This document shows positions 1 through 64,000 of a stretch of 64,000 nucleotides of DNA, piece after piece; the first letter of the stretch is position 1, and every line of letters starts with the position of its first letter. The DNA is from Halobacillus karajensis (GTDB lineage: Bacteria > Bacillota > Bacilli > Bacillales > Halobacillaceae): the NCBI RefSeq assembly GCF_900108515.1, contig NZ_FNWW01000001.1, forward strand, positions 682,001 through 746,000, read 5' to 3'. Under the pieces are notes generated by a model. That model saw nothing but the letters and a program-made list of their open reading frames with translations, was not told the DNA's origin and did no database searches. The position numbers were made by a program, and so were the translations under genes.

Positions 1-664
1 GCGCCATCACCGCGCCAGTCAGGGCAATGGGAATTACAGGTTTTTCTAAAAGCGTCTGCATGCTCGGCACTAAACTTCTCTGAGCCGGAACCTTTTGTTC
101 AACCACACGGGTGACAAGACCTGATAGAAACGCAATTGTCGCCAAACCAATACAAACGATAAACATCACGGTAAAACTAGCTTTCTGTACAAGCGTCAAT
201 CCTAAGAAAGGACCGATGACCATGGCAAAATTCATCGACATGGCGAAATAACCAAGTCCTTCTCCCTTTCGCTGTTCAGGAATGATGTCCGCAGCAATGG
301 CTCCTAAAGCAGTTGTTCCCATACCAAAACCAATCCCTTGAATAAACCGGATGACTAATAGAGCAGAGAATGATTCGAACCACAAATATAAGAAAGTGCT
401 CCCGAGAAAAATACTTAAGGCCGTGATGACCACCGGTTTTCTTCCAAACGATTCTGTCCATTGACCTGAAAGCGGACGAATAAAAATGGCAGCAAGAAGA
501 AATACAGTAATCACTAATCCCGCTTTCCCTTCTGCAACACCGATAGATTCCATAGTGTAAATGGGCATGGTAACAAACAATAAGTAAAAAACTAAGAAAA
601 CGAAGAAGTTACTTGCACATACGTTCAAAAAACTTCCTGTCCATAAACGAGGCTTATTTTCCAT
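1..664 (-). CDS. MFS efflux transporter, 3' end outside window
   Basis: N-terminal 221 codons of a major facilitator permease; the C-terminus lies beyond the left edge. The start is the ATG at 664-662, which shares its A with the TGA of the upstream MarR gene (TGATG), so the two are translationally coupled. The protein begins MENKPRLWTGSFLN and shows successive hydrophobic segments. Between helices 2 and 3 it has RPLSGQWTESFGRKP, matching the MFS loop motif A. The pairing resembles the ywoH-ywoG arrangement of Bacillus (MarR plus MFS). A drug or metabolite exporter of the 12- or 14-helix type is likely; the substrate cannot be read from the sequence. Confidence 0.85.
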   Translation of the reverse strand, partial: MENKPRLWTGSFLNVCASNFFVFLVFYLLFVTMPIYTMESIGVAEGKAGLVITVFLLAAIFIRPLSGQWTESFGRKPVVITALSIFLGSTFLYLWFESFSALLVIRFIQGIGFGMGTTALGAIAADIIPEQRKGEGLGYFAMSMNFAMVIGPFLGLTLVQKASFTVMFIVCIGLATIAFLSGLVTRVVEQKVPAQRSLVPSMQTLLEKPVIPIALTGAVMA

Positions 665-1092
665 CAGCATTTCCCCCTTTCTTCAGCAATCATTCGTGAA
701 AGTGTAAGCACATGGCTTTCTAATTCTTCTTCTCTATCCTCCCCGAAACGACTCAACAGGCGTTCTTCCGCCTGCTGAATCGCCTTTTGCCAATATGGAT
801 AGCGTTTTAGCCCGGCTTCGGTCATACGAATATCATTTGTACGTTGATCTTCGCTTTTATATTTTTCAATATATCCGAGGCTTTCAAGCTTCGCAATAGC
901 CCTCGATAGTGGAGGGGCCTCGATGTTCAGACGCTCTTTAAGTTCTGCTTGAGTCAGACAGCCCTCATTGGAATGAATTTTGAACAAAATCGCCCAATGA
1001 GACATAAAGATGTCTTCCCCTTCTAACGCTTCATTCAAATACTGATTCAAATTCCTGGACAACTGTTGGACATGGTGAAAAACTAAGCTCAT
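664..1092 (-). CDS. MarR-family transcriptional regulator
   Basis: A 142-residue winged-helix protein. Helix-turn-helix spans about residues 46-75 (LTQAELKERL, then APPLSRAIAKLESLGYI) and the wing about 79-95 (KSEDQRTNDIRMTEAG), typical of MarR. It overlaps the start of the downstream MFS gene by one base and so almost certainly represses that pump and itself. The ribosome site GGAGGTGC lies just before the ATG at 1092. A perfect 12-bp palindrome at 1111-1122 sits directly upstream and is the probable operator. No Cys pair typical of OhrR is visible, so the inducer is more likely a ligand than an oxidant. Confidence 0.9.
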   Translation of the reverse strand: MSLVFHHVQQLSRNLNQYLNEALEGEDIFMSHWAILFKIHSNEGCLTQAELKERLNIEAPPLSRAIAKLESLGYIEKYKSEDQRTNDIRMTEAGLKRYPYWQKAIQQAEERLLSRFGEDREEELESHVLTLSRMIAEERGKC

Positions 1093-1110
1093 GATAGCAC
1101 CTCCATTTTA

Positions 1111-1122
1111 TTACCTAGGTAA
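1111..1122. promoter_or_regulatory. Palindromic operator for the MarR/MFS operon
   Basis: TTACCTAGGTAA is a perfect 12-bp palindrome. It lies about 20 bp upstream of the marR start codon and just before its ribosome site, the usual place for MarR autorepression. Assignment to this regulator is inference from position. Confidence 0.6.
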
Positions 1123-1584
1123 CGTTTCCAATAAAAAAAGCGCTCTCCTAATGAGAACCCACTGAAAAATAGTATCATAAATCTTCGAAGTTATCTATAC
1201 TCTGTCCTTTGTCGAGAAGAACGAATGAAACCTAATCATTTGTATGGAAGTGCTCCATCCTATTCCATGATCGCCTCTTCTTCTGTATTCGCTTTAGAGA
1301 AGACCACTCCTTTCTTTTACTAAGACGTCCAGGGAATAGCCCCCTCTTTTTAAATCATTTCTTTTATAACCTCGTACACCCCTTTGTATAGCCACCCTTT
1401 CCTATTCATAAATGGTTATAATTCTAGGCACAATAAAAAGAGGCCCGCCAACATGAGCCCCTTTTCTTCATGAGGTTCCATCTGGGATAAGAATACTTAA
1501 ACACTGAAAACCTCTCATTCTCCCAGCATTCCTCTAATCAACATTTACATTTCCACTCTTTAAAACCATCCTAGTGACCTGGAT
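1123..1584. other. Intergenic stretch, no gene seen
   Basis: About 460 bases between the MarR operator and the hxlR stop. No reading frame with a credible start and ribosome site is visible on either strand. A weak inverted repeat (AAAGAGGC with GCCCCTTT) near 1438-1466 could act as a terminator for hxlR. Otherwise nothing recognisable. Confidence 0.5.
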
Positions 1585-1950
1585 TTATAAAATAGAATAG
1601 TGGACATCCTCTTTTTCTTTCCCAACAGTGTCAATATATGCGCGTCCCCACTGGTACATGGACTCTAAGATAGGAATTAATGACTCCCCGTGTTCAGTAA
1701 GAGAGTATTCAACTTTTGGAGGTACGACTCGGTAGACTTCCCGGTGAATGAGTTCATCTTCTTCCAATTCTCGAAGCTGTTTGGTAAGCATTTTTTGTGT
1801 AATTTTCGGCAGCATCCGCTTTAGTTCACCAAAGCGTTTGGTCCCTTCTTTTCCTAAATGCCAAAGGATAATCATTTTCCATTTGCCTCCGATTAAAGCC
1901 AATGTCAGTTCCTTTTCACAATTGAATTCTCGCACTGATTCCTTCGTCAT
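1585..1950 (-). CDS. HxlR-family transcriptional regulator
   Basis: A 121-residue HxlR/YodB-type winged-helix regulator. The start ATG at 1950 is chosen because GGAGG lies 7 bases upstream and the protein then begins [11 protein letters not shown], as in the family; longer in-frame starts run across the operator. Family features are the N-terminal Cys (residue 11), [16 protein letters not shown], and a helix-turn-helix with [21 protein letters not shown]. Several relatives (YodB, CatR, HypR) sense quinones or electrophiles through this Cys. It is divergent from an alcohol dehydrogenase gene across a shared region with a long palindrome, so it probably controls that gene. Confidence 0.9.
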
Positions 1951-1978
1951 TTGTATTCCTCCAATCGAAAATGCCCCA

Positions 1979-2000
1979 ATAGTATCATTCATGATACTAT
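1979..2000. promoter_or_regulatory. Palindrome between hxlR and alcohol dehydrogenase, probable HxlR operator
   Basis: Perfect 10-bp arms around a 2-bp spacer; the core reads AGTATCATTCATGATACT. It lies in the divergent region, 28 bp from the hxlR start. HxlR-family operators are palindromes with GTA/TAC-type half sites, so this fits in symmetry and position. A second partial half site (CATACT) follows at about 2027-2032. Confidence 0.65.
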
Positions 2001-2092
2001 GTGCTTTTAAAGTGCGTACTAACATCATACTTCTAAAAGATATACAATGAAAACCGTAACAGATCATCATTACAAATAAGGAGGCTTTTATT

Positions 2093-3265
2093 ATGAGTCG
2101 ATTCACGATCCCGCGAGATATTTATTTCGAGGAAAATGCCCTGGAAGTGTTACGGTCATTGGAAGGGGAAAAAGCCGTACTTGTCATTGGAGGAGGTTCT
2201 GTTAAAAAAAACGGAAACCTTACAAAAATTCAGGAGCATTTAGCTGCTGCCGATATAGAAACAGAAGTATTGGAAGGATACAACACAGAGCCTACCGCTG
2301 AAATGGTAAAACAAGGGGCGAAAAAACTGGAATCGATAAAGCCTGATTGGATTATTGGCATCGGGGGCGGCTCTGCCATGGACGCTGCAAAAGCGATCTG
2401 GCTCTTTTATGAGCACCCGGACCTGTCATTTGAGGATGCCACTAAACCTTTTGAACTTCCACGCCTTCGGACTAAAGCAAAATTTGCGGGTATTCCGACT
2501 ACCAGCGGAAGCGCTTCTGAAGTTTCCAACCTTTCTGTTGTAGCGGATGAAAAGACGAATATTAAATACCCATTGGCAGATTTCGAACTAACCCCAGATA
2601 TCGCAATCATTGATCCGGTCATGATCGAAAGCCTGCCCAAACACATCGCTGCTTATACTGGCATGGACGCGTTCACACATACGATCGAATCTTATGTTGC
2701 TAAGCCTCGGACTGTCTATACGGATATCCTCGCCCTTGGAAGCGCAGAAGTGATCAAAGAGAACTTACTCGCTTCTTATCAAGGCGACCAAGAAGCTGCC
2801 AAACAAATGCATAGTATTCAAGCTATGGCTGGAATGGCGTTTGCGAATGCGGTGCTCGGAAACGTGCATAGTCTGGCCCATAAAAGCGGCCCGACTTTCA
2901 ACATTCCACACGGCTATGCCAATGCGATTTACTTGCCGTATGTGATTCAATTCAACCGTGCTGTTGTGGAAGATCGTTTTGCAACGATTGCCGAACGTCT
3001 AGGACTTAAAGGTGAGACAGACGCTGAATTAACAGATGCTCTTATAGAGTATATCTACCAATTAAACAAAGACCTCGGACTCGCCACTACCCTTCAGGAC
3101 TACGGCGTTTCGGAAGAAGATTTCAACGAACACCTCGATACTATGGCGAAAAACGCAATGGATGACCCATGTACGAGTACCAATCCGCGTGAAACATCTT
3201 TAGAGCAAATGAAGAACCTTTATAAGGCTTCATTCTATGGACAGGAATCCTTAGTCACTGTATAA
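2093..3265 (+). CDS. Iron-containing alcohol dehydrogenase
   Basis: A 390-residue group III alcohol dehydrogenase that reversibly oxidises an alcohol with NAD(P)[11 protein letters not shown] (91-100) is the family nucleotide-binding signature. The metal ligands can be placed by family spacing at Asp192 and His196 ([11 protein letters not shown]), His259 and His273 ([10 protein letters not shown]). Length matches the family. AAGGAGG precedes the ATG. The sequence resembles the alcohol dehydrogenase half of AdhE and butanol dehydrogenases; the true substrate is unknown. Divergent transcription from an HxlR regulator suggests induction by aldehydes or electrophiles. An imperfect cre-like sequence (TGAAAACCGTAACA) sits at 2046-2059. 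Confidence 0.93.
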
Positions 3266-3283
3266 AAAAATAGAACCCTTATA

Positions 3284-3323
3284 AAAAAACTGAGCTTAGA
3301 AAAATAAACTAAGCTCAGTTTTT
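3284..3323 (+). terminator. Terminator after the alcohol dehydrogenase gene
   Basis: An 11-bp perfect stem (ACTGAGCTTAG with its complement) around a 9-base loop, A-rich before and T-run after, starting 18 bases past the stop. Confidence 0.85.
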
Positions 3324-3712
3324 CTCTTATGAAGAGATAATACTATAAAGTAACCTCCCTCCAATCGTGTTTTTACTTTCTTACCTCCCCCCTGATGAAT
3401 CAGATAATTTTCCGAATATTGAAATATTAGTAAAACTCAGCGCAACTTCTCCTTTCTATTTTATTTTATTGAATCAAGCATTTTTGAGCCTCATTTCTTA
3501 ATCAAATTGGACTCCACGAAACTCGTTGGAGGCGCAAGAGCATTTCCTTCAATTTAAGGGAATCATACTCAACTTTATTCTTTCCTCATTAATAAACTTT
3601 TAGGGATAAATGCTCTGTGAAATGTATGTGAATTCACAAGAGTTAAAGGGTTGAATAAGAGAATTGAACAGAACATAAGATTTCACAACAGCTTTCATAA
3701 GGAGGAGGATTT
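3324..3712. other. Intergenic stretch, no gene seen
   Basis: About 390 bases. A small hairpin (CTCCA with TGGAG) lies at about 3511-3531. No credible open frame or RNA family is recognised. The ribosome site GGAGGAGG at 3701-3708 belongs to the next gene. Confidence 0.5.
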
Positions 3713-4183
3713 TTGAAAATCTTAAGAAATGGCATCGTTTGGATTGCACTGGCTGTGGTTTCAGTTATAGGGATAGCTGTATATAGTTACTATCATTATA
3801 ATTTTTCGTTAGATTATGAATCCCAACAGAATAAGGAATGGGCCGGGGAAGAAAAAATGGAACCACAAAAGGATGATGCAACAACCGAAGATCTTCTTGT
3901 AAAGTTATTACGGCCAAAAATTAATAAAATCGTAAAAAATAAAGAAGGTGGAAACGTTCATTGGACATGGAATAAAATAGAAAGTTTATACTATTATGAC
4001 CATTTGAATAAAGGCACGACCATTAGCAAGGATAAAGATTGGTTTGAGCTCACAGCGAGCATAAATGTGTCATCCAAAACGTCAGAAGACCCCCTAGGGA
4101 AAAGAATTCAATTGAAAATCACCCCCCCTTCAGCAGGAGAGAATATAAGTGATACGACCATACAATTAATTGGTTATCAATGA
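3713..4183 (+). CDS. Hypothetical membrane-anchored or secreted protein
   Basis: A 156-residue protein starting at TTG 3713, set by a strong GGAGGAGG 4 bases upstream. Residues 7-27 form one hydrophobic segment after MKILRN, a signal anchor or uncleaved signal. The rest is charged and polar, with an acidic/lysine-rich linker (about 36-60) followed by a soluble domain. I do not recognise the family. It stands alone, between a terminator and a decayed DUF2935 gene. It could be a small extracellular lipid- or wall-associated domain, but there is no lipobox Cys. Confidence 0.7.
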   Translation: MKILRNGIVWIALAVVSVIGIAVYSYYHYNFSLDYESQQNKEWAGEEKMEPQKDDATTEDLLVKLLRPKINKIVKNKEGGNVHWTWNKIESLYYYDHLNKGTTISKDKDWFELTASINVSSKTSEDPLGKRIQLKITPPSAGENISDTTIQLIGYQ

Positions 4184-4423
4184 TATTTTTGATTTTCCTT
4201 ATTCCTTTCATTTTCTGCCCTCTTCCTAGCAACTGGCACACTATATGAACGTTAGGTATATATTAAGATATTTTAATTTCCATGGATTGAAGCTCTTTTA
4301 TCTCTCGTGATAAGTCTCCGATGTTTGATTTGAATCTATTTTAATCAGGTCAAAGATTTTGAGAATATTCCTCTGTTCTTATCATACGGTTAATTGACAG
4401 GTTTTGCTTAGGAGGTCATTTAT

Positions 4424-5249
4424 ATTAGGAACCATTATGAAATATCCATTTATGAAGAACATAGCTTTTGGCTTGAAATTTTAGAGGATCATGCCCACTT
4501 TATCCACGACTTCTTGTCCCCCTCAGAAATAAAATGGGTTAGGATAGCCTCACAGTTTATTCAAGGTTTTAAACAATTGAGACAAAGGTTAAAAGGGATG
4601 TCAGAAACTTTACCCGACAATTCCCCAATCATGATAAATTTTGCACGAGAAAGTTATCAGGTAGCATCCTCCTACTTCAACACTCCAAAGTCTTCGTATT
4701 TTAAATAAAGTCAATTTAAACCTTACCCCTACTTACTTAAATGGGACCTTAAATGAAAATCAAGAATACCTTCGTCTATTGAATTATTATGTTCTCGGTA
4801 AAAAAGCAGATGAATTGTCCCTTGTCCACTTACTGGACTTATGGTTAGAAGATCAACTTGGCCACGCTCTTTTATTACAAAATAGTTTGGATCCTATTGA
4901 GATTCCCTTGGCCAAAGAAGCAGAATTTTTCATACAAGGCTTTAGAGCACATATGGTAAAAAACCATACGATCAAGGGATATTTGCGCTTTTTGGAGAAT
5001 GGATTCCCTGGTCAACAACTTTTTTCAAAACAAGTTGGTGAAACAGTTGCCGGATTCAATCAATTAGTTGAGAAAGTGATCCTTTTATATAAAAATGATA
5101 ACGTTTTCAACCGGACGACTCTTCGTTTTTTAGAACACCATTTCCCTGAATCCTGCTATTTTTTAATTAAACTCGCTAATTTTGAACCCGAACTAAAGGC
5201 TCTAGCTAAATGCAGTCTTACAAAACCATCTTTTCATTCTCTTCCTTAA
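4424..5249 (+). pseudogene. Decayed DUF2935-family gene (frameshift, lost start codon)
   Basis: Two frames join into one DUF2935-like protein of about 274 residues. The first part (codons from 4424 to about 4690) encodes YEEHSFWLEILEDHAHFIHD, and the second (about 4683-5249) encodes LNLTPTYLNGTLNENQEYL and later WLEDQLGHALLL. Removing one base near 4679-4692 restores a single frame. A good ribosome site (AGGAGG, 4410-4415) is followed at 8 bases by ATT, where an ATG is expected; no ATG, GTG or TTG lies in frame until a TTG at 4514, after the first conserved block. DUF2935 is a helical, often duplicated domain with conserved His/Glu residues. Two independent lesions make loss of function likely. 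Confidence 0.75.
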
Positions 5250-5654
5250 GTGCTTTAAACTCCTTAACTACTTGATCAAAAGTCTAAAGCCACACCCTAA
5301 CGGTGAACTAGACAGGTTTCAGAATTCCCTTATCCCTAGCAGCAAGTGTTCCTAATCATTCAAAAGACAAAAAAGAAATTCCTCCCATAAAAAAGCTCTC
5401 TCTCACAGACTTTAACCAAAAAGAATTTCTTTACTAGGATAGTTCCAGGATCAGGAGTTTGTTTGGGCACACGCCCTCGACAGTATAGCCAAGCTTTATT
5501 AGTAACGGAGCTTATAAGAGTTCTTCTATCAATCACTACATGTTATGTCGTCTATTCTATTGCAATTCGCTTAACTTCTCCCCCTTTTTCAATGAATAAT
5601 TAAACGATGGCTATTCCTCATTTACATCAATTTTAAGATAATTATTTATTCAAC
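5250..5654. other. Intergenic stretch, no gene seen
   Basis: About 400 bases after the DUF2935 pseudogene. All frames are interrupted and no ribosome site precedes a usable start. I see no RNA family. Confidence 0.5.
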
Positions 5655-5704
5655 AAAAAACACGGATTCTATTTATCGTTTATAAATGGAATCCGTGTTT
5701 TTTG
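5655..5704. terminator. Terminator of the DUF2200 gene
   Basis: A 10-bp stem (ACACGGATTC with its complement) with about 19 bases of loop, flanked by an A-run on one side and a T-run on the other. It lies immediately past the stop of the minus-strand DUF2200 gene and could also work in the other direction. Confidence 0.8.
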
Positions 5705-5711
5705 GTTTTAA

Positions 5712-6065
5712 TTATGATTTCCGCAAAATCTTTTCCATCGCTTTCCCCTTTGCTAACTCATCGATCAGCTTATCCAAATAACGAATTTCCTGCATCGTTG
5801 ATTCTTCGATGTCTTCTACTCGCACACCGCAAATCACACCTTTAATCATGGCACGTGAAGGATTCAGTTGAGGAGCTTCTGCAAAAAAGGTCTCAAAGTC
5901 TGTCTGTTTTTCCAGATGCGCTTCTAGCTCTTCCTGGTTATATCCTGTCAGCCAACAGATGATTTCATCGACTTCTGCTTTCGCGCGGCCTTTTTTTTCC
6001 GCCTTCCTAACATAATGGGGATACACATTTGCGAAACTCATTGTATAAATCTTATGTTTCGTCAT
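5712..6065 (-). CDS. DUF2200 domain-containing protein
   Basis: A 117-residue protein beginning [19 protein letters not shown] with [11 protein letters not shown] and later [12 protein letters not shown]. These are the conserved blocks of DUF2200, a small bacterial family of unknown function. Length is typical and AGGAG precedes the ATG. It is monocistronic with its own terminator. No catalytic motif can be named. Confidence 0.85.
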
Positions 6066-6405
6066 GCTACATTTCTCCTTTCATTTTTTTGATTCATTAT
6101 TCCCAATTATATCATTCATCGTTCTATGATTTTTTGCTTATAGCTGCCTTTTGAAATTACTCCTCCGCTAAATTACGATCGATATATCTTTTATAAGCTG
6201 CTTCTTCATTTTGTAACCTTTAAATGGATAAAAAGGCCAAGGAAGAATCACCTTTCCTTACGGCCCGGACAAAAGACAAAGAGAATATTTCATTATGATT
6301 CAGGACTATATACGTGTTCCAAATTCCTCAAAATCCCATGGAAAAATACATGAAACTCCTATAGCAGGAAAGACTGAAAGAAACGAGTTATTCAGGAGGT
6401 AACTT
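6066..6405. other. Intergenic stretch between DUF2200 and oxidoreductase genes
   Basis: About 340 bases holding the divergent upstream regions. A short inverted repeat (AAGGAA with TTTCCTT) is near 6239-6260. No open frame with a ribosome site and no clear consensus promoter beyond AT-rich sequence. Confidence 0.4.
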
Positions 6406-7994
6406 ATGGAACAGCAGGATAGATGGACAAAACCAGAACCTTTATGGCGTGAGGAAATTTCCTTACCTAAATTTGAGGCATTGAACGAAGATAAGGCAAC
6501 AGAGGTTGCGATTGTAGGAGGAGGAATCACCGGGATCACCACAGCTTACCTCTTAGCCAAGGCTGGCAAAAAGGTAACCCTCTTAGAAGCCGATGAATTA
6601 ATGAATGGGACCACAGGCCATACAACAGCCAAGGTTACGGCACAGCACGGATTAATCTACAATGAATTGATCCAACACTTTGGTGAAGAAGAAGCATCCT
6701 TATATTATCAGGCTCAAATGGATGCCTTACAATCCATGGAAGAATGGGTAAAGAAATACGAGATCGATTGTAATTGGGAGAAAGAAGATGCCTATTTATA
6801 TGCCACCACCCAAAAAGGGGCTCATAAACTAGAAAAAGAATTCGAAGCCTATCAAAAACTCGGCATCCCAGGCGGGACACAGGATGCTTTACCTTTTGAT
6901 GTAGAGACTACGAAAGCACTCAGCATGAAGAATCAAGCTCGCTTCCATCCAATTAAATACTTGTTAGCCCTCATTAAAGAGTTTACTAAAATGGGGGGGA
7001 AATCTTTGAGCATACCAAGGCTGTTGATTTAAAAGAAAATGACCGTATCGAAATTGAAACCGGCAAGGGGCACACCGTCGCTTGCGAAAAAGTGGTCTCC
7101 TGTAGCCATTTTCCTTTTTACGATGGGAAAGGCTTTTATTTCAGTCGAATGTATGCAGACCGTTCTTACGTCCTAGCTATTGAACCAAAAAAAGATATTC
7201 CGGATGGTATGTATTTATCGATTGATGACCCCAAGCGCTCGATAAGGACTGCCGATTATGAAGGGACTCCTGTCCTGCTGATAGGTGGGGAAAGCCATAA
7301 AACCGGTCAGGGGGTTGACACTTCTTTCCATTATAGGGCATTGGAAGAATTTGCAGCACAAACCTTCGGTATCAAAAAGAAAGTCTTTCATTGGTCGGCA
7401 CAGGATCTAATCACATTAGATAAAGTACCTTATATCGGCCCAATCACCCGGAATAATGATCGTGTTTTTATTGCCACAGGCTTCCGCAAGTGGGGAATGA
7501 CAAACGGGACATTAGCCGCAAAATTGATTGGTCATTATATACTCGGCGAAGATTCTCTTTTCCATAAGCTATTTCAACCGTCTAGATTCAAATCAGATCC
7601 AAGCATGAAACAATTCTTGTCCCAAAATTTCGATGTAGCCGCCCACCTTGTCGATGGTAAACTCGAACTAGTGGCAGATCGACCAAACTCCTTAAAGAAA
7701 GGAGAAGGAATGCCTGTCCAATGGCATGGAGAACGAGCGGGTGCTTATAGAGACGAAGAAGGGAAGCTGCATGTTTTAGACACCACCTGTACCCACATGG
7801 GGTGCGAAGTGGAATGGAACAGCGCTGAACACACTTGGGATTGTCCTTGTCATGGTTCCCGCTTCAATTATGATGGGGCTGTAGTTGAAGGGCCTGCCGA
7901 TAAACCGCTAATGAAGATTGCTATCGAAGAAAATCATGAAGTTCCTCCCCACATGAACGAAAGTAAGCAAGACGAGCATGGAGAACAACCTTAA
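6406..7994 (+). pseudogene. yhfW: FAD-dependent oxidoreductase with C-terminal Rieske domain (YhfW type), frameshifted
   Basis: The two halves of one YhfW-like gene lie in adjacent frames (6406-7032 and about 7002-7994). The first carries the FAD-binding AIVGGGITGITTAYLLAKAG and the DAO fold. The second completes the DAO fold and ends in a Rieske [2Fe-2S] domain with CTHMGC and CPCHGSRF ligand pairs. The break is at a run of seven G (6993-6999). One more G would give a continuous 529-residue protein reading MGGEIFEHTKAVDL across the junction. AGGAGG precedes the ATG. Either real one-base slippage or a homopolymer sequencing error; the rest of the frame is well conserved, so the lesion is recent or artificial. 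Confidence 0.85.
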
Positions 7995-7995
7995 G

Positions 7996-8029
7996 CATTG
8001 CACGGCCCGATGCGGGCTGTGCATTTTTT
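7996..8029 (+). terminator. Terminator after the YhfW-type gene
   Basis: An 11-bp GC-rich stem (TGCACGGCCCG with CGGGCTGTGCA, one G-T pair) with a 3-base loop followed by six T. Confidence 0.88.
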
Positions 8030-8101
8030 CTGCTTCTTCTTTGAATGGGTGATATAATAGAGCGGATATTATACACCTTACACGACGAAAGGGTCCTCTA
8101 C

Positions 8102-9007
8102 ATGATAAATGAACAAAAAATTGGTACTCTATATACTTCTGGCGCCTACATTCTCTGGGGAATCCTCCCCATTTATTGGAAGTTGATTCAGGAGATTCCG
8201 GCCTTTGAAATCCTTTCTCACCGGATCGTCTGGTCCTTCATCTTCATGGGGCTGATCATCCTCTTGACACGTAAACATAAAGCCTTTTTAAAGGAACTTC
8301 GGCAAATCGTACAACATAAAAAACAGTTGATTGGAATTACACTCGCCTCTGTTACGATTAGTATCAACTGGGTGACCTACATACTAGCCGTCAATACGGA
8401 CCATGTCATTGAAGCAAGCCTTGGCTATTATATTAATCCGCTTGTTAGTATATTGCTTGGCATGATTGTACTGAAAGAGAAATTCTCAAAGGCCCAGTGG
8501 CTCGCCTTTTTCCTAGCCGTGCTGGGTGTTGTTTATATGACAATAAACTTCGGATCCGTTCCCTGGCTTGCTTTATTACTGGCTTTCAGTTTTGGAGCTT
8601 ATGGTTTATTAAAAAAACTGGTCCCCCTAAATGCCCTGTTCGGCTTGACGATCGAAACATTAATCGTCACTCCTTTAGCGATGGCCTTTCTGTTCCAACA
8701 ACAGAGTGGACAATGGTCTACCATTGACTTCTGGTCACTGACAACTATACTCGTTTTCGGTGCGGGGGTTATCACCGCAATTCCTTTGCTATTATTTTCA
8801 GCAGGTGCCAAAAGGATCCCGTTATCCATGGTCGGATTTCTGCAATATATTGCTCCAACCATTATGCTAGTCATTGGCGTTTTCCTTTACGATGAGCCTT
8901 TTACGAACGTTCACGCTGTATCTTTCACGCTCATCTGGGCAGGTCTTGCCGTTTATACCGTTACAAGGATTAAGCGGTTGAAGAAATATGAAATGAAGGC
9001 AAGTTGA
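8102..9007 (+). CDS. rarD: RarD-type EamA-family permease
   Basis: A 301-residue ten-helix drug/metabolite transporter of the RarD branch, recognised by YTSGAYILWGILPIYWKL at the N-terminus and ISINWVTYILAVN. The ATG at 8102 is preferred over an in-frame ATG at 8045. Homologues begin at this point, and the earlier one lies directly over a TATAAT (8053-8058) that fits as the promoter -10. GAAAGGG precedes 8102. RarD proteins are probable exporters or importers in the plasma membrane; substrate unknown. Confidence 0.9.
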   Translation: MINEQKIGTLYTSGAYILWGILPIYWKLIQEIPAFEILSHRIVWSFIFMGLIILLTRKHKAFLKELRQIVQHKKQLIGITLASVTISINWVTYILAVNTDHVIEASLGYYINPLVSILLGMIVLKEKFSKAQWLAFFLAVLGVVYMTINFGSVPWLALLLAFSFGAYGLLKKLVPLNALFGLTIETLIVTPLAMAFLFQQQSGQWSTIDFWSLTTILVFGAGVITAIPLLLFSAGAKRIPLSMVGFLQYIAPTIMLVIGVFLYDEPFTNVHAVSFTLIWAGLAVYTVTRIKRLKKYEMKAS

Positions 9008-9081
9008 CGGGGATACGAAGAGTAGTAAGAAGTACAGGCATCACTTATTACTTAACCATTTCTATTCCTATCGTTTAGAGT

Positions 9082-9117
9082 GGAAAGGGGTCCAGGGAAA
9101 ATCCTGAACCCCTTTCC
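9082..9117. terminator. Bidirectional terminator between rarD and the renalase-like gene
   Basis: A long stem of GGAAAGGGGTCCAGG against CCTGAACCCCTTTCC with one mismatch and a short A-rich loop, placed between two convergent genes. Confidence 0.8.
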
Positions 9118-9139
9118 GATCAACAAAACGGATGAATCA

Positions 9140-10105
9140 CTACCAGCTTAGGTAGGCAGCGGCATCTTTTCCAGAAAGATAGGCACTTTCAAACCTTGTC
9201 CGGCCTGCTTCATCATTCAACCGCAGAAAAGCATCCCCTGCTACAACTAGACGCCCATCACCTGAGAGATCAATAAACGGCTGTCTTTTGACCCTCCGTG
9301 CTTGAGCATATCTCCAGCGTTTCAATTGTTCAGAAAGCGCCTGATTCCAATCAAAGTAATCAGCTAGTTTCTCCTTTATTAATGACATCACATAATCTTC
9401 TCCATAGTGCTTTCGTGACCATTCCGCTTCCATATAAACGCTTACAACAACATCCGAGGAAATACCTTTCTTCTGGTGATCAACTAAGCGCTCCACCCCT
9501 TCCGCCAGTCCTTTATCCACATGTCCATCTTCAGGCAATTTTGTCTGCTCTTTAAATTGAAAGATTCCAACATAGGTAGGTTCGAAGTAAATATCTTTGA
9601 TTTGTTTCCATTCTTCTTCCACAACGTCCAGCGGGCTTTTTTTGATAAGTTCCACAATTTGGGGTGCAGGCATAGTCAATAAAACTTTATCTGACTGCCA
9701 TTCCGCTCCATCCTCACTGTAGATCCGGTATCCTCCCTCGTTTTCGATAATTTTGACCACTTTTGTATGTAGGGACGTGCAGATATCCGAGGCCAGATGT
9801 TTCGCAAAGCCGCTCATCCCTTGAACAGCAGTGTATCGTGGATAGTGATCACCGAACCATCTTTTTATCCATCCGCATTTCAACCATTCCTGAACCTCTT
9901 CCTCCAGTTCATCCGTTCTCACCGTAAAAAATTGTGCCCCATGATCGGCACAACCACCGGCTATTCTCCTTGTTGCTAAGCGCCCTCCGACACTTTCTCC
10001 TTTATCTGTCAGCAGAATATTCTTACGCCCTTGCTTGATCAACCTTCTAGCCGCTGTGATCCCTGCAAGTCCAGCACCAACAATCGTTATTTCATAATGA
10101 TCCAT
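9140..10105 (-). CDS. Renalase-like FAD/NAD(P)-dependent oxidoreductase
   Basis: A 321-residue flavoprotein. The N-terminal ITIVGAGLAGITAARRLIKQ is the FAD-binding Rossmann motif. It is followed by GESVGGRLATRR and ADHGAQFFTVR, blocks shared with the renalase family (amine-oxidase fold). The C-terminal VVAGDAF closes the FAD site. Bacterial renalases oxidise off-pathway dihydro-NAD(P) isomers, a metabolite-repair role that can be proposed here by family only. It faces rarD across a shared terminator; upstream is a long AT-rich gap. Confidence 0.85.
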   Translation of the reverse strand: MDHYEITIVGAGLAGITAARRLIKQGRKNILLTDKGESVGGRLATRRIAGGCADHGAQFFTVRTDELEEEVQEWLKCGWIKRWFGDHYPRYTAVQGMSGFAKHLASDICTSLHTKVVKIIENEGGYRIYSEDGAEWQSDKVLLTMPAPQIVELIKKSPLDVVEEEWKQIKDIYFEPTYVGIFQFKEQTKLPEDGHVDKGLAEGVERLVDHQKKGISSDVVVSVYMEAEWSRKHYGEDYVMSLIKEKLADYFDWNQALSEQLKRWRYAQARRVKRQPFIDLSGDGRLVVAGDAFLRLNDEAGRTRFESAYLSGKDAAAYLSW

Positions 10106-10288
10106 CCCACCACACCTCCAAAAAGCAATAATGAAAGAGAACCTTCAAACGATGACTAATAAAACACCTTCTTCTCCAACTTTTGATTTATCGAATTCCA
10201 TGAACTAAGACCTTGAGAAGAAAGACAGGAGCTGTATAAGTACCTCCTCCCCCATATCGGACATGCACGCATTCCATGTGATCCTTTC

Positions 10289-10330
10289 TTAAAAAAAGAA
10301 CACCCTCAACTATATGGAGAATGCTCTTAT
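10289..10330 (-). terminator. Terminator of the RND efflux gene
   Basis: Read on the minus strand, a stem AAGAGCATTCTC pairs with GAGGGTGTTCTT using G-U pairs and is followed by a run of T. Confidence 0.7.
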
Positions 10331-10341
10331 TCTACCAAATT

Positions 10342-13300
10342 CTATTCGATAGTTTTTGTCTTTTTCTGTCTACGGAACTTCGTAAGTGTTTCATAAACAA
10401 GCGGAACTATTAACAGTGTCAATAATGTAGAGCTTGCCAGGCCGCCGATAACGGTCACGCCAAGCCCTTTACTAATAATAGAACCACCTTCAAATCCGAG
10501 CGCAAGCGGCAGCAAGGCCCCAATGGTCGCAAGTGCTGTCATCAAGATCGGACGCAGTCTTGTCATGCCGGCATCAAGTAACGCTTCACGTGTTGAGAAG
10601 CCTTCTTTTTCTTTGAAAATGACTCGGTCAATTAAGACAATCGCATTTGTAACCACGATTCCAATTAACATTAATGCCCCAATCATGGCTGAGATAGACA
10701 GGGTTTCTCCACTGATCAGTAATCCAAGTACCGCACCGATAATCGTAAACGGCAAGGAGAACAGAATCGCAAGAGGCGCTAATCCCCCGCCAAAGAAAAT
10801 GACAAGGATCAAATAAACAATCGCAATGGCCGCAAGCATGGCCAAGCCTAGTTGAGAGAAGGATTCCTCTATATCTTCAGCTACACCACCTTGAGTGATT
10901 TCCACACCTGATGGAGTGTCGATTTCCTGTACTTTTTCATTCATACGCTGGGAAACAGCCCCAACATCGTCTACCGTAATTTCGGCACTGACACTTGCAT
11001 AGACGCGGCCGTTACGACGTGTAATTGTATCAGCAGTCGTTCCCTCTTCCACTTCCACAAGTTCACTTATAGCAATAGATTGACCGGTCGGAGATGTGAT
11101 TTCTTTCTCTGTTAGATCTTCAATCCCATGGATGTCCTCTTCTTCCACTTCGAGGTAAACATTCATTTCATTTCCATCACGTTCCACTGTCGTGATCACA
11201 GGCTCCTGGCGATTTTGACCAAGTTCCATGCCAATTTGAGCCGCTGTAAGCCCAAGCTCACTTAAACGATCGTGATCAGCTACAAGTGTGTATTCGTCAT
11301 AAGATTCAGCAAGGCTTGAATCTACATTCCTCAAATCATCATCTCTTGAAAGAACGTCTTCAACCTCTGTTACTACAGGCTTAATTTCTTCAATATTTTC
11401 TCCATACACACGCATTTCAAGTCCATTACTTGAACCTGTACCAGAGAAATCCTGGCTCGCCCATTCGCCTTGATCCGTTTGTTCATTTAACCCATCGATC
11501 GCTTCTTGAGTTTCTTCAGAAAATCCCTCCGTATCTTCCGAGTACTCTACAAAGAACAACGCTTGATTGGACGCTCCTGGACTCATCGGGTTTTCACCAC
11601 CGACCGAGTACTGAATCGTTTCCGCACCATCACGGTCCATGAAGAATTGCTGGGCCTCATCTGCAATACGTTCTACATCATCAAGGGTCTGTCCTGGTTC
11701 TGGGTTATATGTCGCCATAATCATTTTCTGTTCCTGATCAGGAAGGAAACTCGTTCCCACGAAAGGAAGCAAAGCAAGACTTCCTCCAAGTACAAGAATA
11801 GCAATAATACTGGAGATGATTTTATGGTTTAACGTACTATTCAGCACTTTTTTATAAAGGTAAGCTAGTCTACCAGCCCCTTCTTTATGTGGACTCTCCT
11901 TAATCTTCGATTTTTTCAAAAGAGCATGAGACAACATCGGTACAATAGTCACAGCCACCAATAAGGAAGCTAATAAAGCAAACACAACGGTCAGCGCAAA
12001 AGGAAGGAATATCTGCCCCACCATTCCTTCTACCAGACCTAAAGGTAAGAAAACAGCAATCGTAACAAGAGTAGACGATAAAATCGGCATAAACATTTCT
12101 CTTGTAGATTCACGAATCAGAGCTTTGCCTTTTAATTTCTCATCAGGTAAAGACATCCGCCTGTAAATGTTCTCCACAACAACAATCGAATCATCCACCA
12201 CACGCCCGATTGCAACGGTCATTGCTCCAAGGGTCATGATATTCAACGTGATATCCATCCAATTCAGGAATAGAATCGCGATTAATAGAGATAAAGGAAT
12301 GGAAATAATCGAAATCACTGTTGTTTTTATATTTCGTAGGAAAAGCAAAATAACAAGAACAGCGAAGATTCCCCCAAACAACGCTTTATTCAGCATTGTA
12401 CTGACAGATTCCTCAATAGGCTCACCTTGATCAAAGGAGTAAACGAAATCTACACCATCCATCTCACTTTGGAAGGCTTCCGTTTCTTCTTTAACTAGAT
12501 TGACAACATCCACAGTGTTGGCTTCTTGAGATTTAACGATTTGCAGGGAAATAGAATCCTCACCATTGGTACGAGAAATCGATTCAGCCTCACCAATCAC
12601 TTCAATATCAGCAATTTCCTCTAAGCTGACGGTCGGGACCCCATCCATCTCAGGCTCAGGCATGTCCATTTGCCCCTGGCTGCTTTCAGATGGCGGTGCC
12701 TGTTCCATCCCCTCTGATGGCATAGATTGTACGGGTGCGTCTCCCCCACTCGGGATAGCCGGAATTCTTAATTCCTTCAATTCTTCCACACTAGACAGCT
12801 GTCCATCTAGAACAACTGATTTTTGTGTATCATCAAAAGTGTATAAACCCAGCGGAAAAGAGACGTCCGATCCTTGAATGATATTCGTAATTGTCTCTTG
12901 ATCCAGCCCGCGCTCACTTAACGCTTCTTCATCTAGATCAATACGAACTTCTTTCAACTGTTGACCGGAAACTTGAACGTCGGCGACTCCTTCTAGTCCT
13001 TCAAGGGCAGGAACAATGTCTTCTTCCACCCTCTTTGTCAGTTCTTCCAGTGATCCATCTTCATTCACAGCGCTTAAACTAATCACTGGAAAAGCATTAA
13101 AATTCAGGCGGGACACCGTAGGTTCTTCCGCTTCTTCCGGCAAATTCACCTGGTCCACCGCCTCTTGCAATTCATCCTCTGCTTCATCTAAACTTTTATC
13201 AAAGCTATATTCCAATTGAAGAGAAGACGCATTCTGAAACGAAGAAGAATTAACAGTCTTCACACCACTCAAATTGCTGACTTGCTGCTCAAGCGGCTCT

Positions 13301-13494
13301 GATATTTCGGCAGCCACTTCTTCTGGCGTAGCCCCCGGATATGTCGTCGACACCGTAATAATCGGTGGATCGATATCAGGTATAGTTTCAAGCTTCATAT
13401 TCAATCCTGCATATAAACCGGCAGCGGTAATCAGAATGGTCATCAGCCAAATAGCAAATTTATTATTCATCGAAAAATCGATGATTTTTTTCAT
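10342..13494 (-). CDS. swrC: RND-family efflux pump, SwrC/AcrB type
   Basis: A resistance-nodulation-division permease of about 1050 residues. Visible features are the N-terminal MMKKIIDFSMNNKFAIWLM, the porter-domain block TTYPGATPEEVAAEISEPLE, and central membrane blocks including AIGRVVDDSIVVVENIYRRM (helix 4 acidic pair) and VEGMVGQIFLPFALTVVF. The start at 13494 is chosen by AAAGGGGAG seven bases upstream; an adjacent ATG at 13497 and a GTG at 13527 are alternatives. A Gln/Met/Pro-rich insert (about 265-290) interrupts one periplasmic-type loop. In Bacillus, SwrC (YerP) exports surfactin and other amphiphiles. A TetR gene is divergent with two operators between, as in yerO-yerP. Confidence 0.92.
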   Translation of the reverse strand: MKKIIDFSMNNKFAIWLMTILITAAGLYAGLNMKLETIPDIDPPIITVSTTYPGATPEEVAAEISEPLEQQVSNLSGVKTVNSSSFQNASSLQLEYSFDKSLDEAEDELQEAVDQVNLPEEAEEPTVSRLNFNAFPVISLSAVNEDGSLEELTKRVEEDIVPALEGLEGVADVQVSGQQLKEVRIDLDEEALSERGLDQETITNIIQGSDVSFPLGLYTFDDTQKSVVLDGQLSSVEELKELRIPAIPSGGDAPVQSMPSEGMEQAPPSESSQGQMDMPEPEMDGVPTVSLEEIADIEVIGEAESISRTNGEDSISLQIVKSQEANTVDVVNLVKEETEAFQSEMDGVDFVYSFDQGEPIEESVSTMLNKALFGGIFAVLVILLFLRNIKTTVISIISIPLSLLIAILFLNWMDITLNIMTLGAMTVAIGRVVDDSIVVVENIYRRMSLPDEKLKGKALIRESTREMFMPILSSTLVTIAVFLPLGLVEGMVGQIFLPFALTVVFALLASLLVAVTIVPMLSHALLKKSKIKESPHKEGAGRLAYLYKKVLNSTLNHKIISSIIAILVLGGSLALLPFVGTSFLPDQEQKMIMATYNPEPGQTLDDVERIADEAQQFFMDRDGAETIQYSVGGENPMSPGASNQALFFVEYSEDTEGFSEETQEAIDGLNEQTDQGEWASQDFSGTGSSNGLEMRVYGENIEEIKPVVTEVEDVLSRDDDLRNVDSSLAESYDEYTLVADHDRLSELGLTAAQIGMELGQNRQEPVITTVERDGNEMNVYLEVEEEDIHGIEDLTEKEITSPTGQSIAISELVEVEEGTTADTITRRNGRVYASVSAEITVDDVGAVSQRMNEKVQEIDTPSGVEITQGGVAEDIEESFSQLGLAMLAAIAIVYLILVIFFGGGLAPLAILFSLPFTIIGAVLGLLISGETLSISAMIGALMLIGIVVTNAIVLIDRVIFKEKEGFSTREALLDAGMTRLRPILMTALATIGALLPLALGFEGGSIISKGLGVTVIGGLASSTLLTLLIVPLVYETLTKFRRQKKTKTIE

Positions 13495-13512
13495 CATTAC
13501 TCTCCCCTTTAT

Positions 13513-13526
13513 TGACCAGTTAGTCA
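13513..13526. promoter_or_regulatory. TetR operator, copy 1 (swrC/tetR intergenic)
   Basis: TGACCAGTTAGTCA, with TGAC/GTCA inverted ends. The same 14-bp form recurs at 13546-13559, exactly 33 bp away (three helical turns). It lies just upstream of the swrC ribosome site. Confidence 0.7.
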
Positions 13527-13545
13527 CAACAACTTACAATATATA

Positions 13546-13559
13546 TGACCATATAGTCA
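13546..13559. promoter_or_regulatory. TetR operator, copy 2
   Basis: TGACCATATAGTCA, matching copy 1 at 11 of 14 positions with the same inverted ends. A further GGTCA half follows at 13562-13566. Position between divergent swrC and tetR suggests control of both genes. Confidence 0.7.
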
Positions 13560-13607
13560 TCGGTCAAGGGGAAATACCTACCTCTTTAGTTTTGAAGGAG
13601 CGAAATT

Positions 13608-14453
13608 ATGGAACAAAAATCAATATATATCATAGAACAGTCGATTAAACTGTTTGCCAAAAAAGGATTCAGCTCAACTTCCGTCCAAGAAATAGCGAAT
13701 GCATGTGGCATTTCAAAAGGCGCATTCTACCTCCACTTTAAATCAAAGGACGCCCTGCTATTTGATATTTTTAATTATTATTATCAAAGGATCCAGGTCA
13801 GGATTGGAGAAATCCAACAGCTAGATGCTGACGATCGAACCAAATTCAAAAAACAATTGGAAGTGACCTTCGAGGAACTGAAAAACCATAGAGAGTTCAT
13901 TATCATGCAGGTGAGGGAACAAGCCATTCCGTTTAACGAAAATATAGAAAAGTACCTTACTCAAATGAGGGTGAATTCCTACCTCTTCTACAAACGGCAT
14001 TTAGAGAATATTTATAAAGAGCGAGTGGGACATATCGTATGGGAGATCAGTTTAGCGCTTCAGGGGATGTTTAAAGCTTATATGGATTTAATTATTATCG
14101 AAGGAGCAGACTTGGATTTAGCTGCCTTATCAGATGCCATGTTACGTAGAGCAGACTATATCGTCGAAGGGTTCGAAAACCACAATGACCAACCAGTCAT
14201 AACTGCTGAAATCATCCAACAGGTTCTTCCCCTGAATGTACAAGATCAAGAGAAAAATCTTTTGATTGAGAAGTTACAGGAGTTGGCGAATGAAGGGGAT
14301 CAGGATGTAAGAGATACCGTAAATGTAGTAACAGAAGAAATCAACAGAGAGCGCCCCCGCCCAGCTGTCCTAAGAGGAATGCTCTCCAACCTGGAAAATT
14401 CCTCACGATTTACGGAACCTGTTCAAAAGATCAAAAGGCTTTATCAAATATAA
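13608..14453 (+). CDS. TetR-family repressor of the RND pump
   Basis: A 281-residue regulator, longer than the usual 190-220 of TetR proteins. The N-terminal helix-turn-helix spans about residues 5-52 (IEQSIKLFAKKGFSSTSVQE, then ISKGAFYLHFKSKDAL). The middle is the helical ligand domain. The extra C-terminal 80 residues are charged and helical (QQVLPLNVQDQEKNLLIEKL), as seen in YerO-type regulators. GAAGGAG precedes the ATG. Divergent from swrC and bordered by paired palindromes, it is the probable autorepressor that releases pump expression when an amphiphile binds. Confidence 0.9.
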   Translation: MEQKSIYIIEQSIKLFAKKGFSSTSVQEIANACGISKGAFYLHFKSKDALLFDIFNYYYQRIQVRIGEIQQLDADDRTKFKKQLEVTFEELKNHREFIIMQVREQAIPFNENIEKYLTQMRVNSYLFYKRHLENIYKERVGHIVWEISLALQGMFKAYMDLIIIEGADLDLAALSDAMLRRADYIVEGFENHNDQPVITAEIIQQVLPLNVQDQEKNLLIEKLQELANEGDQDVRDTVNVVTEEINRERPRPAVLRGMLSNLENSSRFTEPVQKIKRLYQI

Positions 14454-14480
14454 AAAGCTCAGGCGCTTCCTGAGCTTTCC
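14452..14480. terminator. Bidirectional terminator between tetR and the hypothetical gene
   Basis: Ten perfect base pairs (AAAGCTCAGG with CCTGAGCTTT) around a 5-base loop between convergent genes. Confidence 0.85.
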
Positions 14481-14939
14481 TCATACTTTTTCTGCCTCTA
14501 GAACTTCATCAAGAATGGGATAAACAGCTTCTATCCCTTCTTCAGCTACCAGACAAGCGACCCCAAGGGGTGTTTCCCAAAAAGAGTCTGGGATATAAGG
14601 GTTTTTGAGCGCCGCCGGCTGATAAAGAGATCGATAAATCCGGTTTAGGTGGCGACGCGTTTCATCAGGATCTCTTTCCTTTTCCCCACGGGCAATCAAA
14701 AATACATAACGCATGGATTGAAACAAATTATCCCCAGGCATAAACGTATATTCCTTAAAGAACTTTAACTGATCTTCTGCCTTTTCTTTCATTCCTGTTT
14801 TAACAGCCAAATCCTCTAAGTGACCTTGCAGATGGTTGTACACTTGTTGAAAGACTCTTCTTTTCTCATCCTGCATCACACGATCCGTATAAATTTCCTG
14901 CATTTTTTCAAATGCAGTTTCTTTTGTCCATTCCACCAT
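14481..14939 (-). CDS. Hypothetical protein downstream of an FAD monooxygenase
   Basis: A 152-residue soluble, mostly helical, charged protein starting MVEWTKETAFEKMQEI. The ATG at 14939 is chosen because GAGGTG precedes it; longer in-frame starts would overlap the upstream monooxygenase. I do not recognise a domain. The central FKEYTFMPGDNLFQSMRYVF and C-terminal SFWETPLGVACLVAEEGIEA look conserved in character (aromatic and Gly/Pro positions) but name no family. It begins 32 bp after the monooxygenase stop and shares its operon, ending in a terminator, so it may act with it. Confidence 0.75.
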   Translation of the reverse strand: MVEWTKETAFEKMQEIYTDRVMQDEKRRVFQQVYNHLQGHLEDLAVKTGMKEKAEDQLKFFKEYTFMPGDNLFQSMRYVFLIARGEKERDPDETRRHLNRIYRSLYQPAALKNPYIPDSFWETPLGVACLVAEEGIEAVYPILDEVLEAEKV

Positions 14940-14970
14940 TATCACCTCACTACTATATTCGATTCTTTCT

Positions 14971-16191
14971 TTATGATTCCTTTTTAAAACCGAAGTGTTC
15001 TGCTTCCATTTCAACAGCTTGATGAAGAAGAGGGAAGTCTGAAGAATCTTCCTCCAGATGCTTAAATAAGTTCGGGAGCATTTGATTCCAGACCATTGGA
15101 TTGGCAGCGATGGATTGGAAAAGGGCCACTTCATTATCCGTCCACTTTCTTAATGATTGGATGTAATGGAGAGTCATTTGAAAACCAGGCAACAGTTGTC
15201 GGTCTCTTTGTTTCGCAAATTCAGCCATCACCTCCGTCCATAGGGACCCCTCATCAATTTGAAGAATGGCATCGGCAAGGAGAAAGGACTGCATAAAAGC
15301 ATCATTGATCCCAAGCCCTGTACAGGGATCCTTACTATGACCCGCATCTCCAATCAGGGCCCATCCTTTCCCATATGCCGTGCGGAAAAAATTCGGCATG
15401 CCGGGAGTTCCGATAATTTTTCCTTCCAGCCGCGCATTTTTTAGTCTTTCTTCCATCCGATAAAATTGATTAAACGTTTGTTTAAATGTGAATTCCGGAT
15501 TTTTCATCATTGGCTTAAACTCTTCCGGGTGAACCTCTATCCCTAAACAGTCCCGTCCAGGCTCCATGGGGAAGACAAAACCAATTCGCCCCTCATGAAG
15601 GAAAATTTCTGTCACTGGTTCTGTTAAAGGGGCGACTCCCTTGAAATATCCATAAACCACCGGACGTATTGGATCCGTACTTTGATATTTTTCAGCCCCT
15701 GCCCACCGAGCGATATTTGAATTTTTCCCATCTGCTCCTACAACCATTTCAGCATAAGCATCTTGCAACTCTCCATTTACTAGAAGTTTGACACCAATGA
15801 CTTCCTCCTCTTCCCATATCAGCTCTCTCGCTGACGTCTGGGGCATGAACTCCACAGAAGAAAACTTTTGTGCTTTTTGGATGAGAAGATGATCAAGCTT
15901 GTCTCTTTTAGGAATGATTGTGTAGGAGGTTCGCGGGCCTTCGACAAAGCTGCTTCCTATATATGTACGCATTCTACCCACTTTTCTTAACCCTGTATGC
16001 TCCAACTGTTCCAAGATCCCTAATTTATCCAGAAAGCCTGTATGTGACATGAAATGTGTGGAAAGGGTATCGCTGGGAAAGCTGGCTTTATCAATCAGCA
16101 ATACTTTTTTTTCCATTTTTCCTAATAATATAGCTAAACTGGCACCCGCGGCTCTGGCGCCAACAATGATGACATCGTAATACTCTTTCAT
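14971..16191 (-). CDS. FAD-dependent monooxygenase / geranylgeranyl-reductase-like flavoprotein
   Basis: A 406-residue flavoprotein of the PHBH fold. It shows the N-terminal dinucleotide motif DVIIVGARAAGASLAILLG, the middle DG-type motif VVGADGKNSNIARWAG, and the C-terminal FAD motif LIGDAGHSKDPCTGLGINDA. The start ATG at 16191 has AAAGGTGAG seven bases upstream; a GTG four codons earlier has no spacing for it. Such enzymes hydroxylate aromatics or reduce prenyl chains; the substrate cannot be told. It heads a two-gene operon with the hypothetical protein downstream. Confidence 0.88.
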   Translation of the reverse strand: MKEYYDVIIVGARAAGASLAILLGKMEKKVLLIDKASFPSDTLSTHFMSHTGFLDKLGILEQLEHTGLRKVGRMRTYIGSSFVEGPRTSYTIIPKRDKLDHLLIQKAQKFSSVEFMPQTSARELIWEEEEVIGVKLLVNGELQDAYAEMVVGADGKNSNIARWAGAEKYQSTDPIRPVVYGYFKGVAPLTEPVTEIFLHEGRIGFVFPMEPGRDCLGIEVHPEEFKPMMKNPEFTFKQTFNQFYRMEERLKNARLEGKIIGTPGMPNFFRTAYGKGWALIGDAGHSKDPCTGLGINDAFMQSFLLADAILQIDEGSLWTEVMAEFAKQRDRQLLPGFQMTLHYIQSLRKWTDNEVALFQSIAANPMVWNQMLPNLFKHLEEDSSDFPLLHQAVEMEAEHFGFKKES

Positions 16192-16342
16192 GATTGCACT
16201 CACCTTTATCTGTATCGTTTACTACTATCTTAACCGCCACCCTTCCAAAACACTAGATATTAAGCTCCCCTCCCCCATAACCTCCCTTATCCAGAACGCT
16301 TAGCTTCTAGACATTTTGTCTGAGGAGATGGTGGGTGGAAAA

Positions 16343-16470
16343 ATGGCCGCTTTCTGTGGACATATGAGGAAGGAGGGAGAGTCCCGCGGGAGAAGGAGCG
16401 AGACGAGATCCTACTAGGCTTTAACCCGAGTTAGCTTGCCAGTCTCCCCACCCCCTCCGGAGAGCGAGTC
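16343..16470. repeat. GC-rich structured intergenic element (Bacillaceae-type repeat)
   Basis: A 130-bp block far richer in G and C than its surroundings, with no coding frame. The ends pair imperfectly (CCGCTTTCTGTGGA near the left with TCCGGAGAGCG near the right). Inside are the palindrome CCCGCGGG (16383-16390) and GGAGCGAGACGAGATCC. Its layout (CCGCTTTC...end, GGGAGAAGGAGCGAGACGAGATCC, GGAGAGCGAGTC end) recalls a dispersed intergenic element common in Bacillus and Halobacillus genomes. That recollection is from memory and only one copy is in this window. Confidence 0.5.
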
Positions 16471-16574
16471 TTTCCTCAACGCCCCTAAAACCTTACATAT
16501 CTGAAAATCAACTCTTCCACCACTCTGCCAGTGAGTTGAATAATTCTGCTGGCAGGGGTGAGCTTTTATAAAAT

Positions 16575-16605
16575 AAAAACTTCCCCGCTGAGGGGGAAGT
16601 TTTTT
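16575..16605 (-). terminator. Terminator of the DUF2188 pseudogene
   Basis: AAAACTTCCCC pairs with GGGGGAAGTTTT around GCTGA, flanked by A- and T-runs, 2 bases past the ancestral stop. Confidence 0.8.
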
Positions 16606-16606
16606 A

Positions 16607-16804
16607 TTAATACGTGCGCTCTTCTTCTATGGCGTGGTTTTGATCAAGAATCAGTAATTTACTCGGCTTGTTTTCTTTTGCAATCTCTTCTGCTTTCGCA
16701 ACGGCAGTATCTCTTTAGTCATAAAGGTCCGTCGGGGCGACATCCTCCATCTTCACAAACCATCCTGACACATCTTTATTTGGTACGACACTATATTGTT
16801 TCAT
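16607..16804 (-). pseudogene. DUF2188-like small protein gene with internal stop
   Basis: An ATG at 16804 with TAGGAGTG upstream opens a 65-codon frame: MKQYSVVPNKDVSGWFVKM, then a TAA at codon 30 (16717-16715), then RDTAVAKAEEIAKENKPSKL and a normal stop at 16609-16607 before a terminator. The VVPNKD...W and KAEEIAKEN blocks are those of DUF2188, a small conserved family of unknown role. One substitution (for example GAA to TAA) explains the break. Everything else (ribosome site, terminator) is intact, so the mutation is recent. Confidence 0.75.
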
Positions 16805-16887
16805 GAACTTCACTCCTATCTCATAGACTTAATTATCCATTTCCCACAGAAGAAGTGGTTGAAACGTTCCACTTTCTTCAAAACAGT

Positions 16888-16916
16888 TTGACATTAAGCA
16901 GGTACCCCTTTATAAT
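16888..16916 (+). promoter_or_regulatory. Consensus sigma-A promoter of metY-metX
   Basis: TTGACA (16888-16893), 17-bp spacer, TATAAT (16911-16916): a perfect match. The transcript would begin shortly before the SAM riboswitch. An inverted repeat (GAAGAAGTGG with CCACTTTCTTC, about 16849-16878) lies just upstream. Confidence 0.9.
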
Positions 16917-16949
16917 TTCAAACAAGTCAGACAAATTAAATAAAAACAA

Positions 16950-17059
16950 CTCTTATCGAGAGCGGCAGAGGGAATAGGCCCTACGACGCCCGGCAACCTT
17001 CAAGGAAAACCTTGAAAAGGTGCTACATCCTACAGGTCATGTGATCTGAAAGATAAGGG
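16950..17059 (+). ncRNA. SAM-I (S-box) riboswitch
   Basis: Closing helix P1 is CTTATC (16952-16957) with GATAAG (17052-17057). The hallmark core is present in order: GAGAGCGGCAGAGGGA, GGCCCTACGACGCCCGGCAA, GGTGCTA...TCC and GATCTGAAAGATAAG. It lies between a consensus promoter and metY and is followed by a strong terminator hairpin at 17075-17110. Known behaviour of the class: SAM binding stabilises P1 and permits the terminator, shutting off methionine synthesis genes. Confidence 0.95.
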
Positions 17060-17066
17060 GAGGTAA

Positions 17067-18866
<1,800 letters not shown>

Positions 18867-18889
18867 TGAAAGAAAGGAGAATTTTCAGC

Positions 18890-19948
18890 ATGTCAATAAA
18901 GAATCCCGCCAGCCATCCAAGAACAACACAATCGGTCTGTATAGGGGATTTCACCTTCGAATCCGGAGAAAAACTGACTCAAGTAGAGCTTGCCTATGAA
19001 CGTTCTGGCCCGACGGATGCTCCCATTGTCCTTATCTGCCATGCGTTAACCGGTAATCAAACGGCAGTCGGATCAAAGGATGAACCTGGCTGGTGGGCCG
19101 GATTAATCGGTAATGGGTGCCCGATTGATACAAATCGCTACCAAGTTATCACTTTTAATGTCCTTGGAGGATGTCATGGTTCTACAGGACCGGCCAGCAT
19201 CAATCCTGAAACGGGGAAGGTCTTTCGCCAAAGTTTCCCAAAAGTAACCATCCGTGACATGGTTCATGCCCAGTATAAAGCCCTGCACAGGCTCGGAATA
19301 ACCGAAGTTTATGCTATAGCAGGAGGATCTCTCGGAGGAATGCAGACATATGAATGGGGGCTCTTATATCCTGATTTTATGGAGCAACTTTTTATTCTGG
19401 CAGCCACCCCATACTTAAGCGATTATGGGATTGCTTTTAATCACATCGGGGCAAGGGCTATTCAAGATGATCCTTCTTTTAAAAATGGAAACTACCAATC
19501 TAACGAGGACCTTCAAGGATTTGAGATCGCCCGCATGACCGGTATGGTGACTTATCGAAGCAGCACCCTGTTTGAAAAGAGATTTGACCGGTCTCCCAGC
19601 GAGAAAACATCCTATGAAATTCAATCTTATTTGGATTACCAAGGAGATAAAATTAAAGAACGCTTTGACGCCAACAGTTATCTTTACCTTCTGGAGGCTA
19701 TGAACAACCATGACATTGGAAGGGATCGGAATGGTTGGCAAAATGCAGCTTCCAAGTACAAGGCTCATGTTCACACATTCAGCTTTGAACATGACTTGCT
19801 TTATCCGGATGAGCTGATCCGGCAATTTTCTGTGTACCCGAAAAAAGGAAGCCATCACCAAATCTCTACCGATTATGGTCATGACGGTTTCCTTGTAGAA
19901 TTCGATCATTGGGGGAAATGGATCGAACAAAAGTTGAAATCATTATAA
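18890..19948 (+). CDS. metX: Homoserine O-acetyltransferase
   Basis: A 352-residue alpha/beta hydrolase-fold acyltransferase that makes the O-acetylhomoserine used by MetY. The nucleophile is Ser147 in AIAGGSLGGMQTYEW. The acid and His follow in HDLLYPDE and YGHDGFLVE near the C-terminus. The ATG at 18890 is chosen by AAAGGAG ten bases upstream; an in-frame start at 18866 would overlap the metY stop. The gap to metY is 23 bp, so one transcript under the SAM riboswitch. MetX proteins can prefer acetyl- or succinyl-CoA; acetyl is assumed from the MetY partner. Confidence 0.93.
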   Translation: MSIKNPASHPRTTQSVCIGDFTFESGEKLTQVELAYERSGPTDAPIVLICHALTGNQTAVGSKDEPGWWAGLIGNGCPIDTNRYQVITFNVLGGCHGSTGPASINPETGKVFRQSFPKVTIRDMVHAQYKALHRLGITEVYAIAGGSLGGMQTYEWGLLYPDFMEQLFILAATPYLSDYGIAFNHIGARAIQDDPSFKNGNYQSNEDLQGFEIARMTGMVTYRSSTLFEKRFDRSPSEKTSYEIQSYLDYQGDKIKERFDANSYLYLLEAMNNHDIGRDRNGWQNAASKYKAHVHTFSFEHDLLYPDELIRQFSVYPKKGSHHQISTDYGHDGFLVEFDHWGKWIEQKLKSL

Positions 19949-20021
19949 ACCTGGCATGAATATCGCCATACACTCCCTTTTCCCTTTAGTCATTAATAAG
20001 ACCTCAAGAAGAAAGCTACAC

Positions 20022-20065
20022 TAAAAAAGCCGTTCAGTTTTAATCCAAAACTGAGCGGCTTTCTT
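20022..20065. terminator. Bidirectional terminator between metX and pdaC-like gene
   Basis: AAAAAGCCGTTCAGTTTT pairs with AAAACTGAGCGGCTTT. The hairpin includes the last codons of the minus-strand deacetylase gene, whose stop is at 20040-20042. Confidence 0.85.
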
Positions 20066-21422
20066 TTTCTTCCATTAAAACCCCTACAGGCACGACCTGA
20101 TAACCTTCAGATGATAACCTTCTTAATAGAATATCTGTTGTTTCTACTGTAGAGTTCTGCAAGTCATGCAGCATAATGATAGATCCATCTTCTACTTGGG
20201 AAAGAATATCCTGGGCAACCGTCAATGGTTCTTGATCTTCCCATTTTTCAGAGTGGATGGTCCACGGAACAGTATCCAGCTTTCCCTTATATGGAACGGA
20301 AGGTATATTTCCAAATGGCATCCTTAATGAATTTACATTTTGACCTGTTACTCGTTCCAAAATGGCTTGAGTAGAAGAGATTTGTTGTTCCACCTCTTCC
20401 TCAGATAAACGCTCCAATCGAGAATGATCCCATGTGTGGTTACCAATCTCGTGCCCGCGTTCACTCACTTCACGAGCAACATCAGGGTAAAACCCAACCC
20501 TCTTACCAATCATAAAAAAGGATGCCTTCGCATGGTATTTATCTAAAAGGTCAAGTATCTTTCTGGTAACCTCAGGGTGAGGACCGTCATCAAACGTCAA
20601 GGCAACCTTTTTCTTTTCATTATGCAGCTTTTTATCCAAAGAAAAATCTACATTACTCTCTCCCAGTTCCTTATGTTCAGCAGTTCGTTCGGAAACATTC
20701 TCCTTTGCTTTCACTAGAGCCTCCTCATATTCTGAACGTATAAGGTGGGAGATTTTACCTTTACCGATTGTTACACGAGTGTCTGAATGATGTGCAGGAT
20801 CTTCTAAAAACACCATTAGGCCTTTATCTGTTATTGCAATATTTTCATAAACCTCGGATTTTGCTTCAAGGTTTTCATAAAGGGAAGTATTTTCCTTACC
20901 AGACTCAGCTAACTGATCTTTCGTCCATTCGTGCAGCCGATCTACATAATAAACATCATCTTTAAATAACTCTTCTACTTTTAAAGCTTTTCCGTTCTTT
21001 TTATCAAAATTCATAATCGTCTGGCTGGTCATCATTTTATCTCTGCCGATATCCAAAGTCTCAAGGAATCTTACAACAAAAAAGCGTTGGTCCTGATGAA
21101 TCACTTCAAAGTCGATATGCAGTTCATGGACCTCTCCTCCATTTTTCTGCTGATTCCTTTGATAGCTTTCCTGCTTGAAATAAGCCTTTTGTTTGTTTAC
21201 ATAATCAATAATCGTTTGATCGATTTGATTATTCGGTGTTTGAGGATAATGGGCTGTAATATAATACTCTTCATCCTCATCAATATCTGTTTCCATACTT
21301 ATTTCATAGATAGACAAGTTTTCATCCTTCTCCCCCGGTTCTTCATTGGCACTAGCTATGAAAGAACACCCGGTAGCCGTCAACACAATAAATAAAATGG
21401 TATATATTATAGGTTGTCTCAT
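20040..21422 (-). CDS. pdaC: PdaC-like polysaccharide deacetylase lipoprotein
   Basis: A 460-residue protein with a lipoprotein-type signal (hydrophobic to LTATGC, Cys19), a DUF4163/DUF3298-like middle region (about 40-230) and a C-terminal NodB deacetylase domain (about 270-450). TFDDGP at 276-281 holds the catalytic Asp, and HTWDH gives the metal His329 and His333. Domain order and length match Bacillus PdaC (YjeA), which removes acetyl groups from peptidoglycan N-acetylmuramic acid. Probably membrane-anchored outside the cell. AGAGGG precedes the ATG; monocistronic. Confidence 0.88.
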   Translation of the reverse strand: MRQPIIYTILFIVLTATGCSFIASANEEPGEKDENLSIYEISMETDIDEDEEYYITAHYPQTPNNQIDQTIIDYVNKQKAYFKQESYQRNQQKNGGEVHELHIDFEVIHQDQRFFVVRFLETLDIGRDKMMTSQTIMNFDKKNGKALKVEELFKDDVYYVDRLHEWTKDQLAESGKENTSLYENLEAKSEVYENIAITDKGLMVFLEDPAHHSDTRVTIGKGKISHLIRSEYEEALVKAKENVSERTAEHKELGESNVDFSLDKKLHNEKKKVALTFDDGPHPEVTRKILDLLDKYHAKASFFMIGKRVGFYPDVAREVSERGHEIGNHTWDHSRLERLSEEEVEQQISSTQAILERVTGQNVNSLRMPFGNIPSVPYKGKLDTVPWTIHSEKWEDQEPLTVAQDILSQVEDGSIIMLHDLQNSTVETTDILLRRLSSEGYQVVPVGVLMEEKESRSVLD

Positions 21423-21587
21423 GCTTTTCCCTCTTTATCTCATAATCATACAACCTATTGTAACATAAATGTAACAATGACTTAATTATATAGATATATT
21501 CAGTAAAATTTTTTTCAACGCCAGACTCTCTCCCTTCCCCCTCACCACAAAAGAAGAATGGATCAAAGACTTTGCAGATACTCACAA

Positions 21588-21619
21588 AAAAAGAACTTCC
21601 TCGCAAAAGGAAGTCCTTA
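21588..21619 (-). terminator. Terminator of the kynA operon
   Basis: Minus strand: AAGGACTTCCT pairs with AGGAAGTTCTT, followed by seven T. Confidence 0.85.
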
Positions 21620-21629
21620 AATTCAATGC

Positions 21630-22466
21630 TTATATGGTCGTTCGCACATCCCATAACTCTGGGAAGAATCTGTGATCCAGAACTTTTTTTAAGTACCCGA
21701 CCCCAGAGGAACCACCCGTCCCTTTTTTATGACCAATGATTCGCTCAACCGTCTTCATATGGCGGAAACGCCATTGTTGAAGACTGTCTTCAATGTCCAC
21801 GAGCTTTTCCCCTAACTGATATAAATCCCAGTACTGATCAACATTTTTGTATATGTGAGACCAGGCCTTTTCTACAGTCGAATCCCTTTCATATAATTCG
21901 GTATAATCACGATCCAGCAAATGAGCAGAAATCGGAAGTCCAGCCTCTGAAAGTTTTCCGATTGCGGCATCATATAAACTCGGGGCACGGTAAGCCTCGT
22001 TTAAGCGCTTATGTAAATCAGGATCCTTCTTGTAAATCTTCAAGACGTGCGGCGTTTTATATCCTAAAGCAAATTCAATCATTCGGTATTGATAAGATTG
22101 AAAACCAGAAGCCTGTCCCAATTGATCTCTGAATTCCATATACTCAGCAGGAGTCAACGTTGATAATACATCCCAGGCTTGAATGATTTGTTTTTGAATA
22201 CTGGAGACACGCGCCAGCATTTTAAACGCTGATTGCATCTTATTCTCCCTAATCGCCTCTGTTGCAGCATGGAGCTCATGTAAAATAAGCTTCATCCATA
22301 ACTCACTCACTTGGTGGATAATAATAAACAACATTTCATCATGGTGAGGAGACAAGCGTTTTTGAGCAGATAGCAAGTCTTCCAAACCTAAGTACTCTCC
22401 ATAGGTCATTCGGTTAGAAAAGTCCGTATGGACATTCTCGTTGCCCTTCTTGTGGTCATCGGACAT
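21630..22466 (-). CDS. kynA: Tryptophan 2,3-dioxygenase
   Basis: A 278-residue haem dioxygenase that opens the indole ring of L-tryptophan to N-formylkynurenine. Family blocks are [54 protein letters not shown] and the haem-ligand region [14 protein letters not shown] (His236). Length is typical. AAAGGAGG precedes the ATG. It starts 14 bp after the DUF4166 gene and forms an operon with it. No kynurenine formamidase or kynureninase gene lies in the window, so the rest of the pathway must be elsewhere or absent. Confidence 0.95.
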
Positions 22467-22480
22467 AGGGTATCCCTCCT

Positions 22481-23125
22481 TTACTCTAAAACGCCGCGTT
22501 TAGGAATATTATTATAAGTCATAGGTAAAAACTCTGTGTGAACCGTTCCTTCATACATCATAAGGGTTCCAAGCCATGGATGCTCTGCATGAACATGAAT
22601 ACGAAAGGCTTCTTCCTCTTCATCATAATGCTCGTATACACTTGTTGTTGGAGCTGTCATTGATATTCCGCCGTTTACATTTATTGCTTTCGACTCCATA
22701 TAAAGACCGCCTTCTACCGTAACATGGATATCCAGTTCGGTCTGCATCAGTCCGGATTTACCTAAATCATCGACAAGACTCTCTTTCTCTTCATCATATC
22801 GCATAGCAGCATCAAATCCGCGGATGGCATATGGAAAGAAAAATCGGCGGATCCAACTCACCGTTTCTCGACCCTTTTCATCATCATACACATAGTTTTC
22901 CAATGTGAATGGAACATCTCTCCCTCTTTCAGCAAAGACAAGATGATCTTTTGAACCCATTTGCAGAAAAGGACGCAGCAATGGGTGTGTGCCTCTGATT
23001 TCTGTCATTCTTCCCTGTCCGAGGACCATTAGGTTTTGTTTGCTTGTTAATCCATACTTCTTTTGGAGCTCCGGGTGTAAATTATGAAATTCTTCTCCTA
23101 AAGCTCGGTGATAGATAGACTTCAT
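22481..23125 (-). CDS. DUF4166 domain-containing protein
   Basis: A 214-residue protein. The ATG at 23125 is set by AAGGGAG upstream and by the family-like beginning [20 protein letters not shown]; a longer frame upstream is only promoter sequence. Blocks such as [19 protein letters not shown] fit DUF4166, found alone and fused to YndJ-type proteins, function unknown. It is first gene of the operon with tryptophan dioxygenase. The promoter (extended -10 TGCTATAAT, 23234-23239 on the minus strand) overlaps a cre-like site. Confidence 0.7.
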
Positions 23126-23233
23126 TCCGCTAACTCCCTTCCAAAACAAATATAATAATCCAGCATCAAATGGTACGGTTTTGAATATGTTTAATTTTAG
23201 AAAATTGAATTTGCCCTTCATGTATGTATTGGC

Positions 23234-23258
23234 ATTATAGCACAAGTAACCGCTTTCG
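23234..23258 (-). promoter_or_regulatory. Promoter of DUF4166-kynA operon with cre-like site
   Basis: Minus-strand TGCTATAAT (extended -10). The spacer holds CGAAAGCGGTTACT (23258-23245), matching the CcpA cre consensus TGWAANCGNTNWCA at 12 of 14 positions, including the central CG. It suggests glucose repression of tryptophan breakdown. Confidence 0.55.
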
Positions 23259-23278
23259 ATTATAGATGAATAAGAAAT

Positions 23279-23302
23279 AAGACCTGCGGTCAGCAGGTCT
23301 TT
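23279..23302 (-). terminator. Terminator after the RQC-domain gene
   Basis: A perfect 9-bp stem (AAGACCTGC with GCAGGTCTT) around a 5-base loop and followed, on the minus strand, by a T-rich stretch. It closes the transcript of the 23437-24963 gene before the kynA promoter. Confidence 0.75.
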
Positions 23303-23436
23303 ATCCATGGAGCTAGCGCTTCTCCATATTTTCAACTGCAACGCCTCATAATCCACCACTCCGTAAAAGAAAGGCACTTCACTGCACTGCTTGATTTATA
23401 CTTGCCGTGTCTTCCGAGGCAGTTGCGCTTTTACCC

Positions 23437-24963
23437 TTACATGACCTCTTCAGCATAGTCGCTTATTGAATAGCCTTTTTGTTGTTTCATCAGCCAGCCT
23501 TGTTTTTTTAGCTGGTTAAACAGTTTTTGAATATGTTTTTCCGGCCAGCTGGACAAAAGACCAAACCAGCGGGTTTCATGCAATCTTAATTGTCTAAGTT
23601 TGTGTGTAGCTTTCCCAGCAAGCACTTGTACCAGAGTGTGTGCCGGGTGAGCTGTGCCATAATAATAAATTAAATCCAGAATCTGTTGAGTTTCTGCATA
23701 GGTGAGCGGCCGTCCTTTGATTGTAATAATGACATCATTTTCTTCATATCGGACTTCTTCCAATTTACTTTTTAGTTCTTCTAAGACATGGCTGGTCATG
23801 GGGTAGACATTTTCGGGCACGATTTTCTGCCAGTGCCTGAGTTCTTTAAGCATTCTTACGTCATCCAATCGAACCTCCGCTAGCCATAACAACTCAGAGT
23901 TACACGTTTGTTCAGCTATGTGTGTCCTGCTTAATTTATCGTACATATAAAGCAAAGGGTATGTTTTCTTATCCTCTGATTTTCGCTGGTATCGTTCGAT
24001 CTGATGAATGATAGTGAGACTTTCATCCAAGGTTTTTCGTGCGGTACTTAATTGTTTCTTTAATACCCTTAATTGTAACAACTGTTCAAGTAAGGACTGA
24101 TTCTGCCTAGCAATCTCATTGAATTGCTTTTCAATTGTAGTCACCCGCTTTGTTGAAAGCTCCACATCATATTCCTCTATAAACGTCACCTGCTCCTCTT
24201 CAACATGATACTCCAGACAAAAATCACAGGTTTCACAGTAACAACAAATGGAACGGCTCTTTGGATTGAAGGTCAGCAACTTTTTATGTGAGCAGATCTC
24301 CTTTGAACCTGTCACCCATTCCTCTGGAAGAGCACGAAACGGTCGCATAACGATCGCTGCACGATGACGCCAGCCAGCAATATCTTCTGGATAGTTTAAT
24401 ACAGAAATGAGTGCGGATTGATTCATGACTTCGACAGCATCAATCACACGTCTTTTTTTATGAAATAGTTGGACAATCGGATGATTGTAAAAAGCGGATG
24501 ATATTTTCTTTAACCAATAGTTTCGATCATATTCACTTATATTTGCTAAGAACAGATATTCCTCAAGTACTTCCCCAACATGGTCATAAAGCTGTTCAGA
24601 GGATAATTGAGTAAAATCCGTCGGATATAAATATTCTTCTCTTAAGGGTAATCCGTGTTCTTCGGGTAAGGATCGCCATAAAAACATTTCTGGGCGCATC
24701 AGATGTGGATGAATGGTCTCTTCTTTTTCAAAAAAAACCGGGAGGACAGCATTTCCTTTGAGTCCTAAGAAGGAACGGATTTTCTCTGCATCCAGAGGTT
24801 TATCGTTCATTTGATCCACAATTGCGTCATTCAGCCTGGAAAGTAACCCCCGTTCAAATTTATGTCCAATCGACCGGATATGTTTGTTCTTCTTTCCGAT
24901 CGGCGCCAGTACTACATACGGGTATCGGTGATCCTTGTAAGCAATCCTGTTTGGCAGTCCCAT
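23437..24963 (-). CDS. Helicase-less protein with RecQ-type zinc cluster and RQC domain (RQC-minor type)
   Basis: A 508-residue protein without Walker motifs. Cys positions follow the RecQ zinc-binding pattern: a Cys in KEICSHKKLLTF, then CYCETCDFCLEYH 18 residues on (C-x2-C-x2-C). After a coiled-coil-like stretch rich in Gln, Leu and Lys (about 285-340), the C-terminal 100 residues match the RQC winged helix: THKLRQLRLHETRWFGLLSS and HIQKLFNQLKKQGWL. I believe this matches the family called RQC-minor in public annotation; that name is from memory. Likely a DNA-binding protein; function unknown. It stands alone, between rpiA and the kynA operon. Confidence 0.7.
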   Translation of the reverse strand: MGLPNRIAYKDHRYPYVVLAPIGKKNKHIRSIGHKFERGLLSRLNDAIVDQMNDKPLDAEKIRSFLGLKGNAVLPVFFEKEETIHPHLMRPEMFLWRSLPEEHGLPLREEYLYPTDFTQLSSEQLYDHVGEVLEEYLFLANISEYDRNYWLKKISSAFYNHPIVQLFHKKRRVIDAVEVMNQSALISVLNYPEDIAGWRHRAAIVMRPFRALPEEWVTGSKEICSHKKLLTFNPKSRSICCYCETCDFCLEYHVEEEQVTFIEEYDVELSTKRVTTIEKQFNEIARQNQSLLEQLLQLRVLKKQLSTARKTLDESLTIIHQIERYQRKSEDKKTYPLLYMYDKLSRTHIAEQTCNSELLWLAEVRLDDVRMLKELRHWQKIVPENVYPMTSHVLEELKSKLEEVRYEENDVIITIKGRPLTYAETQQILDLIYYYGTAHPAHTLVQVLAGKATHKLRQLRLHETRWFGLLSSWPEKHIQKLFNQLKKQGWLMKQQKGYSISDYAEEVM

Positions 24964-25044
24964 AATGATTCCCCTTTAATAAGGATTTACTACTATTATA
25001 GAAAAAGTATTAAGATGTACCAATAAATATAAGTAAAATGGGCG

Positions 25045-25749
25045 TCATACTGTTAAAATTTCCACAGAATACCCAATAAACAATCCTGATTCAATCACTC
25101 CAGGAATAGCGCTTAATTCTTTTTCCAGATTATTAGAGATCGTTGGAAACCAGGCATCCATTATGACATTCCCTGCTTCCGTAATAACAGGACCATCTTT
25201 TGCTACAGCCATTCTTAAATCGACTTGATCTATTCCCATATCTTTAAGCGCTGCTTCCACAATATGAATCGATCGTGAATCCACCTCTAAAGGAACAGCA
25301 AACTTCTCTCCAAGATGACCTACAAGCTTGCTCTCATCTACCAAGATGTACGTTTTCGGAGAACTTGCCATCACTAACTTCTCTGCAAAGAGTGCCCCTC
25401 CTCTTCCTTTAATTAAACGATTGTGTGAATCGACTTCGTCTGCACCATCGAAGCCCCAATCAGGTCTTGCATTAAGAAGAGACGTGGTAGTCAGACCATA
25501 ATAATTGCAATTCATCTCTGCCTCTTTAGATGTTGGTATAGCCAATACGTTCCACCTCTCAGCTGCTGCCCTTTCGGCAATCTTCTTAAGGGCTAGAAAG
25601 GAAGTGGACCCGGATCCGATTCCAATAATGTCTCCATCTCTCACAAACCTGCTCACATGCTCCGCCACTTTCTCTTTCTTATCACGGAAGGAAATGGGTC
25701 CTTCCCAGATCGGTTGTCCAGCCAGTTTATTTTTCCATTTCACATGCAT
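25045..25749 (-). CDS. rpiA: Ribose-5-phosphate isomerase A
   Basis: About 233 residues. It interconverts ribose 5-phosphate and ribulose 5-phosphate in the pentose phosphate pathway. Signatures: GIGSGSTSFLALKKIAERA, DGADEVDSHNRLIKGRGGAL (catalytic acid and Lys), and KTYILVDESKLV. The start is uncertain: ATG 25749 sits very close to AGAGG, while GTG 25743 (MKWKNKL) has better spacing. Monocistronic; other pentose phosphate genes are not nearby. Confidence 0.92.
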   Translation of the reverse strand: MHVKWKNKLAGQPIWEGPISFRDKKEKVAEHVSRFVRDGDIIGIGSGSTSFLALKKIAERAAAERWNVLAIPTSKEAEMNCNYYGLTTTSLLNARPDWGFDGADEVDSHNRLIKGRGGALFAEKLVMASSPKTYILVDESKLVGHLGEKFAVPLEVDSRSIHIVEAALKDMGIDQVDLRMAVAKDGPVITEAGNVIMDAWFPTISNNLEKELSAIPGVIESGLFIGYSVEILTV

Positions 25750-25892
25750 CACCTCTTCGTTTGGTATTCCCGAAAGGAGCCGAAATCAAGCATCGGGAAA
25801 AGAAAGAAAAAGGACAAAAACTTTGTCATTTTTCACTTCTCCTCACATAGAATGAATGTAATCTATTGTTCTCAGGAAAGAAGGGGATGGAA

Positions 25893-25973
25893 TTGAAGCG
25901 AGTATATGTGAAGTTGTTCATCTTCTATCTCATTCTCATATGTGCCATCATCCTCGTCACCATAAATCAATAA
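25893..25973 (+). CDS. Small single-span membrane peptide (26 residues), putative
   Basis: A short frame with AAGGGG six bases before TTG 25893 (an ATG at 25887 overlaps the ribosome site). It encodes MKRVYVK, then a hydrophobic span (LFIFYLILICAIILV) and TINQ. A candidate promoter (TTGTCA 25823-25828, TAGAAT 25848-25853, 19-bp spacer) precedes it and a strong terminator follows 7 bases after the stop. The unit promoter-ribosome site-peptide-terminator supports a real gene; role unknown. Confidence 0.5.
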   Translation: MKRVYVKLFIFYLILICAIILVTINQ

Positions 25974-25979
25974 TAAAAC

Positions 25980-26009
25980 AAACCTCGACGATACTTTCGT
26001 CGAGGTTTC
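25980..26009. terminator. Bidirectional terminator at the end of the lia operon
   Basis: AAACCTCGACGA pairs with TTCGTCGAGGTTT around a 4-base loop. It ends the small peptide gene on the plus strand and liaR on the minus strand. Confidence 0.88.
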
Positions 26010-26640
26010 ACTTTACCAAATCATGTTTGAATGCATAAATCACAGCCTGTGTGCGATCGGATACTTCTAGCTTCCCCAGGATATTACTGACATGCACTTT
26101 CACCGTTTTCAAGGCAATGAATAATTGCTCAGAAATTTCTTGATTACTTTTCCCCTCAGCCATAAGTAGAAGGACTTCTTTCTCACGCTCAGTCAACTGC
26201 TCATGAAGATAGGCCGGGTTTGGTGTGCGCATCTTCGTCATAATCTTTCCTGTCACTTCTGGTTCTAAAATGGACTGGCCCTCGTATGTAGAACGAATGG
26301 CTTTAGCAATTTCATCAGCTTTTGAGGTCTTCAACATATAACTTGTCGCCCCTGCTTCAAGAGCCGGATAGACTTTCTCATCGTCAAGAAAGCTGGTGAC
26401 AATAATGACTTTTGCTTCTGGCCACTGTTCTGTAATCTGCTTTGTCGCTTCAATCCCATCCATTTCGTCCATGACTAAATCCATCAAAATAATATCCGGG
26501 CGATGCTCTAAGGCCAAATCCACAGCAGCCTGTCCGCCATCCGCTTCCGCAATCACCTCGATATCCGGTTGTGCAGACAGGTAAGCCGAAACACCAATTC
26601 GGACCATCTCATGATCATCCGCAAATAATACGCTAATCAT
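26008..26640 (-). CDS. liaR: Response regulator LiaR
   Basis: A 210-residue NarL-family regulator. The receiver domain has acidic pocket ADDHEMVRIG, phospho-acceptor Asp54 (ILMDLVMDEMDG) and conserved Thr/Lys. The LuxR-type helix-turn-helix spans about 145-200 (LTEREKEVLLLMAEGKSNQE). Phosphorylated LiaR activates liaIH on cell-envelope stress. It overlaps the end of liaS by 8 bp, last gene of the operon liaI-liaH-liaF-liaS-liaR. Confidence 0.95.
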   Translation of the reverse strand: MISVLFADDHEMVRIGVSAYLSAQPDIEVIAEADGGQAAVDLALEHRPDIILMDLVMDEMDGIEATKQITEQWPEAKVIIVTSFLDDEKVYPALEAGATSYMLKTSKADEIAKAIRSTYEGQSILEPEVTGKIMTKMRTPNPAYLHEQLTEREKEVLLLMAEGKSNQEISEQLFIALKTVKVHVSNILGKLEVSDRTQAVIYAFKHDLVK

Positions 26641-27679
26641 TATCTCCCGCCTCCCTTTTCCAATGGGGAATTTTCACTTCAAGCCTTGTTCCTTGCTCTT
26701 TTACACTTACGATATTCAGTGTTCCTCCCACTTCTATCGCTCGTTCCTGCATGTTTTGCAAACCATAGGAACTAGCCTTTTTCTCTTCCACATCAAAACC
26801 GTCCCCATCGTCTACGATACGAAGGATAATACTATGATCTCTTTCAATAAGCATTACGTTTAAAGAAGATGCTTTCGCATGCCGCAATGTGTTTGAAACG
26901 GCTTCTTGGAGGATACGAAACAACTGATCTTCAATACCCTTTTCAAGACTCAACGTTTCCACAGACCAATGAATGTCCATCGGGACCTTTTGTGTCAATT
27001 CATATAGCAGCTCTTCTGCCCCTTCAGATAAAGATTTATCTTTTAACGCAATCGGCCTTAAGTGGAGGAGCAAAGCACGCATCTCAAGCTGGGATTGATG
27101 AATCATTCGCTCCACCATTTTCATTTGTTTTTTCCTGGAGGCCAGATCATCTGTATCGGTTTCATTAATCGCTGACATCATCATTGACGCTGCGAATAAT
27201 TGCTGACTGACAGAATCATGCAGCTCTCTTGCCAGTCTATATCTTTCCTGGACCACCACTTCCTGAAGACTTTTTTCACGTTCTTCCGCTCTCTCTGTAA
27301 CCATACGTTGAGCAAGCTCTGTTTGTTTCGTCATTTTATCTTCTAGTTCGTTGATGGCATCCTCAATCTGCTTCATTTCTTTCAAGTCAACTTCTTCTCT
27401 AACCCTCTCATTTCCCTTGGTGAGTTCAAAAAGACAATGTTCGATCGTATAAAGCTGTCTTCGCCAAAACCACCCTTGAATCACACCTGTTACAAATCCA
27501 AACGACAAAGCCATTAAGATTACGAAGAAGATATAAGGCATATCCAAAACTTCTCTATCCCACAAATCTTCCCATGAGTGGAAAGGAAATGCATAAAAGG
27601 TGATGGTTAAAATAAGGATAGTAAATCCAAAAAAGGTGAGCGTACCGGACAATACCTGCCTCTGCCATACATTCATCAT
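26633..27679 (-). CDS. liaS: Sensor histidine kinase LiaS
   Basis: A 348-residue intramembrane-sensing kinase with two membrane spans (about 11-33 and 48-70) joined by a very short outside loop. It has a HAMP-like region, the HisKA_3 box RYRLARELHDSVSQQLFAA (His154) and a C-terminal ATPase domain (VSNTLRHAKASS, DDGDGFD). Start ATG overlaps the liaF stop (ATGA). Works with LiaR and is held off by LiaF in the known Bacillus system. Confidence 0.95.
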   Translation of the reverse strand: MMNVWQRQVLSGTLTFFGFTILILTITFYAFPFHSWEDLWDREVLDMPYIFFVILMALSFGFVTGVIQGWFWRRQLYTIEHCLFELTKGNERVREEVDLKEMKQIEDAINELEDKMTKQTELAQRMVTERAEEREKSLQEVVVQERYRLARELHDSVSQQLFAASMMMSAINETDTDDLASRKKQMKMVERMIHQSQLEMRALLLHLRPIALKDKSLSEGAEELLYELTQKVPMDIHWSVETLSLEKGIEDQLFRILQEAVSNTLRHAKASSLNVMLIERDHSIILRIVDDGDGFDVEEKKASSYGLQNMQERAIEVGGTLNIVSVKEQGTRLEVKIPHWKREAGDND

Positions 27680-28395
27680 ATGCGTTTCACCTCGAGGTCT
27701 CCTGAAACCATCGAAGTAATTATTTTCACGCGTGGCTTTTCAGAGCGATACCCTCCCGTTTGGTACGATAACACTTGGTTGAGTACTTTTGATTTCTTAT
27801 ATTGAAAAATAGAAGCACGCCCTATAAGGGCGCTATGATGGATACTTACTTCCACTTCATAAGGAATATACACAGTCAAATTACCGACAAAATGCCGGAT
27901 GGAAATAACCGCTTCATCGTGTGGCAGGACGGTCTGGCTTAAATCAACAATCCGATTGCCAATCCCCCCGTGAATGTTAATATCCTTCCATTCATACGAC
28001 TTATTTGGCGTAGACTCATCTCCGAAAAATTTCTGCTTCAATACCGGGTCCTGATCCGGCATTTCTTGATAGTTATCCATGATTTCTGGTCTAATTCGAT
28101 CTGGGTTTTCTCGTGTTTTAAAATAATGCAAAAGAAAAACAATGATCATAGCAATCACTAGAAATCTCACGGCAATCATACTTAAAATGGTAAAAATCAA
28201 ACTGATCAAGCCGATCCAAAATAACACTTTTCTCCATAAAGGTCGGTAATTTTTCCATCCGATATACATCAACACACCAGAAAACAGGACGGAAAATACC
28301 AGACCTCCATTAAAGAAGACAATTTCAACAACGAGAAGAATCACCCCTATGATTAAAATCGTGTTTATCGTATCCGTAGAAAGTTTTTTAAGCAT
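27676..28395 (-). CDS. liaF: LiaF, negative regulator of the LiaRS system
   Basis: A 239-residue membrane protein. Starts MLKKLSTDT at 28395, nine bases after GAGGAGG; an ATG at 28404 abuts the ribosome site. The N-terminal 110 residues hold four hydrophobic segments. The C-terminal half (about 130-239) is the DUF2154-type soluble domain (GGIGNRIVDLSQTVLPHDEA, FVGNLTVYIPYEVEV). LiaF inhibits LiaS in the absence of stress. It is downstream of liaH across an intergenic hairpin and overlaps liaS. Confidence 0.93.
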   Translation of the reverse strand: MLKKLSTDTINTILIIGVILLVVEIVFFNGGLVFSVLFSGVLMYIGWKNYRPLWRKVLFWIGLISLIFTILSMIAVRFLVIAMIIVFLLHYFKTRENPDRIRPEIMDNYQEMPDQDPVLKQKFFGDESTPNKSYEWKDINIHGGIGNRIVDLSQTVLPHDEAVISIRHFVGNLTVYIPYEVEVSIHHSALIGRASIFQYKKSKVLNQVLSYQTGGYRSEKPRVKIITSMVSGDLEVKRI

Positions 28396-28422
28396 AAAGG
28401 TCATCCTCCTCTCCTTATAATC

Positions 28423-28456
28423 ATGATAAAGACGCAGAAATCTGCGCCTTTATCAT
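28423..28456 (-). terminator. Hairpin between liaH and liaF, probable attenuator
   Basis: ATGATAAAG-CGCAGA pairs with TCTGCG-CTTTATCAT over a 2-base loop with one mismatch. No long T-run follows on the minus strand, so partial termination or RNA processing is likelier than full termination. It would make liaIH more abundant than liaFSR. Confidence 0.6.
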
Positions 28457-28466
28457 ACCATGTTTT

Positions 28467-29108
28467 TTATTTAGCTTGTACTTCCTCTTGTTTCTCTACT
28501 TCTTTTTCCAACTGAGCGATTTTACTATCGAAAGTGTTGTGATAATACGCACTGTTCACCTTATATTCCAAGTCTTCAATATAGCGGTCGATTTCTGAAA
28601 ATCTAGAGTAAGGCTTATCCGCTGTTTCTTTAATCACTTGATTCATACGATGGTGAGCACGTGCGATGTTTTCACGCCCCATCAATTCCATCCGCTTCAC
28701 GTGCATATCCTTTAATTTATGTTTCATTTCTTCATACTTACGTTCTAGGGCTTCCAACTGTTCAATACTATCTCTTCTAGAGACTTGCAAACGCTCCGCT
28801 CTAGCTTCATATTCCTGCTTCTCCTTAATAGCAAACTCATACATATCCGTTTCGCCAGCTTTCTCAGCTATCTCCGCTTGACGTGTGCGTTTGTCCGCCA
28901 TATCCTGTGCTTTTTGGAATTCATGTGAGAATTCGTCTTTCAATCGATACTGACGCTCGACAAGCTTGCGAACTTTTTCTGTCTCTTTTTCACTTTCACG
29001 TAAATATTGATTCAACATAGCAATCGGATTCTTCTGTTCCTTTTGATCTAACGCCTCATGTAAATCTGCTGTAATGGAATCTTTCAATCTTGTGAATAAA
29101 TTAGCCAT
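28467..29108 (-). CDS. liaH: LiaH, PspA/IM30-family protein
   Basis: A 213-residue, almost wholly helical protein (MANLFTRLKDSITADLHEAL, then long charged heptad-rich helices), the pattern of PspA/IM30 membrane-protecting coiled coils. The ATG at 29108 is chosen by GGAGAG six bases upstream over an ATG two codons earlier. It follows liaI by 18 bp. In the known system it is strongly induced by lipid-II-active antibiotics and coats the inner membrane face with LiaI as anchor. Confidence 0.93.
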   Translation of the reverse strand: MANLFTRLKDSITADLHEALDQKEQKNPIAMLNQYLRESEKETEKVRKLVERQYRLKDEFSHEFQKAQDMADKRTRQAEIAEKAGETDMYEFAIKEKQEYEARAERLQVSRRDSIEQLEALERKYEEMKHKLKDMHVKRMELMGRENIARAHHRMNQVIKETADKPYSRFSEIDRYIEDLEYKVNSAYYHNTFDSKIAQLEKEVEKQEEVQAK

Positions 29109-29126
29109 ATTCATCTCTCCTTGTAA

Positions 29127-29474
29127 TTATTTATTTAACTCTGCCCATTGATGTTCAAAGTTTGTAAATGGGTCCTCTGACCTTGTCGGTTGGATATCCT
29201 CTTTCTTGCTTGTCCAATTTTTAAAGATCCAATAAAGCGCGTAAGCTGCTGCGACACCAATAACAGCATAAATGTTAGACACTGCAATGCTGAGTGTGAT
29301 CAATCCAACGACTACCCATCCAATCTTCCCAGCTGTTGAGTCACTTTTCATAAACTGCTTAAACACAATATAGAGAAGCCAGACACTTACCCCGAGGAGG
29401 ATCATCGGTCCCAAATTGGCAAGCAAGACGGCAAGAGCGATTAATCCGGCCAGGAATAGTAAAAATTTCTTCAT
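29127..29474 (-). CDS. liaI: LiaI-like small membrane protein
   Basis: A 115-residue protein with hydrophobic segments at about 5-20, 22-40 and 53-85, and a polar C-terminal tail (SKKEDIQPTRSEDPFTNFE). Position directly before liaH and behind the regulated promoter identifies it as the LiaI membrane anchor. The tail is longer than I recall for B. subtilis LiaI. AAGGAGGG precedes the ATG. Confidence 0.8.
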   Translation of the reverse strand: MKKFLLFLAGLIALAVLLANLGPMILLGVSVWLLYIVFKQFMKSDSTAGKIGWVVVGLITLSIAVSNIYAVIGVAAAYALYWIFKNWTSKKEDIQPTRSEDPFTNFEHQWAELNK

Positions 29475-29506
29475 TGATTTTCCCTCCTTGTTGTTTTCTT
29501 ATATTC

Positions 29507-29574
29507 ATCATACCCAGAAAGGAATTTTACAGTAATGAGCCAGAGATATATTTTCTCCTAAGACCAGAGGCTTA
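29507..29574 (-). promoter_or_regulatory. liaI promoter with candidate LiaR box
   Basis: Minus strand: -10 TATGAT (29512-29507), 17-bp spacer, weak -35 TTACTG (29535-29530). Upstream, 29574-29559 carries a partly symmetric sequence with TAAG and CTTA ends (TAAGACCAGAGGCTTA on the plus strand). A poor -35 plus an upstream dyad is usual for an activator-dependent promoter. LiaR binding is inference; the box consensus could not be checked. Confidence 0.45.
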
Positions 29575-29723
29575 TAGGGGAATAGCCATGTGTTTTAAGA
29601 ACTGAAGCCTACATAAAGGGAAAGGTCATCACAGGTAGATGGCAAGAGGAAATCCTAGAACGCCAAGATATATGTGGAATTCTATCAGAGAAAAAGGAGA
29701 TACTATTCCGGTGAAAACAGCAC

Positions 29724-29755
29724 AAAAAAGCCGCCTGTGGTAAGGCGGCTTTTCT
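29724..29755. terminator. Terminator of the Xaa-Pro peptidase gene
   Basis: AAAAGCCGCCT pairs with AGGCGGCTTTT around a 6-base loop with a T-run on either strand. Confidence 0.88.
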
Positions 29756-30855
29756 TATTCAACGATTCGTAATTCTTTCGGGGTTTTTGTTAATGTGATG
29801 GATCCGTCATCGGTAACAAGGACATCATCCTCCAGGCGTACACCCCCGATTTCTGGATCATAAATTCCCGGCTCAATTGTGTAAGTCATACCCTTTTTCA
29901 AAACCCCATCATTCAAGTGACTCATAGAAGGGAATTCATGGACGTTAATCCCCAGGCCGTGGCCGATACGGTGCGGGAACTTATCTCCATACCCTGCATC
30001 TGTGATGACATCACGGGCGGTCTGATCCAAATCACCAATTCGTGTTCCAGGTTTACTGATTGCAAGGGAGGCTTCCAGGGCTTCCTTCACCTTGTTATAA
30101 ATGACTTTTTGCTCATCGCTGATTGAACGATAGGCAAATGTACGGGTGATATCAGAGGTATACCCCTTCCAAACAACCCCCAGATCAAAGAGTACAAAAT
30201 CGCCAGGTTTCAGACGACGATCACCAGGATTCCCGTGGGGCTGACCTGATTTTCCCCCAAACAGAACCATTGTAGAAAACGACATCTCTGACACGCCTTT
30301 TTTCTTTAGTTCGTACTCAATTTTAGCAAGAACTTCCATTTCAGTGATCCCTTCTGCAAGGGCATCTACACCAACACTTACACCGAAATCTGCGAGTTCT
30401 GCCGCTTCTTTCATAATACTAATTTCCTGTTCATCTTTAATGACACGCATCTCATTCAGCTGACCTTCAATGTCTTCAACTTTGACATTATCAAAGAGAC
30501 CGATAAAGGATTCACTTCGACCATAAGAAAGGACTTGCTTCTCTATCCCTATCGTACGAATTTCTATATTGCCGTTCTCACGCATTTGATCCGCTATCAT
30601 TTTCCATGGATCTTCATGGTCCGCATATCCGATTACTTCATGTGTCCAACCCGCATCTCTGATTTGACCTTTTTCCATTCCAGGTAATACTGCAACGGGA
30701 GCCGTTTCCGGGAAAACCAAAAGCCCCAGTAATCTTTCATGAGGGTCTGTATGGAATCCTGTTAAATAGAAGAAGTTCTCCGTCGAGTTAATAAAAGCAG
30801 CATCGACATTTGCTTCTTTTAGATATTGAGAAAATTGTTCTAACCTATGTTCCAT
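29755..30855 (-). CDS. Xaa-Pro aminopeptidase-type M24 metallopeptidase
   Basis: A 366-residue protein with a creatinase N-terminal domain (about 1-130) and pita-bread catalytic domain. The five metal ligands are seen in family order: Asp in VLFDLGVV, Asp in YTSDITRTFA, His in HRIGHGLGINVHE, Glu in TIEPGIYDP and Glu in GVRLEDDVLV. Cytosolic cleavage of X-Pro peptides is expected; close to YqhT/YkvY of Bacillus. AGAGGAGTG precedes the ATG. Monocistronic. Confidence 0.92.
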   Translation of the reverse strand: MEHRLEQFSQYLKEANVDAAFINSTENFFYLTGFHTDPHERLLGLLVFPETAPVAVLPGMEKGQIRDAGWTHEVIGYADHEDPWKMIADQMRENGNIEIRTIGIEKQVLSYGRSESFIGLFDNVKVEDIEGQLNEMRVIKDEQEISIMKEAAELADFGVSVGVDALAEGITEMEVLAKIEYELKKKGVSEMSFSTMVLFGGKSGQPHGNPGDRRLKPGDFVLFDLGVVWKGYTSDITRTFAYRSISDEQKVIYNKVKEALEASLAISKPGTRIGDLDQTARDVITDAGYGDKFPHRIGHGLGINVHEFPSMSHLNDGVLKKGMTYTIEPGIYDPEIGGVRLEDDVLVTDDGSITLTKTPKELRIVE

Positions 30856-31036
30856 ATTTTATCACTCCTCTTCCGTCTCTTTTCATCATAGCTCAATCTT
30901 TCACGCAATCCAAATGACACAAAAATTCGAAAACACTAGTGAACGTTTAACGACAATTTATGATTTTATTTCTCATAAATAAAGGCTTTCGATATAATGA
31001 CGGAAGATGAGCGTACAAAATCGGAGGTGAAAAATG

Positions 31037-31438
31037 ATGGACCGTACTCGTTTCTTTATTCGTGTCGCTGCTATCTACGCATTAATCGGGGCTTTCATGG
31101 GGTCCCACATGGCCGGAGGAGGTGGGCTGCAGTTAAGCGCCATTCATGCTCACATTCTTGTTGTAGGATGGCTGTCTCTGTTTGCATTCGGTATTTACTA
31201 TAAAGTATTTTCCATTCCAAAAAAGTCGAAACTAGCGACGGCACATGTTTGGACGGCGTTTTTCGGTGTCTTTGGGTTGACCGCTGGAATGTGGCTTTAC
31301 TACACACAGCCGATTCCTGGAATGAATCCTTTCAATACTATTTTCTTTATTGTAGGCGGGACCATTCTACTTATAGCTTTTGTTTTATTTGCAATCATGA
31401 CATTCATCCATGGAAAATTAATTTCCGAAGACGCATGA
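31037..31438 (+). CDS. Small COX1-like membrane protein
   Basis: About 133 residues with four hydrophobic helices. LSAIHAHILVVGWLSLFAFG closely resembles the His-bearing helix of haem-copper oxidase subunit I and NorB (HAHINLLGW), but the protein is only about a quarter of that subunit. Similar stand-alone short proteins are often labelled cytochrome-c oxidase in Bacillaceae. GAGGTG precedes the start (ATG 31037, or 31034 in frame). Whether it binds haem is unknown. Alone between divergent neighbours. Confidence 0.75.
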   Translation: MDRTRFFIRVAAIYALIGAFMGSHMAGGGGLQLSAIHAHILVVGWLSLFAFGIYYKVFSIPKKSKLATAHVWTAFFGVFGLTAGMWLYYTQPIPGMNPFNTIFFIVGGTILLIAFVLFAIMTFIHGKLISEDA

Positions 31439-31561
31439 ATGATAGCACCATCGCCCTCCCCACCCCCGATAGACTTTTAAGTCAAGGGGATGAACATAAG
31501 CGATGAACAAACCCCTCACTCAGGGATCTACAGTATATGAGTTTTATAAGCTCCCAGACCA

Positions 31562-31598
31562 AAAAAACAGATCCGCTTTCTATTGCGGATCTGTTTTT
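31562..31598. terminator. Bidirectional terminator between the COX1-like gene and bioY
   Basis: AAAACAGATCCGC pairs with GCGGATCTGTTTT around an 8-base loop, with A- and T-runs. Confidence 0.9.
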
Positions 31599-32186
31599 TT
31601 ATGCGGTCTGCCGAAGAGGCGTCCGTTGTAATAATGATTTTTCCAATCTTACTACAAAGAGTGCAGCAGCGATGGATAATCCTAAATCCTTAATTAAGAA
31701 TGGAACCATACTCGACCAAGCAAGGACAAAACTGATGCCCTCCCCGCCGACCCAGAAATTCATAGCAAAATAAAATAAGTTAACCCCGACGAAGTAATTG
31801 ATTACAATACCTATAAGGGCTGCAATAATATAGGTCGGGAGATTACGTTTAGACTCTGCAATCTTTCCAACAAAATAAGCCAATATGATGTATGATACGA
31901 TAAATCCGAATGTGGGAGATAACAATATGGACACGCCACCTTTGAACCCAGCGAAAATAGGCGCCCCGATCAATCCCAAAATAGCGTAAACGAGAACAGA
32001 GAAACAGCCTAATCGACTTCCAAGGACAAGCCCCGCTAAAATCGCAAAAAATGTCTGCAGTGTTAACGGCACTCCCATCACCTGTAAAAATGGCATAAAA
32101 GCAGTAATGTTGGCTCCTACAGCCATTAAAGCCACAAACAAACCACCTAATGTAATGTCATAAGCTGATAACCGTGAAGAATTCAT
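31599..32186 (-). CDS. bioY: Biotin transporter BioY
   Basis: A 195-residue, six-helix S component of an energy-coupling-factor transporter for biotin. Family blocks: GANITAFMPFLQVMGVPLTL, LVYAILGLIGAPIFAGFKGG and the C-terminal VPFLIKDLGLSIAAALF. AGGAGG precedes the ATG. No AT module genes are adjacent, so it works alone or with the shared EcfAAT. A BirA operator overlaps its promoter. Confidence 0.95.
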   Translation of the reverse strand: MNSSRLSAYDITLGGLFVALMAVGANITAFMPFLQVMGVPLTLQTFFAILAGLVLGSRLGCFSVLVYAILGLIGAPIFAGFKGGVSILLSPTFGFIVSYIILAYFVGKIAESKRNLPTYIIAALIGIVINYFVGVNLFYFAMNFWVGGEGISFVLAWSSMVPFLIKDLGLSIAAALFVVRLEKSLLQRTPLRQTA

Positions 32187-32247
32187 ATGGTGTCCTCCTA
32201 TTTATATCTCTTATTTACTTAATAAGATACGGGAGACCACCACACAA

Positions 32248-32276
32248 TGTCAACCTATTTTTAGTATAGTTAACAA
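32248..32276 (-). promoter_or_regulatory. BirA operator over the bioY promoter
   Basis: Minus strand TTGTTAAC (32276-32269), spacer, GGTTGACA (to 32248): the inverted half sites of the Firmicute biotin repressor site (TTGTTAACC-N14/15-GGTTAACAA type). A TATACT -10 lies in the spacer, so BirA-biotin binding would block it. Confidence 0.8.
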
Positions 32277-32280
32277 AGAG

Positions 32281-32534
32281 GTATTTAAAATCAGTGTAAA
32301 AGCACACATCCTTCATTTTCTATATACAAAGTGCTTTCTATCTGAAAAGAACTTCTATGGTTTAGTTTTGTGTTAGCCTTGGCAGCTATTCATCAGACGA
32401 TAAGAAGATAAACAAAATAACTCCACGATCCTTACAGCCGCCTTATTCATAATGAATCATTCTATATAATTGGGAAATTAAATATTGCCCATTTCCCCTC
32501 CAAATTCCGTCACGATATTTCCCAGGAAATCAAA
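32281..32534. other. Intergenic stretch, no gene seen
   Basis: Region between the bioY operator and the helicase stop. AT-rich, no ribosome site with an open frame. Possible upstream -35 sequence for bioY (TTTTAA) near its left end. Confidence 0.4.
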
Positions 32535-34813
32535 TCATTTTAAAATTCGATAACTTCCCCAATCATTAGGAAGAAGCTGTAAATATTTCGTAGAAAGAAA
32601 TCGATCATCGACAAGTTGAATAGCACCATAATCTTCTTCCGAACGGATGAGCCTGCCACCTGCCTGCAGAACTTTGTTCATACCTGGATAAACATAGGCA
32701 TAATCGTATCCATTTCTTTCCTTTTGGTTAAAATATTCCTTAATTAATTCTTTTTCGTAACTCCTCGGAGCTATACCAATACCTACAACGGCCACACCAT
32801 TTAGTTTGTCACCTCTCAGGTCCACCCCCTCTGAAAAAATTCCACCAAGAACAGCAAATCCCACTAACCGGCCACCGATTTCAAACTGTGCAAGGAAATC
32901 CTCCCGTCGATCTTCATCCATTCCACGCTCCTGCATTACCGCATCTACATCGGTATATTTTTTGAACTCATGATAAACCATCTCCATATAGTGATAAGAG
33001 GGAAAAAAGAAAAGGTGATTTCCCTTATAATGATCGACTTGGTGATGAAGACGTCTTGCTATTTCTCCAGCTGTCTTCTCCCTGCTTTTATACCTTGTTG
33101 ACAATGGTGTGATCATGACATCGACCTGAGAAGCATCGTAAGGAGAAGGCAATTGCAAAATATAATCACCTCTCGCCCCCCTAACATTTCTTTATAGTAA
33201 GCAAAAGGAGACAGTGTGGCTGAAAAAAAGATCCCGGAACGAAAGCCTTTCGTTGTTTCCCTCAGGACATGAGAAGGATCAAGACAGAACAATTTAAAAG
33301 AAAAATCCCCTTGAGATTTACTTTCTCCGATTAAACGATAGTGATCGTCTACATATTCGAGAATTTTTAAAAACCTCTGAGATTGGAAGTACACATCGAT
33401 CAGTCTTTCCTTCCTTTCCCCTTCCACTTCTTCTTGTAATAAGGCTTCAGCCTGCGTGAGAAAACGCTCCACGTTTTCTTCCAATTCACCAGGTACCTGC
33501 TCCCATTGCACATATTCCTCCGTAGAAGAATAAAACCGCATTAAATCTTTTCCAATCGCTTCAGATATCTTTGCAAGAGCATCGTCTTCTTCCTGCCAAT
33601 CCTCAGCAACCGTCATGTACGCCTGCTTGTGAATCGCAGCTGAATACATGTCACGTGCTCGCTCTACAAGATTATGACTTTCATCGACAAGGATAGCTGT
33701 TTTCTTCTTACGGTCAGGTAATAGACGCTTCAGAGAAACCCTTGGGTCGAAGATATAATTATAATCTCCAATGATTATATCTACGACATCGGTTAAATCC
33801 AACGAAAACTCAAAAGGACAAATTCTATGTTTCCTTGCATAATATTCTATAACTGGCCTTGTCATTTGTGTTTCATTAAGGAGGATATCCACAATTGCTC
33901 CATTAATCCGATCATAATATCCATCTGCAAATGCACAGAAATCCGGCTGACAAATGGTTTCTTCTTGAAAGCAAATTTTATCTTTAGCCGTCAGGGTAAC
34001 CGAACGAAGCATGAGCCCCTTTTCCTTCATTTTTAAAAGGGATTCTTCCGCTGTGGTCCTTGTAATCGTCTTCGCTGTTAAATAAAACACCCTATCCATA
34101 TCTTCCAACTGCAGTGCTTTAACGGCCGGAAAAAGTGTGGATATCGTCTTACCAATTCCTGTTGGGGCCTGTGCAAATAGATTCCGTTTTTCCTCAACGG
34201 TCCTGTAGACACTCCCGGCAAGTTTCCTCTGCCCTTCCCGATACCCTTGGAATGGAAATTTCAAGTCAGGAACCGTTTTCTCTTTTTGTTCGCGTATATG
34301 AAGAAGAATTTGTGCATAAGAGTTATACTTCTCTACCGTTTCTTCCATAAAACCTTTCAACTCTTTATATGTGAACGTTCGCCTCATTCTTTTTTTGTCT
34401 TTCGTTCTCTTCTGAACATAGGTTAGTTGAACTTGAATTTGGTCGAGATCTTCTTTTTCTGCATACATGAATGCATACCCTTTTGCCTGGGCCCAGTAGA
34501 CAGGGTGTGTTGTTTCATCAATCTCATCTAGTTCTCTTCCTGTAGACTTTATTTCATCAATCACAGGACCCTCCTCTGAAATTAATAAACCATCACATCG
34601 CCCCTGCACCTTAAGGAGTAATCCTTCTTTATTAAACTCATATTCTAGAAAAACCTCTGACTGATCGCCTTCTTTATATTTTTTCTGAACTTCCTGATGA
34701 ATGGCTGTTCCTTCTAACAAAGCTGTATTTGTTTGAAACCGTTCATCAATATGGCCAGTCCTGTAAACATAAGATACAAGTTCTCTAACCGAGATGGTCA
34801 TTTTCCCTTCCAT
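32535..34813 (-). pseudogene. XPD/DinG-like helicase with N-terminal PD-(D/E)XK domain, frameshifted
   Basis: Two overlapping frames (34813-33113 and 33158-32535) make one helicase of 759 residues if a G is added to the six-G run at 33181-33176 (junction then reads MLGGARGDYILQLPSPYD). N-terminal nuclease-like domain has LLEGTAIHQEV and GPVIDEIKST. Walker A is AQAPTGIGKTISTL. The four Cys of the XPD iron-sulfur cluster are seen (KICFQEE, ICQPDFC, HRICPFE). Walker B is ILVDESHNL. C-terminal helicase motifs are GGIFSEGVDLRGDKL and LQAGGRLIRSEED. Start ATG follows AAGGAGG. The sequence is otherwise intact: recent slippage or a base-calling error. Confidence 0.85.
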
Positions 34814-34988
34814 AAAAATCCTCCTTACAGGGGATGTTTCGTCCTTCTACCCTCATCTTCTTACACTCGTTTCCGTATGTCTATTGTATAACGCACATGG
34901 TATAATTGTGGGAAAAACATTTTCATTTCCCATTAGGTGAAAACCACATATAATATAAATGGAGATTACCCTCAGGAGGGATTCAAAT

Positions 34989-35924
34989 TTGAAGACTTGG
35001 AGATGGATCGCAGCCGTTGCACTCTCCTTCGTTATTGCTATTTTTATTGTAGCAGCTTTCATTTATACTCCGGAAGAAGAACCGAAACCTGAACTCCGTA
35101 CTGAAGAAAAAGCGGAAGAGGCTCTTATACAAGAAGAACCGCATGATCCTCAAGAACTAAAAGAAGAAGAGGAAGAAGAACAAGATAAAGAAGAAGAAAA
35201 CCACCTGAGTGATGGTTTACGCGAAGTCTTTACGAGTGTCATAGAAAGCGCACGTGGCTTATTTATTAAAGATAACCTGGATATCGTAGCCATCGGTGAC
35301 TCTCTAACTCAAGGAGTAGGAGATTCCACAGACAAAGGTGGATACGTAGGGATCTTAGAGGAAACATTCAATGCTAATCCAGATACGGAAACAACGGATA
35401 TAGAAAACTTTGGAAAACGGGGGAATCGTACAGACCAGCTTTTAAAACGGATGGAAAACGAAGAAATCAAAGAATCGTTGCGAGACGCAGACTTAATCCT
35501 TATCACTATCGGTGCAAATGATGTCATGAAGGTCGTTAAAAATAATTTCACAAGCCTGAACTATCAAGATTTCGTCAACGAACAAGAAGGATATGAAGAT
35601 CGTTTACATGAGATTTTGCAACGAACCCAAGAACTGAACCCAGATGCTTCTGTTTATCTGCTTGGCCTGTATAATCCCTTTCATAAATATTTCAATAATA
35701 TTCCTGAACTTGGACAGATTATGGGTGACTGGAATGCCATCAGCCGGCAGGTCGTGAATGACTATGACCAGACAACTTTTATTCCCATCCGGGATTTGTT
35801 CGAAGGAAATGAAGAAGATCTTCTTTGGAAAGATGATCAGTTCCATCCTAACGAAAGAGGTTATAAAAAGATGGCAGAGCGCGTGTTACAATATATAAGG
35901 GAAGACATTGAAGTTGAACAATAA
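34989..35924 (+). CDS. ypmR: SGNH/GDSL-type lipase/esterase, YpmR-like
   Basis: A 311-residue protein. Start TTG 34989 follows AGGAGGG at 8 bases; an ATG at 34959 lies in the -10 region and lacks a ribosome site. One N-terminal membrane span (about 6-26), then a Glu-rich linker (about 30-70), then the SGNH hydrolase domain: IVAIGDSLTQGVGD (catalytic Ser), ITIGANDVMK (block III) and DQFHPNERGY (Asp-His). Likely anchored outside the cell. Gene order and type equal ypmR-ypmS of Bacillus. TATAAT at 34949-34954. Confidence 0.9.
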   Translation: MKTWRWIAAVALSFVIAIFIVAAFIYTPEEEPKPELRTEEKAEEALIQEEPHDPQELKEEEEEEQDKEEENHLSDGLREVFTSVIESARGLFIKDNLDIVAIGDSLTQGVGDSTDKGGYVGILEETFNANPDTETTDIENFGKRGNRTDQLLKRMENEEIKESLRDADLILITIGANDVMKVVKNNFTSLNYQDFVNEQEGYEDRLHEILQRTQELNPDASVYLLGLYNPFHKYFNNIPELGQIMGDWNAISRQVVNDYDQTTFIPIRDLFEGNEEDLLWKDDQFHPNERGYKKMAERVLQYIREDIEVEQ

Positions 35925-35943
35925 TACAGGTGGAATGAATAAA

Positions 35944-36579
35944 ATGAAACGATTATTGTTAAATAATAAATGGAGGACGTCGTTCTGGCTTTTGGCTCTC
36001 ATTAATTTAGCAGTTGTGGTTTGGCTGGTGGCATTAGTTTTTCTCCCGAGTTCCTACACGATTGTTAACGTTGATCAAGAAAAAGAAAGCTCTGACGCTG
36101 AGTTTACAATTGTTTCTACTAAAGAAAATATGGAGCAGCTTGCCAACGAGTATCTATCAGAACTATCAACCCAGACGGTATTCAATTATTCTATTGCTCT
36201 GGACCGTAATGTAACGTTATCAGGCAACATTAAGGCCTTTGATCAGGTGATTCCAATCAACGTTGAATTACATCCTGAAGTCCAAAAGAACGGGGACCTC
36301 GTCCTACAACAAGAAAAAATTTCATTAGGTAAATTGCCGCTTCCTAACAAAAAAGTGCTAGAGTTTGTAAAAGATAATTACAACTTACCTGAATGGGTGA
36401 TGGTCAACCCAAACGATGAAAACATTTATGTTGCGGTTACCCAAATGGATACAGCAAGCAACTTCAATGTGAAAGTCGACCGATTTAACCTTAATTCCAA
36501 TCAACTCTCATTTAAAATTTCCGTACCACGAGATTCCTTCCAATTTGCCCAAAAAGTTATGGAAGATCATATGGAATAG
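35944..36579 (+). CDS. ypmS: YpmS-like DUF2140 membrane protein
   Basis: A 211-residue protein with one N-terminal span (about 10-32, SFWLLALINLAVVVWLVALV) and an extracytoplasmic DUF2140 domain (about 60-205). The ATG at 35944 is chosen because AGGTGG lies 10 bases before it; two upstream in-frame starts are less well placed. It follows ypmR by 19 bp, one operon. Function unknown; the coupling with a surface esterase suggests a shared envelope role. Confidence 0.88.
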   Translation: MKRLLLNNKWRTSFWLLALINLAVVVWLVALVFLPSSYTIVNVDQEKESSDAEFTIVSTKENMEQLANEYLSELSTQTVFNYSIALDRNVTLSGNIKAFDQVIPINVELHPEVQKNGDLVLQQEKISLGKLPLPNKKVLEFVKDNYNLPEWVMVNPNDENIYVAVTQMDTASNFNVKVDRFNLNSNQLSFKISVPRDSFQFAQKVMEDHME

Positions 36580-36717
36580 GAAGAAAAACATCCTTTCATA
36601 AGCATTCTATCCTTACTCCATTTTGTAGGTACCTAGACAGCAGACACGGCAGATGAAGCACACCATTCATCTATGATAAAATTGGACTACATTCCCAATA
36701 GTAAGGATGTGACAGAC

Positions 36718-37647
36718 ATGCGCGTAGTTAACAATATCGCTGATTTAATCGGTGATACTCCTTTAGTAAAATTAAATCGCGTTGCTCCAAAAGGTGGAGC
36801 CGATATTTATATGAAATTGGAAAAATATAATCCAAGCGGGAGCGTGAAAGACCGTGCCGCGTTCACAATGATGGAGCAGGCAGAAAAAGAAGGGCTCTTG
36901 AAAGATGGCTCTACCATTATTGAGCCAACAAGTGGAAACACCGGGATTGGTATTGCTATGAATGCTGCCGCACGTGGATATCGTGCGATTCTCGTGATGC
37001 CTGATACGATGACCCAGGAACGGATCAACCTTTTAAAAGCATATGGAGCCGAAATCGTTCTCACCCCTGGAGACGAAAAAATGCCCGGCGCTATAGCAAA
37101 AGCTAAAGAGCTTGTAAGTGAAATTGACGGTAGCTTCATGCCTATGCAATTTGAAAATATGGCAAACCCAGATGCTCACCGCCATACAACAGCAGCAGAA
37201 ATAATTGAAGCTATGGATGAGCTCGGCAAACCATTATCTGCTTTTGTATCCACGGCTGGTACTGGCGGCACCATCACCGGGACTGGCGAAGAACTAAAAA
37301 AACGCTACAAAGACCTTACCATCCATGTTGCTGAGCCTGCTGGCTCTCCTGTGCTTTCAGGCGGGAAACCCGGAAAACATAAACTTGTAGGTACAAGCCC
37401 TGGCTTTATTCCGCCGATTCTCAACCAGGATGTGTATGATGAGATTTTCCAAGTGAAGGATGAAGATGCTTATGACATCACACGACGTCTTGCTCGTGAA
37501 GAAGGTCTACTTCTCGGAACGTCCGGAGGAGCAGCCTGTTGGGCAGCTATTCAAGTAGCCAATACAAGAAGTTCAGATGAAGTCATTTTATGTATTGCAC
37601 CAGATACTGGTGAGCGTTATCTCTCCGGAGACTTATTCAGATTTTAA
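36718..37647 (+). CDS. cysK: Cysteine synthase (O-acetylserine sulfhydrylase)
   Basis: A 309-residue PLP beta-replacing enzyme: O-acetylserine plus sulfide to cysteine. MRVVNNIADLIGDTPLVKLN begins it; PLP Lys44 is in YNPSGSVKDRAA; phosphate loop TAGTGGTITGTG; substrate loop PTSGNTGIGIA. The ATG at 36718 fits the family start; an upstream in-frame ATG at 36673 adds 15 non-conserved residues. Bacillus carries two or more such genes (cysK, ytkP), and this could be either. Own terminator. Confidence 0.92.
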   Translation: MRVVNNIADLIGDTPLVKLNRVAPKGGADIYMKLEKYNPSGSVKDRAAFTMMEQAEKEGLLKDGSTIIEPTSGNTGIGIAMNAAARGYRAILVMPDTMTQERINLLKAYGAEIVLTPGDEKMPGAIAKAKELVSEIDGSFMPMQFENMANPDAHRHTTAAEIIEAMDELGKPLSAFVSTAGTGGTITGTGEELKKRYKDLTIHVAEPAGSPVLSGGKPGKHKLVGTSPGFIPPILNQDVYDEIFQVKDEDAYDITRRLAREEGLLLGTSGGAACWAAIQVANTRSSDEVILCIAPDTGERYLSGDLFRF

Positions 37648-37651
37648 GCGT

Positions 37652-37686
37652 AAAAAGGCTCAGAGTTTGGAAATCTGAGCCTTTTT
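37652..37686. terminator. Bidirectional terminator between cysK and the TRIC gene
   Basis: AAAAAGGCTCAGA pairs with TCTGAGCCTTTTT around an 8-base loop. Confidence 0.88.
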
Positions 37687-37728
37687 ACATCCCCTAAATA
37701 AAGAGAGGCATGGTTATTCACTTTCTAG

Positions 37729-38340
37729 TTATAAACGGTATAAATCTCTAAAACGCAAGTGCCATCCCAGATGGAAGGATGCAACCCGAGCCAATATTAC
37801 TAATAAAAAAATCAAGTACGTCTGCCATGCACTCTCCACATCAATCCACCCTATACCGATGACCAGACCGGCCGCCAATGCCCACACAGCATAAATCTCC
37901 TGATGCATAACCATCGGCCTTCTTTGTGCCAAGACATCACGAGTGACTCCACCACCGACACCTGTAAGAATAGCAGCGAAAATAACCCCACCTAACGGAA
38001 ATCCATTTTCTATAGCGAAGGATGCTCCTTGTAAAGCAAAAGCCGATAACCCAATTGCATCCGGATATATATTCCACCGATCCCAAGCCATCACCCAAGT
38101 TTTCGGAAAGAAATAGACGATAGCAATAGTGCCCAGGGCAACATAAAAAAGATAACCCTGTTCCCATACATGGACGACAGGTACGTCTAGGGCAATATTT
38201 CTTATGATTCCTCCCGCAAACGGTGTTGCAATCCCAAGAATAAATGTACCGAAAATATCATACCGTTCATTTAGCGCTACAATGGCTCCACTAAAAGCAA
38301 AAGCAGATACAGCTAAGATATTAAGTATTTCCCAAGTCAT
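37729..38340 (-). CDS. TRIC-type (UPF0126) cation channel family protein
   Basis: A 203-residue, seven-helix protein made of two repeats. Each repeat carries the Gly-rich signature: IATPFAGGIIRNIALDVPVV and later LTGVGGGVTRDVLAQRRPMV. Helix 1 has AVSAFAFSGAIVAL. Bacterial members are trimeric monovalent-cation channels; physiological role unclear. GGGAGGGGGAG precedes the ATG. Monocistronic. Confidence 0.9.
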   Translation of the reverse strand: MTWEILNILAVSAFAFSGAIVALNERYDIFGTFILGIATPFAGGIIRNIALDVPVVHVWEQGYLFYVALGTIAIVYFFPKTWVMAWDRWNIYPDAIGLSAFALQGASFAIENGFPLGGVIFAAILTGVGGGVTRDVLAQRRPMVMHQEIYAVWALAAGLVIGIGWIDVESAWQTYLIFLLVILARVASFHLGWHLRFRDLYRL

Positions 38341-38510
38341 CGGTCTCCCCCTCCCTGATCATTCATTTTTTCTTTATGACGGTTATTTCTGACTGATTGA
38401 TTATAACAAACTATCAGCGATGATACCTTATCCACCTCATAGATATTTCAAATAGGGTTGTGATGGTTAAAAGACCTGGCCTGAAGAGAGGAACATAAAT
38501 TCAAGTTGCT

Positions 38511-38556
38511 TTGACACATCCTTGTGAAAATTATATAATTATCTTTAATTCAAGAT
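38511..38556 (+). promoter_or_regulatory. Consensus promoter plus MhqR-like operator of the ring-cleaving dioxygenase
   Basis: TTGACA (38511-38516), 17 bp, TATAAT (38534-38539): perfect sigma-A promoter. Directly downstream, ATCTTTAATTCAAGAT (38541-38556) is a 16-bp palindrome with one mismatch. It has the form of the MhqR operator of Bacillus (ATCTCGAATTCGAGAT type, from memory) and covers the transcription start. Confidence 0.8.
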
Positions 38557-38581
38557 TAATTCCTGGATGAGGAGGAATAAC

Positions 38582-39541
38582 ATGCAACTGAAAGGCATCC
38601 ATCACGTTTCTGCTATTACAGCTAATGCAAAACAGAATTACGATTTCTATACAAATATAATGGGAATGCGCTTAGTAAAGAAAACCGTTAACCAAGACGC
38701 CCCATCCATGTATCACTTATTTTACGCAGATGAAAAAGGGCGCCCAGGAACAGATTTGACCTTTTTCGAAATTCATAGAGCTGGTCAAACGTATCCAGGA
38801 ACTCGAAGTATTTCGACTACCTCTCTTCGTGTAAAGAGTGATAAAGCATTAACCTATTGGAAAGACCGTTTTCAGAAGTATCAGGTGGACCATGATGGAA
38901 TAATTGATCGTTTCGGAAGAAAAACACTCTCTTTTCGTGACCCTGAAGGACAGCGACTGACACTCATATCAGATGAAAAAAATGAGGGGGTTGCTTCCGG
39001 AGATCCCTGGGATCACGCTCCAGTCCCACAAGAATACGGCATCACAGGACTAGGGCCTGTCCACCTTACCGTTAATGAGGCGTCCAAGACGGAAGAAGTC
39101 CTCACAGAAGTATTAGGGTTCCGAAAAAAAGGAACCTATGAGCAACGAGTAGTATATGAAACAGGTGAAGGTGGAAACGGAGCAGAAGTGCATATCGAAG
39201 AAAAACGTGAAGGAAAACCTGAAAAGCCTGGCCGAGGAAGTGTTCATCACGTAGCGTTCCGTGTCAGTGATGAGGATGAGTTAAAAAAATGGGAAGAGAC
39301 CATTCAAGCGTCAGGCTTCCCCCATTCAGGCATTGTTGATCGATACTATTTTAAGTCTATATATTTCCGGGAAGCCAATCATATTCTTTTTGAATTAGCG
39401 ACAGACGGCCCTGGCTTCTCAACAGATGAGGACGAGAATCATCTCGGGGAGAAACTTGCTCTCCCACCATTTCTAGAAGACAAGCGCAAGGAAATTGAAG
39501 ATCATTTAACTCAATTGGACACTTCCCGAACAAGAGAATAA
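38582..39541 (+). CDS. Ring-cleaving dioxygenase of the MhqO/MhqE type (VOC superfamily)
   Basis: A 319-residue protein with two vicinal-oxygen-chelate modules. The metal ligands are His in LKGIHHVSAITAN, His in GRGSVHHVAFRVSD and Glu in NHILFELATDGPGF. Length and blocks match the hydroquinone/quinone-detoxifying dioxygenases of Bacillus. GAGGAGG precedes the ATG. A consensus promoter with a MhqR-like operator suggests derepression by quinones; no mhqR gene is in the window. Confidence 0.9.
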   Translation: MQLKGIHHVSAITANAKQNYDFYTNIMGMRLVKKTVNQDAPSMYHLFYADEKGRPGTDLTFFEIHRAGQTYPGTRSISTTSLRVKSDKALTYWKDRFQKYQVDHDGIIDRFGRKTLSFRDPEGQRLTLISDEKNEGVASGDPWDHAPVPQEYGITGLGPVHLTVNEASKTEEVLTEVLGFRKKGTYEQRVVYETGEGGNGAEVHIEEKREGKPEKPGRGSVHHVAFRVSDEDELKKWEETIQASGFPHSGIVDRYYFKSIYFREANHILFELATDGPGFSTDEDENHLGEKLALPPFLEDKRKEIEDHLTQLDTSRTRE

Positions 39542-39548
39542 GAACCAT

Positions 39549-39589
39549 GAAAAACTCCAGAGGGCATGACCGCCCTCCGGAGTTTTTTT
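39549..39589. terminator. Bidirectional terminator between dioxygenase and aconitase genes
   Basis: AAAACTCC-GAGGGC pairs with GCCCTC-GGAGTTTT with one internal mismatch. Confidence 0.88.
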
Positions 39590-41537
39590 ACTCTTCCAAT
39601 CGATTTTTTATCCAGTTAATCAAACCGCCCATTTGCATAATTTCTATTTGACGATCGGATAGCGCGTGTTCAAGTTTGAGAGTTTTATCTTTTCCTTTAA
39701 CCTCCACTTCAATGTGTGGAGACTGCTTAATTTTGTCTCGTAGACCCTTGAATACAAGAACATCACCTTGTTCCAATTCTTTCAAATCGGAAGGATCCGT
39801 AAAAGTTAATGGAAGGACTCCAAAGTTAGCAAGGTTCTGCCAGTGAATACGAGCGAAGTCTTCTACTATCGCTACTCTTAGGCCTAAATACTTCGGCGCC
39901 AGGGCAGCATGCTCACGGCTGGATCCCTGCCCGTAGTTAACACCAGCAACTACGGCATGTCCGCCTTCATCTCTCACCTTCATCGCTCGGTCATGATAAG
40001 TTTCATCCAAAATTTCAAATGTGAATTTACTGATTTCCGGTAAGTTACTGCGATATGGGAGGACACGTGCACCACCAGCAAGTATTTCATCTGTAGAGAT
40101 ATCGTCCCCCATTTTAAGTAAAATAGGAAGTTCCATATCATTTGGAAGTTCATCCATCTCCGGAATAGAAGCTACATTAGGACCTTTTACAAGTTCTACT
40201 TTTTTAGCCTCCTCCAAAGGTAACGGTTCATCAAGCAATCTTGTATCAACGGTCGGGTTATCTAAATCTTTCACTTTCGGAAAGTCGAAATCAGATTTTC
40301 TCGGATCTGTGATCCTTCCGGTTAACGCTGAGACTGCTGCCGTTTCAGGACTGCATAGGAACACACTGTCCTCTTTCGTGCCAGATCGACCCGGGAAGTT
40401 CCTAGGAGTGGTGCGCAAGCTGTTCCTGCCGGTTGCTGGAGCCTGTCCCATTCCAATACACCCATTACATCCAGCCTGGTGCAGACGTCCTCCTGCCTGA
40501 AGGAAATTCGCAATATGTCCTTCTTGGGACAGATCAATAAGCATCTGCCTGGATGTAGGGTTTAAATCAAATGAAACCCCATCCGCAATATGGCGTCCTT
40601 CTACAATTTTAGAAGCGATGGCAAAATCACGGTATCCCGGATTTGCTGAAGAACCGATATAGGACTGATAAATCGGTTCCCCTTCGATTTCTTCTATAGG
40701 TACAACATTTCCCGGACTAGAAGGTTTAGCAACCATAGGTCCCAGAGTGGATAAATTCAATTCATCATGAACATCATAGGAAGCATCTTTATCCGCCAAC
40801 AATTCGATCCATTCATCCTCTCTCCCCTGAAGCTTCATAAACCTTTTTGTTTCCTCATCTGACGGGAACACCGTCCCAGTTGCTCCAAGCTCTGCCCCCA
40901 TATTAGCAATTACATGTCGATCCATGGCGGTTAAGTTCTTCAATCCTGGCCCATAGTATTCAAAGACGTGATTGACGCCACCTTTAACTCCGTGTCTTCT
41001 CAACATTTCTAAAATAGCATCTTTGGCACTCACCCAATCAGGTAGTTCACCTGTAACTTTGACCCCCCACACTTTCGGCATCTTCACATAAAAAGGTTCC
41101 CCCGCTATAGCCAGGGCTACATCAATTCCCCCGGCCCCCATAGCAAGCATACCCATACAGCCGTTCGCACAAGTATGACTATCAGAACCAAGCAGAGTTT
41201 TACCTGGTTTCGCCAAACGCTGCATATGAACGGGGTGACTGACACCATTTCCCGGCCGGCTGAAATGCAGTCCAAAACGCTTCGCTGCACTTTCTAAAAA
41301 AAGGTGGTCATCAGGATTTTTACTATCTTCCTGAATCAAGTTATGATCCACATATTGTGCGGACGCTTCCGTCTTAGCCTGGTCAATTCCCATAGCTTCA
41401 AGCTCAAGCATGACCATTGTCCCGGTAGCATCCTGCGTTAGGGTCTGATCAATTTTGAGTCCGATTTCAGACCCAGGAATCATCTCCCCCTCCACCAAGT
41501 GATCTTTAATCAATTTTTGCGTGACATTATACCCCAC
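39588..41537 (-). CDS. Aconitase-superfamily hydratase, 649 residues (Aquifex type)
   Basis: A [4Fe-4S] hydro-lyase. It has LGSDSHTCANGCMGMLAMGA and AGCNGCIGMGQAP (cluster Cys). The swivel domain is at the C-terminus: GDDISTDEILAG and NYGQGSSREHAALAPKYLG. At 649 residues it is much shorter than the 900-residue CitB aconitase of Bacillus and matches the shorter putative aconitase class named after Aquifex. Citrate/isocitrate is the probable substrate pair; another 2-hydroxyacid cannot be excluded. Start GTG 41537 with AAGGAGG upstream. Monocistronic. Confidence 0.88.
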   Translation of the reverse strand: MGYNVTQKLIKDHLVEGEMIPGSEIGLKIDQTLTQDATGTMVMLELEAMGIDQAKTEASAQYVDHNLIQEDSKNPDDHLFLESAAKRFGLHFSRPGNGVSHPVHMQRLAKPGKTLLGSDSHTCANGCMGMLAMGAGGIDVALAIAGEPFYVKMPKVWGVKVTGELPDWVSAKDAILEMLRRHGVKGGVNHVFEYYGPGLKNLTAMDRHVIANMGAELGATGTVFPSDEETKRFMKLQGREDEWIELLADKDASYDVHDELNLSTLGPMVAKPSSPGNVVPIEEIEGEPIYQSYIGSSANPGYRDFAIASKIVEGRHIADGVSFDLNPTSRQMLIDLSQEGHIANFLQAGGRLHQAGCNGCIGMGQAPATGRNSLRTTPRNFPGRSGTKEDSVFLCSPETAAVSALTGRITDPRKSDFDFPKVKDLDNPTVDTRLLDEPLPLEEAKKVELVKGPNVASIPEMDELPNDMELPILLKMGDDISTDEILAGGARVLPYRSNLPEISKFTFEILDETYHDRAMKVRDEGGHAVVAGVNYGQGSSREHAALAPKYLGLRVAIVEDFARIHWQNLANFGVLPLTFTDPSDLKELEQGDVLVFKGLRDKIKQSPHIEVEVKGKDKTLKLEHALSDRQIEIMQMGGLINWIKNRLEE

Positions 41538-41758
41538 ACTTATTCCTCCTTCTCACTTGTGATTGATGACAAATCTTGATGACGATTTCTGAATTCCCTA
41601 TACCTTTTATACCCTTAATGAGGTATCATTACTCATAGGTTATAGGATGTTCTTTAAACCAGAATTTTAACCATTAATTGGAATCCCATGCAAGTCACCC
41701 TTCCAAAGTCCCCTTAAAGCCTCAAAATTCCCTCGACTTGGGAAACTAGTAAAATTTG
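41538..41758. other. Upstream region of the aconitase gene, no gene seen
   Basis: About 220 bases between divergent genes, AT-rich, holding the aconitase promoter. Nothing further recognised. Confidence 0.4.
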
Positions 41759-41787
41759 TTGAAAATTCCAGAACGAACATGTATTCT
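41759..41787 (+). promoter_or_regulatory. Sigma-A promoter of the RNPP regulator-peptide cassette
   Basis: TTGAAA (41759-41764), 17-bp spacer, TATTCT (41782-41787). It lies 66 bases before the regulator start and upstream of the palindrome at 41827. Confidence 0.7.
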
Positions 41788-41826
41788 AAAGATAGATTTG
41801 AAAGAGCGAACACTCTGACAAATTGA

Positions 41827-41840
41827 TAGTTGATCAACTA
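41827..41840. promoter_or_regulatory. Perfect palindrome upstream of the RNPP regulator
   Basis: TAGTTGATCAACTA is a perfect 14-bp palindrome, 12 bases before the regulator ATG and downstream of its promoter. Position suggests an autoregulatory operator; binding is inferred. Confidence 0.55.
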
Positions 41841-41852
41841 GGTGTGTGAAAA

Positions 41853-43133
41853 ATGGAATATGGTAAAGTGCTTCGATTCCATCGTGTTAAACAAGGTTTA
41901 ACTCAAAACCAGTTAGCTGATGGAATTATCTCGCCGGCGTATTTGTCTAAAATTGAGAATGATCAAACTGTTCCAGCGTTCGAGGTACTTGAACACCTTT
42001 ATGAACGTCTTGGTCTGGATTTCCATGATTCTTCTTACCACCATCCTTCCAAAGAAAAATTGAAAGAATGGTATGAAATGATTGTCTTTAAGCGTAAGGA
42101 AGAGGCTAGAAAGTTAAAGGAAGAACTGATCCAACAGAAAGATACGCTGAATAATCATCATTTGTATATATTTTTTGAACTGTTTCGCATTCGCCATCTG
42201 CTGTTAGAAAACGAGGTGGAGGAGGCTTATAAAGCATGGAAAGATATCCGTCAACATGAGGATACATTTGATGAAGAGATGGAGTATTACTTCCATTTAA
42301 GCTCAGGGCTCGTTAGTTATTACCAAGAAGACTATGAAAACTCCTACTCAGAATTAATGGAGGCCAAAAATTATAGCACTTCTATTAAACTGGAAGGCTG
42401 GGAAGAAAGTGATTTATATTACCTTCTTGCTTTAAGCGCCAGTCAAGCTAATAATATTTCGGCGTCAATATTTAATGCTGAACATGCTTTAGCTATATAT
42501 CAAAAGCAATATAACCTATTCAAGAGTGCGAACTGCCACATATTGTTAGGTATCAACTATGGAAGATTAAAAAACTATGGTAAAGCCTTAGAAAATTATC
42601 ACTTAGTTAGTAAAATTGCTACCCAAACAAATAATTATTACCAACTAGGGGTTATATACCATAATATAGGTGTGATCGAGTCTCGACTTGGTAATTTTGA
42701 GGCAGCTATCTCAAACTATAAGAAATGCCTTTCTTATAGAACAGAAACTGCATCTGATCATGAGATATTTGAAACTATATATTGTTTAGTATTTGAAACC
42801 TATAAGATAGGTGAATTAGAAGACTGCAGAAAATGGATAAATGAAGGAATATCACATTTAAATTCTTCTTCATCTGATACCACTACTGATGAAATACACC
42901 TTAAAGTGTACACGATGCTCATTGATAATGATGAGAATGCGAGTGAATATTTAGAAAGTGTTGCAATTCCTCACTTTCTCGAAAAAAAACACCATAGATT
43001 TGTCATTCGTTACTGTATGATTGTAGCTGATTTATTAGAATCGGAACGAAGCTATAAAAAATCCACAAAATACCTAAGGTTAGCAATTGATTTGTTAAAT
43101 AAATATTCTAATTTAGGAGGTATTGTATTATGA
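41853..43133 (+). CDS. HTH-TPR regulator of the RNPP (NprR/PlcR) type
   Basis: A 426-residue protein. Residues 5-57 are a Xre-type helix-turn-helix (VLRFHRVKQGLTQNQLADGI, then SPAYLSKIENDQTVPAFEVL). From about residue 85 to the end, it consists of helical repeats of TPR type (for example NCHILLGINYGRLKNYGKAL and YHNIGVIESRLGNFEAAISN), the peptide-binding part of NprR, PlcR and Rap relatives. Length equals NprR. Its TGA overlaps the ATG of a 40-codon secreted-peptide gene (ATGA), the arrangement of known receptor-peptide pairs. GGTGTGTG is only a modest ribosome site. Expected: cytosolic receptor whose DNA binding changes on re-imported peptide. Target genes unknown. Confidence 0.88.
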   Translation: MEYGKVLRFHRVKQGLTQNQLADGIISPAYLSKIENDQTVPAFEVLEHLYERLGLDFHDSSYHHPSKEKLKEWYEMIVFKRKEEARKLKEELIQQKDTLNNHHLYIFFELFRIRHLLLENEVEEAYKAWKDIRQHEDTFDEEMEYYFHLSSGLVSYYQEDYENSYSELMEAKNYSTSIKLEGWEESDLYYLLALSASQANNISASIFNAEHALAIYQKQYNLFKSANCHILLGINYGRLKNYGKALENYHLVSKIATQTNNYYQLGVIYHNIGVIESRLGNFEAAISNYKKCLSYRTETASDHEIFETIYCLVFETYKIGELEDCRKWINEGISHLNSSSSDTTTDEIHLKVYTMLIDNDENASEYLESVAIPHFLEKKHHRFVIRYCMIVADLLESERSYKKSTKYLRLAIDLLNKYSNLGGIVL

Positions 43134-43252
43134 AGAAATTGATTGGCGTTATCGCTGTATTAGGGCTTGCCGTTTCAATTTCAGCAGGAGTCAACTACAC
43201 CGACACTGCGGATGAAAGGCACCCTCAACCACTAGTTGTGGATGAAGTTTAA
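43130..43252 (+). CDS. Secreted pro-peptide, putative Phr/NprX-like signalling peptide
   Basis: A 40-residue gene whose ATG (43130) overlaps the stop of the RNPP regulator, with AGGAGG nine bases upstream inside the regulator gene. The product has a Lys-Lys N-terminus, a hydrophobic core (about residues 4-16) and a signal-peptidase-like SISA/G site after residue 19, then a polar tail ending ERHPQPLVVDEV. This is the build of Phr, NprX and PapR precursors: export signal plus short C-terminal segment that is trimmed and re-imported by an oligopeptide permease. A terminator follows. The mature peptide is probably 5-10 residues from the C-terminus; exact ends are unknown. Confidence 0.8.
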   Translation: MKKLIGVIAVLGLAVSISAGVNYTDTADERHPQPLVVDEV

Positions 43253-43344
43253 TATTTATTTTTTATTTTTCTAATTTTGTGTGTTAATTTTCCATTTAAC
43301 ATAAATTAACACCTCCCCTAATCCTATACCTATACAAACTTTCG
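43253..43344. other. 3' untranslated region of the peptide gene
   Basis: AT-rich sequence between the peptide stop and its terminator; no further open frame. Confidence 0.4.
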
Positions 43345-43373
43345 CCTCTACCTTAATGGTAGAGGTCTTTTTT
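43345..43373 (+). terminator. Terminator of the RNPP regulator-peptide cassette
   Basis: CCTCTACC pairs with GGTAGAGG around TTAAT, followed by a T-run. Confidence 0.88.
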
Positions 43374-43566
43374 TGAAAAACTCTCCTTAATAAAACAGGG
43401 CTTTCCCTACTTCTACATGATTGTATGATGAATATTTTCTCTACATTCGCTTTTGAGACCCCCAGAGGAAATATTTATGTGCGTTTCAATGCAGGAATAT
43501 CAATTTAATTCAAATTCTCTCGATGGATTTCAACAATTGTTCATTAAAATAAGACGTAAACAAGAT

Positions 43567-43599
43567 AAAAAACAGCAATGCGGCAGCATTACTGTTTTT
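43567..43599 (-). terminator. Terminator of the DUF6933 gene
   Basis: AAAAACAG-AATGC pairs with GCATT-CTGTTTTT around a 4-base loop; it includes the last codons of the gene. Confidence 0.75.
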
Positions 43600-44098
43600 C
43601 AAAATAAGCTATAAATTGATCATATGGATTTTGTTTATCCAACCCTGAAAAAACCAGCGTTTTATTATTAAAATTATTAATTTCAGCTGCATCTATATCT
43701 TCATAAGCTTGGCCCATCACCGTATCTTCAGTAAAAAATTTAATTTCATTCATCATTCCAAGAATCTTACGGTTGTTTGTTTTGGTATAAGCAATATCAT
43801 CAGCCGCTGCCAACATCTCATCAGCAATGCCTTTCTCTACATCAAGCAATTGAAAAAGCTGTCTCAGCGATCCTTTAATGACACTATCAAGGTGTTCAAA
43901 TTGCTCCTTTCTAAGACCAAGCAAAGTTAAATTTAATCCTGTTGCATTGTTCATTAAAATGAGACATTTCCTTCTATTCAACGTCACAATGTTCCCGTGC
44001 CATTGATGAATGTCGGGTACCTCATTGTATTCCTCAATGTTTTCAATTGGTTTATTGATTTCATTCTGTAATTTTTTTGTTGCACCAATTACGAACAA
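43589..44098 (-). CDS. DUF6933-like protein
   Basis: About 169 residues. TTG 44098 is preferred because GAGGTGG lies 5 bases upstream and the product then begins MFVIGATKKLQNEI, as I recall for this family; an ATG at 44125 is in frame. WHGNIVTLNRRKCLILMNNA matches the conserved W-x-N-x5-R-[KR]-K-C block of DUF6933, a family of unknown role. Convergent with the RNPP cassette and separated by terminators, so not in its operon. It could be a target of that regulator, but nothing in the sequence shows this. Confidence 0.7.
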   Translation of the reverse strand: MFVIGATKKLQNEINKPIENIEEYNEVPDIHQWHGNIVTLNRRKCLILMNNATGLNLTLLGLRKEQFEHLDSVIKGSLRQLFQLLDVEKGIADEMLAAADDIAYTKTNNRKILGMMNEIKFFTEDTVMGQAYEDIDAAEINNFNNKTLVFSGLDKQNPYDQFIAYFEKQ

Positions 44099-44150
44099 TT
44101 TATCCACCTCATCATAACTTGTCATACTCTCATTTTAACGTGTATATATA

Positions 44151-44190
44151 AAAAAACAAAGAAGAACCAAATGTGGCCCTCTTTGTTTTA
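44151..44190 (-). terminator. Terminator of the tre operon
   Basis: Minus strand: AAAACAAAGA pairs with TCTTTGTTTT followed by T residues; the stem begins at the treR stop. Confidence 0.7.
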
Positions 44191-44901
44191 TCCCTTCGTT
44201 CGTCTAGCAAAGTCGACAAATTGAAACTTGTCCGGTCGGTGTCTGGATTCTGTAAATTGAAATGCTGTGGTATCTGCTAAATACACATAACTGCGAATGA
44301 CTACAACTTGATGATGGCCTTTCAAGTCTAGGAATACCTCATCTTCTTCCGTAACTGGCTCGACAACGATTTCCTTTTTGGCAAAACTAATATCAAGTTC
44401 AAGTTCATTTTCGATATAATTATAAAGCGAATGCTGTACAATTTCCTTAGTTAGTTCAGGAACAAGATCTTGGCGAATATAGTCCTTATCCAAAATAATT
44501 CTTTCTCCACCTATTTCTCTTGCTCTTATTACCCTCCAAAGGGAAGCCCCCGCCGGACAATTTAATTGTCGACATATTTTCGCTTCCTTAACCAGAGTAA
44601 GTTCATGAACGTGCGTGCGGAAACTTTGGCCTAACCGTTCAGATAACTCCTTAAAACTTGTCAGTCCGGACACCGGGAATTCAAACTTATCTCGATCAAG
44701 GACAACTGACCCTTTCCCACGTACTTTTTGGATATACCCATTGTGAGAAAGTAGATTCAGTGCTTTTCTGATGGTTTCTCGTGATGTATGAAAGCGAGAA
44801 CTCAATTCATGTTCAGAAGGGAGAGTCTCCCCCGATAAGTACTCCCCTTTTTGAATATCTTCCACTAAAGTATGATAAATCTCAATATACTTCTTTTTCA
44901 T
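44188..44901 (-). CDS. treR: Trehalose operon repressor TreR
   Basis: A 237-residue GntR/HutC-type regulator. N-terminal winged helix (about 1-70): SGETLPSEHELSSRFHTSRE and IRKALNLLSHNGYIQ. C-terminal UTRA effector domain (about 90-235). Start ATG 44901 with GAGGGGG upstream; a longer start adds five residues. Last gene of the operon EIIA-treP-treA-treR. In Bacillus, trehalose 6-phosphate releases TreR from TTGTATATACAA-type sites, two of which lie before the operon here. Confidence 0.93.
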   Translation of the reverse strand: MKKKYIEIYHTLVEDIQKGEYLSGETLPSEHELSSRFHTSRETIRKALNLLSHNGYIQKVRGKGSVVLDRDKFEFPVSGLTSFKELSERLGQSFRTHVHELTLVKEAKICRQLNCPAGASLWRVIRAREIGGERIILDKDYIRQDLVPELTKEIVQHSLYNYIENELELDISFAKKEIVVEPVTEEDEVFLDLKGHHQVVVIRSYVYLADTTAFQFTESRHRPDKFQFVDFARRTKG

Positions 44902-44919
44902 GCCTTTCCCCCTCACCTG

Positions 44920-46602
44920 TTAATCGGCAAGATGATAAACGACCGACTCATAAGGACGAAGGGTAACCTCTCGATAATCCAATGCTGAATCAGCATAATT
45001 ACTCAGAAGAATATCTGCCTTACCTGTCATTTGTACATTTCCAGGTAAAGAGAAAGTCGTTTCTTCTTCATAGAAGTTATTTACGACAAGCAACTGCTCT
45101 CCATTCCATTCACGCAAAAAGGCAAACACTCGATCATGGTCCGGTGTTAATAAGAGGTAGTCCCCATGAGTAATGATATCATGAGATTTTCGGAGCTCAA
45201 TCAACTTTTGATAGTGACTAAAGATAGAATTCTCTTTATTCATAACTGCATCAGCATTAACCTGATTATAATTATCTGCCACATCAATCCACGGAGTTCC
45301 CTTTGTAAAGCCGGCGTTCTCTTCTCCATTCCATTGTACAGGTGTTCGAGAATTGTCACGAGATTTCTGCTTTAAAATCTCCATGATTTTTTCTTCCCTT
45401 ACCCCTTGAGCTTTGAATTCTTCATACATATTTAATGATTCAACATCACGATAACGATCGATGCTTTCAAAATTCGGATTCGTCATACCGAATTCCTCAC
45501 CCTGGTAAATATAAGGAGTCCCCTGCATCATATGAATCGTTGTCGCAAGCATTTTTCCTGATTTTTCAGGATAATTTTCCTCATCCCCGAATCTTGATAA
45601 AACACGAGGCTGGTCATGATTACACCAGAATAGAGCATTCCAACCATTCCCTTCGTTCATTTCCCGCTGCCATTTCGAAAGAATTTGTTTCAACTCATGG
45701 AAGTCAAAGTCTGCCACCGTCCATTTTTCACCATTCGGATAATCGACCTTTAAATGATGGAAATTAAACGTCATACTTAATTCTTCACGATCAGGGGCTG
45801 TATATTGAATGCAATGCTCAATCGTTGTGGATGACATTTCTCCAACTGTCATCAGATCATAGGGTTTAAAAACTTCCCGGTTCATTTCCTTCATATATTC
45901 ATGGACACGCGGTCCATCTGTGTAAAACCTACGCCCATCGCCGGGGGCGACACTCCCGTCATCATTAGGGAACTTTTGATTTTTTGATATAAGGTTGATG
46001 ACATCCAGGCGGAAACCATCAACTCCCTTTTCTGCCCAAAACCTCATCATTTCATAGATATCTTTACGCATTTGCTCACTTTCCCAGTTCAAGTCAGCCT
46101 GTGTTACATCAAACAGGTGCAGGTAGTATTGTTCCGTTTTCTCATCATACTCCCATGCATTGCCTCCAAATTTCGATTTCCAATTGGTCGGCTCCTCCCC
46201 ATTGACCGGATCACGCCAAATGTAATAATTCCGGTAAGCATTATCTTTGGATTGTTTAGCTTCCTGGAACCATTTGTGTTCTGTAGATGTGTGATTTACG
46301 ACAATATCCATAATTAATTTCATGCCGCGTTTGTGGGTTTCTTCCAGTAAACGTTCGAAATCCCGCATCGTACCGTATTCATCATGAATATCGTAATAAT
46401 CACTAATGTCATATCCATTATCATTTTGTGGAGACTTATACATCGGGGTCAGCCAAAGAACATCGACTCCAAGTTTATTCAAGTAATCTAACTTTTCAAT
46501 AATACCTTGAATGTCGCCTACACCATTTCCCGTTGTATCATTAAAGCTTTTCGGATAAATTTGATAAACGACAGCTTTTTTCCACCAAGGTTGTTTAATC
46601 AT
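44920..46602 (-). CDS. treA: Trehalose-6-phosphate hydrolase
   Basis: A 560-residue GH13 enzyme that splits cytosolic trehalose 6-phosphate to glucose and glucose 6-phosphate. Catalytic blocks are in order: DIVVNHTSTEHKWF, GFRLDVINLISK (nucleophile Asp), VGEMSS (acid/base Glu) and FWCNHDQPR (third Asp). MIKQPWWKKAVVYQIYPKSF is the usual start. Called treA in Bacillus, treC in enterics. Lies 24 bp after treP. Confidence 0.96.
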   Translation of the reverse strand: MIKQPWWKKAVVYQIYPKSFNDTTGNGVGDIQGIIEKLDYLNKLGVDVLWLTPMYKSPQNDNGYDISDYYDIHDEYGTMRDFERLLEETHKRGMKLIMDIVVNHTSTEHKWFQEAKQSKDNAYRNYYIWRDPVNGEEPTNWKSKFGGNAWEYDEKTEQYYLHLFDVTQADLNWESEQMRKDIYEMMRFWAEKGVDGFRLDVINLISKNQKFPNDDGSVAPGDGRRFYTDGPRVHEYMKEMNREVFKPYDLMTVGEMSSTTIEHCIQYTAPDREELSMTFNFHHLKVDYPNGEKWTVADFDFHELKQILSKWQREMNEGNGWNALFWCNHDQPRVLSRFGDEENYPEKSGKMLATTIHMMQGTPYIYQGEEFGMTNPNFESIDRYRDVESLNMYEEFKAQGVREEKIMEILKQKSRDNSRTPVQWNGEENAGFTKGTPWIDVADNYNQVNADAVMNKENSIFSHYQKLIELRKSHDIITHGDYLLLTPDHDRVFAFLREWNGEQLLVVNNFYEEETTFSLPGNVQMTGKADILLSNYADSALDYREVTLRPYESVVYHLAD

Positions 46603-46626
46603 TGTAGCACCACCGTTTCACAATTA

Positions 46627-48036
46627 TTAAATGTCTCTTTTCCGTTTCGCATATAGATATGTGCCCACTAACGGAAGGACGATAACAATAACCATCCCAA
46701 TAGCAAAGTCGACCCAATACTCTGCAACAATCGAGAAAATCCCCGGTACACCACCGACACCAATGGAACTTGCTAATACCCCTTGAGCAGAGATGTACAA
46801 TCCAGCAATTGCAGAGGAAGAAATGGCGATAACAAACGGATATTTAAAACGTAAATTGACACCGAACAAGGCAGGCTCTGTGATTCCTAACCAGGCAGAA
46901 ATACCTGAGGAAACACTTAATCCTTTTAACTTATCGTCTTTGGATGCAAACCAGATCGCGAAGGCCGCAGATCCTTGGGCGATGTTGGATAGAGCAAGCA
47001 TTGGCCATAAGAAGGTTGTCCCAGTACTGCCTACCAATTGAATATCCACGGCCAGGAACGTATGGTGCATCCCTGTAATAACAAGCACACCATAAAGACC
47101 ACCATAGATCAAACCGCCTAACCATGCGAATGTATCAAATATATTTACAAGACCATCTGTAATCCAGTTACCAATGGCGAACGTGATTGGTCCAATAAGA
47201 ATGAATGTTAAGAAACCTGTTAAAAGCAGGGAAATAGGTCCAACAAACAGTAATTGAATATTATCAGGAATTCTATGACGTAAAAATAATTCAATCTTTG
47301 TTAAGACATAAGAAGCAACGAGAACTGGTAACACTTGTCCCTGGTAGCCGATTTTCTCCACTTGTAATCCAAATAAATCCCAAGTTGGCACTGATCCCTC
47401 TGCAACGGCATCACCATAAGACCAGGCATTTAGGAGATCCGGGTGGACAAGAACTAAGCCTATAACGATACCGAGAATCGGACTACCCCCGAATTTCTTA
47501 ACAGCCGACCAACCTATGAGACCAGGTAAGAATACAAAGGCGGTATTGGCAATAATGATAATCATGTCCGCTATGCCCGCCCATTGCGGATAAACATCAA
47601 TAATCGACTGCTCATCCCAGAAAATTCCTTGAGCTGTAAGTATATTATTTATTCCAAGCAATAAACCCGCGGTTACGATTGCAGGTAAAATTGGAATGAA
47701 GATGTCTGCAAGCGTCTTTATCGCTCTTTGGAGCGGGTTCATTTTTTCCTTGGAAGCTTCTTTAACCTCTTCTTTTGAAGATTCTCCCACATCTGCAAGT
47801 GCCACTAATTCCTTGTAAACTTTATCAACCGTCCCCTGGCCAACAACAATTTGGAACTGACCATTCGTAGAAAAAGAACCCTTGACCGCATCAATATTGT
47901 TTAACTTTTCCTGATCCACCATTCCTTCATCATGCAATGCGAGGCGTAGGCGTGTCACACAATGTGTCGCCGCAGACAAGTTTTCCTTCCCGCCGATAGC
48001 TTCTAATATTTGCTCGGCCTGTTTCTTATGATTCAT
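46627..48036 (-). CDS. treP: Trehalose-specific PTS enzyme IIBC
   Basis: A 469-residue permease. The N-terminal EIIB domain (1-85) has phospho-Cys26 in SAATHCVTRLRLAL. The EIIC domain (about 105-465) has about ten membrane helices, with GITEPALFGVNLRFKYPF near the end. No EIIA domain is fused; it is supplied by the gene just upstream (gap 21 bp). Imports trehalose as trehalose 6-phosphate. Confidence 0.95.
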   Translation of the reverse strand: MNHKKQAEQILEAIGGKENLSAATHCVTRLRLALHDEGMVDQEKLNNIDAVKGSFSTNGQFQIVVGQGTVDKVYKELVALADVGESSKEEVKEASKEKMNPLQRAIKTLADIFIPILPAIVTAGLLLGINNILTAQGIFWDEQSIIDVYPQWAGIADMIIIIANTAFVFLPGLIGWSAVKKFGGSPILGIVIGLVLVHPDLLNAWSYGDAVAEGSVPTWDLFGLQVEKIGYQGQVLPVLVASYVLTKIELFLRHRIPDNIQLLFVGPISLLLTGFLTFILIGPITFAIGNWITDGLVNIFDTFAWLGGLIYGGLYGVLVITGMHHTFLAVDIQLVGSTGTTFLWPMLALSNIAQGSAAFAIWFASKDDKLKGLSVSSGISAWLGITEPALFGVNLRFKYPFVIAISSSAIAGLYISAQGVLASSIGVGGVPGIFSIVAEYWVDFAIGMVIVIVLPLVGTYLYAKRKRDI

Positions 48037-48057
48037 TTCTATCCCTCCCGATTTGTT

Positions 48058-48546
48058 TTACTTTTTCTTCACTGACAGTATTGGAGTTGAAACTGCATTT
48101 AACTCCACACCCTCAGCCACTTGCACATCAAATTCATCACTGTTCGTAATAATAATAGGAGTCAGCGTACTCTTTGCCTTTTCTTTGACTAAACCCAAGT
48201 CAAAAGAGATTAACTTATCCCCCACTTTTACCTTGTCTCCCTTAGAAACAAAGGCTTCAAAACCTTCCCCTTCCATAGCAACTGTCTCTAAACCAATATG
48301 AATCAAAACTTCTGCACCACTTTTTGTTTCTAAACCTATCGCATGTTTCGTGGGAAACAATTGAACAATTGTACCTTCTAAAGGACTAAAGACATAGCCA
48401 TCTTTCGGTTCTATAGCAACCCCTTCCCCCATCATTTTTTGTGAAAATACCGGATCTGGTACTTCCTCCAAGGCTACTTTTTTTCCACTTAATGGAGAAA
48501 TCACATTAAATGCTGTACTTTTATTTCCAAATAATTTCTTAAACAT
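48058..48546 (-). CDS. PTS glucose-family EIIA component
   Basis: A 162-residue crr-type domain protein. Phospho-acceptor His83 is in VLIHIGLETVAMEG; the partner His68 is in FPTKHAIGLET. First gene of the tre operon, so it probably passes phosphate to TreP, which lacks its own EIIA. AAGGAGG precedes the ATG. Confidence 0.93.
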   Translation of the reverse strand: MFKKLFGNKSTAFNVISPLSGKKVALEEVPDPVFSQKMMGEGVAIEPKDGYVFSPLEGTIVQLFPTKHAIGLETKSGAEVLIHIGLETVAMEGEGFEAFVSKGDKVKVGDKLISFDLGLVKEKAKSTLTPIIITNSDEFDVQVAEGVELNAVSTPILSVKKK

Positions 48547-48557
48547 TTGTTTTCCTC

Positions 48558-48571
48558 CTTAAACGCTTACA
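48558..48571. promoter_or_regulatory. Second cre-like site in the tre leader
   Basis: CTTAAACGCTTACA matches 12 of 14 cre positions and lies next to the EIIA ribosome site. Weaker than the upstream cre at 48634. Confidence 0.35.
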
Positions 48572-48585
48572 CTTTATCAATCAAC

Positions 48586-48597
48586 TTGTATATACAT
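48586..48597. promoter_or_regulatory. TreR operator, proximal copy
   Basis: TTGTATATACAT with core palindrome TGTATATACA, equal to the Bacillus TreR site TTGTATATACAA except the last base. It lies just downstream of the promoter. Confidence 0.85.
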
Positions 48598-48609
48598 GAA
48601 ACAATTATG

Positions 48610-48638
48610 ATTATAATTTGTATATACATGTTTTGCAA
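48610..48638 (-). promoter_or_regulatory. Promoter of the tre operon
   Basis: Minus strand TTGCAA (48638-48633), 17-bp spacer, TATAAT (48615-48610). The distal TreR operator lies in the spacer and a cre site overlaps the -35. Confidence 0.8.
48618..48629. promoter_or_regulatory. TreR operator, distal copy
   Basis: TTGTATATACAT, identical to the proximal copy, 32 bp away centre to centre (about three helical turns), inside the promoter spacer. Confidence 0.85.
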
Positions 48639-48647
48639 CCGCTAACA
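48634..48647. promoter_or_regulatory. CcpA cre site over the tre promoter
   Basis: TGCAACCGCTAACA matches TGWAANCGNTNWCA at 13 of 14 positions and overlaps the -35 box, fitting glucose repression of trehalose use. Confidence 0.7.
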
Positions 48648-48766
48648 ATATTTATTTATAGGTGGAATTCCCTCCCTGCATATTCAAAAACGTAACGATG
48701 TTAAAAAACTCTCCTATTTTCACTATATAGGTTTCCGTTTCTTATGATCTGTGTTATATATTTAGG

Positions 48767-50029
48767 GTGTCGAAACAATTAGGAAGAAGGGGTATTATTC
48801 TTAATAACGAATCCCAGGCCAAACGGAATTTATGGATCATGTGGTTCGCAAACTTTTTTATTGCAGGAAGTATTACAATGGTCCTTCCATTTTTGTCGTT
48901 ATATATTGAAAAGCTCGGTCACTTCACAGATGCCTATGTACAAACCTGGTCCGGCTGGGTATTTAGCATTACATTCGTTACTGCATTTATATGTTCACCA
49001 ATTTGGGGCAAAATCGGCGACAGATGGGGAAGGAAAAAAATTCTTATCCTTTCAGCCAGCGGACTGGCCATATCTGTTTTGTTCATGGGGTTTGTCACTT
49101 CCGTCTGGCAGTTGTTTTTACTTCGCTTATTCATGGGCGTATTTACAGGGTTTATCCCCATGTCACAGGCTTTGATTTCCACTCAAACGCCTAAAAACAT
49201 CGCTGGCCAAGTGCTCGGTTCCTTACAAACAGGAAGCATTACCGGAAGTCTGTTAGGTCCCATGTTAGGAGGCTGGATTGCTGACTCCATTGGTTATGCA
49301 ACCACTTTCCAATATGTGTCCATTACCGTTGCTCTTTCTGCCATTATTGTTTACTTCGGTATACAAGAACAATCTATTGAAAAAGAAAACGAAAATGAAA
49401 AGACAAGTTATCGTTCGTCGGAAGTTTTAGGTCATATTTTCAGGCACCCTGTACTGCTGATGGTCATGGTTGTATCCTTATTCGTTCAAGTCGCTCATTT
49501 CAGCATCCAGCCAATCCTTTCTTTATTCGTTGGTGATTTGCATGGACCAGAAAACCTGGCATTATTTTCAGGGATAGCATTCTCGGCAGCAGGACTTGGA
49601 AATCTAATGATGGCCAAACAATGGGGCAAAATTGCCGACAAAATTGGATATGTGAAAATACTAGTTATTCTTCTATTTATGGCTGGAGTCGTCTACCTTC
49701 CGGCTGCTTTTGTAACGAATATCTGGCAGCTTGTTGCTTTACGTTTTTTATTAGGTGTTTCAATCGGAGGAATTATCCCAGTAAGAACCGCCTATATTCG
49801 TCAGGAAGCTCCTGTAGCTATGCAAGGGGAAGTATTAGGATATAACACAAGTATCCGTTTTCTCGGAAATATTATTGGACCATCTATGGGAGGAATGATT
49901 GCTGGATTTTATGGATTCTCTATGGTCTTCTTTGTGACAAGCGGACTGCTGATCATTTCAGGGATGCTCATGTTTTTAACCATGCTGAAAAACGCTCCAA
50001 AAAGAAAACACGTGGCGCATTATCCATAA
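48767..50029 (+). CDS. MFS multidrug-type efflux transporter
   Basis: A 420-residue, 12-helix permease. Loop 2-3 motif A is GKIGDRWGRKKILILS; its repeat in the second half is GKIADKIGYVKILV. Helix 5 carries GSLLGPMLGGWIADSIG (motif C of exporters, G-x8-G-x3-GP-x2-GG type). The start is unclear: GTG 48767 has only a weak, too-close ribosome site, while AGAAGGGG lies farther in (48781-48788) with no ATG/GTG/TTG after it. Drug or sugar exporter; it is divergent from the tre operon. Confidence 0.88.
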   Translation: MSKQLGRRGIILNNESQAKRNLWIMWFANFFIAGSITMVLPFLSLYIEKLGHFTDAYVQTWSGWVFSITFVTAFICSPIWGKIGDRWGRKKILILSASGLAISVLFMGFVTSVWQLFLLRLFMGVFTGFIPMSQALISTQTPKNIAGQVLGSLQTGSITGSLLGPMLGGWIADSIGYATTFQYVSITVALSAIIVYFGIQEQSIEKENENEKTSYRSSEVLGHIFRHPVLLMVMVVSLFVQVAHFSIQPILSLFVGDLHGPENLALFSGIAFSAAGLGNLMMAKQWGKIADKIGYVKILVILLFMAGVVYLPAAFVTNIWQLVALRFLLGVSIGGIIPVRTAYIRQEAPVAMQGEVLGYNTSIRFLGNIIGPSMGGMIAGFYGFSMVFFVTSGLLIISGMLMFLTMLKNAPKRKHVAHYP

Positions 50030-50107
50030 CATTTCTTTCCATAATAAGTGGAGGTGTGTTGAGGCCTCATGTTAAGATAAGTGTAAAGACACTTCGGAGG
50101 CGATTTA

Positions 50108-50665
50108 ATGAAACGTGCATTAATCGTGATTGATTATACGAATGATTTCGTAGCAGATGAAGGGGCATTGACATGCGGTCAGCCCGCTCAGAAGTTGGAA
50201 GATTATGTTACTACTACTGCCCGCCAGTTCCTTGACCAAGGGGATCTTGTCGTTTTAGGTGTCGACGTTCATGAAGAAGAAGACCCTTATCATCCGGAGA
50301 CTAATCTCTTCCCACCACACAATATCCGTGGGACAAAAGGTCAAGAATTATTTGGAACATTGCACACGTTCTATCAGGAAAACCATCATGATCCTAACCT
50401 TATCTATATGGAAAAAACACGTTATAGCGCTTTTGCGGGGACAGATTTGGAAATAAAATTAAATGAACGGGGCGTGACAGATCTACATCTAATTGGCGTT
50501 TGTACAGATATCTGTGTTCTTCATACAGCTGTTGATGCTTATAATCGGCAATATAACCTTCATATTCATAAAGATGGAGTTGGAAGCTTTAATAAACAAG
50601 GTCATGACTGGGCACTATCCCATTTTGAAAAAGCACTTGGAGCCTCCATCTTTTCCAGCAGGTGA
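50108..50665 (+). CDS. pncA: Nicotinamidase (isochorismatase-family cysteine hydrolase)
   Basis: A 185-residue cytosolic amidase converting nicotinamide to nicotinate for NAD salvage. The catalytic triad fits Asp9 (VIDYTNDF), Lys103 (YMEKTRYSAF) and Cys136 (GVCTDICVLHT). Metal ligands Asp53, His55 and His71 are in VDVH and PPHN. Close in length and motifs to YueJ of Bacillus. CGGAGG precedes the ATG. Own terminator. Confidence 0.9.
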   Translation: MKRALIVIDYTNDFVADEGALTCGQPAQKLEDYVTTTARQFLDQGDLVVLGVDVHEEEDPYHPETNLFPPHNIRGTKGQELFGTLHTFYQENHHDPNLIYMEKTRYSAFAGTDLEIKLNERGVTDLHLIGVCTDICVLHTAVDAYNRQYNLHIHKDGVGSFNKQGHDWALSHFEKALGASIFSSR

Positions 50666-50670
50666 TCAAA

Positions 50671-50706
50671 TGTCCATCCGACATAAAATCGGATGGACAT
50701 TTTTTC
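50671..50706 (+). terminator. Terminator of pncA
   Basis: TGTCCATCCGAC pairs with GTCGGATGGACA-type complement (one wobble at the loop), followed by a T-run. Confidence 0.88.
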
Positions 50707-51012
50707 GTTTCTTATTTTTCTTAATTATAAACTTGTGCTATAGTATTTCGGGTCTCTAAACAAACTTATATTCTTTTTCCAATATGGAAAAACTCCTTAT
50801 AAGGTTATGCCTATCTTTTCAGCTTTTTCAGTTTCCCTACAAGCCCAGACTCTAATACCGTAGGTCATACCACTCCAAACATCCTAAAGTTAAACGAGTA
50901 AAAATGGTTCAAAAAACTGACATTTGAAATCTGAATACAAATCGAATATGATGGACTATGGACATTTATGTTATTTACTACTGTTTAGATATAATTTTAG
51001 GAGGAATCACTA
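50707..51012. other. Intergenic stretch upstream of trhO
   Basis: About 300 bases, AT-rich; no open frame with ribosome site. Only the trhO ribosome site TAGGAGG at the end is clear. Confidence 0.4.
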
Positions 51013-51954
51013 ATGAGCTCAAAAGATTACCGAGTTCTGCTGTACTATAAGTATGTCGACCTTCCTGACTATGAAGAATATTGCGAAAACCACCTGAAAT
51101 TTTGTAAGGACCTTGGATTAAAGGGACGAATCATCGTTTCTCATGAGGGGATCAACGGAACCGTTTCCGGTACAGTTGATCAAGTGGAAGAATATATGGA
51201 ATATGTCCGCTCTGATGAGCGCTTTGCAGATATCCACTTCAAAATTGACGAACATGAAGGCCACGCTTTCAAGAAAATGCATTGCCGTGTTAAGCCGGAG
51301 TTAGTCAACTGGAGTATAGAAGATGACGATATCGATCCCAAAACGTTTGGTGGAAAACACCTAAAACCTAAAGAATTCAACGAAATGCTGAAGGACGAAG
51401 ACACAATTGTTATCGATGGCCGAAATGAATACGAATACCGTATTGGTCATTTCCGCAATGCGATTCAGCCTGAAGTCAATCACTCTCGTGAATTTCCTGA
51501 GTGGATTGCTGAAAATGCAGACAACTGGAAGGACAAGAAAGTCCTGACCTACTGCACGGGGGGGATCCGTTGCGAGAAGCTTACAGGTATTCTAAAGAAA
51601 AACGGTGTGGAAGATGTCTATCAGCTTGAAGGTGGAATTACTACCTACGGGAAGGATCCAGAAGTTAAAGGTGAACTCTTCGATGGGAAAATGTATGTAT
51701 TTGACGAACGTATCGCTGTACCTGTCAATCAGGTGGAAGATAAAGTCATTGCAGAATGCGAACATTGTGGAAAAGCTGAAGATCGTATGATCAATTGCAG
51801 TAATCCTGTATGTAACCGTCAATATGTATGCTGTAAAGAATGTGAAGAAGAGCACCACGCTGCATGTACAGCAGAATGTAAAGAACACCCAGAAAACCGC
51901 TGGGACGTTGTCCATAAGAAACAAATTGATAAATACGACCGTATTAATGGTTAA
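51013..51954 (+). CDS. trhO: tRNA uridine(34) hydroxylase TrhO (rhodanese family)
   Basis: A 313-residue protein. The N-terminal domain (about 1-95) has LKGRIIVSHEGINGTVSG. The rhodanese domain (about 115-215) has catalytic Cys181 in LTYCTGGIRCEK. The C-terminal tail carries many Cys in pairs (CEHCGKAEDRMINC, CCKECEEEHH), probably zinc-binding. TrhO makes 5-hydroxyuridine at tRNA position 34 with oxygen. Equivalent to YbfQ of Bacillus. TAGGAGG precedes the ATG. Confidence 0.93.
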   Translation: MSSKDYRVLLYYKYVDLPDYEEYCENHLKFCKDLGLKGRIIVSHEGINGTVSGTVDQVEEYMEYVRSDERFADIHFKIDEHEGHAFKKMHCRVKPELVNWSIEDDDIDPKTFGGKHLKPKEFNEMLKDEDTIVIDGRNEYEYRIGHFRNAIQPEVNHSREFPEWIAENADNWKDKKVLTYCTGGIRCEKLTGILKKNGVEDVYQLEGGITTYGKDPEVKGELFDGKMYVFDERIAVPVNQVEDKVIAECEHCGKAEDRMINCSNPVCNRQYVCCKECEEEHHAACTAECKEHPENRWDVVHKKQIDKYDRING

Positions 51955-51959
51955 CCATT

Positions 51960-51996
51960 ATCCCCTCTCACCTCTATCGTGATGAGGGGATTTCTA
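51960..51996 (+). terminator. Terminator of trhO
   Basis: ATCCCCTC-CAC pairs with GTG-GAGGGGAT, T-rich after. Confidence 0.78.
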
Positions 51997-52012
51997 TTAT
52001 GCATATGACCAA

Positions 52013-52056
52013 AAACTTTGCACCAGGTGATCCAAATAGTTGGATGGCCTGGCGCG
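52013..52056 (-). terminator. Terminator of pdxK
   Basis: Minus strand: GC-CCAGG-ATCCAA pairs with TTGGAT-CCTGG-GC, then AAAGTTTTTGG. Confidence 0.7.
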
Positions 52057-52070
52057 GAGCTATATGTCAG

Positions 52071-52871
52071 TTACTTTACCACTCTATGAGCGGCGTGATA
52101 GGTAGACCCGATGCCTCGGTCGAAGGAGAGAGCATTTCGAATGGCACTTGTAACAAATGACTTGGCACGACGGACAGCTTCCTCGACAGAGTAACCATTG
52201 GCGAGCTCAGACGCTATAGCTGCTGAATAAGTACACCCTGCCCCACTAGTATGAATCGTGTCTACTCTTTCCGTTTCCAGTTCGATCAAGCTCGCCCCAT
52301 CGAACAGTATATCCACAGCGGGGTACCCCTTTAAACTGCCTCCTTTGACAAGGACATAGTCAGCACCTAATGTGTATAAATCCCTTGCCACCGTCTTCAT
52401 ATCCTTGGGTGTCTCGGGAACCTCACAATTCAATATGCGGGCTGACTCATGCAAGTTGGGTGTCACTATTTTTGCAAGTGGAATCAGTTCCCTGGTTAGA
52501 ATGTCAATTGCTTCATCCTTTAATAATTGGGAGCCCATTTTTCCAATCATGACCGGATCAACGACCACGTTCGTTACGCCTGACTCCCTAATGATTTCTG
52601 CCACCCTCCTTATTATACTTTCCGTGAACAGCATCCCCGTTTTAACGGCGTCCACCCCTACGTGTTCTAACGAAGCATAAATCTGCGCTTCTACAGCATC
52701 CATGGGTTGAGTGAAAATTCCTTGTTCGGTCTTTTTATTGTTCGCTACAATAGCAGTAATGGCACTCATCCCGTAAACATTAAACTCTTGAAAAGTCTTT
52801 AAATCTGCCTGTATTCCAGCACTCCCCTGAGCGGCAGAACCGGCAATCGATAACACTTTTGGTATACTCAC
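52071..52871 (-). CDS. pdxK: Pyridoxine kinase (PdxK of the ThiD family)
   Basis: A 266-residue ribokinase-fold kinase. The N-terminal GSAAQGSAGIQADLKTFQE differs from the GSDSGGGAGIQADLK of thiamine-pathway ThiD and matches Bacillus PdxK. Anion-hole/base region is TSGAGCTYSAAIAS, and KTGMLF and DPVMIGKMG line the site. It phosphorylates pyridoxine, pyridoxal and hydroxymethylpyrimidine. Start GTG 52871 with AAAGGAG upstream. No other thiamine genes nearby. Confidence 0.9.
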   Translation of the reverse strand: MSIPKVLSIAGSAAQGSAGIQADLKTFQEFNVYGMSAITAIVANNKKTEQGIFTQPMDAVEAQIYASLEHVGVDAVKTGMLFTESIIRRVAEIIRESGVTNVVVDPVMIGKMGSQLLKDEAIDILTRELIPLAKIVTPNLHESARILNCEVPETPKDMKTVARDLYTLGADYVLVKGGSLKGYPAVDILFDGASLIELETERVDTIHTSGAGCTYSAAIASELANGYSVEEAVRRAKSFVTSAIRNALSFDRGIGSTYHAAHRVVK

Positions 52872-52980
52872 TTTGCACGTCTCCTTTCCTAATCCCCATA
52901 GAATTGTATCAATATTGTAAGCAAGGTTCTATTCACTCTGTTTCTTATTCCTGTAGAATAATAAGAAAGGAGATAGTTTC

Positions 52981-53304
52981 ATGCAACCATTCACTCAACG
53001 GATCATTCACACCATCCGTAGTATTCCTAGAGGATGTGTCATGTCATACGGTCAAATTGCGAAATGTGCCGGAAACCCGCGAGCCGCCAGACAAGTCGCC
53101 CGTGTTCTGCATAGTTTAAGCGATAAGTATGATCTTCCGTGGCACCGAGTAGTCAACGCCAAAGGAGCAATTGTTATCAAGGATTCTATAGCCCAGCATA
53201 CGCAGAAGTCTCTTCTTGAAGAAGAAGGCATTGTTGTCATAAACAATAAAATTTCACTGAAAGATTACCAATATATCGATCCTCCAATCTTTGAAGATGG
53301 TTGA
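52981..53304 (+). CDS. Alkyltransferase-like (Atl) protein, MGMT family
   Basis: A 107-residue protein with the MGMT DNA-binding fold (IPRGCVMSYGQIAKCAGNPR, ARQVARVLHS). The alkyl-acceptor PCHRV is replaced by LPWHRVVNAKG, Trp54 in place of Cys, the hallmark of Atl proteins. These bind O6-alkylguanine without repairing it and pass it to excision repair. AAAGGAG precedes the ATG. A nuclease gene follows 39 bp downstream on the same strand. Confidence 0.92.
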   Translation: MQPFTQRIIHTIRSIPRGCVMSYGQIAKCAGNPRAARQVARVLHSLSDKYDLPWHRVVNAKGAIVIKDSIAQHTQKSLLEEEGIVVINNKISLKDYQYIDPPIFEDG

Positions 53305-53343
53305 TAAAAGATAATCATACAATGGACGAAAAGGATGTTCCCT

Positions 53344-54282
53344 ATGTTTGAAGTAAAACCGTATCCTGAACTTTCTTGGTCTTTATCCAGACATAAAACC
53401 ATGTTGTCTTGTTTAAGAAAATACGCCTATGATTATTACATTTCTCATAATGGGTGGTTACGTTCAGCAGACACTTTATCCAAACAAGCTTACCGTTTAA
53501 AGAAAATAACAAACTTAGAAATGCACTTCGGCAGTGTGGTCCATGACCTGATTTACCAGACGATTCAACGTGTAATAAGGAACCAGACAATCTTAACAGA
53601 AGAAGCTTTTATTGATGAAGTACGTCACCACTTGAACCGTGGATTTATAGAATCCACGAAGAAAGAGCATCTTTGGATAAACCGCCCCAAACACTATACC
53701 ATGCTTCACGAAATCTATTATAGCCAGAACAACACTCTCCCTGAGGCCAAGGTTCGCAAAATTACTGACCGCCTTAAGACAGCTGTTGCAAACTTCCATT
53801 CGAGTAAAACTTTTAAAGAGGTGCAAAACAAGGAGCAGATGCAATTTGTGGAATCTGAAACCTTTCGGCACCTAAAAACAGAAGAGGCAAAAGTATATAT
53901 TGTCATGGATCTTGTCTACAAGGACTTAAACAATAGGAAATGGATTATCGTTGATTGGAAAACAGGAAAATCATCAGAGGAAGACCGAAACCAACTCGCT
54001 CTTTATGCTCTATATTTGCAACATAAGCATAACATCCAGGCACTCGAAGATATCATTATTCGTAACGAATATTTATTGGATGGTACTCATGTCGAGCATC
54101 AATTAAGTGAGCAGGATTTAATTAACGTTCAGCACTTATACCAGATCAGCATGGAACAAATGAAGCTTTATTTGGAAGACACTAATCAAAACCAGCCTCT
54201 TCCTCTTAATCAATTTCCGATGCAAGACGACCCACGGGTTTGCGCCCGTTGTAATTATCAGGAGCTATGCTTCCCTTCCTGA
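53344..54282 (+). CDS. PD-(D/E)XK superfamily nuclease with Fe-S-type cysteines
   Basis: About 312 residues. ATG 53344 is chosen by AAAAGG nine bases upstream; an in-frame ATG at 53335 abuts it. N-terminal SCLRKYAYDYYISHNGWL gives the first Cys and LEMHFGSVVHDLIYQTIQRV the His helix. The active site reads YIVMDLVYKD, then WIIVDWKTGKS (Asp, D-x-K). C-terminal CARCNYQELCF gives three more Cys, so four in the RecB/AddB/Cas4 iron-sulfur pattern. It resembles the stand-alone AddB/Cas4-type exonucleases. Gene order with Atl suggests a repair role (inference). Confidence 0.85.
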   Translation: MFEVKPYPELSWSLSRHKTMLSCLRKYAYDYYISHNGWLRSADTLSKQAYRLKKITNLEMHFGSVVHDLIYQTIQRVIRNQTILTEEAFIDEVRHHLNRGFIESTKKEHLWINRPKHYTMLHEIYYSQNNTLPEAKVRKITDRLKTAVANFHSSKTFKEVQNKEQMQFVESETFRHLKTEEAKVYIVMDLVYKDLNNRKWIIVDWKTGKSSEEDRNQLALYALYLQHKHNIQALEDIIIRNEYLLDGTHVEHQLSEQDLINVQHLYQISMEQMKLYLEDTNQNQPLPLNQFPMQDDPRVCARCNYQELCFPS

Positions 54283-54365
54283 AGGTCACCTTCTATGTTT
54301 AACCCGTATAGAAACAGGCTAAATAAGAATTGTAAACTCATTTCCAAAAGGAGTCGTGATTATAA

Positions 54366-55001
54366 ATGAAAGTACTCGTTGCAGGAGCAAACGGCCATAC
54401 AGGACGATTATTAATACAATACCTTAAAGAAGATGGTCATGAGCCCTATGGACTGATCCGCAAAGAAGACCAAAAGGCTATTATAGAAAACCTCGGTGGC
54501 ACACCTGTCCTTGCAGATCTGACTAAAGACGTAGGTTATGCTGTAAAAGGAATGGATGCTGTCATGTTTGCTGCTGGTTCAGGATCAAGAACCGGTCCCG
54601 AACAAACAGAGGCTGTCGACCGCGATGGTGCCATCAATCTTGCAAAGGCTACAGAAAATCTTGGAATTAAAAAATTCGTTATGCTAAGTGGAATGGCTGC
54701 AGGAGAGCCGGAACGCGGTCCAGAGGAACTGAAACATTATCTAGAAATGAAAGGTGAAGCCGATGAATTCTTAAAAAATACAGAACTTGATTATACCATT
54801 GTGCGTCCTGGCGGATTAACACACGAGGATGGTACAAGCAAAATTAAAGTCGGCCAATCTCTTGAACGAGGAACTATTCCACGGGCCGATGTCGCAAAAA
54901 CCATGATTGCTGTCCTTCAAGAACCAAATGACTACCATAAAACATTTGAAATGATTTCGGGAGACACTCAAATTGAAGACGCATTAAGAACTTTATCATA
55001 A
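54366..55001 (+). CDS. NAD(P)-binding SDR-type oxidoreductase, YhfK-like
   Basis: A 211-residue atypical short-chain dehydrogenase. VLVAGANGHTGRLLIQYLKE is the nucleotide motif; later KFVMLSGMAAGEPERG and YTIVRPGGLTHEDGT, as in YhfK/YwnB proteins. No Tyr-x3-Lys pair in the usual place, so it may be a redox sensor or isomerase instead. AAAAGGAG precedes the ATG. Confidence 0.88.
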   Translation: MKVLVAGANGHTGRLLIQYLKEDGHEPYGLIRKEDQKAIIENLGGTPVLADLTKDVGYAVKGMDAVMFAAGSGSRTGPEQTEAVDRDGAINLAKATENLGIKKFVMLSGMAAGEPERGPEELKHYLEMKGEADEFLKNTELDYTIVRPGGLTHEDGTSKIKVGQSLERGTIPRADVAKTMIAVLQEPNDYHKTFEMISGDTQIEDALRTLS

Positions 55002-55009
55002 GTCCATCC

Positions 55010-55043
55010 AAGAAGTTCAACCATTGGTTGGGCTTTTTTAATG
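55010..55043 (+). terminator. Terminator of the YhfK-like gene
   Basis: AAGTTCAACC pairs with GGTTGGGCTT through G-U pairs, then a T-run. Confidence 0.75.
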
Positions 55044-55075
55044 GAAATATTCATATCAATTGTAAGTAATATCCA

Positions 55076-55102
55076 TTGATCCTGATCATATTTTGCTATA
55101 AT
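55076..55102 (+). promoter_or_regulatory. Promoter of the second RNPP-type regulator
   Basis: Extended -10 TGCTATAAT (TATAAT at 55097-55102) with a suboptimal -35 TTGATC at 55076 and 15-bp spacer. Confidence 0.6.
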
Positions 55103-55135
55103 GTAAGTAATTGGCGTTTTAAAGGAGTAGTGATT

Positions 55136-56407
55136 ATGAAGGGATCGTTAATAAAACAACACCGTAAATTTAAGAATATGACGTTAGAAGAGCTCGCATC
55201 TGGGATCTGCTCTGTATCCTACTTAAGTAAAATCGAACATGACACGATCAATGCGAGTGAAGAAATTTACCGTCATCTTGGAGAGCGACTGAAAATTAAA
55301 TTGACAGATATCAACCAAGAGTTTGACCAGACGATCCATCAGGAACTTTTAGATTGGCATGAAGTCATCCAACGAAGAGATCTGCCCCTTATGGATGAAT
55401 ACTATCAAAAATGCACAAATGCTCTCAGGACAAACCAAAATACAGAGCTGAATCATTTGTATAAAATTGTAAAATCCAGGCATACGATGAAATTGAATGA
55501 AGGTCCCCTCTCAGATGACGATTTAAAGGAAATTAATGATTTATACGCGTATTCAAACGCTGAATATAAATTTTTCTATCATAAAACGGTCGGAATCCAT
55601 TACCTTTTGAAAAATCACCAATTCAAAACCGCCCTTCATCATTTCCACAAAACAGAAGACCTGTTAAAAAAACTTCCATTTAATGATAGTGAAACATACT
55701 TTCACCTGGCTCTTACCTATTCCCAGACACGGGCAGCCGTTGAATCCAATTATTATGCGCATACAGCTTTGGAAGGGTATATTAAAGACTTTGATTATGA
55801 AAGAATTGTCGATACGTATATGATTATTGCTATTAACTACCGATCATTGGACATATATTCTATTGCTGAAGAATACTTCAAGAAACTGATTAAAATTGCC
55901 AAATATCATCTAAAATCTGTGGATGAAAGAAGAATCTATCATAACCTTGGATTCATTTATGCCAACCAAGAAAGATATGATGAAGCATTCGAATTACTTG
56001 ATAAAGCCTTTAATATGACTATTGATGTGAAGGATGACTTCTTTTACGTCAATACAATTTATCTACTTGCTTCCACCAATTATTACGCGGGCAATGTTGA
56101 AAAAGCATGGGCATATATTGATCAAGGTGAAAAAAGTGCAGAAGAATATGATATTCAATTTTTCAAGTACAGGTTCTTTGTCCTTAGACATACCATCCAA
56201 GAAAATACCTTAGCGGATTTCTTTATAGAGAAATTGGAAAACGAAATTATCCCCTATTCAAGAGAACACAATGAATATGGAGACTACAAAAATTATTGCG
56301 AAATGCTTGGTAATCTCTATTATGAAAAGCGCATGTACAAGAAAGCAGCTATGTATTATAAAGAAGTCAATAACTACCGCAAGACACAAAAAAAAGACCT
56401 TCTATAA
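55136..56407 (+). CDS. Second HTH-TPR regulator of the RNPP type, no peptide gene seen
   Basis: A 423-residue protein starting MKGSLIKQHRKFKNM at ATG 55136 (AAAGGAG eight bases upstream; an earlier in-frame start lies over the promoter). Helix-turn-helix 3-55 (TLEELASGICSVSYLSKIEH) is very like NprR. Helical TPR-type repeats fill the rest (YHNLGFIYANQERYDEAFEL, MLGNLYYEKRMYKKAAMYYK). A terminator starts at its stop codon, so there is no room for a downstream peptide gene, unlike the paralogue at 41853. It may answer a peptide encoded elsewhere, or none. Confidence 0.85.
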   Translation: MKGSLIKQHRKFKNMTLEELASGICSVSYLSKIEHDTINASEEIYRHLGERLKIKLTDINQEFDQTIHQELLDWHEVIQRRDLPLMDEYYQKCTNALRTNQNTELNHLYKIVKSRHTMKLNEGPLSDDDLKEINDLYAYSNAEYKFFYHKTVGIHYLLKNHQFKTALHHFHKTEDLLKKLPFNDSETYFHLALTYSQTRAAVESNYYAHTALEGYIKDFDYERIVDTYMIIAINYRSLDIYSIAEEYFKKLIKIAKYHLKSVDERRIYHNLGFIYANQERYDEAFELLDKAFNMTIDVKDDFFYVNTIYLLASTNYYAGNVEKAWAYIDQGEKSAEEYDIQFFKYRFFVLRHTIQENTLADFFIEKLENEIIPYSREHNEYGDYKNYCEMLGNLYYEKRMYKKAAMYYKEVNNYRKTQKKDLL

Positions 56408-56441
56408 AAAAGTCGGAAGCCTTATGCTTCCGACTTTTCTT
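56405..56441. terminator. Bidirectional terminator between regulator and exonuclease genes
   Basis: AAAAAGTCGGAAGC pairs with GCTTCCGACTTTT around a 6-base loop. Confidence 0.9.
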
Positions 56442-57315
56442 ACATTCTAACAATATTCTTCTCCCAGTTCTTAAACTCCAGTTCATCAAATTTTGCCCTC
56501 ATTTTTTCATCATTAATATAAAAGAGAGCCTCTTCTAAGGAACAATTCACATCGGCTTTACAGTGGATTGCAGCCAATTTTCGTGATAAATGCAGCATAT
56601 CCAAATTCTCTTGAATTTTCGAACGCTGGCCTTTTGTCAATTCCTCAATATTTTCAAGGATTCCTTCAATGGTTTCATATTTAAGGAGAAGCTTCAGGGC
56701 TGTCTTCTCTCCTATTCCCTTCACCCCTGGGTAATTGTCACTTGTATCCCCCATCAATGCTTTAAGATCGATCATTTGCTGAGGAGTAATTCCTTTCTCT
56801 TCCGTAAATGATTCTTCATGATACTCGGCGTAGTTCCCATAGCCTTTCTTTAATAACACCACATGAACATTCGGCTTGAGAAGCTGCAGAAGGTCCTGAT
56901 CACCCGTCAGCAAAAAGACTTGTGAATGTTCACTGTATTCGCGGCTCAAAGTGCCCATACAATCATCCGCTTCATACCCAGCCTGACCAACATTCGGAAT
57001 ACCAAGGGACTCAACCACTTCTTTAGCCAAATCAAACTGTGGAATTAATTCTTCAGGTGGTGCCCCGCGATTGGCCTTATAATCGGGAAATAAATCATTA
57101 CGGAAGGTTTTACTTCCCATATCCCAACAACAGATGACATGCGTCGGCTGATAGGTTTCAATCGCCGTAAATAAATGCTTCATCATGCCATATACCCCAT
57201 TTGTCGGAATACCTTTACTATTAATCATATAATAATTGCTCATAGCAGTCGCGTAAAAAGCACGAAACAAAAGTGCCATCCCATCTACGAGCATAACTCG
57301 ATTCGTCGTCGTCAT
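56440..57315 (-). CDS. 5'-3' exonuclease (YpcP-like flap nuclease)
   Basis: A 291-residue stand-alone relative of the polymerase I N-terminal nuclease. Acid clusters bind metals: VMLVDGMALLFRAFYA, CCWDMG, GYEADDCMGTL, LLTGDQDLLQL and MGDTSDNYPGVKGIGEKTA (helix-hairpin-helix DNA contact). It removes RNA primers and flaps. AAAGGAG precedes the ATG. Monocistronic. Confidence 0.93.
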   Translation of the reverse strand: MTTTNRVMLVDGMALLFRAFYATAMSNYYMINSKGIPTNGVYGMMKHLFTAIETYQPTHVICCWDMGSKTFRNDLFPDYKANRGAPPEELIPQFDLAKEVVESLGIPNVGQAGYEADDCMGTLSREYSEHSQVFLLTGDQDLLQLLKPNVHVVLLKKGYGNYAEYHEESFTEEKGITPQQMIDLKALMGDTSDNYPGVKGIGEKTALKLLLKYETIEGILENIEELTKGQRSKIQENLDMLHLSRKLAAIHCKADVNCSLEEALFYINDEKMRAKFDELEFKNWEKNIVRM

Positions 57316-57408
57316 CGTCCATAACTCCTTTGATTTTCATGAATGATTCTATTATAACAAGATTTTCGTCAGAATCGCACCAAAAACCCACTCATATTTG
57401 TCTGTAAA

Positions 57409-57437
57409 TTGACAATATTCTGTTTAGATGGTAATTT
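57409..57437 (+). promoter_or_regulatory. Promoter of the aldehyde dehydrogenase operon
   Basis: TTGACA (57409-57414), 17-bp spacer, TAATTT (57432-57437). Confidence 0.7.
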
Positions 57438-57471
57438 TAAAAATAGACGTGCGCACTTATATCGCCACGAT

Positions 57472-57485
57472 TGTAAGCGGTTGCA
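57472..57485. promoter_or_regulatory. CcpA cre site downstream of the aldehyde dehydrogenase promoter
   Basis: TGTAAGCGGTTGCA matches TGWAANCGNTNWCA at 13 of 14 positions. It is about 40 bp after the -10, a road-block position, 28 bp before the start codon. Confidence 0.7.
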
Positions 57486-57512
57486 CTATCAAACAAATAG
57501 GAGGATGTAGAT

Positions 57513-59033
57513 ATGGTTTATGCTTTTCCAAATACAGAAGGCTCTAAAGTTCAATTTAAAGAACGTTACGACAACTTTATAGGTGGAGAATGGACAGCTC
57601 CTGTCAAAGGGCAGTACTTTGATAATGTTACCCCTGTCACAGGAAAAAATTTCTGCCAGGTTGCCCGTTCGACAGAAGAAGACGTGGAACTTGCCTTAGA
57701 TGCCGCACATAAAGCTAAAGATGTATGGGGCAAAACTTCTGTCACTGAGCGTTCTTTAATATTGAACCGTATTGCAGATCGAATGGAAGAGAATTTAGAG
57801 AAATTGGCGATTGCGGAAACATGGGAAAACGGGAAAGCAGTTCGTGAAACATTAAATGCTGACCTACCGCTCGCCATCGACCATTTCCGTTACTTCGCTT
57901 CAGTGATTCGCTCTCAGGAAGGCTCCATAGGTGAAATTGATAACGATACAGTCGCTTATCATTTCCACGAACCGCTAGGAGTGGTTGGACAGATCATCCC
58001 ATGGAACTTCCCTCTGTTAATGGCTACATGGAAAATTGCACCGGCCCTCGCTGCTGGTAATGCGATAGTTCTGAAGCCTGCGGAACAGACACCAGCATCC
58101 ATCCTTTACCTACTTGAAATGATTGAAGACTTATTACCTGCCGGCGTATTAAATGTGATTAATGGGTTCGGACTGGAAGCAGGTAAACCATTAGCACAAA
58201 GCCCACGTATTAATAAGGTTGCTTTCACTGGTGAAACAACAACGGGTCGGATGATTATGCAATATGCATCTCAAAATATCATCCCTGTCACCCTTGAACT
58301 TGGCGGTAAATCTCCGAACATCATCTTTGAAGATGTGATGCGTGAAGATGATGATTTCCTTGATAAAACGATCGAGGGAATGGTTATGTTCGCCCTGAAT
58401 CAAGGGGAAGTCTGTACATGCCCTTCCCGTGCATTAATTCAGGAGTCCATCTATGATGAGTTTATAGAACGTGCGATCAAACGTGTGAAAGAGATCAAGG
58501 TGGGGAACCCTCTTGATCCAGAAGTAATGATGGGAGCACAGGCATCTTCAGAACAACTGGAAAAAATCCTCTCTTACCTTGATATTGGTAAGGACGAAGG
58601 TGCGGAGTGTCTAGCTGGGGGTGCCCGCAACCAAATGGAAGGTGATCTTAAAGAGGGTTATTACGTCCAGCCAACGGTGTTTAAAGGCAATAACAGCATG
58701 AGAATTTTCCAAGAAGAGATTTTTGGGCCTGTCTTATCTGTGACAACTTTCAAAGATAAGGAAGAAGCCATGGAAATTGCTAACGATACCCTTTACGGCC
58801 TAGGTGCCGGGGTATGGACACGCGATATGAATACTGCGTACCGCTTCGGTCGTGGAATTGAGGCTGGTCGTGTTTGGACGAACTGTTACCATGCCTACCC
58901 TGCTCATGCCGCATTTGGTGGATATAAAATGTCAGGTGTGGGTCGGGAAAACCATAAGATGATGCTGAGCCACTATCAACAAACGAAGAACATGCTTGTC
59001 AGCTATAGCCCTCAAAAGCTTGGATTCTTTTAA
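57513..59033 (+). CDS. NAD-dependent aldehyde dehydrogenase (acetaldehyde/ExaC type)
   Basis: A 506-residue ALDH. Blocks: [36 protein letters not shown] (cofactor), [16 protein letters not shown] (general base Glu) and [15 protein letters not shown] (catalytic Cys). The close pair C-T-C and the [20 protein letters not shown] block fit the ExaC/AldB group that oxidises acetaldehyde and related short aldehydes. AGGAGG precedes the ATG. A DUF779 gene follows, a typical partner. Probably glucose-repressed through the cre site. Confidence 0.93.
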
Positions 59034-59084
59034 AATGTCTCGTCAACTCCTTATTTTTCTAGGTCGTGAAAGGAGCTGAATAAG

Positions 59085-59453
59085 ATGGTGGAACGTGTAA
59101 AAGCAACAGATGCTGCCCTTGAATTAATCGGGAAATTAAAAGAGAAACACGGCCCCCTCCTCTTTCATCAATCTGGAGGATGCTGTGATGGAAGCTCGCC
59201 CATGTGCTACGAAGAGGGTGATCTTTTGATTGGCAGTCAAGATGTCTTCCTTGGTGAGATTGGGGAAACTCCTTTTTACATCAATAAGAAGCAATATGAG
59301 TATTGGAAGCATACACAGCTAATTATCGACGTCGTTGATGGACGTGGAGGAATGTTTTCTCTTGAAGGGGTGGAGGGAAAAAGATTCCTCAGCCGTTCAC
59401 GTGCCTTTACGGATGAAGAATATAAAGAGCTGAAGGAAAGCTTAGAATTTTAG
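59085..59453 (+). CDS. DUF779 protein, aldehyde dehydrogenase partner
   Basis: A 122-residue protein with HGPLLFHQSGGCCDGSSPMC, the Cys-rich DUF779 signature, and GRGGMFSLEGVEGKRFLSRS. DUF779 genes are regularly found next to this aldehyde dehydrogenase type; function unknown, perhaps accessory or metal-linked. Gap of 51 bp and AAAGGAG before the ATG: one operon. Confidence 0.9.
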   Translation: MVERVKATDAALELIGKLKEKHGPLLFHQSGGCCDGSSPMCYEEGDLLIGSQDVFLGEIGETPFYINKKQYEYWKHTQLIIDVVDGRGGMFSLEGVEGKRFLSRSRAFTDEEYKELKESLEF

Positions 59454-59457
59454 ATAT

Positions 59458-59501
59458 TGAAAGAGGAGCGCCGGAGATTCCCCAGGCGCTCCTCTTTCAT
59501 G
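59458..59501. terminator. Bidirectional terminator between DUF779 and GNAT genes
   Basis: GAAAGAGGAGCGCC pairs with GGCGCTCCTCTTTC around a 12-base loop. Confidence 0.9.
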
Positions 59502-59502
59502 A

Positions 59503-60231
59503 CTAGTTTCTTATATACTTATAAACTCCTAGCTTTCCAGTAACCTTACACCCACAACTCTCAAACACTTTTAACATGGGACCATTATTTACACTTGTAG
59601 ACCCCAGGCTATACGAAGCCTTAAATTGATATTTAAGCAGGGAGAGCCCTTGTTTGTACAACTTAACACTTTTCTTCTTCCCTCTTTGTTCTGGAATTAG
59701 ACCAAAGTAGAAAATTCTCCCTTCATCTTTTGTTCCTGGTTCAATATGAGGCATGACCACTCCAATCGGTTTACCACCTTCAAAGGCTGCCAGGCATGTA
59801 TCCACATATGAAGGACCTAGTTCCTTTTTCACGTTTTGCATCTGGTCCTCCATATTTATGGATGGCGAGGCATTCAAGGACCCTATCATTGATTGTCTCC
59901 ATATTTCTTGAAAGGCAGCTTCACCTATCTCCCGCAAAGATTTTATTTTAAAAGGCTGGTTTACTTTTGGGTAATTCATCAAATTACACGTTACAAAATA
60001 AACTTCATCCTGTGGAATAAAGTGAAGTTTTTTAAGGAACTCTTTGGTCTCGGCTGAAAACTTTGGAGGAACAAGAATGGTTAATTTTTTCACCCTCTGA
60101 AATTGAATATTCTTCACCATATGCGAGGCTAAGGACCGGAGTTCTTGATCATTGAGATTACCTGTATCTTCAATCATCACAAAATTTTCCCCTTCCACCA
60201 CTTTCACTGTTTCATATAATCCGTTCCTCAT
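59503..60231 (-). CDS. GNAT-family N-acetyltransferase
   Basis: A 242-residue protein whose C-terminal half has the GNAT fold: FYFGLIPEQRGKKKSVKLYK is a variant of the acetyl-CoA loop (Q/R-x2-G-x-G/A), followed by STSVNNGPMLKVFESCG (Asn and helix of motif B). The N-terminal 100 residues are a divergent or degenerate second half. Substrate unknown. GGAGG precedes the ATG. Confidence 0.82.
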   Translation of the reverse strand: MRNGLYETVKVVEGENFVMIEDTGNLNDQELRSLASHMVKNIQFQRVKKLTILVPPKFSAETKEFLKKLHFIPQDEVYFVTCNLMNYPKVNQPFKIKSLREIGEAAFQEIWRQSMIGSLNASPSINMEDQMQNVKKELGPSYVDTCLAAFEGGKPIGVVMPHIEPGTKDEGRIFYFGLIPEQRGKKKSVKLYKQGLSLLKYQFKASYSLGSTSVNNGPMLKVFESCGCKVTGKLGVYKYIRN

Positions 60232-60332
60232 AATTAACCTCCTCCGTACTTATCGTATCGCAATTGATCAAACAGATCATTTTCCATTAGAACCACTGAC
60301 GGGGTACCATAGAGAAAAGGAGAGTGAAAAAA

Positions 60333-61346
60333 ATGAACAAAGAAATCCATTTAGTAAAACGTCCAGAAGCCAACCCTACACAGGAACATATAAAATTAGT
60401 GGAAGGCGAACGCCCTTCCCCATCTCAAGAAGAAGTACTCGTAAAATTACTTTACGTATCTGTCGATCCTTACATGAGGGGGCGAATGAGCGACGCAAAA
60501 TCCTATATTGAGCCATTTCAATTAAATAAACCTATGGAGGGTGGTGTTGTAGGTGAAGTGGTCGATTCAAAATCGGATGCCCTAAAACAAGGGGACCTTG
60601 TTACAGGGATGCTTCCCTGGAAAGAATATACGACTGCCAAAGCCGAGTCGTTAAGGAAAATCGATCCAAGTCTCGGTCCCGTCACCACATCCCTAGGGAT
60701 ATTAGGTATGCCCGGCTTGACAGCCTACTTCGGTCTGATGGATATTGGACAACCAAAAGAAGGAGAGACTATCGTCGTCTCTGGTGCTGCCGGAGCTGTG
60801 GGTTCAACTGTTGTTCAAATCGGGAAAATATCCGGTTGCCGCGTAGTAGGCATTGCTGGTTCTGAGGATAAAATAGCCTACTTAAAAAATGAACTAGGTA
60901 TTGACGAAACGATTAATTACAAAACTGAAAATGTACCAGAGCGCCTTGAAGCCTCATGCCCAGATGGTGTAGATGTGTATTTTGATAACGTGGGCGGGGA
61001 AATTTCTGATGCGGTCTATCCCTTATTAAACAAATTTGCTCGCATTGCCCAATGTGGGGCCATCGCATCCTATAACGTTCCCAACGATCAAGGACCGCGT
61101 TTACAGATGCACTTAATTAAGTCGAGTGCTCTTATCAAAGGTTTTACAGTAGGAGATTATCAAGACAGATTCAAAGAAGGATTTACTCATCTTGCTCAAT
61201 GGCTTCAAGAAGGTAAATTGAAATATGAAGAAACGATTACGGAAGGTTTTGAGAATATCCCCCATGCCTTTTTCGGATTATTTGAAGGGGCTAACCTTGG
61301 AAAGCAACTAGTCAAAGTGGCTGAACCTTCTTATAGCAAGCAATAA
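60333..61346 (+). CDS. NADP-dependent oxidoreductase (YfmJ/CurA-like, MDR superfamily)
   Basis: A 337-residue zinc-free medium-chain reductase. LYVSVDPYMRGRMSDAKSY is the leukotriene-B4-dehydrogenase signature; ILGMPGLTAYFGLMDIGQPK and IVVSGAAGAVGSTVVQIGK bind NADPH. It reduces alpha,beta-unsaturated carbonyls by family. ATG 60333 with AAAGGAGAG upstream is preferred over GTG 60324. Own terminator. Confidence 0.92.
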   Translation: MNKEIHLVKRPEANPTQEHIKLVEGERPSPSQEEVLVKLLYVSVDPYMRGRMSDAKSYIEPFQLNKPMEGGVVGEVVDSKSDALKQGDLVTGMLPWKEYTTAKAESLRKIDPSLGPVTTSLGILGMPGLTAYFGLMDIGQPKEGETIVVSGAAGAVGSTVVQIGKISGCRVVGIAGSEDKIAYLKNELGIDETINYKTENVPERLEASCPDGVDVYFDNVGGEISDAVYPLLNKFARIAQCGAIASYNVPNDQGPRLQMHLIKSSALIKGFTVGDYQDRFKEGFTHLAQWLQEGKLKYEETITEGFENIPHAFFGLFEGANLGKQLVKVAEPSYSKQ

Positions 61347-61373
61347 TCGAGTCTTGTTAGAATAGTACTCCCT

Positions 61374-61412
61374 GGTTAAAAGGCTGAGAAAGGTATACTT
61401 CCTCAGCCTTTT
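61374..61412. terminator. Bidirectional terminator between oxidoreductase and DUF393 genes
   Basis: AAAAGGCTGAG(A)A pairs with CTCAGCCTTTTT, with a 13-base loop. Confidence 0.85.
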
Positions 61413-61451
61413 TGATTTCAAGAATCCACCTGATGTAATAATTCTCATATT

Positions 61452-61820
61452 CTAGGCGTATCTAGGCAGATCATAACGTCCAAACCACTGATGTCTATGG
61501 TCTGAGAACCACCGGTATAAGGGCGAACCAATACGGCTGACACCCGGGAGAGAAAGCAATAGACCTATTACAGAAAATAACGGTAAAGACAGGAACAACT
61601 TTCGAATTGTTTCAAATCCTTGTTTAACCTCTCCTTCTTTAGTCAACATATGAATTTCCTCTAAAGTATGACGCCCATCAAGGTACGGGTACCTCCCTGT
61701 CCCACTGGTTTCCTGGACGGCCACCCACTTGATTTGATTCAGCCAGTCAAATTTCCGAAATGTCTTTTTTACATAGAAGCAAAACGGACATTGGGCATCA
61801 TAAAACACCACATGCTTCAT
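61452..61820 (-). CDS. DUF393 thiol-disulfide oxidoreductase-like protein
   Basis: A 122-residue thioredoxin-like protein. MKHVVFYDAQCPFCFYVKKT gives the C-x2-C active site of DUF393 (YuxK type). GLLLSLPGVSRIGSPLYRWF is the family C-terminal block. ATG 61820 with AAGGAG upstream; a longer frame runs into pabB. Same strand as the pab genes and 23 bp after the end of the pabBC gene, so it may be their last cistron. Confidence 0.88.
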   Translation of the reverse strand: MKHVVFYDAQCPFCFYVKKTFRKFDWLNQIKWVAVQETSGTGRYPYLDGRHTLEEIHMLTKEGEVKQGFETIRKLFLSLPLFSVIGLLLSLPGVSRIGSPLYRWFSDHRHQWFGRYDLPRYA

Positions 61821-61842
61821 TATCAACCACTCCTTACGTGCA

Positions 61843-63591
61843 TTATGGAGTGTCTTCCACTCCGTCAACTCTCACCCAGCCTCTGACAGCATTAATCATC
61901 CAGATTTCCTCAAAACGGGAGATGTCTTTCTTAAAAAGAATCTTTTCTTTTATGTCCCCTCTTCTCAGTAAATAACCTCTATAAGTCCCTGCTAATAACC
62001 CACAATTTACGGGAGGAGTATAATACTGTCCTTTCAGCTTAACAACGAGATTAGCAATCGTAAATTCTGTTAATTCCCCTCTTTGATTCCAAAGCAAAGT
62101 CGCCTCAGCATTTGCTAATTGACGCTGGTTATAGACGCTGCGGTAAGTCGTTTTATGAAATAAAAATGGATCGTTGTGATCAATAGGTTCAAGCGCTAAA
62201 CATCCAATCACTCTCTGATCGACGGGTGTATCCATTGGATATACTTCTATATCCACTTCCCCATTCTTCTCTACGAGCATGCGTATTTTGTAGCGTCCTT
62301 CAGGGTAGGTGGATGCTGTCTGCCTGCACTTTTCTATCAGGGAACTCCGAGTCACTTGAAAAGAAAAATATTCAGCAGAAGCCATGAGCCGATCTAAATG
62401 GCTCTCTAAACGTGAAATAGATCCCCTTTCTAATTTCATTGTCTCCAATAATTTAAAATCAGGACGATCTTCAGTCAAAAGCTGAGCTTTTGTCTGCAAT
62501 TCTTCAAATTCCCCTTCAGAGGTAGAGTCCCAAGTTATCCCTCCGCCGGTACCATAAATAGCTTTTTTCTCTGTTTGGTTGATCATCACGGTACGAATCG
62601 GTACATTAAAGACAGCCTCTCTACCAGGCGTCATATATCCAATCGCCCCGCAGTACACCTCTCGTGGGGATTCTTCCAACCTCCTAATATATTCCATTGT
62701 CCTGACTTTCGGTGCTCCGGTAATGGAACCGCACGGGAATAGGGATTGAAATAAATCATACATCGTGAAGCTCTCAGGAAGTTGTCCTTCCACTGTTGAA
62801 GTCATTTGATGAACGGTTGGATAGGTTTCCACCTCAAAAAGCTTTGGTACATGAACGCTGCCAGGAACCGCAATCCTGCCTAAATCATTCCTTAGTAAAT
62901 CCACAATCATGAGATTCTCCGACTGTTCCTTATTCGAAGTTAATAAATGCTGCCGCTGCTTCTCATCTTCCTTGGTAAAACGACCTCTACCGGCTGTCCC
63001 TTTCATCGGCTTCGTTTTCACTGTGTTTCCATCAACTCGAAAAAAAAGTTCAGGAGAAGCGGATAGCAAACGGTGCTCCCCCATATTCAAATAGGCACTA
63101 TAAGAGGATTTCTGGTTGCGTGCAAGCTTCTTATAAAAAGCATAATCATCTCCTGAAAAAGTGGCCTCCATCCTCGTGGTGAAGTTCACCTGATAGGTGT
63201 CCCCACGTTCAATACCTGTTTTAATGGCCTTTATTCCTTCCTGATATGTGCCAAAGTCCCCTTTAATCTCCCATTTAGAAACATGAAAAGGTTGATTTGC
63301 CCGATTTTCTCCCCCAACCTCAGGATCCCGGAAGACACCAAACCAAAGAAGCGGCCAGTCAGGTTGATGATGAACAGGTAAAGCGTGATCAAAGGCTGGT
63401 GCTGCTTCATAAGACACATACCCCGCAACATAATATCCCTCATTAAGTCTTAACTCGACTCGATGGAAAATGGATTTGACTTCTTGGATGTCATCCGTCT
63501 TTAATATTTCCACAGGGTTTTTAAACGTTTTCGGAGCAATCCTCCCGTTAGCGTCTGCAAATTCGAATAACAGAAATGGAGAATCTGTCAT
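61843..63591 (-). CDS. pabB: Aminodeoxychorismate synthase component I fused to 4-amino-4-deoxychorismate lyase
   Basis: A 582-residue fusion. Residues about 110-370 are the chorismate-binding domain: TKPMKGTAGRGRF, SENLMIVDLLRNDLGRI and GSITGAPKVRTME. Residues about 385-582 are a class IV PLP lyase (LERGSISRLESHLDRLMASA, FHKTTYRSVYNQ with the probable PLP Lys, LTEFTIANLVVKL). Together they convert chorismate with ammonia to p-aminobenzoate for folate. The ATG overlaps the pabA stop (ATGA). Confidence 0.94.
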   Translation of the reverse strand: MTDSPFLLFEFADANGRIAPKTFKNPVEILKTDDIQEVKSIFHRVELRLNEGYYVAGYVSYEAAPAFDHALPVHHQPDWPLLWFGVFRDPEVGGENRANQPFHVSKWEIKGDFGTYQEGIKAIKTGIERGDTYQVNFTTRMEATFSGDDYAFYKKLARNQKSSYSAYLNMGEHRLLSASPELFFRVDGNTVKTKPMKGTAGRGRFTKEDEKQRQHLLTSNKEQSENLMIVDLLRNDLGRIAVPGSVHVPKLFEVETYPTVHQMTSTVEGQLPESFTMYDLFQSLFPCGSITGAPKVRTMEYIRRLEESPREVYCGAIGYMTPGREAVFNVPIRTVMINQTEKKAIYGTGGGITWDSTSEGEFEELQTKAQLLTEDRPDFKLLETMKLERGSISRLESHLDRLMASAEYFSFQVTRSSLIEKCRQTASTYPEGRYKIRMLVEKNGEVDIEVYPMDTPVDQRVIGCLALEPIDHNDPFLFHKTTYRSVYNQRQLANAEATLLWNQRGELTEFTIANLVVKLKGQYYTPPVNCGLLAGTYRGYLLRRGDIKEKILFKKDISRFEEIWMINAVRGWVRVDGVEDTP

Positions 63592-64000
63592 ACTCCGACT
63601 CCCTCCTTTCTGCTCTCTTTAAAGCGGACGGATTGTTTATAATAATTTTCAAGTATTTCGTATCCATATTCCGATAAGATCGACTCAGGATGAAATTGGA
63701 TTCCTTCCATCCTCTTATTACGATGACGTACCCCCATAATCACACCATCTTCAGATATAGCGGTTACTTCCAATTCTTGAGGTAAGGTGGAGAAATCAGC
63801 TTGAAGGGAGTGGTATCTCGTCACTCTAAAAGTCCCTGGCAATTGGCAAAAAAGTGTACGGCCATCATTAGTTATGGCTGTCACTTTTCCATGCATAGGG
63901 CATGACCCTTTATCAATCACTCCTCCAAAATGTTCTACGATCAACTGGTGACCAAGACAGATTCCTAAAATCGGAACCCTTCCTCCGAAGTTGTGCAGCA
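63588..64000 (-). CDS. pabA: p-Aminobenzoate/anthranilate synthase glutamine amidotransferase, 5' end outside window
   Basis: C-terminal 137 codons of a class I glutamine amidotransferase. The catalytic Cys is in ILGICLGHQLIVEHFGG, near the right edge; the His-x-Glu pair is in IQFHPESILSEYG. Overlaps pabB by 4 bp, so translationally coupled. It supplies ammonia to PabB; in Bacillus the same subunit can also serve TrpE. The true start is beyond the window. Confidence 0.93.
   Translation of the reverse strand, partial: LHNFGGRVPILGICLGHQLIVEHFGGVIDKGSCPMHGKVTAITNDGRTLFCQLPGTFRVTRYHSLQADFSTLPQELEVTAISEDGVIMGVRHRNKRMEGIQFHPESILSEYGYEILENYYKQSVRFKESRKEGVGV

Follow-up and report, generated by a model that had tools for sequence, protein, structure and literature searches.

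The window, a stretch of 64,000 nucleotides from the Halobacillus karajensis genome, contains a gene for a putative helix-turn-helix/tetratricopeptide repeat (HTH-TPR) regulator followed by a very small overlapping frame, an arrangement that raises the questions of (i) whether the two genes constitute a peptide signalling pair; (ii) how such a pair relates to known systems; and (iii) which genes it might control. An earlier note on this DNA had described a 426-residue Xre-HTH/TPR regulator overlapping a 40-codon gene by ATGA, and this description proved accurate: on the forward strand, the regulator gene runs from the ATG at 41853 to the TGA at 43133 and the small gene from the ATG at 43130 to the TAA at 43252, the latter having a signal-peptide-like N-terminus and an AGGAGG ribosome-binding site (43115–43120) 9 nt ahead of its ATG. 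For the promoter, palindrome, and terminator that had been placed around both genes, a promoter-like site (41759–41787), a palindrome (41828–41839), and a terminator-like site (43344–43366) were likewise found.

The regulator is present in all 22 Halobacillus genomes at E ≤ 1e-20 and is matched at 1e-40 in 42 of 44 genomes of the family; 34 of these 44, from the genus and two neighbouring genera, have a close orthologue. After identical proteins and one broken copy had been dropped, a set of 33 distinct intact orthologues (58–100% identical) was available. All 33 have a partner frame of 38–42 codons starting at −4 (30 with ATG, three with GTG), in each case preceded by AGGAGG, and we therefore do not regard the small frame as a chance occurrence. 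The objections foreseen in the earlier note, that the frame might lack conservation or display a non-coding pattern, can thus be set aside: conservation per codon position across the 33 loci is 0.69/0.82/0.55, and pN/pS is 0.50 for the propeptide (528 pairs; 0.44 within the first nine), compared with 0.26 for the regulator, 0.07 for its HTH, and 0.41 for its residues 301–426, all given as plain uncorrected proportions with synonymous sites near saturation. By this measure, no other part tested is as conserved as the HTH. In 21 of 22 named loci the adjacent upstream gene, divergently oriented, encodes aconitase. The cassette therefore appears to be vertically inherited, and the sequence evidence shows the regulator and propeptide genes to be a single overlapping unit that has been passed down together.

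A phage origin was rejected: the cassette is chromosomal, and one pattern-based scan of viral contigs gave three loci, with HTH-level matches only and no full-length relative. Plasmid relatives comprise eight records, the best placing at 25–30% identity. In one genome (G013; L025 and L026), the receptor gene is broken in several frames and the propeptide frame is intact; the strain may emit the signal only, or the breaks may be errors of sequencing.

The predicted propheromone of 40 residues has its core, HPQPLVV, near the C-terminus. The frame has no match in Pfam, and its NCBIfam matches (a lipoprotein leader, a Phr leader, and a sorting domain) are all below cut-off; judging from the N-terminus alone, the propeptide is probably exported. 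The motif [HYWF]P[RQEK]P occurs within the tail of 32 of the 33 orthologues, the exception (L020) having YPPL. Among the orthologues this core is conserved amid variable flanks, and in several relatives it is repeated in tandem, as would be expected of a processed pheromone.

Similar frames accompany more distant regulators. Among 49 distant loci (27–37% identity; nine from the family and 40 picked among the best order hits), an export-type frame lies next to the regulator in 44 and contains [HYFW]P in 39 of them, compared with three candidates in 245 shuffles, under a propeptide rule that was fixed after a first look at the data. Their cores, several of them in tandem, include HPDP, HPKIV, YPEI, FPEP, and HPEY, and appear to bridge the Halobacillus tails to NprX of the SKPDIVG type. 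At six loci (L090, L096, L105, L111, L119, and L120), the propeptide is very long (up to 187 aa) and contains the predicted pheromone core many times in tandem; according to Felipe-Ruiz et al. (PMC9765709), 17 of 17 NprR propeptides of unusual length contain repeats. Covariation of the peptide tail with the TPR pocket, a check put forward in the earlier note, was not found: in crude partial Mantel tests, peptide-tail and pocket-helix distances did not covary beyond whole-protein divergence (best p 0.097), and of three tests with the signal region, which is the wrong segment, one gave p 0.005.

The regulator matches the Pfam families HTH_3 (5e-9) and TPR_12 (9e-13), with RapH_N as a weak match under its cut-off, and in a sequence search against solved RNPP proteins NprR was the best match (4gpk; 3e-16, 62 bits), followed by RapH (9e-11, 44 bits). 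An AlphaFold model computed from 23 sequences has 18 TPR helices between residues 65 and 417, that is, nine TPRs following an HTH at about residues 1–60, with a mean pLDDT of 79.8 and values below 50 for residues 1–60 (the HTH) and 420–426. When this model was submitted to Foldseek, apo RapI ranked first and apo NprR second (5dbk chain B; TM 0.87, normalised to the target), the identity to NprR being about 20%. Furthermore, NprR residues, as named in PMC4970707, were mapped by hand onto the regulator from a sequence alignment. By this mapping, W79 and Y223 of NprR correspond to W73 and Y220, both invariant across 23 sequences, and W167 corresponds to Y161 (Tyr or Phe). The Spo0F-contact set D107/Y118/E188/Y223 is not kept as a whole, the first two positions being changed (to N101 and R112), the third variable (E185), and the fourth the invariant Y220; H201, R126, and R343 correspond to Q198 (invariant), N120, and S341, so that none of these three is kept. 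Mutation of D107 and Y118 in NprR is reported to have abolished sporulation inhibition (PMC4970707). The architecture is kept, whereas the Spo0F surface and the peptide contacts are kept only in part. We refer to the regulator as NprR-like and consider a phosphorelay role for it unlikely. Conservation, coding pattern, domain content, and fold all lend strong support to the view that it is a receptor with a propeptide partner.

The probable promoter (TTGAAA-N17-TATTCT; 41759–41787, forward strand) was located by a consensus scan in a stretch conserved across the 33 loci, promoter matches in the region being no commoner than in shuffles (seven found, 9.6 expected). Overlapping the probable −10 element is CGAACATGTATTCT (41774–41787), which has the form CGAACNTGTATTCT in 31 of the 33 orthologous loci; with two mismatches, CGAACATGTATTCT / CGAACRTGTATTCT resembles a LexA/DinR box. 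Between the promoter and the ribosome site lies the perfect palindrome AGTTGATCAACT (41828–41839), a candidate DNA operator that 31 of the 33 orthologous loci retain without any change. A regulon defined by this palindrome was rejected, as the genome has no second exact copy, and copies with at most one mismatch occur at 11 places versus seven for the backwards control.

At the 3' end of the cassette, a predicted intrinsic terminator (43344–43366, forward strand), whose stem as judged by eye is kept with changed bases in orthologues, follows a conserved 3'-UTR block, ACACCTCCCCTAATCCTATACCTATA (43309–43334, forward strand). The core of this block, CCCCTAATCCTATA, is present in 33 of 33 loci, unpaired in four of seven folded examples and partly paired in the other three, and the block has one genome copy at up to three mismatches. 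A scan of 397 genomes of the order found it in 14 from the family to which the cassette belongs and in a single genome outside that family, where it falls within an oxidoreductase gene; the backwards control hit three genomes. Rfam returned sub-threshold matches only. The block was rejected as a dispersed element, being single-copy in this genome; as coding, since in this window, by eye, the frame NTSPNPIPI is stopped just upstream and has no start codon; and as a small RNA that base-pairs to the ribosome sites of the cassette itself, since duplex energies across the 33 loci are not clearly above those of shuffled seeds.

Upstream of the cassette, some stretches show much stronger conservation than the third codon positions of the regulator, of which 15 of 423 are invariant. 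Just upstream of the promoter, on the forward strand, is the putative operator arm TTGGGAAA (41738–41745) within ACTTGGGAAAC (41736–41746), the latter being present in 33 of 33 orthologous loci. The position of an upstream arm (41686–41693, forward strand) is occupied by CTGTGAAA in most orthologues and by CCATGCAA here, so that it is eroded in this strain (five mismatches in eight positions, by hand count). The arms at the cassette promoters are in direct order, not inverted; a direct pair with a spacer of exactly 44 bp is the best pair in 28 of the 33 loci, the exceptions being this window, L034, L038, L039, and L042, and direct pairs with at most two mismatches were obtained in 3 of 330 shuffles.

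The arms recur well beyond the genus. TTGGGAAA or TTTCCCAA is found in 17 of 54 distant upstream regions (shuffle mean 0.31), and the exact pair TTGGGAAA-N43..45-TTTCCCAA in 12 of them. A scan for TTGGGAAA-N43..46-TTTCCCAA was positive in 86 of the 397 order genomes, with up to nine sites each, compared with 4 for the backwards control. Of the distinct exact sites in the fetched loci, 45 out of 48 have a spacer of 44 or 45, much of this set having been found under the 43–46 limit; within the genus, under a 40–50 limit, six of 22 genomes have exact sites, all six spacers being 44 or 45 (two control hits). Operator and regulator hits (1e-45) also tend to co-occur: both are present in 61 of the 397 genomes, the operator only in 25, the regulator only in 40, and neither in 271 (odds ratio 16.5, a statistic that ignores kinship among genomes that are related and not independent). 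At E ≤ 1e-15, an NprR-like gene was found in 23 of the 25 operator-only genomes and none in the remaining two, compared with 9 of 25 operator-free genomes, likewise without a strong regulator hit, that were hand-picked from the list (Fisher p 7e-5). The paired site is also found ahead of NprR-like genes themselves, among them a regulator group whose IISxSYLSKIEN helix is like IISPAYLSKIEN in the cassette regulator.

NprR–NprX has been reported as a tetramer with two DNA sites (PMC4970707), and a 2014 article states that further experiments were needed on the DNA sequence read by NprR (PMC4147580). Searching the literature with the two operator words gave nothing that looks related among the matches listed, which does not prove the operator unpublished, and a search for an NprR consensus or looping operator, including motif words in PMC3325205, gave nothing on the operator.

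The genes beside these sites point to secreted proteases. A neighbour scan covered 20 stretches around sites among the matches listed, together with the six genus loci, and comprised 30 neighbouring proteins rather than every neighbour. Of these, 17 are S8 subtilases; the other 13 are two histidine kinases, two DJ-1/PfpI proteins, PhoX, one HTH-TPR regulator, QueA, RuvB, SdpA, one weak acylpeptidase-domain match, and three proteins without a family. At L124, L125, and L126, the site precedes a subtilase located just downstream of the regulator. In this genome, an S8 protease gene (G000:C3:182412-183599) whose product has a secretion-like N-terminus is preceded by an exact site, and a second S8 protease gene (G000:C13:175068-176255) by a site with two mismatches; three of the six exact genus sites (L145, L148, and L149) are ahead of subtilases. 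Although all 22 genus genomes have the regulator, close subtilases (18 genes) were found in only 16 of them, six genomes having none. The best inverted pair with N44/45 has a fixed place ahead of these 18 genes, 130–141 bp before the aligned start, with at most two mismatches in 15 (0 of 480 shuffles) and three to four in the other three; because 64 of 480 shuffles reach three to four mismatches, the latter pairs are not significant alone. Six remoter subtilases have no pair better than five mismatches (0 of 6 at two or fewer).

Taken as a whole, the most probable explanation is that the cassette is a peptide quorum-sensing pair of the NprR–NprX type with its own pherotype, which would include the operator and protease control. 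Of the signalling pair by itself we are highly confident, while we consider the chances evenly balanced that operator and proteases are controlled by this particular regulator. The propeptide would leave the cell through Sec and be trimmed to a short peptide around [HYWF]P[RQEK]PL (here HPQPLVV), which an oligopeptide permease would take back up and the TPR groove would then bind. If the regulator behaves as NprR does, peptide binding would make a dimer of dimers, and the operator analysis suggests that this tetramer would bind two sites 52–53 bp apart, TTGGGAAA-N44/45-TTTCCCAA, or about five helical turns. Because two sites at this distance fit a dimer of dimers, we infer a peptide-dependent activation of extracellular proteases, in which the bound tetramer would switch on secreted S8 subtilases and hence extracellular proteolysis. 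The tetramer may also act at its own promoter through ACTTGGGAAAC; this action, like the step from the operator to the cassette regulator, is our interpretation of the sites. Weighing against the operator part and the explanation as a whole, and in favour of a different regulator, are the absence of a close subtilase from six genus genomes and the report that nprR-nprX transcription in B. thuringiensis is not autoregulated (PMC4147580). The missing covariation of peptide tail and pocket helices, the loss of NprR's H201, R126, and R343, the direct order of the arms at the cassette promoter with the upstream one degenerate in this strain, the occurrence of exact sites in only six of 22 genus genomes, and the two operator genomes in which no NprR-like gene was found at 1e-15 also speak against it.

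A second NprR-like HTH-TPR regulator, 25% identical to the first and without an adjacent propeptide, is encoded about 12 kb downstream (55136–56407, forward strand), and several further Halobacillus genomes (L032, L033, L078–L081) have similar genes at a distance of 14–18 kb from the cassette. Possibly, this protein is an eavesdropper on another signal. It also figures in the strongest competitor of our explanation, a serious if less probable one, in which quorum sensing is real but a regulator other than that of the cassette (this protein or a general protease regulator) reads the TTGGGAAA operator, which then would not point to the cassette's own targets. The second regulator has a similar recognition helix, and its HTH (GICSVSYLSKIE) is close to that of one regulator group whose own promoters hold the paired site, the arms at the cassette promoter are in direct order and partly eroded, and six of the 22 genus genomes have the cassette in the absence of a close subtilase. 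However, the second regulator's own promoter has no TTGGGAAA arm, whereas ACTTGGGAAAC is retained in the cassette promoter at every one of the 33 loci, and a different regulator group, with the IISxSYLSKIEN helix resembling IISPAYLSKIEN, also has the paired site before itself.

More doubtful is the idea that the transcript includes a third, RNA part, its 3' end (the C-rich block, which resembles the anti-ribosome-site seed of small RNAs, with the terminator behind it) being a regulatory RNA co-made with the pheromone, while the regulator would be a looping tetramer on an operator common to NprR-like systems across the order. A role mainly in the phosphorelay, in which the regulator would inhibit Spo0F in the manner of Rap and NprR until the peptide lifts the inhibition, appears unlikely: the regulator does have the NprR and Rap fold, with W73 and Y220 invariant, but the positions of D107 and Y118 are changed and that of E188 varies in the hand mapping, and of the parts tested the HTH is conserved best. 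We consider it very improbable that the small frame acts as a leader, or encodes a small membrane peptide, setting the expression of the regulator or of downstream genes and yielding no secreted signal; its strict overlap with the regulator and the below-cut-off matches to Phr and lipoprotein leader models would fit this role, but the retention of the tail core between varying flanks and its tandem repetition in relatives would not.

Returning to the NprR–NprX-type pair, the cassette has the layout of RRNPP (RRNPPA) systems, i.e., a cytosolic TPR receptor with an adjacent small propeptide that its N-terminus marks as probably exported, as well as the features of the NprR subfamily: an N-terminal HTH, nine Rap-like TPRs, and NprR as the closest solved RNPP sequence. 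It is a new pherotype of an NprR–NprX-type system and not a new class. The pair had been put forward as probably undescribed, and this holds for the signal sequence only, as the pair itself falls among NprR/Rap-type receptors and a gene list in PMC12167742 includes nprR for Halobacillus strains. Bernard et al. (PMC10075063) report 21 novel RRNPP subfamilies, and PMC12700828 contains a structural tree; a literature search joining RRNPP and Halobacillus found no paper with both, and the pair may already be listed in the supplementary tables of large RRNPP surveys. If the proposed two-site, five-turn operator is correct, DNA recognition by the NprR family, tetramer looping, and the regulons become directly testable in harmless bacteria. 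The cassette also contributes a well-conserved series of pherotypes in which signal/receptor divergence in halophiles can be studied.

AimR receptors are mostly phage-borne; the cassette shares the layout of receptor and propeptide with AimR–AimP but is chromosomal, lying in neither phage nor prophage. With Rap–Phr it has in common a related nine-TPR fold and a small precursor, here predicted from its N-terminus to be exported, whereas Rap proteins have no HTH, the regulator has HTH_3 (5e-9), and the equivalents of Q47 and F58 are not kept in it. PlcR–PapR likewise combines an HTH-TPR regulator with a downstream propeptide, but PlcR is placed in a five-TPR clan (PMC12700828), unlike the nine-TPR regulator described here. 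Some Halobacillus loci (L028–L031) additionally have a different HTH-TPR regulator (about 27% identity) with a downstream PapR-like propeptide ending in DELPFSN, DELPPSN, or DELPLSN, and in L027 a regulator of the same kind is accompanied by a propeptide with a repeated DEESPPTNG tail. The closest system is NprR–NprX of the Bacillus cereus group, with which the cassette shares the HTH and nine TPRs, an adjacent propeptide of about 40 aa, a proline-containing core, and, if the operator is read correctly, extracellular proteases as targets. It differs in its core, which is SKPDIVG in NprX and HPQPLVV-like here, with HPKIV and HPDP in relatives; in its two changed Spo0F-contact positions and perhaps in its ATGA overlap; and in its putative targets, S8 subtilases in place of the neutral protease NprA.
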